A DNA stretch of 64,000 bases from Morchella semilibera. Its lineage: Eukaryota; Ascomycota; Pezizomycetes; Pezizales; Morchellaceae. A program made the position numbers and the translations under genes. Positions 1-64,000 of this stretch are shown here, piece after piece. A model generated the notes under the pieces. The model worked only from the letters and a program-made list of their open reading frames with translations. It was not told the origin of the DNA and did not search any database. The stretch's first letter is position 1, and each line of letters opens with the position of its first letter. Where the stretch lies: the NCBI GenBank assembly GCA_009192285.1, contig WBVU01000004.1:4424001-4488000 (forward strand), read 5' to 3'.

Positions 1-1025
1 GCTAAATCAAATTCAGACTCAAGAAAACGAAAGGCACCAACATCGGTTGGTTTAATGTCAAATAGTGATCGGGTTGGGAGGGATGACGGAATCCCATCGC
101 TAGATGATGCTGGGTTTTCTGTTAGTGAATCACAGCAATCTTCTCAAGTGCGGCACATGGACGAGATCAGTCTTATACTACAAGAGACTAAATTACGGGG
201 ACAGGCAAAAAAGCGGAAAGCGGCAACCAAAAACCCTGACATTTGTGTCATTTGCAATGAAATCCTCCCAACAGGCACACTAGATGCTTGGAGGTACGAC
301 GACGGGGAACTTAAGCCAATCCGGATGGCCGAATGGGCCATAATTTGCAATAAGCACAAGGAGGCAAGATTCCAGGAACAATGGAATGACGAGGGATATC
401 CTGTAATCAATTGGGGAGAACTTAAGAACAGGGTAGAGCGTCATCAACAGGTTCTGGTTGACATCATCATGAATAAAGTTGCTTCCCCATTTAGGGATGT
501 GCTTGTGTCACAACATAAGGAAACAAGAGGCAATGCAGCGATGTTGCTACGCAAAGATGTCCGGTTACAGTATCCTGGATATTATGGTCCAAGAGGCTCC
601 TCAATCTTGTATTTGCTTTCATTAATCCCCAGGTCTTTTCTCCAGCCCTTTACTCATTTAAACATTCTTATAGGCTCCACGAAATTACAGCAAAACTCGG
701 TTCACTTATTGGCGAAGCTGCTAAAAAGGATAAATTAATTGGACAAGGTGGAATAAGTGCATTTATTCAGACAGTTTTGGTACCGGAAGTCGGCGTGCGT
801 CTTATAATGGAAGACATGGGCGTGGGCGAGCCTGCAGCTAGGAAAATTCTAGATGAAAGCCAGGATCTAGGTGAGAAGTTGCATTTTGATGACTATATGG
901 AGGATATATACGATGAGAATGATGGCCCCTGGTTCGACATCAATGCAACTCGGGCGGTGGCGCCGGCAGCCGAGAAGAAACGCAGGCGACCCGTGGATCT
1001 CTACGATCCAGATATTTCCGGTTAG
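1..1025 (+). CDS. RTC4-domain protein, 5' end outside window
   Basis: The reading frame is open at the left edge (bases 1-54 translate without a stop), so the start lies upstream. Exon 1-608, intron 609-673 (GT...ATAG), exon 674-1025 ending in TAG. Joining them gives a continuous frame (...SSILLHEITAKLG...). The protein carries a cysteine pair in CVICNEILP, a CNKH element, and the GYYGPRG signature that ends the conserved block of the RTC4-like family. A basic KKRRR patch lies near the C terminus and could be a nuclear localisation signal. The family is named after yeast Rtc4, found in a telomere-capping suppressor screen; its biochemical role is not established, and filamentous-fungal members are often much longer. 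The family call rests on the motif pattern only. The function is not inferable from sequence. Confidence 0.72.
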
Positions 1026-1705
1026 TAGCTATTGAGATGTGGAATAGGCTCGCAACTGACTTGGTTTACTGATGATTGTCGTTCATTTTTCTGGAGTTTA
1101 AAGGCTTATCTTAATATTGTTTTTTTTATTGTCTAAATTGCTTTAGGTTTCTTGTAAACCTGTAGCTTCATGGCATTCCTGTATCCTAATCGACACCATT
1201 TTATTAGCAGATGCTTAATCATGAATGATCACTCGACCACTCTCCAGTCTAGACTATCTTCGGGGCTGTGCAGTCAATGGACGGGTGGATCCCTGTGCAT
1301 GTTCTGGGTATATAAACCTCTGATACTTACTGTATATGTTGGTAACCGTATTGTATCGTGGTCGATTTAATATCTATTTAGTGTTCATCCCTGTGCCCTA
1401 TAACCTCACACGCACACGCACAATACAGAGTATGCCTTATGTTGTCTCATTTTCTAATAAAGGCATATCCTTCTTGGAATTTACCGAAACACTGTATCGA
1501 GGGGTAGGATCTAGATAGGCCAGATCTAGGTTCACTACACTCATCTCTGTTTGTATTTTCACCCGCCGGCATACTACCTTTCTGTATTGATGGGGTATCG
1601 ATTCTGGATCTGGCGAAAGGGAGTCCTATATAGAAAAATAAAATAAAATAAAAAATAAAAAATAAAGTTGGTATGGCCATATTTTTTTTTGCTGACATAA
1701 TGCTC

Positions 1706-1882
1706 AGACAGCTTCCCCCTCCACTGGAACACCCCTCTCACTGGAACAGATATTGATTGGTTGATATTTGGTTAGTAAAACCGATTCAAGAGGTAAAGAG
1801 GCCAGTTACAACGACGATATTTCCCTTCTTAGATTTGGTTGTCCCGCTGAGGGGGGTGTTCCGGTGGAGGGGGAAGGTGTCT
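1706..1882. mobile_element. MITE-like element with ~38-bp terminal inverted repeats
   Basis: The left arm begins AGACAGCTTCCCCCTCCACT and continues to about 1745. The right arm, read in reverse complement from 1882, begins AGACACCTTCCCCCTCCACC. About five of six positions match over roughly 40 bases. The interior (about 100 bp) has no coding capacity. No clean target-site duplication is visible. The right end abuts the neighbouring element at 1884, separated by one base of the TA dinucleotide. It looks like a non-autonomous DNA transposon remnant; the superfamily is unknown. Confidence 0.6.
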
Positions 1883-1883
1883 A

Positions 1884-2071
1884 CAGTCGAATCTCCCTAT
1901 AATGGTGCCCCTTATAAGAATAGTCGCCCTGTAAGGGTATGTGTTTACTGTCATTCTGGGCATTGCCCTTTGGGCTTTGCCCCATACAAAATCACGCTTA
2001 GTATAAGGGTAAGAGCCCTATAAGAGTACCAATCTTTGGTCCCTACGTACCCTTATAGAGAGATTCAACTG
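1884..2071. mobile_element. Pogo/Tc1-mariner-like MITE flanked by TA
   Basis: The left end reads CAGTCGAATCTCCCTATAA. The reverse complement of the right end reads CAGTTGAATCTCTCTATAA, so the 19-bp termini differ at two positions. Both ends are flanked by TA (1882-1883 and 2072-2073), the target duplication of Tc1/mariner/pogo elements, and a CAGT(T/G)GAA.CTC start is typical of pogo-like elements. The element is 188 bp with no transposase, so it is a non-autonomous copy. An autonomous relative may exist elsewhere in the genome. Confidence 0.72.
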
Positions 2072-2568
2072 TATATCGCACTTGCTTCTTTTATTCGCTA
2101 CTAATGCCCCCCCCCCCCTTTTTTTTTGTGTGTGTTGGATAGGTATTTGATGGCCGCTAGAGTTCAAACCCCACTGCTCTTCCCGTAGTATATTGTCAAT
2201 TTTATGAATGCCGAAAGCTTTACTAGGTGTGGGCACTTAGACACTCAATATGCAATTCATAGCTCTCCTATATTTTACCATAGAAGATATAATATTCTCG
2301 AAGATTCGAAGATATGAGATTATTAAATTTAGACCTCTAACTACATGTACTTATATGTTGTTAAGGTTGGTTTTCCGAGACGGAGAGACAATCATTGACA
2401 TTAGTGAGGGTTAGGTATAAAGTGTAAACCCTGCACAATTGTTGTCACCTTAGTCATAGCGCGTGTCTATCTGGGATTCCTGTCGCGCGCAACTCCGCTA
2501 CCGCCTTTCACCCCATTCCTTGCCAGCCATCTTCTGTCCCATCAGAAGAAAACGATCAATAAACCGTT

Positions 2569-3824
2569 ATGGCTTTCTTCGGCGGAAATACTGCTCAGTC
2601 CGGCCCTTCCGCCGCTGCCAACGCAAACAACCAAGGCGACTTAAGCAAAGATATAGAGCTCTCATCACCGCCAGAGGATAGCGTCTCGGATATTTCGTTT
2701 TCTTCACAGTCAGAACACTTAGCTGTTGCAAGTTGGGACAAGAAGGTTAGAATATACGAAATTTCTGATACGGGAAGCTCCGTTGGAAAGGCTGCTTATG
2801 ATCATGACGGACCTGTGCTATCGGTGGTTTGGTCCAAAGTAAGTTCACATTTCCTTTGATGTTTTAGTCGCAGGGGGTTAAATATGTACTGAAAAATATA
2901 TAGGACGGGTCGAAGGTTATTTCCGGAGGTGCAGACAAAGCAGCCCGTATGTATGACCTCCAGTCTGGAGCAAGCACCCAGGTCGCAGTCCATGATCAAC
3001 CTATTCGGGCTTGTCGTTTCATCCAGCCACCAAACGGGGCAGAAATGCTGGTAACTGGATCTTGGGATAAAAGCTTGAAGTATTGGGATTTAAGACAACA
3101 AGCACCTGTAGCTACATTGCAACTATCGGAGAGGGTTTATACTCTGGATGTTTCACAGAGCTTGATGGTCGTTGGGTTAGCGGAGAAGCAGATAGAAATT
3201 GTTAATCTTGCGAATCCTACTTCGGTCTGGAAGACAATTCCAAGCCCCCTTAAATGGCAGACTAGGGTTGTGAGCTGCTTTCCGGATGCGTCAGGGTTTG
3301 CCGTAGGGAGTATTGAGGGAAGATGTGCAATTCAGTATGTCGACGAGAAGCAATCAAGGTATTTCTAACTCCGGGTCTTCTTTTTGGTGGTGGCCACTAA
3401 TAAGTATATAGTATGAATTTTTCATTTAAATGTCACCGGGAGTCTCCTGTTGGCACTCCTAATGTCAACGTTTTCTCTGTCAATGCCATCTCCTTTCATC
3501 CGACGTATGGCACATTCTCAACGGCGGGCTCGGACGGAACTTTTCATTTCTGGTGTGTAGTTATCTCCCCTTTTCCAAGAGCAAACCAACTAATATCCTA
3601 TCAGGGACAAGGACGCAAAGCATCGTCTCAAGGGCTATCCTTCTGTTAATGGCACGATCCCTGCCACAGCATTCAACAGAAATGGCTCCATATTCGCCTA
3701 CGCTATATCTTACGATTGGAGCAAAGGCCATCAATCCAACAACCCTCAATACCCGATTAAAGTCATGCTTCATCCTATAAAGGACGATGAGGCAAAGCCA
3801 AAACCAGTTGTCAAAAAGCGTTAA
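2569..3824 (+). CDS. RAE1: mRNA export factor RAE1/Gle2 (WD40)
   Basis: Four exons: 2569-2838, 2904-3358, 3412-3552, 3605-3824. They give 361 aa, normal for this family. The protein is a seven-blade WD40 propeller with WD signatures such as [22 protein letters not shown] and [11 protein letters not shown], and a late blade ending in [17 protein letters not shown] whose Trp codon spans intron 3. The FKCHR element and the C-terminal [21 protein letters not shown] match Rae1/Gle2 rather than Bub3. Rae1 acts at the nuclear pore: it binds the GLEBS motif of Nup98-type nucleoporins and supports poly(A)+ RNA export. The start Met follows a short N-terminal extension rich in Ser/Ala/Asn, usual in fungal Rae1. 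All introns are short (52-65 nt) and in frame. Confidence 0.96.
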
Positions 3825-4564
3825 ATGGATTTTCCTTTGTATGATTGGTTTTCATCGGTTTTGCTTTGTTTAGTTCATCAATGATGGGAAATGTTCATGG
3901 GTAGGGCGGGCGTTCTTGTAATGGAATTTTACGATATCGCAGAAACTGTACGAAATAAAAGGTCTACATGGAATAGGTTTTAATCAGGCCCAGAGTGGCA
4001 TCTGTTTTTGTGTTTATTTCCAGCATCTTTATTGATTCGTGGGATAGTAGGTACAGATAGTGAAGGTGTAGTGAAAATTATGAAAGTCCATTTCTCTATG
4101 CGTTCTGGGTGTATGCGCCTCTATTTGTCTTAGATAAATGTAGGTACCATATATATAGGTTTAAATTGAGGACTCCAGAAGTAGTTAAACTGTACTACGG
4201 TGTCAAGGGTAAGTGAGTACCGTATTATTCCACTGGAAGAGACCAGTAGCAACCACTCTCACCGCGTAAGCCACAGAAACTAGCGTTCATTTGAAGTGGC
4301 TTACGCCGTAATTTTACCCATATCCGCCAGAAGAGACCAGTCCCTTCTAACGGTAGAACGTAGCAGCGCAAAACGCACCGCCGCTTACCCTTCACACCGG
4401 AGTACTCTATGTGATAATGCCAAGAATTTTTGCTCAACCCAAGCAGCCCCCCACCAAAGCTTATGTAGACGACAACTTCAACTTCTCGATTGCCGAACGA
4501 TTTGTACCTTACCACTTACCATACTGTAACCGAAATCAAATCAAATCAAAGGACAAAACTGAAT
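3825..4564. other. Intergenic spacer RAE1-UBA3 with one MITE-like element
   Basis: This contains the presumed RAE1 3' UTR and UBA3 promoter. The only recognisable structure is the inverted-repeat element at 4192-4405. A tandem AAATC repeat (about 4533-4549) lies just upstream of UBA3. Confidence 0.5.
4192..4405. mobile_element. MITE-like element, 22-bp terminal inverted repeats
   Basis: The left arm GTACTACGGTGTCAAGGGTA (continuing AG, 4192-4213) is the inverse of the right arm at 4384-4405, whose reverse complement starts GTACTCCGGTGTGAAGGGTA; two mismatches in 22. Inside there is a second inverted pair, CGTAAGCCAC and GTGGCTTACG, and a direct repeat AGAAGAGACCAGT-like (GGAAGAGACCAGT near 4235, AGAAGAGACCAGT near 4329). 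There is no coding capacity. No convincing target-site duplication could be assigned, so the superfamily is open. Confidence 0.6.
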
Positions 4565-6254
4565 ATGACTGTTGTTGATCACCCAAAATGGTAAGAAAAA
4601 AAACCCCTAGTCTTGTAGCTAACCTGGGCTATTAGATAGCTAATTTATGTTTGGTGGATAGGAAATATCTCAATAGGATTCTCTCCCGAGTGGGGCCGTT
4701 TACAGAGGAAGGCTATGATCCAGATGAACAGAAGGCTTTTTTGGCGAAGAGCAAAGTTCTGTAAGATTGTCAGGGGAGCTAAGCTTCCCTTACCCTGTCA
4801 AGCTGCACTAAAGGTCATAGCTAACGAAGGTTATGGCAGGGTCATGTATGTTTCGGGATGGATCAGAATACAATGAGATACTGACTTTCCATAAAAGCGG
4901 AGCTGGCGGGTTGGGATGCGAGATTCTTAAAAATCTGGCGCTATCTGGATTCACAGACATCCATGTTATTGATATGGGTATGCTCTGCCTCGCCCAAGTT
5001 GGATTCATAGCCGTAGCTGACATGGGAATCTTTTAGATACAATTGATGTCTCCAACTTGAACCGTCAATTTCTTTTTCGGGCTGCAGATGTAGGGAAGCC
5101 TAAAGCTACCGTGGCGGCCGAGTTTGTAATGAAGCGCGTGAAAGGTGTTACCATAACTCCCTACTATGGTGCTATCCAGGACAAAGGGCCCGACTACTAC
5201 ATGAAATTTCAATTGGTTATCTGTGGGCTAGACTCTGTGGAGGCTCGGAGGTGGATTAATGCGACTTTGGTTAATATGGTAGACCCAGAGAATCAGGAGA
5301 GTCTGAAACCGTTGATAGATGGTGGTACCGAAGGTAGGTTTTTATGATCACTTTGGAACTAGAGAGATTGTAACCTGGTGGTGATAGGATTCAAGGGGCA
5401 GTCGAGAGTCATCTTACCAACATTGAGCTCGTGCTACGAATGTTCACTAGATATGCTGACCCCGAGAGCCGCAGTACCAATGTGTACACTTGCGTCTATC
5501 CCCCGTCAGCCAGCACACTGTATCGAATGGGCAAGTATCCTCGAATGGCCACGGGTTATGGGAGGTAATACTAGTCCTACGCTTGGATCTCACTATAACA
5601 AACTATTCACGAAATTCCAGATAAAAAGCTTGACAACGATGATCCAGAACACATCTCATGGCTTTATGAAAAAGCCCTTGAGCGTGCTAATGAATTCAAT
5701 ATTTCTGGTGTCACATACAGCATGACTCAGGGAGTCGTTAAGAATATCATTCCGGCCATCGCATCCACGAACGCTATCATTGCCGCATCATGCTGCAACG
5801 AAGCCTTAAAGATCATAACGAGTTGCAGCCCCTTTATGAATAACTATATGATGTATATGGGTGACGAGGGCGTCTATACTCATACTTTTGAGCATGAAAA
5901 GAAAGAGGGATGTCCTGTTTGTGGAACTTTGGCGACGGACTACGAGGCGAACGGTGAATGGACGCTGGACGAGTTTATCCAGCAGTTGAAAGAGAAGCCT
6001 GACATGTAAGACCATTAGCTCCTTCCCCACAACACTTAATGCTGATCATATCCTCGTATAGTCAAATCAAAAAGCCAACCCTCGCAACAGAACGCCGCAA
6101 ACTTTACTATGCGGGGCCGCCACAATTGATGGAAATGACGAGGCCGAATCTTGATAAGAAACTGAAGGATCTGATTGATAGTGGTGAAGAGGTCGCGATC
6201 ACAGACCCTGGACTTCCGTTTAGTTTGAGGTTGAACGTGATCTTCACTAAGTAA
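4565..6254 (+). CDS. UBA3: NEDD8-activating enzyme E1 catalytic subunit UBA3
   Basis: Eight exons: 4565-4590, 4662-4760, 4840-4845, 4898-4977, 5037-5333, 5388-5564, 5621-6005, 6062-6254. They give 420 aa, normal for UBA3. The ATP-binding motif [12 protein letters not shown] is complete only if the 6-nt exon GGTCAT (4840-4845) is included. Other signatures: the start region [24 protein letters not shown], the catalytic-cysteine region [19 protein letters not shown] (near residue 200), zinc-binding pairs CYEC and CPVC, and the C-terminal ubiquitin-like fold ending in LRLNVIFTK. The enzyme adenylates NEDD8 with an Ula1/APPBP1 partner and passes it to Ubc12, which modifies cullins. It sits 0.7 kb downstream of RAE1 with no functional link apparent. 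Confidence 0.95.
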
Positions 6255-7475
6255 GGCTTGGGTTAAATCATGTGCGGATAAGATAAAGATGATTCTGTTC
6301 GGCGGACGGCGTTTTCTTTCAACATTGAAAGGTTTTAGATAAATATTTCATGTCTTATTCCTTGCTAACCTATCGCAGAAATGTGTGACGAATCTTAAGT
6401 TAGAGACCCTTTGCGTTACAGGGCTGATTTTAGGCAAAGAAGCTAGAAACGCTCGGGGTGCAGATAAACTGCCTGAAAACAACTCATTCCAAAATGCTGA
6501 CGCTCTATACCTGAAGATCAAATTCGAGAGCATATTGAATATGTGGTAGATCGTTTCTAGTGCTAGCGGCCTAAAAGACCGCGCCGCTAGAGGGTGCAAT
6601 TGTTCTAAGATCTTAAGAAGCAAGTTTAGTAGGCTCATAAAATATGGCGCTTATCAACCAGAGCATCTCACTTAGGGGACTGCATATCTGTGTGACTTCT
6701 CACTAGTTCACTCTCCGGCAAGTGAAATAGAATAACTTGATAAATAGCATGCCAACCGAGCGAAACCCCAAAAGCTGTCAAGAGGACAAACTTCTCGAAA
6801 CATGTTATAAGGAAGTGCGCGTAGATTCTTCACTCACTTGTTATTATATCGCCAGTGGTTCAGTCCAGCTGCAGTCCACTGCAGTCGATTGTGCCAAGAC
6901 ACGCAGTCCCAAAAAATGGACGGACTGCTGGTCGACTGTGGAACTTTTTCCAGCCAAGGCTCCAGTCCGTCCAAACATTGGACGGACTGAGGACTGCGGA
7001 CTGCATGAGCAAACTAAAGTCAATTGTTTATTATGATGTTTATGATACTTGAATCAACCTCAACCCTTCAGCAGCGCAAAGAGTATATGACAAGACCTTT
7101 TCTATTCCGGTTTTATTCAACAGTAGTAATATGAATTCCAACCCAAGAGCTAGGTACCTTAACCTTATGATAGTAGCCTAAGCGACACTCTAAGAACCCT
7201 AGCCCTTATAATGCAGTGGCGCATCCAAAATTGTAGACTTTGATTTAAACGCTTTCCCTTTACTAATTAAAGTGCAACTGGGACAATACCACTCGTAATA
7301 CCATGATATCAGCCTTATCCACTGTCGCTATGGAGAATGCACATATGTGCAGTCAGGGGGTAGGATGTCTCAGGTATTAAGGGCTAGGGTTACTTCAGTT
7401 ACAACACTGGTTGTAACACGACCATACGCGTGAGCGTGTTAGTATCAAGCTCAAAACCGCGACAAAGTAGAAGAT
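6255..7475. other. Intergenic spacer UBA3-ORC3
   Basis: No coding sequence is supported. A GC-rich palindromic island occupies 6861-7003 (listed separately). A short inverted repeat GTTACAAC...GTTGTAAC lies near 7397-7415, about 60 bp before the ORC3 start. Confidence 0.5.
6861..7003. repeat. Palindrome-rich CAGTCC island, possibly a MITE
   Basis: The segment starts CAGTCCAGCTGCAGTCC and ends GGACTGCGGACTG, so its ends are roughly inverted. Inside lie a near-perfect palindrome GTCCGTCCAA-ACA-TTGGACGGAC (6966-6988) and a further copy of GGACGGACTG (about 6918-6927). It contrasts with AT-rich surroundings. No target duplication was recognised. Confidence 0.45.
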
Positions 7476-10037
7476 ATGGAAGGATTATCGTCGCAAGAGC
7501 TGCAGGAAGATGATTTCGACTCCAAGGAGCACCAGGTAAAATCTCTTGCAGTTGTGTTTGGTTCATTTGTGTTGACTGTTGTAACAGGCCTGCTACGTCT
7601 ACACACCGGACGATCAAGATGACCGACCAACTAAGCGTCGCCGTACGGTAAAAGCGAAGACCAAACAAACTGAGACAGAAAGTGCGCAAGAACCAAGTAG
7701 CAAATGTCCGTTTCCGGTTCTGCTCAATGGAGGGGAGAAGGAGGAGACGGTCAAGATGAGATATGAGACGTATTGCCGGCTATGGGAGAAGCAACAAGAG
7801 AGGACAAATGTAAGAGAATGTACGATAGTAATGAGAGTGATTTGTGCTGACCATTGGAGTAGGCAATTCTCCAATCTTTCAATAAAAAAACGCTTGAAGA
7901 CGTTTCCGGATTTGTCAAGAGCTCTACGATGGAAAGGTAATTTGCTGGTCTTGGTTGCATAAATATATTCTGACTATTAGAAATTGATAGTTATGATGGA
8001 AAAATACCTACAGCCTTAATCTTGACCGGCCCAAATATTGCATCGCATACTCCCCTTTTCGAACAACTTGCAAGTCACATACGGGACGAAGAAGAGATTG
8101 GGCCGGTTGTGATCCTCACTTCCAAGGACGCAACAAATTTGAAGAGCACATTGAAAAAGTTGATCAGAGACGCTACGCAACAGGATGAGGGTATAGATGA
8201 TGAAGAGGAGGAGATTGTGGGTCGTAAGGGTTCGAAGCTTCTTAATTACGATCTTCAAATTTTGCAGAACTGGTGCAAATTGCATGAGGGGCAAAAGGTC
8301 GTTATTGCGATTCAAGACACAGAAGCATTCGATGGGAATATCCTCTCAGATCTTGTTTCTCTGATCAGGTTCGTATCTTGTCCCCCCCCCCCCCCCCAAG
8401 AAGGAGTGCTAACCCAATAAACCAGCGCCTATCAGGATCGTATACCCTTTGCTCTCCTTATGGGAATAGCAACCTCTGTTGAGATATTCCACGAGAAACT
8501 CCCGAAGTCTACCATTCGTTTAATGAAAGGTGACAAGTTTGATGTAGAGCGTGCCGAGGAGTGCCTCGCACAGATCTTCAACGACTCGATGGTAGGAAAG
8601 AACCCAGTTTTGAGGCTTGGTCCAACAGTCTGTGATTTCTTGCTTGGGCGGTATAGAGACCATAACCAGAGCATTCAGGCCTTTGTGGGTGCGCTTAAGG
8701 TATTGCATAACTTCAATATCTACATATTGTTACTTGGTGCTAATGGTTAAAAGTACGCATACATGTCACATTTCTACGCCAACCCACTAAGCATCATCCT
8801 TGCCTTTATGGATAACCTAGACGCCCTGGGGGGGGTATTGACACCGTTGCACATTGAAGCCATCAGGAACGTCCCATCCTTCAGAAGGTATGTCGAGCAA
8901 AAGCTCAACGACAAGGACATTACCGAAGTGCGCATGCTCCTCAGGGATGATGATCATGTCCGCTCAGCCGTCGCAGAATCTGCGGCCAATTGCCGCGCCT
9001 ACGCGATATCCGTAGGCCAAGCCCTCACAGTCCTTGAAATAGCACGCAGCTGCCAGGTGAACCAGACCAGTATCCCCCGATACGAGCTATACGCCCAAGT
9101 TCTCGGCGGGGAGCTCCACAGTGGCACACCCATGGTCCGTGATCTCCTCCTATCAATGAAGAAGATGAACTCCACCTCCCTCTTAAACCTCCTCGACAAA
9201 GTCACCGAGGCTGTGCAGGTTCCGTACCTCATCGAGAAGGTTGGCCCACTACGTGAGAGTATCCTAACCCTCGTAGAAGCTGCCGAAAGCTCCGGGAAGA
9301 AAACCCTAATAGCGAATTCAACGTGACGAAAGACTCGCTCCGCGCCACAGCCGTATCAAAGCGGATCCAGCTCGGCGAGCAGAAGTCATCGTTGACAAAG
9401 GAGGATACAGAGTACTCCAAGCTTGTCCAGCAGGTTCATGATGTTGCCGAATCCTATTTCAAGGAGAATCTCAAGGGACTCCAGGGGCTATTCCTACATG
9501 AGCTGTTCTTCTACGACCTGATATCTCCACATCGTGATGTATGCGCCCACCCTCCCACTCTCCTTATAGGAATGCAGTTCAGTAAACTAACACGTGATGT
9601 ATATAGGTATTTGCCCCACGCTCCCGCTCAACCATCGAGCGGGCACTGTCAGCACCTCAAGACTACCTAGGCTGCGACTGCTGCACCGACGACACCGGCG
9701 AGGAGGTCGGTATTAAGGCCACCCAGCCGCCGGCAAGCATTCTGTACCAACTCTACCTCGAGTCCGGCGCACTGATCAACATTTTTGATTTGTGGAGGGC
9801 CTTCTACCAAGTAATTGGCGGTGATGATGGTGAGGATTGTGATGAGGCAACCGCACAGTAAGTAGTATCTTTTTCCCCCCCTTGATTATTACTTAGCCGA
9901 GTCTAATAGGGGCTATTCTCTTTCGTTGTAGAGCATTATTCTATAGAGCGGTGGCGGAAATGCGGTTTCTGGGGCTGGTCAAGCATACCAAGAAGAAGGC
10001 AGACCATCTTGCAAAGATGGCATGGAAGGGACTATGA
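7476..10037 (+). CDS. ORC3: Origin recognition complex subunit 3, one base short
   Basis: Exons: 7476-7535, 7588-7809, 7863-7936, 7991-8368, 8426-8699, 8754-9538, 9607-9857, 9932-10037; about 716 aa. Family signatures: ALILTGPNIASHTPLFEQL (the degenerate AAA+ N-terminal part of ORC3), IPFALLMGIATSVEIFHEKL, FVGALKYAYMSHFYANPLS across an intron, DYLGCDCC, and the C-terminal ILYQLYLESGALINIFDLW. ORC3 is a core subunit of the hexamer that marks replication origins. The exon lengths sum to one base less than a multiple of three: near 9294-9296 the frame shifts, and one extra G in the GGG there would restore SSGEENPNSEF. An alternative is an extra 47-nt intron (9253-9299, GTGAGA...AG with CTAAC). 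Intron 4 holds a C16 run. The 5' half is AT-leaning and the 3' half strongly GC-rich in codon choice. Confidence 0.92.
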
Positions 10038-10934
10038 AGCACGCTGTCGTGACTGGCCTAGTCGATGTGGGGTGGAGCGAATTGGGGGAATCAAATCGTT
10101 TAGCGTGTCTGCTTTATCAAAAACTAGTTAATTTGTAACATTAGAGTATACCATTTCATGGATGGTAAAGGTACGGGATGGAGGTATGCATGGGAGATAT
10201 GATGGGATATGTGGCAACGGGACTTATGCACTGCTTGGGACCAAAGAAAAGAAAATGAGTAGGGGACTAGTGTGGCGGGGAGGTCTTCCCCTCTGGTAGA
10301 CATACACGCACCGGAAACTGTACAGTCCTCCCAATCATGAATCCAGCACTGTCTGAAAAGCCTATGGTGGTTAGAAGTAGAGCGGCCAGGTTAGGTTAGG
10401 CTACACACGTACGGGGTTAAAACCCCACATCTCTCCCTTGAGTTATAATGGCTGGTGGTAATATGTAGAATTGTGCCAGTCTGCTCCTCATTCCTCACTG
10501 TTGCTGTTACTGCCGCGCTAGCACCCCAGCTTTGTGCTAGTGAGCTTGCATGTTCCCTGTTTTGCCGAGTGCTCGCCCACTTATTGGGGAGCTGTTATGG
10601 CCTGTACAATGGAAACAGCGGGGTGCGGTGTGTTAAGGGGTGGAGGGTGGAGAAGGAAGGTTTTAGGATTTGTTCCCTCCCCAATATGGAGTATACATGT
10701 ATATAGTTGTACGTCCACCTACTACTTCTTCACCGGAATACTCAGTGGAACCATATTAAAATCTGAGATTCACTCGGCCGTTTCACTGTCAGAGCAAAGA
10801 ACAACCCCCAAACCCACACCGTAGCCAAAGCCAGACGAGTGATACACCATGACCCACCTTAAAACACTTTCCTTATATCACTTAAAACCACGCTTCAAAC
10901 CCGCAATTGTACAACTAACTAACCTCACAAACCA
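10038..10934. other. Convergent 3' spacer between ORC3 and Nudix gene
   Basis: Both neighbouring genes end here (ORC3 on +, Nudix on -). Short frames exist but have no protein-like features. One TACATGTA palindrome is at 10694-10701. Confidence 0.5.
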
Positions 10935-11961
10935 CTACAGCTTCTCCTTACTCTTACCCTCGGCCTTATTGTATATCATGCTGCTCTCGACCTTCACTTT
11001 CGGTCTGCTCAGCTCCCCCTCCTCCAGCAGATCCCGTATCATCTCCTCGTCGCCCACCTGCTGCACAAAACTAAACTCCGGATCGCGCGCATATGCGATC
11101 CTCGCCGCATCCACCAAAATCCTCGCCGTCATCCCCCACACGCGGTAGCGCGTCAGCGTCGCTGCGTCCCACACCGGTGCTTGGAACTCATGCATCCTTC
11201 ACAAGCCCTATTATTTAGCACAGCTCTATCTAGAAGCAACAGCAGGGTAGGCACCGGGGAAACGCACTTCCACTTTTTCCCATTCCATGGCACCCAGCTC
11301 CCCTGGTACCACCCCACACCATCCGTCGCCTCGGGGTCCACGCCCCGCGCCGGATCAACCCCATACCGGACGCCGAGGAAGCGCTCTAATGGCACCGTAA
11401 ACACCTTCGCAACCTCCTTCTCGTCGACGAGTGGCACCAGCGCCTCCTCGACATTGCTCCGGCGGTCCCAGTGCAGGAATGCCACGCATGGACGCACGCC
11501 AAGATTCGTCACTGCCAGCGAGTGCGGCATCTCCGTGAGGTGCTCGACTGTGAAGGCGCGAGAGTCCAGCGGCAGCCCAATCTCTTCAAAGGCCTCGCGC
11601 CGCGCGGTGTGGAATGCCGTTTCACCGGCATCGGCTTTGCCTGCGCTTTATTAGGAGCTGGGGGCGAGTAGCTTATATAGCAAGAGGGACAGACCTCCGG
11701 GGAATGCGACGTGGCCGGCAAAGCTCTTTAGTTTTGCGCTGCGCACGGTGAGGACGACCCTGAGGTCCCCGCGGCGGTCCGCAAAGAGGAGAAGCAGGAC
11801 GGCGGCGCGCCGACTGAGTGGTAGGGCCGTGTAGATGTTTGTTAGTGGGGCTGCATAGTTGCGCAGGTTGGCGATAGCTTGCTGTGTGGGTTAGCAGGGT
11901 TTTTGGGCACAAGGGAGGTGCGGGGGGGAGCTACCGCTGAGGCGGGCGATAATGCGGTCAT
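10935..11961 (-). CDS. Nudix hydrolase, CoA diphosphatase (PCD1/NUDT7-like)
   Basis: Read on the minus strand: exons 11961-11935, 11881-11695, 11640-11274, 11196-10935; 280 aa. The start gives MTALSPASAQAIANLRNY, and the first exon is only nine codons. The Nudix box is intact: GKADAGETAFHTARREAFEE followed by IGL, matching G-x5-E-x7-RE-x2-EE-x-G, with its first Gly coded across intron 2. The upstream strand LTVRSAKLKSFAGHVAFPGG and the downstream LTEMPHSLAVTNLGVRPCVAFL, then VWGMTARIL, match the Pcd1/NUDT7/NUDT8 group, which hydrolyses CoA and its derivatives, often in peroxisomes. The C terminus (KSKEKL) is not a canonical SKL tripeptide but ends in Lys-Leu, so peroxisomal targeting is only a possibility. 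The coding sequence is GC-rich, like its neighbours to the right. Confidence 0.88.
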
Positions 11962-14900
11962 TTTTCGATGTGCTATCTATGCTATAGCTAGGGTGGGGGT
12001 GGGGGGATTGCTTGGGAAATACAGAAGTAATAAGGCATAGACATAGAAAGTACTTACCATGGTCGGTGTGGTGGGTAATTATGTAGGTAGTTTATTTACT
12101 CTAAGGGGGGCGTCTGGGGTTGTTCCCGAGGTTTATGCAGGATGAGATTACATATGCCAGGGTTTGTTATCATGTAGTGTAGTCTAGATCCTCCACCGAG
12201 GTAAAAGAGTGAGAAGTGTGAAGTGAATAAAGTATCCTGGATGTCGATCCTGTTTCTGAGACAGTCCGATCTTGTTTCGCCCAATTGGAAGTCTCGCTTG
12301 CTCTCTTGACGTCAATTCGTTAAAGGAGGACTGCAGCTCAAGACCATCTGTATATCAAGTGAATATATCTCCACAACTCTCCAAACTAATCAATGCGGGG
12401 GCTCCGAGATGGGTTGGACTGAGGAGTAAATCCTTGGGCAGCAATCGTCGTATTTCGATGCAGGAAGGTGAGGAGAAGAAAAAGAGGAGAGGAAGGCCAG
12501 AGACCAGCTCTTCGCAAGGAGTATTGTACGTATTCACTCTCCAAAGTATCCACGTATACATGTACCAGGTCTACATGTAAAGGTGGCCATCAATGAGCCC
12601 ACCGCCCCACGCAGATCAGTCGATGTCTGCCTACAAATACCACAAGGTGTGCGGTAGGTATTGACTTTTAATTTGTAAACAGTCTAGAGACCGGGCCTCG
12701 AAGGAAGCCGGGGATCATGGAATCAAATCATATGAGCTTCGGACAGATATATGGAGCTTTTAGCAATGTATAACCTGCCAATGATCAAAAAACTTACAAC
12801 TCCCCTAGCCAGGATTAAACCACCACCGACCCCCCAGGACCAGATCTCTATCCGCTGATATAAATTCCTAGGCAGTAGGAACTAACCTAGCCTAACCCTC
12901 GCCCTATGGGATTCTAAAACTAGCGACGAGAGTTGTCTCGTTATATCTCCCTCACAGCTGTAACTTGAGCTTTGAAAAAGGTCGCCAGGTAGCATTGCCC
13001 GCGATGAAATATTACTAGTAGTACTTGTAGTCCTATTCTAAGATCCCGTCAACTGAACCTACCGCACTTTACAACTGATCTCAAATATCGTCATCTCTAG
13101 TTTTTGAGCTGATGTTGAACCCGAGTGATGTGCCATGACGTGCCAGCGCTTCGCTGCTGTGGACTGCTGTACTTTCCTCCATACCCCCGGGTCTCGTAGG
13201 GTAGGACGGGTTTAGACAAAAAAATATTTGACTTTTGCTACTACTAGTGAGGCCAGTTAGTGATAGTAGCTCGAGCTCGGCGGTCGAAGGTTATATTATA
13301 TATTCCTATAGCCCTTGATCAACCAAGTCCGCTAAGTCAGTGTAGATATAGTTTCCATGCCCACTCTTTGAATTCAGAACTCGGAACCTACTGCAAGTGT
13401 ATCATCAGCAGGTCCATTATCAGGCCATGTTTCTCCCTTGTCGTACATTAAAAGTACACTCGCCATACACCATATACCCACAAAGAATCCAAGTGTGTCC
13501 AAACGCCCACAAAAGATATCTCCCTACCAACCTCTCGTATTGATCCAACCACCAACCGGGCCAAAACAAGATCGGTTCCAGATCAATACGAAGAAACGCT
13601 TGCACGGTAATCTTCCCAAAGGCCGAGCTAAACCTTCTCTAGTAAAGTCTTGTATCTATAAAAGACACGCCCGTTGTTAACCTTATGTTTCCTGGCCCAG
13701 TATAGCATAATATAAAGAGATGCTAGCAGATTCATAGCGACATCTCCTAGTTGTTTCTCTTACGTATGTAGGTTCCTTGCGCCGGATATAAAACCACAAG
13801 AGCCGTCCCCACAAAGTATGGGAATGACTATCTCATCTCAGCAACTTCCCCTTGTGTGGAACACGGTATTTAGAGAGTAGCGGTGCCCGCAACCCTCAAC
13901 ACGTGCACCACTACGTTCCTCTGTCAGATGTCTTATGGAGACTGTTCTGCTAGATTTAAAGCCCCAAGATGCGATAAAAGGGTCTCGATTCCCAAGGACA
14001 ACCCCAAAATATAGACCAGCCTTCAAGATATCTTCCGCGATCCCTAGTACGGCCTTGTATACATTTCCTGCCAACGATACCGGGGGGGGCGCAATACGAG
14101 GGATGCCACATGGAACTCCTGACTGCCAAACCCCATAGTAATAATCCCCAGGCTACATGCGCCGCCACTTGTGTTCCACGTTGACCCGTCCAACCTGTCA
14201 AACAGAGCCGGATTAAACCTATGGATAGATCACGGTCTCAGAGGCATGCTTTCACATAATTCTCCACGAAGAAAACCTCATGGGAATCCGGTGCCAGCCC
14301 CCCCGCCCCCCCCCCCCCAGTGCCAAACCTACATGCCAAAGGTAACCCATCCCATCCCATAGGCCCGATGGAGTGGGGAGGTGGTGCATAGGGGAAGGAA
14401 GGTGTGGGCGAGCACAGAAAGCTGCGGGGTGCGGGGTGCAGACAAAGCCTACATACACGCATGTGTGCCTGACATCAACTCTGCTCACTTTACAAAGTAT
14501 ATGTATGTATACTTTGTAAAGGGGTTTACAGCATGCCACCCCACCCCACCCCGAAAGCCCCCGCTCCACACAGAGACGTGCACGCCTAGACGGGCAGTTT
14601 GTGGCTGTCCACCCTCGGTATCGGTATTGATACTTTACAGCTATAGCTTATATGTCAATGGCAACAACGAACGAAGACCTACATGTAAGCTTGCCCTTGG
14701 TACCACTGGGGCAGAAACTGTAGGGCATATTTAGCATATACATGTAGTCTTGAGGTGCTTCGAGTGATGCGCCATGATTCATCATGGTTAATCAGGAAGG
14801 TGTTTACTGCTTTTGAGTAGCAACAGCTCTCTCCGCTGATCCCGATAAAAAAAGAACCCCCAAGGATAGGTCATATCCATGTACCTGAAGCTGTTTTGCA

Positions 14901-15308
14901 CCTTCTCTGAGCTATAAGAGGGCCACCCCCAACAGACCAATTGGTCCATCCATAACTACCAAGTTGCTATTTTGTGAAAAGTAAAAAAACAGACTACGGT
15001 AATGTACATGTAATATATATAAGCAGGTATGGGATTCACCAGAATCCTCAAATATCTTGTAGACGCTTCTCTCACTGTGGGGCGAGTGACTCCTCATGTT
15101 TCACCGCCAAGGCCATGCAACGACGTAACTGATCTGAAACCGTTGTACCTATCATCATCTTCCCTGCTACCCTTTCCCCCCCGCCATCGCCATCTCCCCT
15201 CCATCTCCTATATATTCTCACTTTTTACTCAAACCATCAACCCTCATATACAGAAGGATCCTCACACACACACACCTTCACATACACAAAAAAACAACTT
15301 ATACAGAT
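11962..15308. other. 3.3-kb intergenic spacer, no gene recognised
   Basis: This divergent region lies between the Nudix gene and SNX4. No frame could be tied to a protein family. It holds five TACATGTA palindromes (12557, 12572, 14680, 14739, 15005), a strong palindrome (14488-14521), C-rich homopolymers around 14298-14319, and a pyrimidine-rich stretch (about 15150-15210) before SNX4 typical of fungal promoters. Confidence 0.5.
14488..14521. repeat. Perfect 14-bp inverted repeat with 6-nt loop
   Basis: The arms CTTTACAAAGTATA and TATACTTTGTAAAG flank the loop TGTATG. The pairing is perfect. A cruciform, a protein-binding palindrome or a terminator-like hairpin are all possible; there is no gene immediately beside it. 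Confidence 0.75.
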
Positions 15309-16955
15309 ATGGATGATGCTTTCGACGATGTACAATGGAGAAGTGGTACCGATGATGACACCGACAACTCACGACCCGCTACCTCTCACTATGATGTCGA
15401 TATCCCACGAACTCTACAAGACGACAACGCCGAAGACATGGGGCCACAGGCCGGGCCAAGCGCTGACGCTGTGGACCTGGCTGGCGTAGGTATCGACGGG
15501 AAACTCATCACTACTGTTGGGGACCCCCAGACAGTACACGACGGGACCAAGGATGCATTTGTTAACTATCTTGTCACCACCGACGTGAGAACCATACCGA
15601 GCTCCTGTGAAGCTGTGTCCATACAGGAGCTATATAGCTAACACTCCAAACCTGTCTTTTTTTGCCCCCGCTTCTCCCTTCCAGAGCAATTTCTCCTTCT
15701 TCCAACGCCACCCAGGCCACATTACTGTCCGTCGCCGTTTCACGGACTTTGTCTTTCTGTACAAGGCCCTCTCGCGGGAGTTTCCCCAATGCGCCGTGCC
15801 CCCGCTGCCAGACAAACACAAAATGGGTGCGCTCATCTCCAAAGCCACCGTTGCTGCTTGCGCTAAGCCCCACAACCCCCCACTGACTATATATATAATA
15901 TCTTTCTAGAGTACGTCCGAGGGGACCGATTCGGCTCTGACTTTACCGCCCGCAGAGCACACTCGCTGCACCGCTTCCTAAAGCGCATCACGCAGCACCC
16001 GATCCTCCGCAAGACACCGCTACTACTGATTTTCTTGGAGACGCCGGATTGGAACGCCCACATGCGCAAGAGGCCCGCTCGGGGCGCCCCGGCGAATGCT
16101 AGCGACCAAGGGGGCGTGTTTGAGGGGCTGACGGACACATTCCTGAACGCTTTCAGCAAGGTGCATAAGCCAGACCGGCGCTTCATAGAGGTAAGGGAGC
16201 GCGCGGACAAGCTAGACGAGGACCTCGGACATGTCGAAAAGATCATCTCCCGCGTTGTCCGCCGCGATGCCGACCTGGAGGCGGACTATGCGGACCTGTC
16301 GAAAGAGTTCCTGAAGCTGTTGGGCCTCGAGCCGGAGCTGGCGGCACCCATCACGGTATTTGCAAATGCGGTGCAGGCGACAAGCACGGGACTAAAGACA
16401 CTGAAAGAGCACACGGACCAGGACTACCTCGGCTCGCTCAGGGACATGGAGAGCTACATTGTCGCCCTGAAATCCCTCCTCAAGACGCGGGAGCAGAAGC
16501 AGCTCGACTACGAGGCGCTGACAGACTACCTCGCCCGGGCCGTCGCGGAGCGGGACCAGATTGCGTCCGCGCCCTCGGGGACCACGGGGCTAAGCGGGCC
16601 AACGGGGTTCCTGCGGTCCAAGATTGAGGATGTGCGCGGCGTCGACCACGAGCAGAGTCGGCGCGACCGGGTGCGGAAGCTCGAGCTCAAGATTGAGGAG
16701 CTGACGCGCGAGAGCGAGAGCGCGCGTAATGTGACGGAGATGTTTGACGAGGAGGTGGTCAAGGAGGTGGTAAACTTTGAGAGGATCAAGAGCAACGAGA
16801 TGAAGGATACTCTGGGGGGTCTGGCGGCGGCGAACGTTGACTTTTATAAGGGCATGGTTGAGACTTGGGAGCGGATGCTGATGGAGGTGGAGAACGATGT
16901 GGTTGAGCATGAGCAGCATCAGCAGCATCAGCATCATCGTGCGGTCTCGCCATAG
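15309..16955 (+). CDS. SNX4: Sorting nexin SNX4/Atg24 (PX-BAR)
   Basis: Three exons: 15309-15584, 15685-15826, 15910-16955; 487 aa. The acidic N terminus MDDAFDDVQWRSG leads into a PX domain: DAFVNYLVTT, then VRRRFTDFVFLYKALSREFP (basic phosphoinositide-binding residues), then PPLPDKHKMEYVRGDRF with Glu split by intron 2, then RRAHSLHRFLKR and LETPDWNAHMR. The remaining 290 residues are heptad-rich and form the BAR-like coiled coil (DADLEADYADLSKEFLKL and on). This layout is that of fungal Snx4/Atg24, which binds PI3P on endosomes and acts in recycling to the Golgi and in selective autophagy. A short His/Gln-rich tail closes the protein. Coding GC content is high. Confidence 0.94.
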
Positions 16956-17300
16956 GGAATGGGGGGGGAGTGGGATGTATTAGGTTGTGAATGAAAAGGA
17001 CGGGGCGTTTGGGATTGGATCGGATGGGATGGGATGGGATGTTAATGGGGGTCTACGAGGAGGCCAATGTAGTTTTATCTTGGGCTGAGCTGTAGTGCCT
17101 TTTATTTTTATTTTTTTCTTTTCTATTCTTTTTTCTTTGTTTGTTTACAATCACCTTTTTTTCTTTCCTACTTGAAATTGGTTGTACTGTTTTTTTTTTT
17201 TTTTGATAATGACGGGGTCTATATGTTACTTTTTCCCAATGTCATCTAGAACTCCAAAGTAAAAGTACAAAGAGAAGAAAGGAAAAGAAAAGGGAAAACT
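16956..17300. other. Convergent 3' spacer SNX4-FAHD1
   Basis: This short spacer holds both genes' 3' ends: GGGAT repeats (about 17020-17041), and T-rich tracts near 17100-17205. No gene is seen. Confidence 0.5.
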
Positions 17301-18105
17301 CTACACAGACCCATACCCGCCCACTCTCTCCTCGACCGTAACCTCGATCCTCCCCTCCTCAATCTCCTCACCATCAACCGTGATGCCCGCAACCATGACA
17401 TCCCCGGGCACGACCCTGCCAACGCCCTTTGGAGTCCCCGTGAGGACCAGATCGTCCTCAAACAGTGTCGCCACGCCCGTGACGTGCTGCAGCAGCCTGG
17501 GCACCCGGAAGAGCATGAGCGCCGTGCTATCACACTGACGCACCTCGCCATTGACGCGCAGGAAGAGCGTCGCGGCGTGCGGGTCCGGCAGCAGCTCCTT
17601 CGGGATGAAGCCGGACACGGGCAGGAACGTCTTGAACCCTTTACACAGCGTCCACGGGAGGCCCGCCTTCTTTGCCGCCTCCTGGTCTGTGTCCGCTAGT
17701 TAGCCTGTGTGCGCAGCGAGGGGGACCGGGGGGGGGGGGGGGGGCGTGCAGTTCCGCGCAGTCATGTCGATGCCCACGCACCAGCCCTTTACGTAGTCGA
17801 GGGCGTTCTCGGGCGTGAGGTTGTCTGCTGTGGCGCCCATCACGGCCGCAAGCTCAACCTCGTAGTGCAGGTCGACGCCGCGCGGGCAGAGCACGGGGCC
17901 GCTGCGCGGGTGCAGGAGCGCGCTGGGCGGCTTCAGGAAGAAGAAGGGCTCCGCTGGGGCCGTGTTGCGCAGCTCCTTCACGTGGTCGGCGTAGTTGCGG
18001 CCGATGCAGGCTATTGTGCGCGGGGGGCGGAGGAGCGCGCGCTGGTGGTGGTGGGTTAGTGCGGGTGTGTGGAGAGGGGGGGGGGGGGCGTACAGTGAGT
18101 GACAT
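17301..18105 (-). CDS. FAH-domain hydrolase (acylpyruvase/FAHD1-like)
   Basis: Minus-strand exons 18105-18094, 18041-17750, 17686-17301; 229 aa, typical of FAHD1/yeast Fmp41. Motifs in order: TIACIGRNYADHVKEL, PFFFLKP, the metal-ligand segment LHYEVELAAVMG, GIDMTARN, KGFKTFLPVSGF, and VLTGTPKGVG near the end. The family hydrolyses acylpyruvates and decarboxylates oxaloacetate, usually in mitochondria. Exon 1 is only four codons (MSLT). The second intron (17687-17749) has no usable GT donor where homology requires it; a GC donor gives ARN-Y-QEAAKKAGLPW, matching the family. Both introns begin T|gYACG followed by a long C run. A (CAC)n repeat lies just upstream of the ATG. An unspliced frame from 18272 would add a poly-His N terminus. 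Confidence 0.88.
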
Positions 18106-18700
18106 TGTGTATGGTGGTGGTGGTGGTGGTGGTGGTGGTGGTGGTGGTGGTGGTGGTGGTGGTGGTTGGTGATTATGGTTGTTTGGTTGTTTGTAGTCGG
18201 TGGTGGTGGTGGTGCGGGGGTAATGATGCTTTTGTGGGTTCTTGAATGTATTTCCGGTGCCGAGGTTGTCAATGATTGCGGGGCCGGCCGCGGGTGAATT
18301 TATATCCTGCGGGCAGGCAGGGAATTTGTAACGAGTTGCTGGCTGTTTATGCGGGCATTTAGGTACTAATGCGGAGGAGGGGAGCAGTTTAGTTTTTATA
18401 TATATTATTTATATTATATTATTTATATTGTCTACTCGTCTGTTTACTGAGCACTTGCTTGAGGGTTTGAGCTGTAGAGTAGTAAATGCCGTTAATTGAC
18501 CTCTCCGGGCAGGGCCAATGATCACGGTGAGTCAATTGGAGGACGGGCGTGTTTATGGAAATGGATCGAGGATTCAATTGGTTAATGAATTACTGCATGT
18601 CATCTGCACGTATAGAGTATATGATTATCTACTTCTCTGCCTCACCAAATACCGATCATCTCAAGCAACCTCCATCCACATCCACACCACCACCACCAAA
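18106..18700. promoter_or_regulatory. Divergent promoter FAHD1-like / DNAJC17
   Basis: This 0.6-kb region separates two head-to-head genes. It starts with the GGT microsatellite, then becomes AT-rich with TATATATTATTTATATTATA-like sequence near 18399-18430. The 3' 90 bases are CA-rich, ending CACCAAAATG, a good fungal start context for DNAJC17. Confidence 0.5.
18112..18166. repeat. (GGT)n trinucleotide microsatellite
   Basis: About 18 uninterrupted TGG/GGT units. On the minus strand it is (ACC/CAC)n, ending seven bases before the FAHD1-like ATG at 18105, so it should lie in that gene's 5' UTR. Confidence 0.9.
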
Positions 18701-19747
18701 ATGCCCTCCACCGAAGCCGACGCCGCCGCCCACGCAACCTCCTCCACCGACTTCTACGACCTCCTACAAGTACCCACGACCGAAGCCACGCCGAGCACCC
18801 TCCGCAAAGCCTTCCGCAAACAATCGCTCAAATGGCACCCCGACAAGAACCCGGACCCCTCCGCAGCCGAGACCTTCCACCTGCTGACCATCGCCTACGA
18901 CGTCCTCTCGGACCCCGCCACCCGCGCAGCCTACGACGCCGCCCGCGCCGCCCGCAACGCGCGCAAGCGCCGCGCAGAGGCCTTCGACCTCGGCCGCCGC
19001 CGCATGCAGGAGGACCTGGAGGGCCGGGAGCGCGCCGGGAAGCGCGCGCGCACGGAGGAGGACCAGGCCGAGGAGGCGTTCCGCGCACAGATGGATAGGC
19101 TGCGGCGCGAGGGGGCCGAGCTGCGGAGGCGCCGCGAGGAGGCCGTGAAGGCTGCTGCCGCGGAGGAGGGGGAGGAGGAGGAGGAGGAGCAGCAGGAGAA
19201 GACGAGGTTCACGGAGCTGGACCGGACGCTTAAGGTTCGCTGGAAACGGAGTGGGGAGATGACGGGGGGGGCGCTCGAGCAGCTGTTTTCCCGCTTCGGC
19301 CGCGTGCAGGACGTTGTCGTTGTTGCTGCTGCTGCTGCCGCGCCCGCGAAGGAGGGCGAGGGGGAGAGGAAGAAGGAGAAGCGGTACCAGACCGCGCTCG
19401 TGGTGTTCGAGTCCATCGTTGCGGCCCACGCGGCGGTCTGCGAGGCGCGGCAGGGAACACTGCTTTCCGCGTTCAAGGACGTGGCCTGGGCGGCGGGGAG
19501 GGAGCCGGACCTGTCGCGTGAGTCGGCTGTCGCCGCTGCTGCTGAGCAGGCGCAGAAGAAGAAGGGGCCCGAGAAGAGGTTTGCTTCCTTTGGCGGCGGG
19601 GGCGGGGGGCCTTCGGCGGCGGCGCAGGGGGGAACGGACTACGAGAGCATCACGCTGATGCGCATGAGGGCTGCGGAGAAGGCGAGGATCGAGGAGGAGA
19701 TACGGAGGGCTGATGAGAAGGAGGAGGAGGGGGAGGGGGAGGCTTAA
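18701..19747 (+). CDS. J-domain/RRM splicing protein, DNAJC17/Cwf23-like
   Basis: Single exon, 348 aa from the ATG at 18701. The frame extends in-frame to 18518, but the later Met has the better context (CAAAATG) and puts the J domain at the N terminus, as in the family. The J domain covers residues about 17-80: [20 protein letters not shown], then the HPD motif in [10 protein letters not shown], then [16 protein letters not shown] long charged helix (Arg/Glu-rich) follows, then an RRM-like segment ([20 protein letters not shown] through ALVVFESI) and a conserved tail [20 protein letters not shown]. This order is that of DNAJC17/Cwf23, a spliceosome-associated Hsp40. The sequence is extremely GC-rich with poly-Glu and poly-Ala tracts coded by GAG and GCT repeats. 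Confidence 0.9.
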
Positions 19748-21958
19748 TGTCTGTAGTGGTAGTAGTTAGCAGTAGGTAGTATCTAGACTTCTGTTTTTCT
19801 GTTTTTCTCTTTTCTCTTTTTCTCTTTTTTTCTTAATACTGGACTGGACTGGTTGGCTATGCATTGTTTCTTCTTTTTTAACGGCCAGAGCTGCGAGGTA
19901 TCTTCCTTCGCCTTCTTCTTCTGTAGAGTACTACTTATATCAATATCAATCAATATGAACATCACCCGTATTATCCCCCCCTCACACACACACACACAGC
20001 CCGAGACCCACCGAGTGACAGCCCATGAAGACCCAGCACCCCCTCCGGATCCCCCTCCGGCTCCGGGTGGGTTGGTGCCAGCCAACGGATGGGTTCGTGG
20101 GCTTCTATCTACATGTACGTACGTATGTATCTATGCAGCTCTCTCTCTCTCTCTCTCCTCGTACCTATATGTACATTTATTCCCCTACTCGTCTACTTAA
20201 CATATACCCCAAGCATACGAGGCCTGCAGCCGCTCACACGGCCGGTCACGGGCCATCACTCGGCGGGTCGGCTATGCGTGTGGTGGTGTTTTATAGCTAC
20301 GAGTATCTTTGAGCCCGGGGCCCGCTTCCGGCCCGCCCTCCATACACCCCTAACCCACCGACTCCACTCTATGCAGCAACCCTCTCTAGGGCTTGTTCCT
20401 GTTCCGTTTTGCGGGGCGGGTAGGGCTAGCCCAACCTCCTAATCCCCGGTGGGTTGTGGGTTGTGGGTTGTGTGCGTACCTTTCTGGGGGCTGAGCGGGC
20501 GGAGATGGGAAGAGGTGCTGGTCTACACGCCCTAGGGCAAACACCTAGCTACATGTAGATAACTCAACCCACAAACCTGTCACTCATCGCTGGTATCATC
20601 TAGCTAGCTCCCTCTGCTTGTTCTATGATGATGCTTGTGTGGGGCTGTCAACTGATAACCATGTAGTCGACACAAGAGGGGATGCCATTACTCAGATGCA
20701 GCCCCATACTTAGGCTACCCAGCTACACCTCCAGCGTCCACCCGCGACTACAAGGAGCCGGCGTCTCTCCGCCATACATACAGGCCTCGATCCACTCCTC
20801 CAGGACAGTGCGCAGGATGCTCTCCATGCCAGACGCTCTACTACACGATATACCTACTCCAGCCTCTTCCCAAACCCCACCGGCGCGAACGGTGAAGGTC
20901 GCAACCCAGCGATTTGTGGCTGTACTTCCTCGTGGTGTCTGCCTAGTGCGAGGTTGTTGCCAAGAAGCACGCCCATGAGAACCCTAGCCCACATACCTAC
21001 TACACACATGCCCCCCGAGGATTGAACATCAGGTTAAGTGCCCCCCCCCCCCCAACCACCTGCCGATAGACAGACTACATGCAGCTACTGCTCGATCGTG
21101 AGCTTGCATCAGTTTTTAAAAGTTGCTACTAATGATAATTTATCCGCAACTGCCAGAAGAATAGTCCAACTGCCGTGTCATTCGTTATGAAACCCGCACA
21201 TCGTAGGCACATCTCTTAGTAGGTAGACTCATTCAAAATTAAACTACAGGGGGGGAACTGTGAACGAGCCTCAGTAACCCCACCCCACGGAGAAAACCCC
21301 ACTCCATCCCACATCGAGTAGATCACCGAGGATACAGAATTTACTGTGTACCCCGTCCCCCAAGCCCGATCCGATCGGTCGGGTCAAGATGATTGGGATT
21401 ACCCTCTATCATTGGCACCACAAAAGATTTCCCCGCACCCCACACCATTTCCTGTTGCCGTAATCCCCCAGTCCTTGAGTTACAGTTGGATTTCGATTTC
21501 TGTCCCAGACATGCAATGAACCAGGGGCAACAGAACATAGAATGTAGATATCATTACTTTTCCCCCGCCCTCCTCAAAACACCACTTCTCGAATTCTACA
21601 AAACAAAAGAGAAGGAAAAAAGGAAATCCAGGAAAAAAAAAATAAGGAAAGGGAATGAGTGTATTCCCGGCTCCTCTCCACCCCATTACCCGCATAAGTT
21701 CGAGAATTGCAGCTGTCCAGCCATATTGTTTTGAATTTTGGAAAAAACAGAATGCATCCCCCAAACCCCAGAGTAAAAACCAAACACACATACAATCGTA
21801 TAGAATATCAAAGTATCGATGGGACTAGAAAAGAAGAAATAAAAGATAAAACACCACCACTCGCAGAACTTCTGTACTTGCATCTGATAATCCAGAAGCC
21901 CGACGTTGTAACTTTTCTTGTTTTGAAAAAACGTTTTTTTTAATGTATTCAATGGCGT
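19748..21958. other. 2.2-kb convergent spacer DNAJC17-eIF4A
   Basis: No gene recognised. The spacer contains a CT microsatellite (20139-20157), a CA tract near 19983-19997, a C13 run (21041-21053), and two TACATGTA palindromes (20110, 20550). Short open frames in all phases lack recognisable domains. Confidence 0.5.
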
Positions 21959-23746
21959 TTAAATGAGATCGGCAACGTTCCTGAAATACAATTAGCAAGG
22001 AGGTCACGGCGATAAGGGACTATATGGGATACAAACATTGGCATCTCTTCGATCTGGGTCGAGTAGAACTGCTCGATCTCACGCATCATACGGACATCAT
22101 CCTACGCAGGTCAGTTACCGAACACCTAGGCATACAGAGTGGATTGACTTACAGCAGTGACGAAGTTGATGGCAACACCCTTTCGTCCAAAACGGCCACC
22201 ACGACCGATGCGGTGGATGTAGTTCTCGCGGTTGGCGGGGAGGTCGTAGTTGATAACCAGGGAAACCTGTTGGACGTCGATGCCACGGGCCAGCAAATCG
22301 GTGGCAATCAAGACACGGGAAGATCCTGAACGGAACTCCTTCATAATCAAGTCACGCTGGGTCTGGTCCATATCTCCGTGCATGGCGGAAACAGTGAAGT
22401 CACGCTGGGTGAGCTTCTCGGTAAGCCAGTCAACCTTTCTACGAGTGTTGCAGAAAATGACTGCCTGGGTAATTGTAACAGTTTCGTACAAGTCGGAGAG
22501 GGTGTCGAGCTTCCAGTCTTCCTTTTCAACGGCGATATAGAACTGCTTGATACCTTCAAGCGTCAATTCGGCCTTCTTAACCAAGATGCGGACAGGGTCA
22601 CGCATGAATTTTGTGGTAACCTCCAACACATCTTGAGGCATAGTGGCGGAAAGAAGAACGACTTGAGTTGACTGAGGGAGCAGCTGGAAGATGTCGTAAA
22701 TTTGCTCCGTGAATCCACGCTTGAGAAAGAAATGATGTTAGCAGAATTTGGGGGAAATCATGCGCCCGGTTGTGGTCTACATACGGACAACATCTCATCA
22801 GCCTCATCAAGGACGAAGAGCTTGATGGCGTCAGTCTTCAAAGCGCGGCGCTGGATCATGTCATGGACACGTCCGGGAGTTCCGACAACGACATGAACGC
22901 CATCCTGGAGAATCTTCATGTCGTCACGGACGACAGTTCCTCCGATACAGGCATGGCACTCAACGTTCATGAAGTCACCGATGGCGACAACGACCTTCTG
23001 AATCTGTTGAGCAAGCTCACGGGTAGGAGCCAAAATCAACGCCTGGCATTGCTTGAGGTTAAGATCGATTTTCTGAAGAACGGAAATGGAGAAAGTGGCG
23101 GTCTTTCCGGTTCCTGACTGAGCCTGGGCAATAACATCGCGGTCTGGCGTAAAGACAATTTAGTGAGAAAACCGCGGATATTTTTACACAATATGCACCC
23201 ATAGTGGTTGTCATGCAAAGTGGGGTGGGATGGTGGGGCAAAAAGAGGGGTAGTACTCACTGTTGATAACAGGGAGAATCGCACGTTGCTGGATAGCAGA
23301 GGGGCGCTCAAAACTATTTGATAGTGAGAATAATCCAAATCAAAAAATTTGCTGATTTTGATCTTCTTACCCATAAGCATAAATACCTATATCAAAAATG
23401 TTAGCATGGGAAATGTTGTCTTGGCAGCGCACAACAGCACTGCAGGAACATCAAACCAAGATATCCAAACTAACCTCTCAAAAGTTCAGGCTTAAGATCC
23501 ATGCTATCGAAGTTATCGACAGTCTCATCGTAGTTGGACTCGATTTGTCCCTAGAAGTAGAATATTATGTGAGTTGAAGTGTCTAATAGCCCCTCCAAAG
23601 ACAGCCCCGTAGCCATGTCCTGTGAGGCAAAGATCCCAGAGCGTAAAGAGCAGTATATGGGAAGTCATGGCGCAAGGGGAGGTGATCTGGGTGTAAGAGG
23701 AATTTTTGGGGCTTACCTCGACGTCTTTCAAGCCCTCGGTGGCCAT
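21959..23746 (-). CDS. TIF1: Translation initiation factor eIF4A (DEAD-box helicase)
   Basis: Eight exons on the minus strand: 23746-23717, 23550-23475, 23386-23371 (16 nt), 23313-23261, 23143-22785, 22719-22153, 22101-22037, 21980-21959; 395 aa, the canonical length. All helicase motifs are present: the Q motif [17 protein letters not shown] (Walker A), [19 protein letters not shown] in [36 protein letters not shown] and [13 protein letters not shown]. The C terminus reads EEMPMNVADLI; the Asn codon is only reached by using the donor AT|GTTTGT for the last intron. eIF4A unwinds 5' UTR structure within eIF4F. The gene is unusually rich in introns for its size. It is divergently transcribed from the JmjC gene. 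Confidence 0.97.
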
Positions 23747-24262
23747 GTTGGGTGGTAATGCGGTTTTTTTCTTGGTTTAATTCTAAAAATATTAGTCGTC
23801 GTTCCCTGGAAAACCCTAGCCAGAAAATCAAAAACGCATACTCTGTAAAGCAAATGGCTATCAAAGGAGTCTCTGCTGATAGAAGAGACTGGAGTGTGGT
23901 GGATGATGGTTGTAAAGTTGGTGAGATGAGAGGAGAAATGGAGGGGAGGGGGGACAGCAGTTCAAATAAAGCAAAGCAAAAAAAAAAAAAAAACGAGGGG
24001 TGCCCACAAGTGCAGACTGTTTTTTTTCCCAAGCGATGTAACCCGCCACATTCCCCCCCCCACTACCTAATTCAGCCACTTATATCAAGGATAGAATAGA
24101 TCTACCAACTTCAAATATTATCCTATGTTAAGAGTTCCGTTAGGGACGTAATATTAAGCTACTTTGCCCGAAGTGGTAGAAGGTACAAGCCACATTCACA
24201 CCGCGAATAAGTAAAACCTTACATCACACAACCAAAAAAACGATACAAAGTACGACAAAGTG
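23747..24262. promoter_or_regulatory. Divergent promoter eIF4A / F-box-JmjC
   Basis: A 0.5-kb head-to-head region. It holds an A15 run (about 23978-23992) and CT-rich stretches on the minus strand, consistent with a strong housekeeping promoter for eIF4A. No defined factor site was recognised. Confidence 0.5.
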
Positions 24263-26005
24263 ATGGCACCTTCAACAACTCTTGCAGATCCTATATCCCC
24301 TCCACCATCAAAACGCCAGAAAATATCATCAGTGGTGCCTAGAGGAAACACAGAACCCGGTTGCCCTTCAATCACCAGAGAAAATTATTTTGAGGATACA
24401 GCGACTATTCAGCAGAGTATTACAATTTCTCTCCATCCTCTTCGGATAAAGCCCAGCGGAAATGCCTACACCTCGGAGACGAATCTCCGTGACATCTCAA
24501 CGGGATCATTTGCAGTATTTCCCGACGAATTGATCATCGATATATTGGGATATTTAGATGCCCACGGCCTTACTCAACTGGGATTGACGAGTAAGGGTCT
24601 TTATGCCTTTAGTCGTCACGAAGAGCTATGGAAATCGTTGTTTATAGAGTATGCACAGTTTCCACATTCAGAATCGAAGCTTCATAATATCAATTCTATC
24701 CACCTTCCTTGCCCCTCAGATTAGATTATCCTCGACGTATTTCTAACCATGCACCCCTTAGATCACCTATGTCTAAGCTTCCGTTCACTTGGCGTGGAAC
24801 TTGGCGTCGAACATATCTATCATTACCTCGTAGCAAGGAGATTCTGATACCAACTCCAAACCTATTTTCTGATACCCTTCATAGGCCTTTTCACATGTCT
24901 CAAATTTCACTTAAGCCCTTTACTTCGAAGATCCCTTTACAAAATGCTATCATCTGCCTCCCCGAAATGACCGCAGAGGATTTTAACAAAGAGTATTCCG
25001 CTACACCATTTATTCTAACACGTCCAGTTAAGGATTGGCCGGGATATAAGGAATGGACGATTGCTTCCTTAGTAGACCGGTACTGTAATGTCCGCTTCCG
25101 TGCCGAAAGTGTAGATTGGCGACTCGGTGATTATTACAATTATATGGAAGATCAAATGGATGAAAGTCCGTTGTATCTTTTTGATCGGGCATTCGTAGAG
25201 AAGACAAATGGAGAGATGGGGCGTGGGTTTGTAGTCCCCGAGTGCTTTGGAAAAGATTATTTTGAAGTCCTTAGAGAAGAAAGACCTGATAGGCGGTGGA
25301 TGATCCTGGGGCCTGAGCGCAGCGGTAGTACTTTCCATAAAGTAAGAAGCCGTTGATCCCTCTTGTTTGTTTTGGGAGAAGTTGGTGGCCCTAATAACCG
25401 TGGATAGGATCCAAATGCGACCTCAGCCTGGAATGCTGTGATTGAAGGAGAGAAATACTGGATAATGTTCCCTCCAGGGTCTCCTCCACCTGGAGTCTAT
25501 GAATCTGAGGACCACAGCGAAGTTACATCGCCATTGAGTATCGCAGAGTGGCTTGTAGGCTTTCACCATGAGGCAAGGAGAACAAAAGGGTGTCGAGAGG
25601 GTATTTGTAGAGCTGGAGAGATATTATACGTCCCATCAGGTAGTTTTTATCATAAAAATAGTCATCGTTGCATTTAATAACGTCTATATAGGGTGGTGGC
25701 ATCTTGTAGTGAATCTTTCGCCGTCACTCGCGTTGACCCAGAATTTCATACCGCCGACTCAGTTGTCGGCCGCGATAGAGTTCCTACGAGATCAACCGGG
25801 ATCAGTATCCGGGTTTAATACGAAGAGAGTGAAGGATCCGTATAGGTTATTCATGGAAAGGATGGAGGAGCAGTACCCAGTGGAGCTTCGGACGGCTTTG
25901 GAAAGGCTAGAGAAAAAGAAAAAGACAAAATGGGACGCGCTGAGTGATACCAAGGGGCAAGGCTTTAGTTTTGGCTTTGGATACGGAGATAGTGATGACG
26001 AATGA
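24263..26005 (+). CDS. F-box plus JmjC (JMJD6-like) oxygenase
   Basis: Exons 24263-24648, 24762-25341, 25408-25639, 25692-26005; 503 aa. An F-box occupies residues about 83-130 (FPDELIIDILGYLDAHGLTQ and on to the ELWKSLF segment). A JmjC/cupin-8 domain follows: TPFILTRPVKDWPGYKEW, WMILGPERSGSTFHKDPNAT with the Fe(II)-binding His-x-Asp split by intron 2, the downstream lysine in KYWIMFPPG, and the second iron-binding His in GWWHLVVNL, whose Gly codon spans intron 3. The JmjC part is closest in motif to JMJD6, a 2-oxoglutarate-dependent lysyl hydroxylase also described as an arginine demethylase. The F-box suggests an SCF ubiquitin-ligase link. The tail is Lys-rich then Gly/Asp-rich. Confidence 0.9.
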
Positions 26006-26195
26006 AGTTGAAAGTATTCACTGCTGACAATTTGATGGCCTTTATGCCTAAGCGCGGTAAACACATCTACAATATGGAGCCACCGACTTTATTACGCCGA
26101 GGTTTTGTATGTAAAGCAATGTATCGATTAGAAAAGCGCCAGATATATGGTACACAAAATTATACACATTGAAAGAAAAGAAAAGAAATGGAACC

Positions 26196-27156
26196 CTAAT
26201 CATCAATACCACCCCATTCTTCATCTTCCATCTCTTCGTCCTCATCTTCGCTTTCGGGCTCAGGGTCAACAACCTTTTTCTTAACCTCACCTTTAGGCGC
26301 CTTTTCAAATCCCCAGTTGGCCAACCTCTCGTCAAGCAACAGTTCTTTCGCTTTTACTCTAACCATTTTAGTCGGCGACTTTATGATCAATATTTGAAAA
26401 GGCTCTACTAGCTGTTCAACGGGCAACGGGTGATCTTTCATATCTTCTGGGCCCAGTTTCTCCAGCTCTTCCACAAAGATATCTGTCAAATGGAATCGAA
26501 GGCCGTTAGGCACCTTATTGTCAGTCGGACTAACATGTGATACCTGTTAGCTCACTTCTCCGCAGGATATCCGCAGATTAAACCAAGAACTCACTTGAGG
26601 GGAACCTCCTTCATGACCTTCACAATGCTCTCAACAAGGCCAGCATCCCAATTCCTTCCGCGCATGTACCTAAAGCTACTCGCCAGGTACACTCTGACAA
26701 GCAGCAAGAACTTGTCCATCCTTAACACGTCAATCCCGTTCCATTCCCGGACCATAGTGATCCAAAACGCTTCAAGAAACAACACAAAGTTCTTCTCCTC
26801 CATTGGCGTCAAAAGCTCTGCCAGGTCGGCAGCGAGTCGCTGCTGAGTCCGTGGACGATCCGACAACCACATACCTATAAAGCTATCTTTCAGTATTCTA
26901 GGCGCAGAAATACCACCCGCTTGCGCAACCTACAGTAAAAAAGCCCTTTCCATAGCTTCAAAAGCTCTATTTGTGTAAAATTCCGCTGTGAGGAGAGGTA
27001 ACTGCGCAGTGACGCTACAGCTTTATCGCGGGTTGGTCGGTCTATCCTAAAGTGTTAGAGATTATAATATTATTTCGTAAAACTTAGCAAAATAGCCTTA
27101 CCATTTGCCGCTAATTGCTTCACAAATGGTGCTTGCTGAAGTTTTTGGTCGGCCAT
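26196..27156 (-). CDS. RRP1: rRNA processing protein Rrp1 (NNP-1/Nop52)
   Basis: Minus-strand exons 27156-27102, 27041-26934, 26874-26595, 26529-26196; 258 aa, like fungal Rrp1. Conserved segments: PFVKQLAANDRPTRDKAVAS, WKGLFYCMWLSDRP, RMDKFLLLVRVYLASSFRY, and VPLNPTDNKVPNGLRFHLTD, the last spanning intron 3. The acidic C terminus (PEPESEDEDEEMEDEE) is typical of nucleolar proteins. Rrp1 takes part in 27S pre-rRNA processing for the 60S subunit. Two of its three introns are spliced at the second of two closely spaced AGs; using the first would break the frame. Confidence 0.94.
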
Positions 27157-27635
27157 TTGAAGGATTTCGCGATAGTGGGGTGCTGGAGAAAAAAAAAGTT
27201 ATGATTTAGATGCAATGAGCCTCATTTTTTGCGGCCGGGTAACCACGCTACATTTATTATTTACAGCGGGAGTTGCCGAGGCTTACATGTATCCTCCAAT
27301 ATAACGAAAACTTATCAAAGGTCCCTTACGGAGTATGCCCCCCTAGTGCTAATCGATAGTATCGAGTGATATTACATGGGGAAATACACCTACACTCAGA
27401 AGTATTGACGTGTGTATTCATGCGTTCATTCAACATACAGCCTATGCCTTCTTACAGAAAAAAAATCCCACACAAAACACCACAAATAAAAGAATGGGGA
27501 AGACATTGGTCAACCCCTTCGATAGGATATATATTGTGAGTTCGTGGAGAGGGAACCATCGTCATCAAATTCAATCATAATTCGCCTGTTAGTGCCCCAA
27601 TAAAACAAACCTTAGACAGAAATATACGTGATTAT
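27157..27635. other. Spacer between RRP1 5' end and COQ6 3' end
   Basis: Holds the RRP1 promoter and COQ6 3' UTR. One TACATGTA at 27284-27291, about 130 bp upstream of the RRP1 start. Nothing else recognised. Confidence 0.5.
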
Positions 27636-29305
27636 CTAGATGCCCCCAGACGCCTGCTTCATAATTGAAGACTTCAATCCAGTCATAGCATCGACCGCGC
27701 TCAATCCAAAAGATCTTAATGCTACGATTGGGGGATATGTGGTTCCATAGAGCTTATGAAGCTTATCAACGACACCCAACATAAGATGGTTTTTGAAGTA
27801 TTGTTCGGAGTAGTATGGTTCAAGAGAAAGAACGGAACCTTGGGCGCAACGTCAAAGAGTGTCAGGTATGAAGCACCAAAAGTAGGGACATGCTTACCAA
27901 TATCCTGCCCGTTCTGCACAGCTGTCTCAACGGTCTTGATTAAAGATTGAACGTCGCCGATTCCTTGGTTCAATCCCTGGCCAGCAAGCGGATGAACGGT
28001 GTGCGCAGCATCTCCAATCAGCGCAACCCGCTCCCCGATATACGTATCGGCGTGCCTTAACTTTAACGGGAATGAGGCAACTGATTTATCTTGTACCCCT
28101 ACAATCCTTCCAGGGACACGAGTATAATCGAATTGGGTCACTGATTCTCTCCACTGCACTTCTCCTGCAATTCCGGAATCAAGATCTTTAATGAAGTCGA
28201 TATCCACATGGCTCAGCCTGAAAGCTGCGTTAATCATAGCAGCCATATCTTCAGGCGCTAAAGTCTTTAGCTTTGCTGCATTCTGAGGGGTTGTGGACCA
28301 TACGAGGGTTGCAAAGTCACCAGGAAGCTACGAGTTATTAGTATCGCAAAAATAATAGAAACTCGATAGAACTCACAGGTAACAAAGCCACCGGCCCTGA
28401 TGGCAAGAATCTTTGATATGCCGTTTTTTCCATTCCCAAGAAGCTCCCCTCGGCCAATTTTACAGTTGCAACCACACCGTGGCGATCATAATCCCATCCG
28501 CGACTCTCAATTCCAGCGAACGTTCTGACAGGCGAATTTGCACCATCCGCGCCGACCAGCAATCTCGCTGTTAGCTTTCTCCCGCCTGTAATCTGTACTG
28601 TAGGCCATGTTCGCAGATCGAGCTCCCCATTGTCTTCCCCAAAAGAAATGTTCTCAACGCGGGTCTTATCAATCACCTCTACTCCACCCAGCTCGGATAA
28701 GCGTGAGAGTAATCCATGCACAAGGTTGGTATTCTCAGTCATGTATGCGATTGTTTCACTGGCGGATGAATTCCAGTTGAATTCAATTCGAGAGCCGGAA
28801 ATTCCATCCCAAACCTACGCAAAGTTATTAGTAATTCGGCCTTTGAAAATCAGCAGAAACTCTGACCTGCATGCCATGATACGCCTGAACACGATCACGA
28901 TCTACGTGCTTCCATGCCCCAATATCCGTCAAAAACCCAACCGAACCTGGTGTCAGTGAGCTGACTCTGTTTGAAAATGTCTGTGGCTCAGGCTTCCAAT
29001 CTCTCCCGGGAGCCAAATCGAAACCCTCAACAAGCGCAACGCGAAGCCCATTTGCTACACTTGATGAACCTACAACACGAATCAGATTTTATCCCTGTGA
29101 ACTAGGGTATGGACATACGCAGAGAGCTCGCCAACGATAGTCCTGCCGGCCCACCACCAACAACAACAACGTCGTATAGATCTGCCTTAGTTGCAGTGGC
29201 ATAGTTTCTCTTCGCATGACTTATGCGAGGCCTAATAGTACCAAGGTTTGCTCGCAGGGCAGATATTACTGCAGGGTACTGTCGTAGGGACCTTATAGAA
29301 CTCAT
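27636..29305 (-). CDS. COQ6: Ubiquinone biosynthesis monooxygenase COQ6
   Basis: Minus-strand exons 29305-29119, 29069-28867, 28814-28377, 28327-27898, 27838-27636; 486 aa. The N terminus is Arg/Ser/Ala-rich (MSSIRSLRQYPAVISALRAN), a probable mitochondrial targeting sequence. FAD-binding motifs: VVVVGGGPAGLSLA (Rossmann dinucleotide fold, residues about 46-59), RLLVGADGANSPVR (the DG motif), and GDAAHTVHPLAGQGLNQGI (the GD motif). Coq6 hydroxylates the C5 position of the benzoquinone-ring precursor in coenzyme Q synthesis on the matrix face of the inner membrane. All four introns (49-59 nt) are in frame and the family's C-terminal segment (YYSEQYFKNHLMLGVVDKLH) is complete. Confidence 0.96.
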
Positions 29306-29779
29306 TTTGTTGTGTAAACTCGTGATAAGAACTCATTGGGAGAGAGTGTGGGGTTAGCGAACGTTGTTACTGGCAGATATCCTTATGTGAATCAATAATA
29401 CCCCTCTTCTTTCCTGCGTACTATTGATTGGTACCGCTAACAGGAATTATGCCAAGATTTTCGTAAATGTATGTAGTCCTCTAATTTTTTTATCAAAAGG
29501 ACTAGATATTTAACTGCATGTAATCCCGCACCTGCCAGGTAACAGTTCGATTGATATGCGAACAAGAATAAATACATGCACGCTTAACAATAAAACAAGA
29601 CGCCGCCACAAAAATAGAGAATTAGGTAAAGGTACATGTATCTATGGCTTCTTTTCCTGAATCCTAAACTTTGAACATCTTTATAAAGGCAAGTGCGGAA
29701 AACGAGATACCAGATCAACTCAAAAAAAGGGATACATCCAAAACAAATGTGATATATTTGAAGCGGCTCCTACCAAGCA
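29306..29779. other. Spacer between COQ6 5' end and CaM kinase 3' end
   Basis: AT-rich, one TACATGTA at 29633-29640. No gene seen. Confidence 0.5.
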
Positions 29780-31278
<1,499 letters not shown>

Positions 31279-32727
31279 TGCACGAGGAGTAGTTGATTTG
31301 TATCAGGTTGAGTATTTCTCACTTCTTATCATAGGTAGGCGGCTGCCCGTGCAGCTTGTTAAGGACCGAGGAAACTGGATGTAAACGATAAGGAGTAAGT
31401 AACTGAGGGATCTTGGGATACTAAGCCCGCAACAGCAAAACGATAAAGAAGATGGGGGATGATAGAGAGACGGATGAGCTGTTTAGGTAGAGTAGCGAAC
31501 AGGAATAGATAGAAAGGGAGCAAATGGAAGCTTACAACTCATATTCTCGATTATCCACTTATGAAAATATCTCCAATTACCGGACTATCTGAATGAGAAT
31601 GTGAGAGGGTGGAAGAGGGGTGATGTATTTGTTTGGTTATCGCGAGAATGAGGATAGGAAGGTAGAGGGCTGATCGAGGGATTCAGTGAGCTGAATGCAG
31701 CTGCGGGGGCGGGGCAACACTGCTCAGCTCAGGGTTAGGGGTTCTTGCACAACTACAGTAGGTCTCGGCGTCCCAGAAAATCCTCTGAGTGGTTGTAAAA
31801 GATCTTAAACAGTGAGTACACACCAAGGCAGTGGGTTTCGATACCGTGGTATAATAATTCAAGAACGCCTGCCCTTGAGAATAAGAGAATTTTTACTTAC
31901 CACTCATTTCTAGGATCTAGAGTATTCGTAAAACTGCTACATACATAGGAAAAGCTGTACATACATGCACCGCCATAAGCTGCACATATGAGATATACTA
32001 TTAGCAGACATGATCTACACCGTTAAGCAGACCGAGTTTTGGTGGTAATAGAAACCCATCAGCCCCTGTTAACATCCTTGGGCGTTGCTACCTTAGCGGC
32101 CACTGCGCGCCGCACTGGGCGCAGGGATACTCACGGTGAACTACCCGGGGGAAACAAGGACCAGTTCTGAACAAAATTTCACACTCTAGATAAATAAATT
32201 CTCAAGTACAGTACAGTACAGTACTTACTCTAAGTGTTGGTTTTGTTCCACCATACACTCACGCTTAATTAAAACCTTTATTTCCTTTACGATACCACAT
32301 ATGCTTATCATTCCGGCATGTCCTTGTATGAGATATTTATTGTATATACTGTACCAAACCCAGTCGCAACATGCAATAAAACTATCAACTGATGTACATA
32401 ATTCAGTCCCTTTCACCATGACTATCACATGATTCACTCCAGGATATGCCCTGTCCCCCTTTTGAGCCGCATCTTATCCCAACCTCAGGCCACCAACCAT
32501 CATGGCCCAGCCACGTGGATTTTCCCGCTTACCAACTGTGTAACGGCCTCTGCCTCTTTCTTTGCTTTGCCCCGCGTCCTGCTTTCGTACCTCACAGCCC
32601 CGCTAGCTTAGGTCCGGGTTTATAAAGGTCCGCATATCACTAGCTAGTCAAACCCAAAAGCAAACCAAGCTCCAAGTCGTTATTCTCTCTTTAATTTCTA
32701 TTATACTTTTCCTCTTCTCAAGCAGAA
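31279..32727. promoter_or_regulatory. Divergent region CaM kinase / UBE2W-like
   Basis: A 1.45-kb region between two divergently read genes. GTACA tandem copies (about 32207-32226) form a small direct repeat. Before the E2 start (32600-32727) the sequence becomes pyrimidine-rich. No additional gene recognised. Confidence 0.5.
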
Positions 32728-33393
32728 ATGTCACATGCAAGGCGCCTCCAACGAGAGCTTCAGAAGGTACACATACATTGAGATAGCTTGTTGGGTTGAG
32801 CTTCTAGAACAGTTACACTTACCAATTTATTAGATGCACCAAGAAATCCCACCTGGGATCAGAATGGTCAACACGGAAGATTTTACGCAGTGGCAGATGG
32901 ATATCGAAGTTCTCGACCAAAACCCAATCTACCATGGCAAGGTCTTTCGCCTGAATTTCAGGTTCACGGATAGCTACCCAATAGAAGCTCCGGAGGTTAT
33001 GTTTGTCAGAGCTATGGACAGAGGTATTCTATCCCATTTTCTCGCTCCTACGATCCTCAGTGCAGTGATAATCAACAAACAAACGAAGCTAAAACCGCCC
33101 CAGAGATTCCCATGCACCCTCACATTTACTCCAACGGCGTGATATGCCTAGATCTTCTTTCTTCTGGTAACGGCTGGTCACCCGTCCAGAGTGTTGAATC
33201 TGTCTGCATGTCAATTCAATCAATGCTCACAGGAAATACCAAAAACGGTATGGATACCGATTGTTTCACCCTCTATAGTTAAGATGTACTGATAATATAC
33301 ACAGAACGACCTCGCGGTGACGAACAATTTGTCCTTAGCGATGGAAGATCTCCCAGGCATATCACGTTTGTGTATGACGATCACACAGTTTGA
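32728..33393 (+). CDS. Ubiquitin-conjugating enzyme E2, UBE2W-like
   Basis: Exons 32728-32766, 32834-33023, 33104-33247, 33305-33393; 153 aa, a bare UBC fold. Motifs: start SHARRLQRELQKMHQEIPPG, YHGKVFRLNFRFTDSYPIEA, APEVMFV, and the catalytic region HPHIYSNGVICLDLL with the active Cys near residue 92, whose Glu/Pro upstream codons span intron 2. WSPVQSVESVCMSIQSML and a C terminus ending YDDHTV match UBE2W, which in animals attaches ubiquitin to protein N termini rather than lysines. The HPN motif of ordinary E2s is replaced by HPH, also as in UBE2W. Yeast has no clear counterpart, so the function in this fungus is by analogy. Confidence 0.9.
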
Positions 33394-34659
33394 TACCCCA
33401 AAACTATATAGGCGTTGAAATCAATTTTATAGATGCAATGTCCCTTCAGAAACAAAGAAATAAACTCTTCTTTTTTTTTCTCTCTCCTTTGTTCTCTTTT
33501 AACCCTTTAAGGCGCCAAGCTTCACACAAAAGGACGCTTAGGTATAGATATATGAGACCCAAAGTTTTAGTAGAAAACTTTTAATTGTTGTCTACATATT
33601 TATAATCAACAATCTCGGTGTACCCTAGTTCTATATTTGAGTTGATTGAATCATGGCCGGTCACTCGGATATATGATACTACTACTATCAATTGTCCCTC
33701 GAAATTAAAGGCTGGAGCCCAATGCCCTGGTGGGAGGTCTCTTTTAGGCACAAGAGTTTTTTTTTGGCGGGGTTATTAGGGCCAACATGCAACGCATGGA
33801 TGCACGCCTCAAATAACTACTACGCTTGATCCTAGAAGACAACTAAGAGGCATGTATATGAGACGAGTTTGAAGTGAATCTGGGCAATAAACATACATGC
33901 CGTCAACGCGACGTAATGGAAGTAGTGGCTTAAGCAACCTACAGCTACATCATACGTACATGTAGTTCCTACTCTTGGCAAGTGCCAATGATTGAAAACG
34001 CCAATAAAGCATCATAGGCACCCGGACACCAAAAAATACTCTGGTTGTTAGCTTGGCCCCTATTAATACCCTCTAGTAAATTGGTGTATAGCGAGACCCT
34101 TAACATGCATATGGCGCCTTCAAGTATATGCGCCTCCCTCTTCCTAAAAGGGACCATGAAGTTGCTCCATCGACCGAGGCCGGCCGTACTTAGGGCATGT
34201 GGAGTTACAAACAAATTAAATATTGAATTACATGTTTGTAAGCGCCACCATCTGTGAGTTTACTCGCAAATAGTTGCTAATAACCTATGGTTGCAGTTTA
34301 CGGTATGTAATGCTTACCAGCTGCGTGCGCCAGAGTTACGTAAATTATCATATCAGGCTTATCAGTTGCTATGTATGTACCAGATAGAAGCGGCGCGTAG
34401 GTGAATCATGCGTCGTATATTTGATGGTAGTATCCATAGGATAGTGAGTACAGGGGTATGGAATGTTGATATCAAATTGAAGCCAATTACAGGATAGATA
34501 TCTTATCATAAAACAAACCTATGTAAGGGTAAATCTCCGAGTAGGCCTTACTCCAAGTGTTTGCTGGCCAAAATGTCGGCCTGATATTCCACACCCGTGG
34601 GATGGAGCCTTACAAGTACAATTGGAGAGTAGTCTGGAAAGCTGCATGAGCATGGTATG

Positions 34660-34682
34660 ATCAATCAATCAATCAATCAAAT
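34660..34682. repeat. (TCAA)n microsatellite
   Basis: Five to six uninterrupted ATCA/TCAA units within AT-rich spacer. Confidence 0.8.
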
Positions 34683-36519
34683 TCTTTACTCACAGAACAC
34701 CACTGCGGAAGGAAGGAATTATCTAGAAATAGCAGCAATACATACGTGCATATATATTGCATTATTCTCTTTGTACGGCTGTTCACATGGATGCACACGT
34801 TACAGTAGAACAGAAGTAAGACTAGTTACATACATATAAGTATCTTACGATTAATTATTGTGTAGGTCATGAAATATCACTCGCCTAACCGCCGCTCTCA
34901 AACAGCAAACTTCACGACTCTACGTTAGATCCTGCAAAACACCACGTTTAGTAGCTACGTATGTAACACATTGTAGCACAGCTTCGAAGGGAAATTAGGT
35001 CTTTAGCTCCATAATTGAAGCGACGCTATAGTACGAGTTCTAACATTCCCGGCCCATTCGCACCAAGACCAACTTTAGTGCGGCTAGGGTGAAGTCATCA
35101 ATATAGAATAGCAGCCCTAACAAAACTGCGCGAGATCCAGTGACACCCTATACAAAAAGCAGCGCCGTGGTTGAAAAATCGCGGATATGTTTACAACCTG
35201 AACATGAGGGTATACCTACCAATTAAGACTAGAACGGTTGACCGTAATTGAATGTCTTGGTGTTTGATAACTTAGGCAAGTACATACCATAAACGTTTAA
35301 TTTAAATGCTCCCTCGCCATCTGCGAGTACATGTTTATACCGAGACTAAGGTAATTGTGTAGTTGAGACTCCTGATATGTTTAGGATGTTGGGTAAAATT
35401 AATTGTATATTTTCATAAGGATATCCCCTCTGCCAGGTAGATGAGGTTCCTGTTCGTCTTTATCAAAATGACATTGGTTACACCTTAGACGATCACAATG
35501 CGTTGTTCTATATATACTGCGTGTCTGTATGGATATGGTATAATATGAAATTCCTTAGAGGCAAAATCGCAGGCGGTGGTTCAATTTATATTTGCCCGTA
35601 ATAGATCATGATCAGCTATCATAGATTATACGAGAATCGTTAATTTGCCAATTGCCATTTATATTAATGTGATAAAGTTTTGTCGCATTTCTAATGGGCA
35701 AATCATCTCCTAGCGACAAAACCGTGCATGTGGCTATTACGTGTTTTAAGAAATCAAGCCTTCCAGTTGCTTTTGGTTTTTTCGTTCCCGGGTATCGACA
35801 CCGATACCGATCAAGGAGGGGAAATTATCCCAATTAAGCGCGGGTGTCAACTTTGTCACCTCCGTAATTATTCGGTTGAGTTGTACGATTGCCAAGAAAG
35901 GATCATTCCAGGATCGGATGAACAGTTTTGAAATAACCCCGGAGATCTAAGATCTTAGCAGGCCGATGTGTTGATAAAACAGATATCGTTATGCCAAATC
36001 AGATTTGAGTGAGTGATAATATATGACCTTCCGACACAACTCCGATTTCAGTAATAGAGTCAGATGTAACGGGTGTTTCAGGTTTTGGCTGGGCCAGGCC
36101 CGGGCTGAGCTGACTACCTATCTAGTTCCTCTACTTGTAGTAGGTGTGCATGTGCATACGAACTGATTCTATTTCCTCCGCCTTGTTTTGAGGTGTTCAG
36201 TTTTTTGTCTCACGACAACTAGAGTACTACAACTCTAGAGTTGTTTGGGGTCTGGGGGCCCTTGATTCGTGACTGAGGGGGGCTATATCTAGATCTATTC
36301 GTAACCAGAGCTTTAAGAATAACTTTTATGGTAGTGCGGGCATGTGCATCGAGGTTGCGGCTCTAGACCGCTTTGGCCGCTTAATAGACGGGGGTACCTA
36401 CCCGGTGACCTTTTTTGTTTTGTTTTGTTTTCGTGGTAAGGCACTGACTGATTCTCAGGAGACTAACTGATGCAGGTGAAATTTGACAGGCCTATGAGGA
36501 ACCCCACAGGTGATCTACC

Positions 36520-36710
36520 GACTGATTTGAAAACTGATTAACTGAAGTCTGATTTACTGACTGATTAACTGATTTGCTGCGCATGCACACGCCTGGCTGA
36601 TTTTCTGACTTAGTTAGTTACTGACTGATGATTACATATACTGACTGATTACTGACTGATTACTGACTTACTGACTGATTACATACTGACTGATTTGATC
36701 ACTGACTGGC
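36520..36710. repeat. Degenerate ACTGACTGATT tandem array
   Basis: Many imperfect copies of ACTGACTGATT(A) or its half ACTGATTA, some separated by short non-repeat sequence. The copies are near identical around 36635-36705 and more decayed upstream, suggesting expansion by slippage with older units at the left. Confidence 0.75.
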
Positions 36711-37714
36711 ACATACAAGGATTTAAGCGAGGGTACATACATAAGAGAATGAACAGATGGGGAAGCGGCAAAGCCATGTATGTAATGTATCTAGAATGAG
36801 TCGCGATGGTTAGAGATGGTGTTGTTTTCCAGTGACGCTTGAGAAGTAGATCTAGAGATGGGAGAGGGGAAGAAGAAGTTGATTGATCAAGGTTAATCTG
36901 GAACAGTATGCAGTGACTATACCTGCGTACCATTCGGGGCATCTTCTGTGGTACAAGGAGGTTGATGCCGCGGGAGTTCTTGATCAAGGAATCGAAAACG
37001 TTTGGCCGGCATATTTATGTCATGTCATTGGGGGGGGGGGGGGGGGGAAACAAACAGGAAGGACGAGGGAAAGGCCGGGCTAGGGGCTCATAATGCATGT
37101 GGGGCTATATGAGAGCGATGACTTTTATTATTTTACCGCTGTGATTCTCGTCGTTTTTTTTTTTTTTTTTCTTTGTCTCCTTGTGTGCCCTCGATCCCCT
37201 CTCCCCTCCTTCTTACCTTTCCCCTAAGTCTCCGGGGTTGCTCCGTCCCACTTAACAGCACCTCCTCAGGTGTTGTTCTGTTTTGCCCCCCTCACCTTGT
37301 TGTCAACCAGCACCAACCCACAGACTAACCACCATCTACCCTTTTTCTTTCATCGACACCCCTCTTCTCCTCATCGCCAGATTCTCCACACCATTGTCCT
37401 CACTTATTTTTATTTTTTTATATTTATATTTATATTTACACCTATTTATTTTTGCCGGATTGTCTTAGTCGACTTTCCTTGTGCTTGTATTGCCACTTGA
37501 CCAATCGCTAGTTTACACCTCTTGTTGTCGCACTAGTGCTAAGCTCTATGTGATAGGCGCCACAGCACCTCATACTTCCCCAATATAATACAGAGCCAAA
37601 CCTCATGAAGTTCCTTTAAGAACCACTTCCCTTGAATCTGAATATTTTACTCCAAACCACATTACTCGATATTTAGGGGGAGAAATTACTGCCCCTCCAA
37701 TATCAACTCCAGTC

Positions 37715-39220
37715 ATGTCTAACCAGGATATTTCCCAATATTTTCAGTTCGGGACAGGTTTCCCAGAAAACGAATTTTTCGGTGATGGTAGCCCTATCGA
37801 CTCTTTACTTAACTTTCACAACATGTTCAACCACGGTGGTGCTCGCTCAGTTGTGCATTCGTCGATTCAAAATCGTCCAGGCTTAACAAGAGGAAGGATT
37901 TCTGGATTCACTCCATTTCTTCACCACCCCATCATTGATATGAATCATATGGTATTCTTTGGACAACAACAACAACAACAACAGCCACCACAGCTGGAAT
38001 TTCCGGGACGGTCGATGGCCTTCAATCGCTACGATGGAATACCAGCCCGGCCATCCTCAGCCCGGCCATCACCCCCCGTTCCACGAGCTCCGGGTGGCGG
38101 TAGCCGGAAGCGTCGTGCTTCAGAAAAGGCAATCTCAGAACTTAAGCACATGCGATTAATAGACCTTAAAGAAGACGATGACTGCTGTATCATTTGTATG
38201 GAGCCATTCGTGGACATTAAAGCGTCTACAGATGAGCCTAAACAAGAGAACGCCCTTCAGATGCCATGCGGCCACATTTTTGGTTCTCATTGTCTCAAGC
38301 TTTGGCTCAAAGACCATAGTACATGTCCTACCTGTCGAAAAGAGGTGGACTTTGTCGAGGAGGATGAACGGGGCCCCATGGCAGCAAATCGTCGGAGGCT
38401 TGGCGGTGTGGATATGCGGCATGTTCCTGGAGTGCCAGGTAGGCGTATGGGACGGGAGGCAACAATGAATCGGCTTGTAGAAGTGGAGGTGATAGTCCGG
38501 CAGCAAAGGTATGCTGTCCCCCCGCCGCCGCAGCAGCAGATGGAGCCGGCTTCAGTGTCAAGGGTTGGTGTGGTAGGAGAGGCAGGATGGATGGCAGCGA
38601 CAACATCGGGAGTGGTAGCAGCAGGCCCGCATGTGCCTCCAGCGCCACCTGCGAATCAGATTTCACAGTATATGAGTATGGCTGGCGGCCCATTCCCGAG
38701 TGTTAGGGTTGAGGCGTCGATGAGTCGTCACGAATTACCGTCGGCAGGGCTCCCAGTGACGCCTGCTCAACACGCGACACCAAGGGCTTGTGGCTCCCAT
38801 CGCCCAGGACTTGTCAACAGAGCTAATGGTGCTTCTGCTCTGTATCAGTCGTTTGTACCAGCGAATATGCCTCAGCGCTCCCAATCGCATAGACACTCAT
38901 TACGACAATCTCAATATCAGCCGTACCCAGAGGTCCATACTGCTCATCATAGCTCGCCGATTAACCACGACTCGATGATTGGTATGTATACGAGTGTTAC
39001 CGGAGTTAATAATGGAGGCTCTTCCTCGGCGGTACGAGCCTCAGGATATCCTTCATCTTCAACAACAACAAATACTGCGCCAGATAGCCTGGCACAGTCC
39101 CCATTTCCAAATCAGTATGGTATATCACAGTGTCAGTGGGACTCCGATGCTCGTGCGCAGCAGCAGCAGCAGCAGTCAAACCAAAACCAAACCCAAGGCC
39201 ATATGCAGGCGCATACGTAC

Positions 39221-39253
<33 letters not shown>

Positions 39254-39664
39254 GCACTTGCGCAGATGCAGGCGTATCAACAGCAGCAAATCACCAACAT
39301 TGGCCCTTCTTCTCCGCTCTTCCCGCTCTCTCACCAAGCTTCTGGCTCGAGGCGCACTTCAGCCACTATCCAGGACCAATGCGACTACACGGACATGTCT
39401 ATGTGTCAGCATCAATACGGCAATATCAACCCTGAGTTCAACGCCGGTAATATTGCCCTACTACCGCCAGATCAGACACAAATAATACACTTAAATTGCG
39501 GACATGGGTTCCATAGGGCTTGCCTTTTATCAGCCACGAAATCGAGGACTCCGAGGGGCGAGGCGCAATGGTTATGCGGGAAGTGCGGAAGGTACGAAAA
39601 CGAGGTAGAGGGAAGGCAACAGCAACAGCAGACAAATGAACAGTCACGGGAGGTAATTGGGTAG
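37715..39664 (+). CDS. Large Gln-rich RING-like zinc-finger protein
   Basis: One uninterrupted 649-aa frame. After a 150-residue low-complexity N terminus with poly-Gln and a basic patch (SRKRRASEKA), a RING-like domain spans residues about 157-210: DDCCIICMEPF, then MPCGHIFGSHCLKLWL, then CPTCRKEVDF. The position normally held by the fifth ligand in CGHxFC is Gly, so the domain is a variant. About 350 residues of Pro/Gln/Ser-rich linker with long CAG/CAA-coded Gln tracts follow. Near the C terminus a second set appears: SMCQHQYG, LNCGHGFHRACLLSATK and WLCGKCGRYE, which has RING-H2 spacing. RING proteins usually act as ubiquitin E3 ligases; I do not recognise a specific orthologue. The start follows a CT-rich promoter and gives the only long frame. 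Confidence 0.85.
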
Positions 39665-40145
39665 ATCGGTTCTGCAAGCCTAGGGTATGCAGTGACGGAT
39701 TGTCTGGGAGCCAATGGTATAAACAACGCGAATTGCGATGGCTTAAGATGTGGTTTCTTCCGTTTTTACGGGTGTTCTATTTCGAACAAATTCCTTTGGG
39801 GGCTTTTTCTTATTCCACGCCTTTTCTACTTGCACGATTTTTTTAATGCCCTGAAATTCTTTATACATATTTTGTCTGTTATACTCGCCACAAATGGTAT
39901 TTTCCCGCTTTCTCGTTTCTTCCTTTTACTGTCGGGTGGAGAAAGCAAATTGTAAGACGAGGTTGGAAATTGTAGGTTAGGTGTTATGAATTGATTTGTA
40001 TGACTATTTGCAACGTTAAGTTAGGCCCCAAATAATGCCTCGGGCAAAGCACAAAGGCGAGTATAACTTATTCACTTGTTAACCATACTTATCTGTCAGT
40101 GCTTATCCTCAGTTTACATGTAGGTGACCCTTTTGTTCCGGGTAT

Positions 40146-40316
40146 TTCTTTCGCTGGTGAAGCTGCCAACATTTAAGGAGGCCGCAGAGTGCACCGTGCG
40201 CCCGAGAATTTCCCCAGAAATACGCCGCCTGTACTTCTGAGAACTGGTACATGGTTGTCACGGTTCCGGAGGTGGCCCCTCAAGAGTTGGCAGCATTTAA
40301 TCACCAGTGAAAAGAG
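40146..40316. mobile_element. MITE-like imperfect inverted-repeat element
   Basis: The left arm TCTTTCGCTGGTGA...AGCTGCCAAC...GGAGGCC is matched by the inverse right arm TCTTTTCACTGGTGA...TGCTGCCAAC...GGGGCC, with small insertions between blocks. Arms are about 40 bp, the core about 80 bp. Diverged; boundaries are approximate. Confidence 0.45.
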
Positions 40317-40397
40317 ATAGTAGCAGGCTGTTGGCTGTCCCTGGATCTTTCTGAAGCATAAGATAGACATATATAATTGGGAGATAAATACTCACGT

Positions 40398-40462
40398 ATT
40401 AATTAAGTCCTGAGAATTCTTGGTAGCAACGGGCTCGCAAAATTTCCCAGGACTTAATTAAT
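40398..40462. repeat. Small palindrome, 19-bp arms
   Basis: The arms ATTAATTAAGTCCTGAGAA (40398-40416) and the inverse of TTCCCAGGACTTAATTAAT (40444-40462) differ at one base. The loop is 27 bp. It could be a very short MITE or a hairpin; flanking CGT/GCG extend the symmetry by two to three bases. Confidence 0.65.
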
Positions 40463-40636
40463 GCGCGAGTAGCTTGGTTAATAAAAGCTAACCCCCCCCC
40501 CCCCCCGGGTTTCACTGTATCATCTGTTGGTTTATAGAGTGCAAGCGTTTGTACTAATTAGGGTAGCTGGCGCCTGGCCATGGGCATATCGAGAACACGC
40601 CATACTCTACATTTAAAGACACACCATCTCATAATA

Positions 40637-40718
40637 CAAGGCTCTGGGATAGAGCGAGTGAACGGATCCTCACCTGTCAACACCACATTTAGTCCACTCA
40701 CTTTACCCCAGAGCCTTG
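40637..40718. mobile_element. Tiny MITE flanked by TA, TIR CAAGGCTCTGGG
   Basis: The termini CAAGGCTCTGGG and CCCAGAGCCTTG are perfect inverses, with symmetry continuing inward at lower identity (GAGTGAA versus the inverse of CACTCACTTTA). TA flanks both ends (40635-40636 and 40719-40720), as expected of a Tc1/mariner-type duplication. Total 82 bp, no coding capacity. Confidence 0.65.
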
Positions 40719-41454
40719 TACTACAACAGCATGCTGGAATGTGGCTTTGGGTCCTAAGGGGATGTACAGTCGCACTAGGGGTCAGTAAAAGTGCCTATTG
40801 CTACGTTTCCCGGTATATACACCTATTAATACCCTCTGTTATTGGTATATTAGGCAACTCCATGTGTGCTGTAGTTAATCAAGCAACAAAATCTCCTACA
40901 ATCAATGAATTAATAATAAGACCGCTAAAAATATGCACGAGTGATATGTTGTGAATGAATCTTGGCGTCTATTGTTACTGTTCCAATTTATGAACGTGCA
41001 GCTTTTGGCCAGACTGGGGCTGCGAGGCGTCAGTTTCTGTGGGTCTACGGATTTATAGTGAAACTTTGATATTGGATCGTATAGACTACTGTCTAGCATA
41101 TATGAGATATCACGTACTCGATTTACGAATATATTTCAGTTGATAGAGTGGGGGCATATCACACGACCACTGCGAGGGTTACCTGGGAAAGAGTAGATTA
41201 CAGGATATTAGCTTGCGATGCTACCCAGCTGAATCGTAGGACCAAACACACAAAAGAAGCTACTAATGCATAGGGCAAAAAAGAAAAGAAGAGCTAATTC
41301 ACAAGCTCGTGCGATCATATGCTTTAAAGTGCATATTGCATACTTAGCATTTCTCCACTGCATATTCTTATCATATACAAAAATATCTTGGTAAGTGTAT
41401 CTTTGGCTATCGTAAAAACTAATCTCCACTCAGCGATTATCTCTTCGTTATGTA

Positions 41455-41555
41455 CTCCCCATTTCACAACGTTTCCGGGCGCAACCGCTATTTGCCACAC
41501 ATTTCTATATGGTATGCAATAGTGGTTGTGTTCGAAAACGTTGTGAACTGGGGCG
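41455..41555. mobile_element. 101-bp palindromic MITE flanked by TA
   Basis: The left arm CTCCCCATTTCACAACGTTT and the inverse of the right end, CGCCCCAGTTCACAACGTTT, match at 18 of 20 bases, and the similarity continues inward (GCAACC..CTATT against ACAACC..CTATT). Both ends are bordered by TA. It is nearly all palindrome, with a loop under 25 bp. Confidence 0.7.
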
Positions 41556-41756
41556 TAATTGGCAGAAGTCTATCGATCGGTCTCAGGCCTGTTGATTTTC
41601 ATTAATAGTAAAGATCGTGGCGTGATATGAGCAATGTTCGTCATTTGATTAGTTGAGACAATCTGTTTGGTTCGGGCTTCTATAAATATACCACTCATAT
41701 TCTACATAGCAGACTTCCTGCTTTCAAAATACACTGGCTACATCAGTACTGTCACT

Positions 41757-41875
41757 CACTGGGTATTGACGGACACTAGGTGTTGGCGGACAGGGGCAAA
41801 AAGCCCAATAAGAACAAACAAACTAGGCCTGGCCGTTTCTCTTTAGTGGAATCCGTCAACACCCAGTATCCGTGA
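41757..41875. mobile_element. MITE-like element with tandem 17-bp termini
   Basis: Two tandem 17-mers, CACTGGGTATTGACGGA (41757-41773) and CACTAGGTGTTGGCGGA (41774-41790), are followed about 60 bp later by an inverted copy (TCCGTCAACACCCAGTA, 41852-41868) and the beginning of another (TCCGTGA). Repeated subterminal units like these are transposase-binding sites in some DNA transposons. Confidence 0.55.
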
Positions 41876-42304
41876 ACGACGGTACTCCCCTCTATATTAT
41901 GTATACTTCTTGTGCCAGGGGCCTCTATTAAGGCGATTTTGTCACTGTTTAAGACAAGCCATTTCAACCTTTGACCTAGGCAAAACTAGTGCTTATCAGC
42001 CTGATAAGGGCTTGTGTGGATCAAATAGGTTGATAAGGGCAAAATTCCGCTTGACCATTTTGAGATCTAATAATTGGTTTTTTGAGACATCACTAGTACC
42101 AACACTACTAGTAAACCCAGTAACCAATAAATGTATTAATTTGCCTACTAGACACTTCAGGCGCCCCTCTCAAGGTTCAAACGGTCAGCACAGTGTTACC
42201 TCTCCAGGTTCTAAGCAGGCACGTATTTTATTTCTATTTTTTCTACGCCATTAGCTAGTATTCGGTGGCAGTTTTTTCAGCACCAAAACAGCCCCCAAAC
42301 TAAT

Positions 42305-42934
42305 CTAAATGCCCGTACTTCCAAACCCACCAGCACCTCTCACGGACTCCTCCAAGTCCTGGACCTCCTCAACCTCGGGAGTGTAGATCTACGCTCGTTA
42401 GCCACCGCCACAGCACACAACAGGTAAGAAAACAAACCCTCTCCAGCACAAGCTGCGCAACACGGTCCCCTTCCTTGACCTCGAAATCGCTATCCGAGTG
42501 GTTGAAAAGCAGGACCTTCACCTGACCACGGTAATCGGCATCAATGACGCCAGCACCTACATCGATGAAGTTTTTGGACGCAAGGCCACTACGGGGCGCG
42601 ATTCTGCCATCTTGATAGGGTTAGGGTCTTGAAAGCGGCGAGAGATTGATTCGGGGGGCCTACAAGTTCCGGCTGGGACAGCAATAGAGATGTCAGTATC
42701 TACCAGAGCCTTCCCACGGGCTGGGATAGTGGTTGAATGAGCGCTGTCCATCGTCTGTCAATTCTACTCTACACTTTTCCACTATGTACCACGTAAGGAA
42801 AGCCACTACCTGTAAACATCGTATCCAGCAGCAAAGGCTGAACCACGGGTTGGGAGCTGTGCCTTAGGGGAGAGCTTCTTAACCAGGAGTTTCATGGCTG
42901 GCTCGACAGGTGGGGGGGCAAGGACTGAAGACAT
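42305..42934 (-). CDS. DUT1: dUTP pyrophosphatase (dUTPase)
   Basis: Minus-strand exons 42934-42810, 42743-42664, 42610-42438, 42388-42305; 153 aa, standard for trimeric dUTPase. The five family motifs are present: [10 protein letters not shown] (motif 1, with Ser coded across intron 1), [10 protein letters not shown] (motif 2), [15 protein letters not shown] (motif 3, with the catalytic Asp), [12 protein letters not shown] (motif 4), and the C-terminal GAGGFGSTG arm (motif 5). The enzyme hydrolyses dUTP to dUMP, keeping uracil out of DNA and feeding thymidylate synthesis. Intron 1 must end at the second of two nearby CAGs; the first would break the frame. Intron 3 starts G|GTTTGT. Confidence 0.97.
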
Positions 42935-43365
42935 CTTGAGTAATGGGAGGATTGATTTGAATAGTTATGAGGATTGTTAATGATCAAGGTGTTATGTTTG
43001 CAAGGTGCAAGGGAGACGCGCCGGAAAGAGTTGTGGGAATTTAAGTACCTGTAGGTACCTCCCCCTCTCAGATGCTGATTGGCTGAAGAGAGAAAAAGGT
43101 AGAACTGCGAGGGGAGGGGAAATTCTTTTCTTTTGGTAGTCTCATGCACCATGCGATACCAGTCCGGAATAGGAAAGGGCCAGTGCAGTCTGAAATTGCA
43201 AGCTCCCTCATCTCATGGTAATAATGACCAAAAGAAAGAAATAAAGTAAACCGAAAGTTGATATCTATTAACTCTCATGCGGGGTATATATAGAAACACT
43301 AAACCACCTATGAAGCAAAGCCTGCCGCAGCAGATACATATGTAAATGGAGCCGATCACAGCCCC
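42935..43365. other. Spacer between dUTPase 5' end and pyridoxal kinase 3' end
   Basis: Contains the dUTPase promoter: an ACTCTTTCCGGCGCG-type stretch on the minus strand near 43017-43032 resembles MCB-like ACGCG sites (an ACGCG pentamer is present at 43016-43020), plausible for an S-phase gene but weak evidence. No other feature. Confidence 0.35.
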
Positions 43366-44864
43366 TCACTCGAGCCTCGCGGCTTTCACGCACACACCCG
43401 GATCTAGCAACTCTTTCTGAGATTGTGCCAGCCTCAGCTCCGAAGCTTTAGTGAGTCTTACATGTTTTGCGCGCTCCTCCAGCGCCTCATCCGGCACTGC
43501 AGCTCTTAAGGTCGCCATCTTACCATCCCTTGCCTCCTGCGTCTTCAGCAATACATTATGCATAGACCCTAAGACCTTCTCGACGGCCCTGGTGAGTGGC
43601 AGTTCCAGCATATCTACCTCATCTGGCGACATCCATGAAGTTGTCCCCAGCAGTCCATCTAGCTCGGCCTCCTCGCGGAACCGCGCCATAGTAAGCGCGG
43701 CAAACATGTCGCCGGTGCCCGAAAAGAAGCCATCAATAATTGAAACGTCGACAACAAACTTTCGGGCATTGCCAGTGGTAGTAATAGTGGATCCGGCGCA
43801 TTCCATCTTTTTTGTACTCGTACCAAATGTCACAGAAGTGATGATGACATGCGGGATCTTGTATGTTTGGTGAAGCTGTGTGAGTGCCAGGGAGAGAGAT
43901 CCAAGAGAGTCAATTTTGACGCCGGAAAGCAGTCTATGAACTATTAGTCTAGGGGGTAAAATATAGGCTCGTGATGCTCACTCGGCTTCAAACTGGTTTG
44001 GCACTATCAAGTCCGCCATTGGGAGCAGCGATTTGTATACCGGGATCACATCATCGGCGACATACAGCCGGCCCTGATCTCCCATCACTGGATCCAACAC
44101 TGCACAAGCATCCCATCAATACAACACTCGTGGAAAGTAGAGCCAAAAGAAAAAGAATCCTTACGCCAGAAAACATTTCTTCTCTCTTTCAGATCACTAA
44201 TTACTTCGCCGACAGCCCCAACGCCTTCAGCGCCGGGTATGTACCCCGTCAATACCATGTCAAAGTCATCATTTCCGTTCATTTTGAGACCTTCATAGAG
44301 CTCCTTAATCTGCCCGCCCGTAGTGTGGTACCCTTTCGTCTGTCTGTACCCAGAGTGGTTACTGAACTGCACCGTGTTGAGCGGCGAAACTTCGAGGCCC
44401 ATCACCTGGAGCACAAACGTCGTAACGCAATTCCCGACATAACTGTTGAACCGCAGCTCTCCCCCATACGTGACGCAGGGAAATCAACCAATTAGTCTAC
44501 GTTTACATGTAACAATTGGGCCGGAGGTGTTCTCCATTGACTATATAGGGCACTTTGGAATATCTCCCCCACGATACTGCGGGGGATGGTGGGTAGGGGT
44601 GTAGAATAGGCTAATCAATGATCCTATGTATCTATGCATACATACCCAGATACAACCTTTCACGATGCATACCCGTCAGCCTCAGATCTTGAAAAGGGGT
44701 CGTGAATCTTGTTAAAGCAGCCCCCGGATAATCTAACTGTGGATTGGATACTGGGGCGAGGCGGGGGCGGGAGAGGGATGCTACATGGGGCTGAAGAGGG
44801 AGGGGGGGGGTGTTCATACATGACTCGCGATGGCCAACACTCGACTGTCTTCAGCAGCTGCCAT
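43366..44864 (-). CDS. Pyridoxal kinase (Bud16-like)
   Basis: Minus-strand exons 44864-44820, 44656-44646 (11 nt), 44442-44165, 44099-43982, 43933-43366; 339 aa. The N-terminal core [15 protein letters not shown] is rebuilt only by joining exon 1 (ending SH), the 11-nt exon (VVSG, last codon incomplete) and exon 3 (completing Gly, then YVGN). Downstream: [58 protein letters not shown], and the catalytic [14 protein letters not shown], where the Asp acts as base. The enzyme phosphorylates pyridoxal, pyridoxine and pyridoxamine to supply PLP. Introns 1 and 2 (163 and 203 nt) around the microexon are longer than the others in this window. A TACATGTA lies inside intron 2 (44504). Confidence 0.93.
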
Positions 44865-47800
44865 GGAGGTTTCGGTTTTCCCAAGCCTTGGTTTGGGTAA
44901 TAATCGACGAATCGGAAAATTTGAATACTCGAAAGGGGTTGACAGGAAGTTAAAGCTGCTGCTGCTGCTGAACAGGGGTGGTGGTGTTGAAAGATTTTAT
45001 GGGCAGCACAGAGTTGTTAGTTACAACTTATACTCCTTTAGTGAGTAGGGAGGGTAGGATCCAATGAGATATCTAAGGACCTTTTTCAGGAACTAAAATA
45101 CCCTAGCCCATATGTTGCCAAGAGGTCCCATCGTCACCAAAAAAAAAAGAAGTTGCACCTGCATAGAAAAAAAGAACACCGCGATCTGTCACAGAACGGG
45201 TTCGTGGGCCCTGTTTGATGTTCTACCTATTCCCCAAGGTCCTCAGGGTTCTCGAAAATGACCTCACAACGTGTCACTAGAATTGGGATCACCATGGTAG
45301 CCTCGAATTTCAAGATAGATGTATATGTCGAGCATCTTCGACGTCGAGGGTGAAAACTCATACAACAGGACTCCTGGCCGAAACCCACGACGTACCCCTA
45401 ACCCACGCCATTCCGGTTCTGGCAGCCGCTAGCCAATCAGCCAGCTCACTATGTATTCACTCAGTTACAAGTTACATGGCCACGTCTTCAGGACTGCTAT
45501 CTACAAGGAACTAAGCATCATAGAGCGGGTAAGATGAAGTAGGAGGGGGATGAGGGGGAGGAGGAGGATGAGGCAGGAACTTCCTGTTGCTCTATCCAAA
45601 TGATTCTATGTATATGTAAGGTCCCCAACAACCTATTCAGGTTTGGGTATCTCACGGCGGCCTATGGGAGCCGCTCGATCATACCAAGAAAGGGATAAGT
45701 ACATTACATCGGGACCTAAGAGTTATCCTGTAATTACATACATACATGTACTTATATTCCGAACCTGCTGGAGCTGTCCCGATCTCTACCAATACAATAT
45801 CCCGCGCGGCAAACCAGAAGACTATTTACTTACATACGCGGCATGTCCAAAACCAGCTTACCCTTCATCTCAAGCCCCATCCATTACCAATGCTCCTCAT
45901 CCGCGGCTCTGAAACAGCCCCGATTGACGACTCACTGGATACGCTGTCAATGAGAAGCTACATGTACTTAACTAGATTAGTGAGAGGGGCAAGACTTGAA
46001 GTCCACAGAAGCATTGCCATCAGCTGCTGCTGTCCGCGCCTCGTATCTGGCCGGCCAACCAAACCAAACCCACCCCCTCCCCAGCTGAACATCTCCCCCT
46101 CTGCTCCCCCTTCTCCCTCCCCGCCTCAACCCGAGCCCGCTCGAGATCACGGGTTTAACGCCTCCCCGGTAGTTTCTCCATGTTGGTTGGAACATGCACA
46201 ATGAGCTTGCTTTGCTTTATTGAGGCTTGCTATAGCTCCCCGCTCTAGCTATAGTAGGTGATCTACCTCCGCGTAGAGCGGGGGTTAATAAAGAGGGGAT
46301 CAAATCAGGGATCCCCTCCCTCCCCTCCTTCCATAAATACCGGGGCGAGAGTAGAGGGGAGGCTGAAACATTGGTCAAGTCCAGAGTCACCATTTACCAG
46401 CTGAAGAATGGGGGGGTGTGGTTGAATGAGTAACTCCTGCTATGTAAAGTACCATAAGATAAAATAAAATAAAATAAAATAAAATAATACACACGCACAC
46501 GCACATACACGCACATGCAAGAGCAAGAGAGAAAGGTGGGCGTGATTAGCGAAAGCGTAAATGCACTTGACGCCTTTTTAGATAGAGCACGTTGATTGGA
46601 TGGGGTGGGCATTTGGTTGCCCTGCCTCCATTCTTCACGATAGTAAGTGGTGGTCTGGGCGTAGGTAGCTAGCTTACTTTACTCACTCTAAAAAAGACGG
46701 TAGAGTCAAAAAAGAGAAGAGGGGCGATAGGCTGATTGATCATCGTGATAACATCGATTGTCTTCCGCACACACCACACTTTACTACCCCAGCTAGCAAG
46801 GCCACCGCCTACCCTTTGCAGATCGACAGGGACTGCCTAAAGCTGTATGAGCTCTGCCTGCTTGCCTACTTGCGTGCTTAATTGCTTGCTTCTTGCTTAA
46901 TTGCGACCTCTACACTTAAACTTCTTACCACAATCAAAGTCTACTACGCTGATGCCGAATGCCGAAGGCCACCAGGAAAATAACCATTAACCTTAACTTC
47001 TAGACTTTCTATCTAGGCAGTAACTCCATCTACCGTGCAGCCCCCACCCCCTTCCCTCTCTCTCAACGGGCCAGGTAAAACCCCGGTAGAATTCGGTAAA
47101 TCTCGGTCAAGACCACTCATAGCTCTCCCCCACTTTCTTACCCAGGGTAAGGGATGTGTAGTGATGATGAATATGATGATGCGGCCATCGAGGCGAGTAG
47201 TCAGGCAGGAAAACAAGCAACAATTTATCTGTTGCGCCTGGCACTAAACCTAAGTTTTTTTTTTGTTTACGTCAAACCAGACAAATCAGGAAGATGATGA
47301 GCAATGGGTTGCTTTCTAGTTCAATAGATGATCTAACTATATTTCGTAAAAGGAGCCTAGCTAAAAAAGCATGAGGTCCCTGGATCGTCGTACTACTGAC
47401 TACCTCCAACCAACCAGCCAACCCAAAAGTCATTACCAAACACTAAGCAGACCCAGCAACTACAAGTAATAAGGTTTCCCTAAACCAAACAAAGTAAACA
47501 ATCATCACTCATCTCATCTCTCAAAGATAAAGGGTTAAGAAACTAGTATACAGATTTGCACAAAAAGGCCACCCATGTTCCATCCACAGCGTAAATATCA
47601 CGCAGATTTCCACAACCTCATTTTCCCACCCGTTAAAGACCCATAGCCGAATATCCCTATGCCAATCTTTTGGTTTCCGCAAAGAGTAACCGAAGATGAA
47701 AAGAAGAAAGGAAAAGAAGAAAAAAATAAAGAGGAAGAAGGAACTAAAAAGGTTAGAAGAAAATGAGGAAGGAAAAAAAGATATAATCCGCAAGATGCAC

Positions 47801-48129
47801 AAAACATGAACCGTACTATGTAGTGGTAACGACAGACCAAGCACTAATACACTCCCAACCAACCATGAGGAAAATAAACCCTAGAAGGACCAAAGTGTAC
47901 ATGAAAGGAATAGACCGTCGCAAATGAGGATGAGAAACGAAACCATACTTACATTCTCGTCCTTGAAAAAATGAGAAAATAAAACAGGACAAAGTCCTAA
48001 GCTCTATCATGTAAACCATATCCACCGCATGGACTTCCAAGGCGGCAGGGGAAATAACAAAAAGTGGAACCCTACTAGCATACAATAAACTCCAGGTGAA
48101 ATGAGGTGGCAAGGAAAAGTTGAACCCGT
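44865..48129. other. 3.3-kb spacer, no gene recognised
   Basis: Between pyridoxal kinase 5' end and the zinc-finger gene 3' end. Contains two TACATGTA copies (45743, 45959), a small inverted repeat CCCCGCTCTA...TAGAGCGGGG (46238-46283), a TAAAA/AAAAT repeat (46457-46487), and CA-rich sequence immediately after it. Short frames lack domain features. Confidence 0.5.
46457..46487. repeat. (AAAAT)n pentanucleotide microsatellite
   Basis: About five AAAAT/TAAAA units followed by an ACACGCAC-type dinucleotide-like tract. Confidence 0.8.
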
Positions 48130-49287
48130 TTATTGGTTCTTACCGCTGTGAACCTTCTTGTGTCTTCTCAGGTTAGAGACAACAGAGAATTTTCGCCCAC
48201 AGCCATCGACCTCGCATGCAAACGCTAAAAAGGTGTTAGATTTAACTTTAAGAGTTTAACTGTGCAAGGACCTACGTTTCTCGCCGGTATGGCTATAAGT
48301 GTGTGTTTGCAGGGAACTTGGTCTGGTAAATCTCTTATCACAAACTTTACATTTGTGCTTCTTTTGTGTGCTCGATGTAATTTTCGAGCTAAAGGTTGTC
48401 ATGAGCGCGCCCTGTACAGGTACTGACTGAATGCCACTAGGCCTGGGTAGAGATGGACGTGACCCCTCCGTTGCGAACCCGGCCGGATCTGAGTAGTCTG
48501 TTGCTGACGAATCTACAGAGCCACCTCCATAGTACCCGCTGTACGAAGCTGTGGACGAGATTGACGAGTTTGTCGAGTGGCCAGGGTAGAAACCGTCCGA
48601 CCGTTGCCTGTGCTGCCGTGGCGCTTGGCTCATGGCAACCATCCCTCGAGCCGAGTCAAGAGTGTCTGAAAACTGATTGTTTGTACTCCGTGGAGGTTGG
48701 ACTATCGGTCTCGCTGTGCTGCTCGTGGTCCACTCCATAAGAGAGTTCTGCCGTGGTCGCGGTGCTTCAACTGGAGATCCCAAGAACATAGTGTTAGACA
48801 TTGCAGGTTGTGACATGCGTCGATCGTTATTGCTCATCGGATATGAATTCCTTTGGTGGGTCGAGAAGTCTACTGGGGGCGCAAATGAAGGGACGAACGA
48901 AGTAATAGCAGTAGGGGACGGTGCTGAGGACCCAGACATACTCATGTCACCCGTAAAAGAGTTGCTGCCCCCAAAACCCAACATTTCCGACTTCAAAAAG
49001 TCATTCTGGTGAGACGACAGCATATTCGATGTGATATGCCTGCCAGGGTTGGAGGTTGGAATTTCTGATGTTGTTGGAATGCCGTTCTGGTATGGTGCTG
49101 ATACGGACGTTCGCATTTCTGGCTTAACCAGACCACGGATTTCGGGGATTGATGAAGCCATTAGGTGCTGTGCTGTTGGTCCTGAGGTCCAAGGGTTTGT
49201 GAACTGTACTTGACTGCCGAGTGATGAAGGTGGTTGGAATGGGAAGCCAGTGTGCATTGGGTGTCTCTGCTGGTTGTCGAGAGCCAT
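48130..49287 (-). CDS. C2H2 zinc-finger transcription factor, FlbC-like
   Basis: Minus-strand exons 49287-48276 and 48224-48130 (intron 48225-48275); 368 aa. The first 310 residues are Ser/Pro/Gln/Asn-rich without domains. Two C2H2 fingers fill the C terminus: HKCKVCDKRFTRPSSLQTHT followed by YSHTGEK, then PFACEVDGCGRKFSVVSNLR followed by RHKKVH. The Pro codon of GEKPF spans the intron. The position of the pair at the very C terminus and the finger sequences match the FlbC group, which in Aspergillus activates conidiation genes; related C2H2 factors are found in many Pezizomycotina, so orthology is probable rather than proven. Upstream lies the longest gene-free stretch of the window. Confidence 0.85.
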
Positions 49288-52200
49288 ATTATTATGTTGT
49301 AGGTGTTGAATGGTGGGTGAGTGTGAGGGACGTCAAGTTCTGAAGACCCTTAATGTTGAAAAGTCTTTAAGGCGATAGAGTTAGAGGTTTAAGGACAATA
49401 AAGTCTCAGATATCTTAGATGTATGTGGACGATATTGGGCACAAAAGTTGCAGAGCGCAAATACCTAGTAGAAGGAACTCAGGATCATCAACCCGACACG
49501 GTAGCAGTTTAGCAGATGAGACGATAGCGAATGCTGGTCGACAGTCGATCAAAAGTATGGAGTGTGTGGGTGTGTGTGGTGTGCAGTAACAACAACAACG
49601 GGATGGGATGGGATGTGGGCAGCAGGTAAATCTTATGTTGCCTGAAGATATGTAGCAGTCGTGAGTATTTGTGGTGGTAGTGTTAAATGGATAGTGGGGG
49701 GAGGAGAGCGAAAAAGAGTATTGTAAAGTAATAAGCTGGAAAAAGGTCAGTCTTAGAGGGAGAGTATCTAGATAAGTAGGCAGCAGACTGGGACGCTCGA
49801 GTAATTATTGGGGGAGGTAGACGGTAGGCGGCGGTATCAGAAAGGGCATTTGGCTGCTGTTTGGTGGAGCAAAAGCAGGTTGTGCAGGGCCAGGCAAAGT
49901 AAGCAGAACAAGCGGCCAAGCACAGACAAGATATCAGAGTTATTTCGATATTTCCTGAAGAAGCACTTCTCTTACTTGACTTGGTAGCATGTATCTAATC
50001 AACCAGTTGAAGCAGTTGGGGGCAAGCAAGTAGACTAGTTTACCCTTCTCTTTAACTTCATTAACTTCAATAGCCAAGTTAGAAGGAGGCTCCGGGGATC
50101 GTCGTCCAAGGCCCAAGCGAGAAAGCGAAGAGAGATGACGGTAGATCAATACACAGCAACTTGTCAAAACTCTTAATTATTATTATTGTTTTGGTATCCT
50201 TAGTCCTACGCCGTGTTTATGCAAAACCTTCACTCTATCTATATCTCGACTGCGGCGGAGCAATAGATCCGGTCCAAATACGATTCAAATAGAGAGGTAC
50301 AGCGTTCAAGGAGGGATTATTCTTATTTTTCTTACTATCAATGTAAATGTAATGTATCCCTTTCCCTTCTGGGGGGCAATTAAAGTGAGTGTGTGCAGCA
50401 GAGATGTATGATAGGAAAAGTGAACCACAACCCACAAGCACCAGCCAGCAGCAACGACTGCCTCCAAGACTCTCAAAAGCAGGAAAGAAGCAAATTCAAG
50501 AAGCAATGCCAACGCCCGCCAAACAGGGATGACTGGTTAAGGGTGTGGGTGCCCTGTGCACTGGCCGGGGCCGATAGTAGCTAGCGCAAAAGTGGACTGG
50601 CGCGGCAGCGGATGGAGGGCAGTTTCCGGTTTGCCCTCAGGAGCACCGATGATAGGCAGGAAAACAAAAACTAGGAATTGAGGAGAGGAAATAAAAGAAG
50701 GGCCCTGTCCACCCACAGTGGTAATATTACCAGAGAAGGTAAGAGAAAAGACGTTATGGGAACCTTGTAAACTTGTCCAGCGAATGGGGCTGTGATGTAA
50801 GGAGATGGAGCGTATTTAATTATACCAAGCAACACTTGTTTGTAGCTTTCCCCGAATCCACTTCGGCGACATAAAACAAATTTTGTTTTTTTATTAGATG
50901 TACTTTTTTAGAATCCAAAAGCAAATAAAAAAAGTAAAATAAAAAAAACAGGAGAAAAAACAGTAAAGTCTACATGTATTGAAGCTGAGGTCGAAAGAGG
51001 CTGATTGAGTAATGTTGGACAAGGGACGATTGAACGTCGCCGCCACGCAGGGGTCTTTTACCTACTCACTTGTAAGTGATGATGATGGCTTAAAGTCGAT
51101 CTGTCAAGAAAGGATTGACAAACAGGAAGAGAGTATCTGGCAGCAAAATTTTTTTTGAAATAAAATCATCGCTATCTCCAACGTTTTTGACCTACTTTTT
51201 TTTCCTCACTTCATCAAAGAACTCTCACAATTCACAAACTTCATCACCAACACCCCGATCGCACGCAGAAAAATCGGTACATTTTACCAACAGCACCAGT
51301 TGAATGTATCTTTTGGTATTCCCTACCCCCCCCACACACACGTCCCAGCATAAATTGAACCTTTTGTGAGCAGGTTTTTCCAACTATTCGCGAAAGGGTG
51401 AAGCGAGAACAACCGAATAGGATGGGGGGGAGACGCGCGATGCCATCACAGATGGAACATGATGCTGTGATGGGTGGTCGGCGACGGAAGGAAGACCTCT
51501 TTTTTCTCATCTCCAGGTTTTTTTCCCTCTGCTCTGGCCGTCCGGCGGTCTAAATTTGGGGCCTAGCCAACCAAGCAACATCGAAATAAGAAGGGTGAAG
51601 GCGTACTAAGCCGACAGGGCTGCAAATGACGATGGACTATCTCAGAAGCAGGGGGTACCCCCGAGTGTGTGAGACCCTATGACGAAGCGGAGCGGGATGG
51701 GAGGATCAAAAATGCGGGCGCAAAGGGTGGAGCCGACTGCAAGCCCCAGTCTCGAATCTCTCTCAAATGCAAGCCCCCCGGCACGCAGCCGTGCTTTGGA
51801 TGCGCCAAGAAATCCACTCATCACACATCCCACCACACCCTCTCATATGCACGCACCTGCCTCTGTCCAACTCTACAGTCAATTTCTACCGGTATGTAAA
51901 GATGTATATCATCGAACTCCACAAACGTCCACCCACTTTCTCTCCCAAATGAAGAGTTCGTTCTTTTCTGGTTTGATCAGCAAACTGACTGAACTTCCAG
52001 GTTTGCCTACCAGTCTCTTTGTGGGCTCCCAGAACTGAATCGTACTACATACCGTACGTACATGGACATGGAATGAATCGTACAAAGACCCTGTATTACT
52101 CTCTCGCACTGGCACCTTAAAGTGCCACACTCACCCTACAAGTTACACCACGCCCACACCCCATCTCTCCTACCCTAAGAACCCTACACCGCCTGTGTAT

Positions 52201-55200
52201 GGCAGGGTACTCGTGCAACCAACCAACCAACCACAGCTGCTACCAACTCTTGGCATCTCTCACTCACCCACCCCTAAAAGGATGGCGACAAATCTTTTCG
52301 AGAATGGTTTTTGCGCAGTGTTGGGAGACACAGGTTGTCAAGTTGAAGAAATTTCGCCACCGATCAAATCGTCATCCGCTACCCGTGACATCATTTCACA
52401 GGGATATCCCCTGCTCCGGCACTTCTCCCGAGCACTCCAGCCAAATCCGGCCACTTGAAAGAGGTCCGGAAGAAACCGTATTTCCGTATGGGGAATATAA
52501 ATATTGATTTTTAAAAAATAAATAAAATGATTCGGTGGATGATCTGAATTAAATAAATAATTTTGTTCAATATTTTAATTGCATTTATTTACCCACTTAC
52601 ATAACTTTTTGCTTGGCTCTCTCCCCGATGTCGATCTCGGTCAATTCGCGCTTTTTTTTTTCCCTGCGCCGGCTCTGCTGCCTGTTCAAGAGCTTCGAGA
52701 ATGCGACTTGAAACGAAGCCGAAACGCATTTTACGTCACGGCGCAGCGGGGAAGACCAGCCATGCGTTTCCGAACACCTCCTTACGCACCACCGTTCCGC
52801 TGGACGCGAACCTGGTCTTTGCTTGACATATGCGATCTGAAATTAGAGTACATAGCAGACATACTAGCAGACAGGGCAGATAGACAGCCAAGTCAATTTA
52901 CCCAACAGGTATCGCACATAGGATATGAAGCAGCCTCCACTTCACAACCACCAGGTTCAAGAATATCTGCCTATTTGTCTACAGCGGTGAGGCAGCGGTG
53001 AGGCAGCGGCGAGAATAGTAGGAAAGAGCCTCATCATCTAGAGATACGTACTCGAGGTAATCACCCAGGCTTATCTCCTATCTCCAACTGTTCTTTGACT
53101 GCTGCTGCTGCTGCTGTTGAGTTTGAACAATGGGCGCTTGTTGTAAGTGGTATTTGAGCCCGGAGGGTATAACGTCCCTCCCTAACACATATCTCCGAAC
53201 AAAACTTAGGTAGTGGCAGCGGGTTTGGGGACAGACGAGCTAGACAAAACCAAAACCCGCGAAACCTCCGGGACGTTGATTTTAAAGGTAGGCTCGTGCC
53301 CCTTCACAGAGCCTCGATTGGATCTTGGTCCCGGTTGGTTTCTAGAAAGACGCTTCTAAGAACCCTCCCACAGCAATAATCTCCGCCGGTGACACAAACT
53401 ACACCCCTTTGTGGACATTTAAGGGTCCTGCCACTTCTTGATACGGAAACAAGAGCGCATGTGAGTTTTTGTGGGGTAAGCCTCTTTACCGTTTTGATGA
53501 GCTTCCCGTGGTTCAACGGCTGTGGTTTTAAGGTTTGTTTTTTCTGTGTGTGTTGTGCTACTCGCAGGACAACCAATCTCTTCAGCCATCGTGAGTATTT
53601 TATTATTAGAACCTCGATTTGCCTATGCGCCCGACATTTAAAGAGCTTTGGTAACTGGAGCAAGCAGCAAGCAAGCACTACATGCCATGGGTACCGCTGC
53701 TACAACCGGGCCAAATAGCACACCAAATCTACAGCATTTGAACGCAGGTACAGAAAACAATTATCTACTGTTTTAGCGATGAGGGAGTCACAGAATACCA
53801 CCGCACACAGACTGGCATATCAAACTCAGTGGGCTCCACCGCTTAGGCTCCAACCCGTTCTCATCGTCCCAATGAGATGATTAAGCTAAATAACATACAT
53901 ACATACATGATGTTCTGCAGCGCAGGTGCACAGCAAAAAGGAAAACGAGTTACTGGGAGCTGAGTCGAGCTGAAAGCGCAGTCTGTTTGCATGCTCCCAA
54001 GGAGATGGCTCGCTTGTTTCAACGCCCACCAACCCTCAACACCTTTAGGTAACCGAGTCATATCCGATCAGGTGCGTTCATGTAATCATCAATTGCACCA
54101 ACCAGCACCACCAAAACATACGATGAAGCAGCTATCACCAAATCCCATCGTCTTTAATCCCTGCAATCCGTCACCCGGATTTCCCCTTTACCAGGACATC
54201 AATCTTTGTTCTCCGTACGTTGCTGCCGCTGCAGCTTATTTTGCGACCGAGAATTTCCCTTCGATGAGACGATGCTCTTTGTGGCACAGTGCTTGATCTT
54301 GGTGCCTTCCAAAATCATATCACCCTTTCGGGGTTCCCACAAGAGAATCCCGACATTATTACCCGTACTACGCACCCAAACGCTACAATACTACTTATCG
54401 GCACGTTACGCTGATACAGAAAGCAACAACCAAACGCCCCTGTACATATGGTTCCTACCAACAGTCCGACTGCGCTTGGTCACTCCTTTGGGATATCGCT
54501 CCTCCTCCCAGATTGGTAGTGAATCCCGACGGGGGGGGGCTCCTTCAATGGCTTTTCGCCTATCGATTTAGGTTGGGAAAACCCACCGTGTCAAAAAAGC
54601 TATCACCGCCGGCAAAATTTGGTTCAACTCCCTCACCGGAAAAAAAAAAAAAAAGTAACAGATCACATCGCGCCTTGAGAGTCCGTGCGCGCCAAATATC
54701 CAAGCCTGGCTAGAGCAAAAAAACGACAAGACATTTTTTAATAATCTATGTAAGTATTCCCCGCAATTTACTTATCGCGTCTTCCCTGGCCAGATCTGGA
54801 CACACGTTCAATTCTTCCTCCTGATGACAGAGGGCGTCCTTGGAATTGCATCAAGCCTTTTTGGCTGCACTTGCCGCATCGATCTGGGCCAGGAATCGTG
54901 AGTGTGGTGGACCTTGGCGAGGTGTTTTTCCAGGCCAGGATCGCGTCCAGTTGCTCATATCTGATCGATTCAGTACCTTACTAGCTTGTACCGCATAGTA
55001 GAAACATCAAACCTCGAAATTTCATTGAACCTCACATTAATACAGTTCTTTACTTGAACAGACACAACACATGCAATAACCCGCACCCCATACTCTACTC
55101 TGACAAGGAACGTTTTTCTGATAGGTAGTCAGAGAGGACCTACTTAGGCCTGCGCAAAGGGCTTTAAAGTAGAGTAATACGCCCAAATGGACCCCTCTGG

Positions 55201-58200
55201 AGGAGCCCCACGCACTACTGACAGAAGGATTAACATCCGCACGTTGTGCCCACGTTGTTGGCCTGTAATTGTCTGAGCACTTTCTCTCCTAGGAGATACA
55301 TGCTTACCCAGTGTAATAGAGTAGGGAGGGGGAGAGGGGGGTGCGGCGATGCCAAGATATATAGGCTACCGGGTGTCACTTTTTTGTTTTATTTTTTTCT
55401 TCTCTCCCTCCTCGGAATGTTCCATATTTTCTTTACGTTTGGATTGTTTGAGCTGGGAGATCAGGATAGAGTACCGTACATACAGGGCTGGGCATGCACG
55501 GCAATGATTTCTAGAACCAATAACCGTTGTATTTGAAACGTTGGGGTTGGGTGGACGGAAATTCCAATATCTATATGATGTATCCTGTAACTAGTAAAGT
55601 ACTAGTACTCTGCTCTTCATGATCTAGGCCACAAGCAAGGATGAAGATTTACATTCGTTTGGTATCTCTTGAAACATTAGCCCGTTAGGAGGCCGCCGGC
55701 CCCAATGCCCGTCATCTACCACTCTCCCTACTCTCCACGTCGTAAGATCGATTCTGGCCATCATCTGCTTTTACTCCACAAAATTCTTTCCCCAAAGGTT
55801 CCCCACCTTCCAGAGGGGGCGGGTGGGGAGGATTTAAGTTAAGTTACATATGTACGTATACTCTACCTAGTAAAGAAAGTATTTCATCGTTGACCGACCA
55901 GCATCAGGAGCGGACAATTTCGTTTTGTTACACCCTCCAGAGGCTGGCATGCTGCTCGATCTCCCGTACACGCCCCCATTAACTCATAAGATGGGTGGAA
56001 TATACCGTCCTGTCCGATATACCATCGGTCAGTCGTGCATGGCATCGAGATTCAATAATTTCACTTTCTTGCTCATCCATCCAACCTCCCCTCCCCCTTC
56101 TCTCTCTCTCCCTCTCAAGCCTACCAAACAGGAAAAACCAGCCGGCGATCATTTCCCCTTTTCCCTGTTTTTCCTTTTCTTTTCTTTTTGTCTTCTACTA
56201 TGGAGAGGGGTGGAGTGAATGGCCAGCGTCGAAACAGGAGTTTAGGTTTTTCCGCCTCTCTGCCTCGAGCGTATGCCTCTCTCTATGTAGGGTGGGTGTG
56301 TGGGTGTGTGGGTGTGTGGGTTAGTATATTATAGGGCCCTGAAATTATATCTACATGCCCGATATCATCATCAAATCAAGCCTGCGTGCGAATCACACAC
56401 TCCCGATGTCCTGGGACTCTTCATAAAGCCACAAACGGTGATCATTACCTCTGCCATTTGCTCCATCTCCATCACTCGGACTTGATCGTTTTTGGGGACT
56501 AGAAATGCACAGGGATGTCTGCCTTCCCTCTACTTCATCTCTGCGAGCAGGCGGTTAGTTTAGCTACCATACATTACCTACCGCTAGCCGGCAGGCATGA
56601 GGGATAGATGATGGGGAGGGGGATGGTGGTGAGTGGGAGATATTAGGGGTGCTACTATTATTGGCACTCTGGGGGGGAGGGCGGTGGTGGCTCCGTTGTT
56701 TCGTGTTGAGGCAGATGTAACCCTAATGAGATACTGTACCTGTTGAGCGGCCATAGGGGGGGAGTACCTAAGGGGGAGATGGAGGATGAGTACGTAGGCC
56801 GCCAGAGTTGCACAGAAGGGGGGGAAAAAAAGGTGAAAGGAAGGGGGAAAGGGAAGATGCATCGCCCAACCCAACCCAATTCAATTCGTTCCCCGTGCTC
56901 TCGAGGCAGTTTAATCAACACAATGGTCGATAGGCCGGTATCACAGACTCAACCTTCAATTTCCCACACCCCACCTGCTCTCTGTCTCTACCCGGCCCTT
57001 TCACGCGTGTCCATGCGACTAGGGGTGAAGAAAAAAAAATAATAAATAATAAAAGGGATAAGAGCCAAAATCGTACATATGGACCGGAGAGGAGCAAAAG
57101 GGAAGAGCAAAAGGGAAGAACATAGAGTATGGCACGGTATGATGCCACTACACATGATATAATATGTCTCTCCATTATACCGGTTGTTCGAGCACAGCAG
57201 TTAGTAATCCACCTATTCCAGCCCCCCATTAGAGTAGTAAGCCCAAAGAGCACACTCCGCTATGTTTAGTAGTAGCAGCATCAGAGGAAACGAAAAACGC
57301 CAGGCCGGTGGGTCTAGTAGAGAGAGGGAGGGGGAGAGAGAGAGAGAGAGGAAAGTGGATCTAAGCTTACTCTCCGGCAACAGCATCCATATTAAAAAGT
57401 AAAGTAAGCCTGCGCAACCGCGTCATGGTCCATTCTTTTTTTTTTTTACTCTGGATACGCGTTCTTGGCGGGTACGAGTGACGGGATGGGGCGGGGATAA
57501 GCTTTGGGATCGGCGGTGATTGGGTGTCGTGGTTTTGTCATGGGTGATCACTCGGCGTTGGGGTCTGCCTGGTGTGGGTGATGTTGGTGGCGGAATATCC
57601 GAAGAATCTAACACAACTGAGAAGGGTGGGGGGGGGGAACTTGGGGGCCGTCTTCTCAATAACGCTGAGACCGATATATCAGTTTGAAGAAGGCCTGAAT
57701 TGTAATCGATGACTACTACATGTACATATGTATTGTCAAGAGCATACGATGGCCGTATTATATCTGCCATCGTGACATGAGTGGCATCAAGCCACATTGG
57801 TGGTGTGGTGTCTGGTTGTTGCGCTGAGATGATGTAAGGGATTTGAAAGCTGCACTGGGATCGTAATGGGCTAGGGTTTGAGCTGATCGTGGGTTAGGTT
57901 GGTTTTGTTAGGTTCAGATGTCGAGTGATCGTCCATGCAGCAGAGACTTGGTGAAGTTGGAGGACTACGCGCTGAGAAACAATGATCAGCACCAAGGTCC
58001 AGTCCCTTAAAGGTAGGTACGAGACTAAACTCGACTTTTCTCGGAAGGAATGGAGACAAACTATTGCTCGGAGCCTTCAAATTCCTGGAATTTTTTTTAC
58101 ACGAGAAGCTTATTAATCCAGCCATGAGCTGTATATAGCGGTGTACTATATATCAACCATCAAGGTATTTTTTGTTAACTCATTAACTGTATGAACTATA

Positions 58201-58296
58201 TATCAAAGTCTATAAACTAGACTACATGTAATCGGTCCTTTTTATTTTGTACTCTCAGCTTCTATTCGCTGCCGCTCACCTTAACAAAAAAAGGCA
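49288..58296. other. 9-kb gene-free region upstream of FlbC-like gene
   Basis: Six-frame reading finds only short low-complexity frames, none recognised. Features seen: two TACATGTA copies (50971, 57717) plus one at 58223, an AT-rich belt at about 52500-52600 (TAAATAAATAAT-type), A/T-rich stretch 50870-50965, an A14 run near 54641-54654, C-rich runs, GGGTGTGT repeats near 56290-56320, and a GA-repeat near 57321-57350. Part is probably the long promoter and 5' UTR of the zinc-finger gene, as is usual for fungal developmental regulators; a non-coding RNA gene could hide here. Confidence 0.5.
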
Positions 58297-59705
58297 TTAC
58301 ACAAGAATCTTACTCGATTCCTCCAGTGACGACAAATGCCCACACGTCGCACACCTCAACAGATCCTGCCTGAGAATCCTCCAATTTCCACACCCACCAC
58401 ACCGCCGCGATAATACATCCTTCCAAACCTTATCCCCACAGAACTGTAGATCATCATCATACCATCTTAGTAGGCCCGCCCACCTATTCCTATATCTCCC
58501 CGACGCCAGCGCTCTCTTCACCGCCTCATCTGACAATCTGACGACCTCCTGCACCACCTCAGACGCTGTCTCGGTCGGCGGGCCCTCCAGTAGCGCAATT
58601 GCTTTCGTCACGAACTCGACGTAATCAGTCTCGTGTGCGCCCCAGTCCCAACCCATCAGCATCTCGCTGACATTACTGAACTCGTACGATCGGATCTTCT
58701 GCCAGTTTGTATTTCCAGTTCCAGCGAGGTATTGCCACAAGGGCCCGAGAGGCCCCAGCGTGGGTGAGCGCATGCACACGTAGTTAAACACCTTCCCATG
58801 AGGGCAGGCGAATGACCCAGGCCCACCTGTTATACGAGAAGGCTATTAGAGACATCTCAAATCTTCCCCTACATTGAAAAGAATATATACCCTTCCGCAA
58901 GACATATGTGGTTGGTATTGCATGATTCGTAATTACTCAACGGGATATCAGATTCATCCCCAGGGCATTCAAAATAAGCCCAGAAGGCATCGGTATTCCA
59001 CCCTTCAAAACGCTTAATCCTCGACTCCTTCGATGCAAACCTCCGGAACCTCCCCGTAGCATCTACAACCAGCTGGGCCCGAATATCCGACACCCCTTCC
59101 GTCTCAACGTTCTTAACCCTAACCGTACTCCCATCCTCACCAAACTTCGTCGCATCAACATCAACTGCATGCCCATGTAATACCTTCACACCAAGCCGCT
59201 GGGCAAATAAAGTAAGCAGTAGCTCACTAATCTTGCGCTCAATCTGTAGTGTTGGTACAAAGTCGCCTGGAGGGCCATTTGCGCAGAACGACGTATATTT
59301 CTCCGGATCACCGCTCTGGGGGAGATAGTAGAAAGCTAAACCATCTTTTGGGCCGAAGAGGCGCCATAGTAGTGGTGAATCTATACCGACTGTTTTTAAC
59401 CAAAGGCCAAAAACTGTCAATGTACTTTCACCGATCTTATAACCAGGGTTACTAGACTTCTCTAGTACAGTAATCGAGGTTGATCCGCCATTTGGTTGGC
59501 TTATGTCGATTTTCTTGGCATGGATGGCATATATTAGGGAGTGAATACCAGAGCCTACAACGACTACGTTTGAATCTGTAGGATCTGTTGAGTCTGTATT
59601 TTGGGAGTTGAGGAGGGCGGTATCGGATTGCTCCCACTGGGGCAGTACCTTGCTTAAAACGGATTTGAACATTGTGGAGATCAATTTGATTTTCAATTCT
59701 GACAA
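58297..59705 (-). CDS. Flavin-dependent halogenase-like gene, internally deleted
   Basis: Minus strand. Exon 59705-58891 encodes about 270 residues with the FAD fold VVVVGSGIHSLIYAIHAKK, the halogenase-type GYKIGESTL segment and QLVVDATGRFRRF. After intron 58827-58890 the frame reads EGWAWVIRLPSWEG, as expected of the family, then meets a stop at 58784. The downstream frame (to 58297) gives WQKIRSYEFSNVSEMLMGWD, then RYRNRWAGLLRWYDDDLQF and a zinc ribbon C-x2-C...C-x2-C (RCGGCGNW, RCATCGHL), which from memory matches the C-terminal part of fungal halogenase-like proteins. The roughly 200 residues expected between are missing. A 91-nt intron (58699-58789) would join the parts in frame to 417 aa. 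So this is either a shortened functional gene or a decaying copy; the substrate is unknown. Confidence 0.55.
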
Positions 59706-61743
59706 ATGATGGAAATCCTGGGGACTTGGATTTTTATATTGAAAAAAACATATTTAGGTAGCTATCAGCTGACCCTATAACTGCGATTTGCCGATACCCA
59801 CTGCCCCGGGAGGTCAATCCTCGGCACCGGTATTGTTGCTGGGGCCGTTAAAACCAGGGTTTAATATTTGGAATCTTGATTGTGTAACGATGGTTCCTCA
59901 CCTGTATGAGGTATAAGACTCTAAACCCAAACAGAAAGGACTTGCGGGTAAAATATTCATTTCTGCATTTGCCAAAAGAGCTGGAGGGAGAACTCTCTGT
60001 ACTAACCAATCCCATTAAATTTAAAAACCATTTGCCCCGCACTTTCGAGTACCAAGCAGAGGGAGGTTTTTCCGGTCTTTCCGAGATTAGACGTATGCTA
60101 GTCGCTGACCCCCGATTTGCACATCATTCGGCTGGTTGACCAGATCTTGGGATAAACCCTGTGACATCTGTGTAACAATTTCTCGTGGTTTCTCTTAGGT
60201 GCATGTAGTATTAACGTAACACCTTCCAATAAGGCCAGGAAGTTGTATTGGCCCAACTACTGTAACCCACGATAGTTAGCCTAATCATAAGATTAACCGG
60301 GACTTTGACGGATTGTCTTACCCACGTTTATTTATCTTATCTCGTTAAAGTTGAGCAAACATGAAGTGGTTTGAAGAGGCATGGAATCAACTTAGGCGCC
60401 CCCAAAAGTCTCATAATTATATATGATTCAGGTAGTTTACGCCCAACTAATCGCTGCCTATTGTAGTTTCTGTGGGAGAGGGCCCTTGTATAGTAGATAG
60501 TTCCCGGTTTAGCTGGGTGGCAGGTGCAATAGGATTATGGTTGACTGGTTTATTGATAGCTCACTGTACGCTTATAATTATGGTAGCCCAAAGATTGATC
60601 CTGTATTTGGAGCCGACTTCGCCCTAAAGAATGCAGAGATTGACGCCCAATAATAGAAGGGAATAAATCTAGTTATAACTAGTAGATACAATGAGAGCTT
60701 GGGGTGACAATCAGTAAGTTCCTCACTATCCAAAAACGAACAAGATATATTATCTATCGCTTGGATAAAGCGTGCATTGGATATGATGTATAAGTCAAAG
60801 ATCAAGGGATAATAGTCATTTTCTCTAAATTTCAATATCACCTGAAACGAGTCGGCAATTCTAGTCATAAAATATCACTCGGTAACTTAGGGTTCTAGGT
60901 ACGATTGATTGATTGATACTTTATATATGTGTGGATTCTAGGTACGAGATTAAGAAGCTTGATTCAACTTTTGCTTTGTGGCTTGCAGCGGCCTGTTCGG
61001 TTTTGTGAAAATGGGGGTTAATGTCATACAATAGGCTCGTGACGTGTCTGCAGATCCAGCCCCGCCGTCGTTTGAATATATCCAACTCTGTGTTCCCGTT
61101 ATTCGGGTCCTGATAGCTGTCTTCAGTCGTTATGGGTGTAAAATAGCATTAGAAGTGTAGCTGCTTTAATGCAACTGGCTGTGTTCTCTGCCGCCTTGGA
61201 TCTAGGTGCACGTTAGTCCCTGAGGCGTCAATTTTTACAATAGTCATCACTGGTTCTCGCCGGTTCTCACTGGAACGGAGAATTAAGGGCGCATGAAGCT
61301 GTTATAGGTATTACCCGGTAGCAATTCTCACCTGTCAAGAGTGGGAAAAGGCGGGCATTCACCCGATTTGTCTGGAGAAATAGGGCGTTTTCTTATCTAC
61401 CTGCAAAGAAGAATTCTGCATGCTAGAGCCGGCAGTACGATTTGAAACAAGGTGAAATTCAGTCTTGAGTGCATATAAAAAGAGCAACAAAAGTTCAATC
61501 GCTAAAACCCTTGCTACCAGCTAGATAGATGACGTTGGAACTTGACAGCTCGTTATCGATCACACTAGCCTAAAGCGCGCTTGTTATTTTTTTTCGCGCT
61601 GACTAAGCGCGCGTCCCGCTGTCTTTTCGGCCACTACGTATCCAACCTTCCCTCTCCGTCCTCCGCGCCCATCTTTACTCTGTCCAATACAACACCCCCC
61701 ATCGTACCATCACGAACGAACCCAACATCAATCTCTCACAACT
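59706..61743. promoter_or_regulatory. 2-kb divergent spacer, halogenase-like / SRm160
   Basis: AT-rich at the left, mixed at the right. GATT repeat near 60905-60917. A frame at 60578-60868 (minus, 96 aa) has no recognised homologue and I do not call it. The 130 bases before the SRm160 ATG are CT/CA-rich and probably hold its promoter and 5' UTR. Confidence 0.45.
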
Positions 61744-63570
61744 ATGGCCAGCGGTGTTGACGCAAAACTGCTCAAGAGCACAAAGTTTCCGCCCGAATAC
61801 TCCAAGAAAGTTGACAGGGAGAAGGTCAACCTGGAGGTTATGAAGCAGTTCGTTTTTCTTCCAGCCTTGTTTTCGTATACCATTCTGTGAGCTGACTTGA
61901 CTGGCTTGTCTTCAAAGATGGATCTCCGGGCAGATCATTGGAATCTTGGGTAACGAAGACGATGTGGTTATCGACTTTATTTTCGGCATGCTGGAGGCGG
62001 AGCGATTTGTGAGTTTCTTTTTTTTTTTTACCCCCCCCCCCCGCTATACAGCTCCTTCAAGAACGGAACTTTACTGATAAGATTTAGCCTGACCCGAAAA
62101 AAATACAAATCAATCTCACAGGATTTCTAGAGAAGGATACTCCTGCCTTTTGCAAGCAGATGTGGAACTTGCTCCTGAGCGCCCAAGCAAACCCACAAGG
62201 GGTTCCGTCGGAGCTGCTGGAGAAGAAAAAAGAGGAATTGCGCCAACAAAGGGTACATCGCTCCTTTTTGCTATGTGCAGGCTGGTTACACTGCTTACAC
62301 AACTCTAGGCGGAAGCTGCCAAAATCACCGAAGCACAACAACGTAAACGGGAAGAAGAGGAACAAAAGGACCGCAGCATGAATGACATTAGGGATCGCGA
62401 ACGTGGCGAGCGCCGTCGTGGCGCACCACCACCCGAGAGAGGCAGTAGAGATGTCTACCAGCCACGTCCGCGTCACTCAACATCGCCGGCGGGCCGCCGC
62501 CGCCGGTCCCCTGAGATACTTGCATCAAGGCCGCCACCGCGACGCGAAGCATCACCACCCAGAGGAGGAGCGCGCAGAGAAAGGTTTAGGGAGCGCAGAG
62601 AGACAGACACGTACATTCCGTCACGCAGAGGATATGATCGACGTGATTTTGACAACCGTGAAGGCAGGAACACCAGATTTGGACGTTCCCGGTCAAGGTC
62701 ACGCTCGCCGCCACGTAGGAGAGATGACTATCGCAGGAGCAACAATAGGCGTTCGCCAGAGTACTCCAGATCACCGGAACCGCGCCGCAACAACAGGAGA
62801 GACCGCTCGAGGTCCAGGTCTTCAGACCATGGCCGAAAACGGAGGGTACCCTCGCCAGAGCGTAAGGGTAGGGATCGACACAGATCGTCCACGCCGTCGT
62901 CTGCTCGATCTTCATCTTCCCATTCCCGAACTTCCAGGTCGTCATACGACTCGTCTTCGAGATCCCCATCTCGGTCTCCACCCCCTCGTAAAAAAGACTC
63001 TAATATTCGGCGAAAAGATCGTTCAGTATCTGTAGAACGTGGAGTGGATCGGAGAAGACGGTCACCTTCTTACACGAAGTCGCATGCTGATGAGAGGAAA
63101 GGAAGACGTGATGAACGAAGCCGAAGTCCCCGCGGCGAAGAACGCCACCACCATGACCGTCGTCGCCACTCGCCAGACGACAGGATGAGGGACACTACTC
63201 CTACGAAAAGGAGACGGTCAGTCTCGGCTGAAGCTGGTGAGTCTCCAAAGCCAAAGGGGAGGGAGGTAGCTGAGAGCTCCAAGAAGGATGATGGCAGAAA
63301 AGAAGATTCAGAGGTTTGTGATCATCTCATATTTTCATATTTCTGCTTTTACTTTCTTTTACCTGTCCTGTTTTTTTATGTGAAAAAAGAAAGAAAAGAA
63401 AAAAAACTCCGGGCGTGATTTAACAGTTGTACTGTTAGTTGACACTTCAGCAACGAGAATACCAGCTCCGAGAGAAACTTTTGCGAGAAAGGATTAAGCG
63501 GTCACGGAAAAATAGTGCCGTTAGCACTAATAGCAATGATGAGAGTGTGAAGCATGAACCGAGCGATTAG
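61744..63570 (+). CDS. PWI/RS-domain splicing coactivator, SRm160 (SRRM1)-like
   Basis: Exons 61744-61847, 61918-62008, 62088-62252, 62309-63313, 63451-63570. The N terminus holds a PWI domain: SGVDAKLLKSTKFPPEYSKK, then MKQWISGQIIGILGNEDDVV (the Trp-Ile pair, with the preceding Gln codon split by intron 1), then FIFGMLEAERFPDPKKIQIN and FCKQMWNLLLSAQANPQGVP. A helix-like charged linker (EEEEQKDRSMNDI) leads to about 300 residues of RS/RD/SP-rich low complexity such as RSRSRSRSPPRRRDD. The PWI domain binds nucleic acids. SRm160/Srrm1 bridges exon-bound SR proteins with snRNPs and joins the exon-junction complex. The last exon adds QREYQLREKLLRERIKRSRK. Intron 2 carries a T9-A-C12 tract. Confidence 0.94.
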
Positions 63571-64000
63571 GCATAAGGTTTGGATTTAATGACTAGGATC
63601 TTTTACTCTTCTTTTACGGAGGCTCCTTGCCCCGTATACTCTCTTTTCTCTTTCCCTTTTTTCAGTTGACATTTCGGGATTATTTCTTTTCTTTCCCACT
63701 GCCTTAGCTTTTCTATTTCTGTTCTGTTCTGTTTATGTTTCTTTTCATTTTGCCGTATTCTTTTTACTTAGGACTCTTGCAAGAAGGGTAGGAGTTGTCA
63801 GACAAGGACATATGCTAGTATTAGTTAGTATTACTGGTAGCAGTACCAGTATCAGTACGTAGTAGTAGTAGTTGTACTCTATAAAATCTCAGGATCACAT
63901 CCCAATCATTCCGTGGTTGGTCGTTGTTCTCATTGCTATGTATTACTACTCATTCATTCATCACCATTCACCTGTTTGAACTATCACCCTAAAAAGAGAG
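63571..64000. other. 3' flank of SRm160-like gene
   Basis: T-rich 3' UTR-like sequence, then AGTAGT-type repeats (about 63855-63872). No gene starts before the window ends. Confidence 0.5.

Follow-up and report, generated by a model that had tools for sequence, protein, structure and literature searches.

A putative six-base exon completing the ATP-binding motif of the NEDD8-activating enzyme gene UBA3 in Morchella semilibera

The UBA3 gene and its exon layout

The stretch of Morchella semilibera DNA analyzed here (the window, 64,000 nucleotides) carries at 4565-6254 on the plus strand a predicted gene that can be read as eight exons encoding 420 amino acids with a start and a stop codon. In this translation-based reading all seven introns are of the GT-AG type. 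The exons, and the two introns that enclose the third of them, are placed as follows.

4565-4590, plus strand: exon 1, start codon in frame, donor GTAAGA
4662-4760, plus strand: exon 2, ends KV-L in phase 2; translation and PDB chain alignment
4761-4839, plus strand: intron 2, 79 nt, GTAAGA...GCTAAC (4820-4825)...CAG
4840-4845, plus strand: candidate exon 3, the 6-nt microexon GGTCAT, which would finish codon L42 and supply V43 and two bases of I44
4846-4897, plus strand: intron 3, 52 nt, GTATGT...ACTGAC (4880-4885)...AAAAG
4898-4977, plus strand: exon 4, glycine-rich ATP-binding loop, reaching ...VIDM; translation and PDB chain alignment
5037-5333, plus strand: exon 5, reaching ...IDGGTE; translation and PDB chain alignment
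5388-5564, plus strand: exon 6; translation and PDB chain alignment
5621-6005, plus strand: exon 7; translation and PDB chain alignment
6062-6254, plus strand: exon 8 with the stop codon, containing most of the E2-binding domain (PF08825)

Residues 8-419 of the predicted protein align to PDB UBA3 chains with up to 458.7 bits; the top-scoring chains are presumably human, and identity to human UBA3 is about 51%. All of the best eight PDB matches (451.9-458.7 bits) bear the name E1C or NEDD8-activating enzyme catalytic subunit, and the next family in the search, SUMO E1 subunit 2, follows at 159.9 bits. Pfam places a ThiF domain (PF00899, 193.5 bits) and an E2-binding domain (PF08825, 101.7 bits) on the protein, both above the cut-off. 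Moreover, the motif MCTxAS.PR, the region in which we take the catalytic cysteine of UBA3 to sit, is present and aligned opposite PMCTIASMPR of the PDB chain. The PDB matches and both domains agree with the identity given by the first-pass annotation, and the predicted gene is on this homology the catalytic subunit of the NEDD8-activating E1 (UBA3).

Using 4700-4960 as the query, no second copy of the UBA3 region was found in the 56.8-Mb assembly. The chief targets of NEDD8 are the cullins, and cullin matches were found at eight places in the genome and ubiquitin-family matches at 27, showing that it carries parts of the pathway. From the single-copy region and the cullin matches a working UBA3 is to be expected. 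Two side observations concern the assembly itself. Ubiquitin-family and EF-G C-terminal matches recur with the same bit scores and at almost equal coordinates in the contig pairs C12/C13 (approximately 90,100-90,400) and C9/C10 (approximately 506,500-506,700), which suggests duplicated or haplotype contigs. Furthermore, the sole 5.8S rRNA match reported, among the 39 of 1209 candidates that were scored, lies at 1501-1672 of locus L009 (G000:C19:2699587-2699758) and is below the family cut-off, so the rDNA array may be absent from the assembly or collapsed in it. A globin search gave no match and carries no weight.

Searches for a fungal UBA3 orthologue confirmed none of five pattern matches with the protein query and none of 56 with an alignment query (A1) in the viral_contigs set, and none of ten with the protein query in the genome_contigs set. 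The alignment query confirmed one of 91 in genome_contigs, a bacterial E1-like gene, and no fungal orthologue. This bacterial gene lies on a contig of Fluviispira multicolorata (L010, 5001-6340); its protein matches UBA3 residues 13-185 and is 34% identical to UBA3 in its best segment.

The six-base slot and its splice signals

Exon 2 ends ...AAAGTTCT at 4760, and intron 2 starts with GTAAGA at 4761 and runs up to a CAG at 4839. GGTCAT occupies 4840-4845 and is followed by GTATGT from 4846, an AG that closes intron 3 at 4897, and CGGAGCTGGCGGG, which opens exon 4 at 4898. The gap of 137 nt between exon 2 and the exon starting GAGGLGCE, its division into introns of 79 and 52 nt, and the hexamer with CAG before and GTATGT after it were thus found exactly as first described. 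At 6 nt the candidate exon would lie well below the size of about 30 nt up to which an internal exon counts as a microexon. If GGTCAT is included, the junction reads ...AAAGTTCT-GGTCAT-CGGAGCTGG... and encodes KVLVIGAGG. If it is skipped, the junction reads ...AAAGTTCT-CGGAGCTGG..., V43-I44 are removed, and joining 4760 to 4898 gives KVLGAGG, in frame as well; the earlier claim that removing the whole gap leaves the motif two residues short is borne out by translation. Both flanking introns are in phase 2, so that inclusion and skipping alike keep the frame, and since the entire 137 nt can be removed in frame, inclusion is not forced by the reading frame.

Four introns of RPL3 from the same genome, traced by eye along the conserved L3 frames and with one exon join verified by translation, served as a reference. 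Their donors are GTAAGA, GTATGT, GTGCGT and GTAAGC, their lengths range from 59 to 75 nt, and all four contain a RCTRAY branch motif 10-18 nt from the end and close with TAG. The donors of UBA3 intron 2 (GTAAGA) and intron 3 (GTATGT) both occur among these four, and the distances from branch motif to acceptor, 15 nt in intron 2 and 13 nt in intron 3, lie inside the RPL3 range. Of the two branch-site candidates proposed earlier, ACTGAC stands at 4880-4885, while GCTAAC had been put one base too far upstream, at about 4819-4824 instead of 4820-4825. The AAAAG end of intron 3 is the only non-YAG acceptor among the seven of the gene, the other six being TAG or CAG. Introns 5 (5334-5387) and 6 (5565-5620) of UBA3 have no RCTRAY branch motif, although homology supports the exon joins at both. 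The RPL3 gene (L039, approximately 1748-1753, G000:C11, minus strand) shows an apparent change of frame at a short A run before QVNGG; both frames continue the same protein, making a homopolymer assembly error likely. A 124-aa piece of this L3 protein matches the PDB chains 8oo0, 7olc and 7r81 best (210-212 bits), followed by a group at about 196-204 bits, by 8esq at 177 bits and by a large group near 168 bits. With 7olc from Chaetomium thermophilum, 7r81 from Neurospora crassa, the second group from budding yeasts, 8esq from fission yeast and the last group from mammals, this ranking makes a filamentous ascomycete the likely source.

Splice-site weight matrices built from 264 kb (20 stretches and the window) were dropped after failing a decoy control. 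A strict pass yielded 21 training introns and a relaxed pass 79, compared with 55 in reversed sequence, which means that the training set was mostly noise, and the matrix percentiles were not used; in this noisy matrix introns 2 and 3 had acceptors at the 10th and 19th percentiles, compared with a range from the 4th to the 67th for the remaining five introns of UBA3. A repeat search over 4560-6260 returned four families of direct repeats and three of inverted ones. The 137-nt gap contains none of them, and there is thus no hint that the two introns arose from repeats.

Alternative readings of the gap

The frame neutrality of the hexamer would suit a regulated cassette, in which certain conditions would cause skipping of the microexon and so yield an in-frame UBA3 that is inactive or dominant-negative, lowering neddylation, and a glucose-dependent switch of a 20-nt microexon is described for Trichoderma Xlr2 (PMC11121469). 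However, neutrality of this kind would be expected by chance for about one third of microexon lengths, and we consider regulated skipping unlikely. A full on/off switch of neddylation, where the skipped product, a full-length UBA3 minus two residues, might remain able to bind its partners and work as a poison subunit, seems to us quite improbable.

Alternatively, 4761-4897 could be removed as a single intron, the mature protein reading KVLGAGG and the match of GGTCAT being due to chance. To compare such readings, splice models were enumerated that were intronless, had a single intron with a GT or GC donor, or had a pair of introns with GT donors. Every intron had to be at least 30 nt long and to end in AG, nested models were excluded, and each model was scored against a fragment of human UBA3. 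Of 436 models, 53 stay open, and the model containing the microexon stands alone at the top with 319, its product KVLVIGAGG restoring the VLVIGAGG motif as had been proposed. The runner-up (305), with KVMAGGAGG as its product, depends on two weak donors, GTTCTG and GTCATG. The single intron scores 304, tied third with two back-to-back models that encode the identical protein. In the match to the UBA3 chain 1tt5_B, inclusion scores 458.7 and skipping 450.4 bits, a loss of 8.3 bits, and in Pfam ThiF the scores are 193.5 and 183.6 bits, a loss of 9.9 bits.

Removing the gap whole would also cost the hydrophobic pair ahead of the glycine-rich loop, a pair that is kept in human UBA3 and in the paralogues compared. 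Twelve ThiF matches were found in the genome, of which eight were taken as loci, representing UBA3 and five other genes; the four left outside the comparison include the match to UBA3's own exon 4. Across these eight loci, at least two hydrophobic residues stand directly N-terminal of GxGxxG in all five other E1-like genes (qflv, iivv, clll, vliv and vlmv). One of the five, at approximately 1275-1296 of locus L005 and UBA2-like as we judge from its motif, has an in-frame stop just 5' of ARVLMVGAGG, and in that gene an intron therefore probably ends only a few codons ahead of the motif.

The length of the gap likewise argues against a single intron, since 137 nt far exceeds the five other introns of UBA3 (54-71 nt), being about 2.4 times their median of 56 nt. 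Chance expectation was estimated by dinucleotide shuffling of the gap (200,000 rounds), the outer splice sites being held fixed. A slot of the form AG-N6-GT that leaves at least 40 nt to each intron arose in 46,314 shuffles (23%), which leaves room for a fortuitous hexamer. A slot encoding L-[VI]-[VIL] arose in 1,263 (0.63%), one encoding exactly L-V-I, whatever its signals, in 255 (0.13%), and L-[VI]-[VIL] combined with a good donor, a YAG acceptor and a RCTRAY branch motif in five (0.0025%), by a criterion set after the site had been seen. The six-base slot by itself is ordinary; a slot with fitting residues and good splice signals is not. With its product missing the conserved pair, the single intron appears very improbable.

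Finally, a stwintron, that is, a nested or complex intron removed in two steps with no microexon, can hardly be credited. Such introns are on record for filamentous ascomycetes, where they can contribute to exon skipping (PMC6616335), but with nested removal the entire stretch is lost, which again leaves KVLGAGG without the pair (304 versus 319). Splitting the gap back to back, at 4813/4814 or 4829/4830, requires the weak donors GTCATA or GTTATG.

A candidate splicing mechanism and known small exons

Taken from the sequence, GGTCAT at 4840-4845 is in all probability a real coding exon of UBA3, carried by most if not all mature transcripts. Constitutive inclusion would be the simplest thing to expect of a housekeeping enzyme encoded by a single copy. 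Going by E1 structures, V43-I44 presumably close the strand ahead of the glycine-rich ATP loop, and inclusion of the microexon would supply this pair as the end of the beta strand that runs up to the ATP-binding GxGxxG loop. A skipped transcript would remain in frame, but the strand would be two residues shorter and the enzyme probably inactive.

Fungal introns are short and are thought to be recognized as units across the intron, and a Schizosaccharomyces study is reportedly the source for such intron-wise recognition. The flanking introns of 79 and 52 nt would most likely each be recognized in this way (intron definition), in which case the size of the exon would not be limiting. The two would probably be removed sequentially, because the splice sites that bound six bases are too close for full simultaneous binding. 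A comparable proposal comes from a study of PRP-40 in C. elegans and mouse cells, where exon definition is considered sterically infeasible across microexons and intron definition, easier with a short flanking intron, is offered as the way round in a model that its authors call speculative; dependence on PRP-40 was relieved by shortening a flanking intron (PMC8378409). Those microexons are animal, up to 27 nt long and were studied in neurons and neuroblastoma cells, whereas the UBA3 exon is fungal and 6 nt long (PMC8378409).

Very small fungal exons are already known, including one of 6 bp and a transcript-supported one of 1 nt, so that there are examples both smaller and better supported than that of UBA3. 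The closest parallel is CYP621A of Fusarium, where 24 aligned genes and 18 SRA reads back an exon of 1 nt (PMC12940212). There too, a tiny exon in a filamentous ascomycete lies in a highly conserved motif and was found by protein homology, and the gap of 139 nt is more than twice the median intron of 56 nt, the same pattern as the 137-nt gap of UBA3. In contrast, skipping the single nucleotide of CYP621A breaks the frame, while the six bases of UBA3 are frame-neutral and come from a gene model in one genome (PMC12940212). In P450 genes of the white rot fungus Phanerochaete chrysosporium, which have frequent small introns, the shortest microexon is likewise six bases long, though here the gene is that of an E1 enzyme (PMC1184071). 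The 20-nt microexon of Trichoderma virens Xlr2 also encodes part of a functional domain in a filamentous fungus; its conditional inclusion was shown by RNA-seq, whereas the UBA3 microexon is read from genomic DNA (PMC11121469). Codon-sized microexons are also known from nank of Tuber melanosporum (Iotti et al. 2012, as cited in PMC3689799 and PMC4986451), where many alternatively spliced exons serve diversification, as opposed to the single motif-completing exon proposed for UBA3.

A literature search of partial coverage found no earlier report of a six-base exon in UBA3. One candidate precedent, PMC5866513, was set aside as unrelated, since UBA3 appears there among the Tra2 events tested by RT-PCR. 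With respect to transcript evidence, Iso-Seq is described in Ganoderma as weaker than RNA-seq at very short exons (PMC11590231).

The UBA3 microexon, if real, is further evidence that essential genes of fungi can conceal exons of very small size. Annotation software unable to place a six-base exon would probably deliver a UBA3 that is missing two residues next to its ATP site, or a broken model. The exon offers a clean benchmark for microexon-aware annotation. It would also test how a spliceosome working by intron definition copes with an exon too small for both of its splice sites to be bound together.
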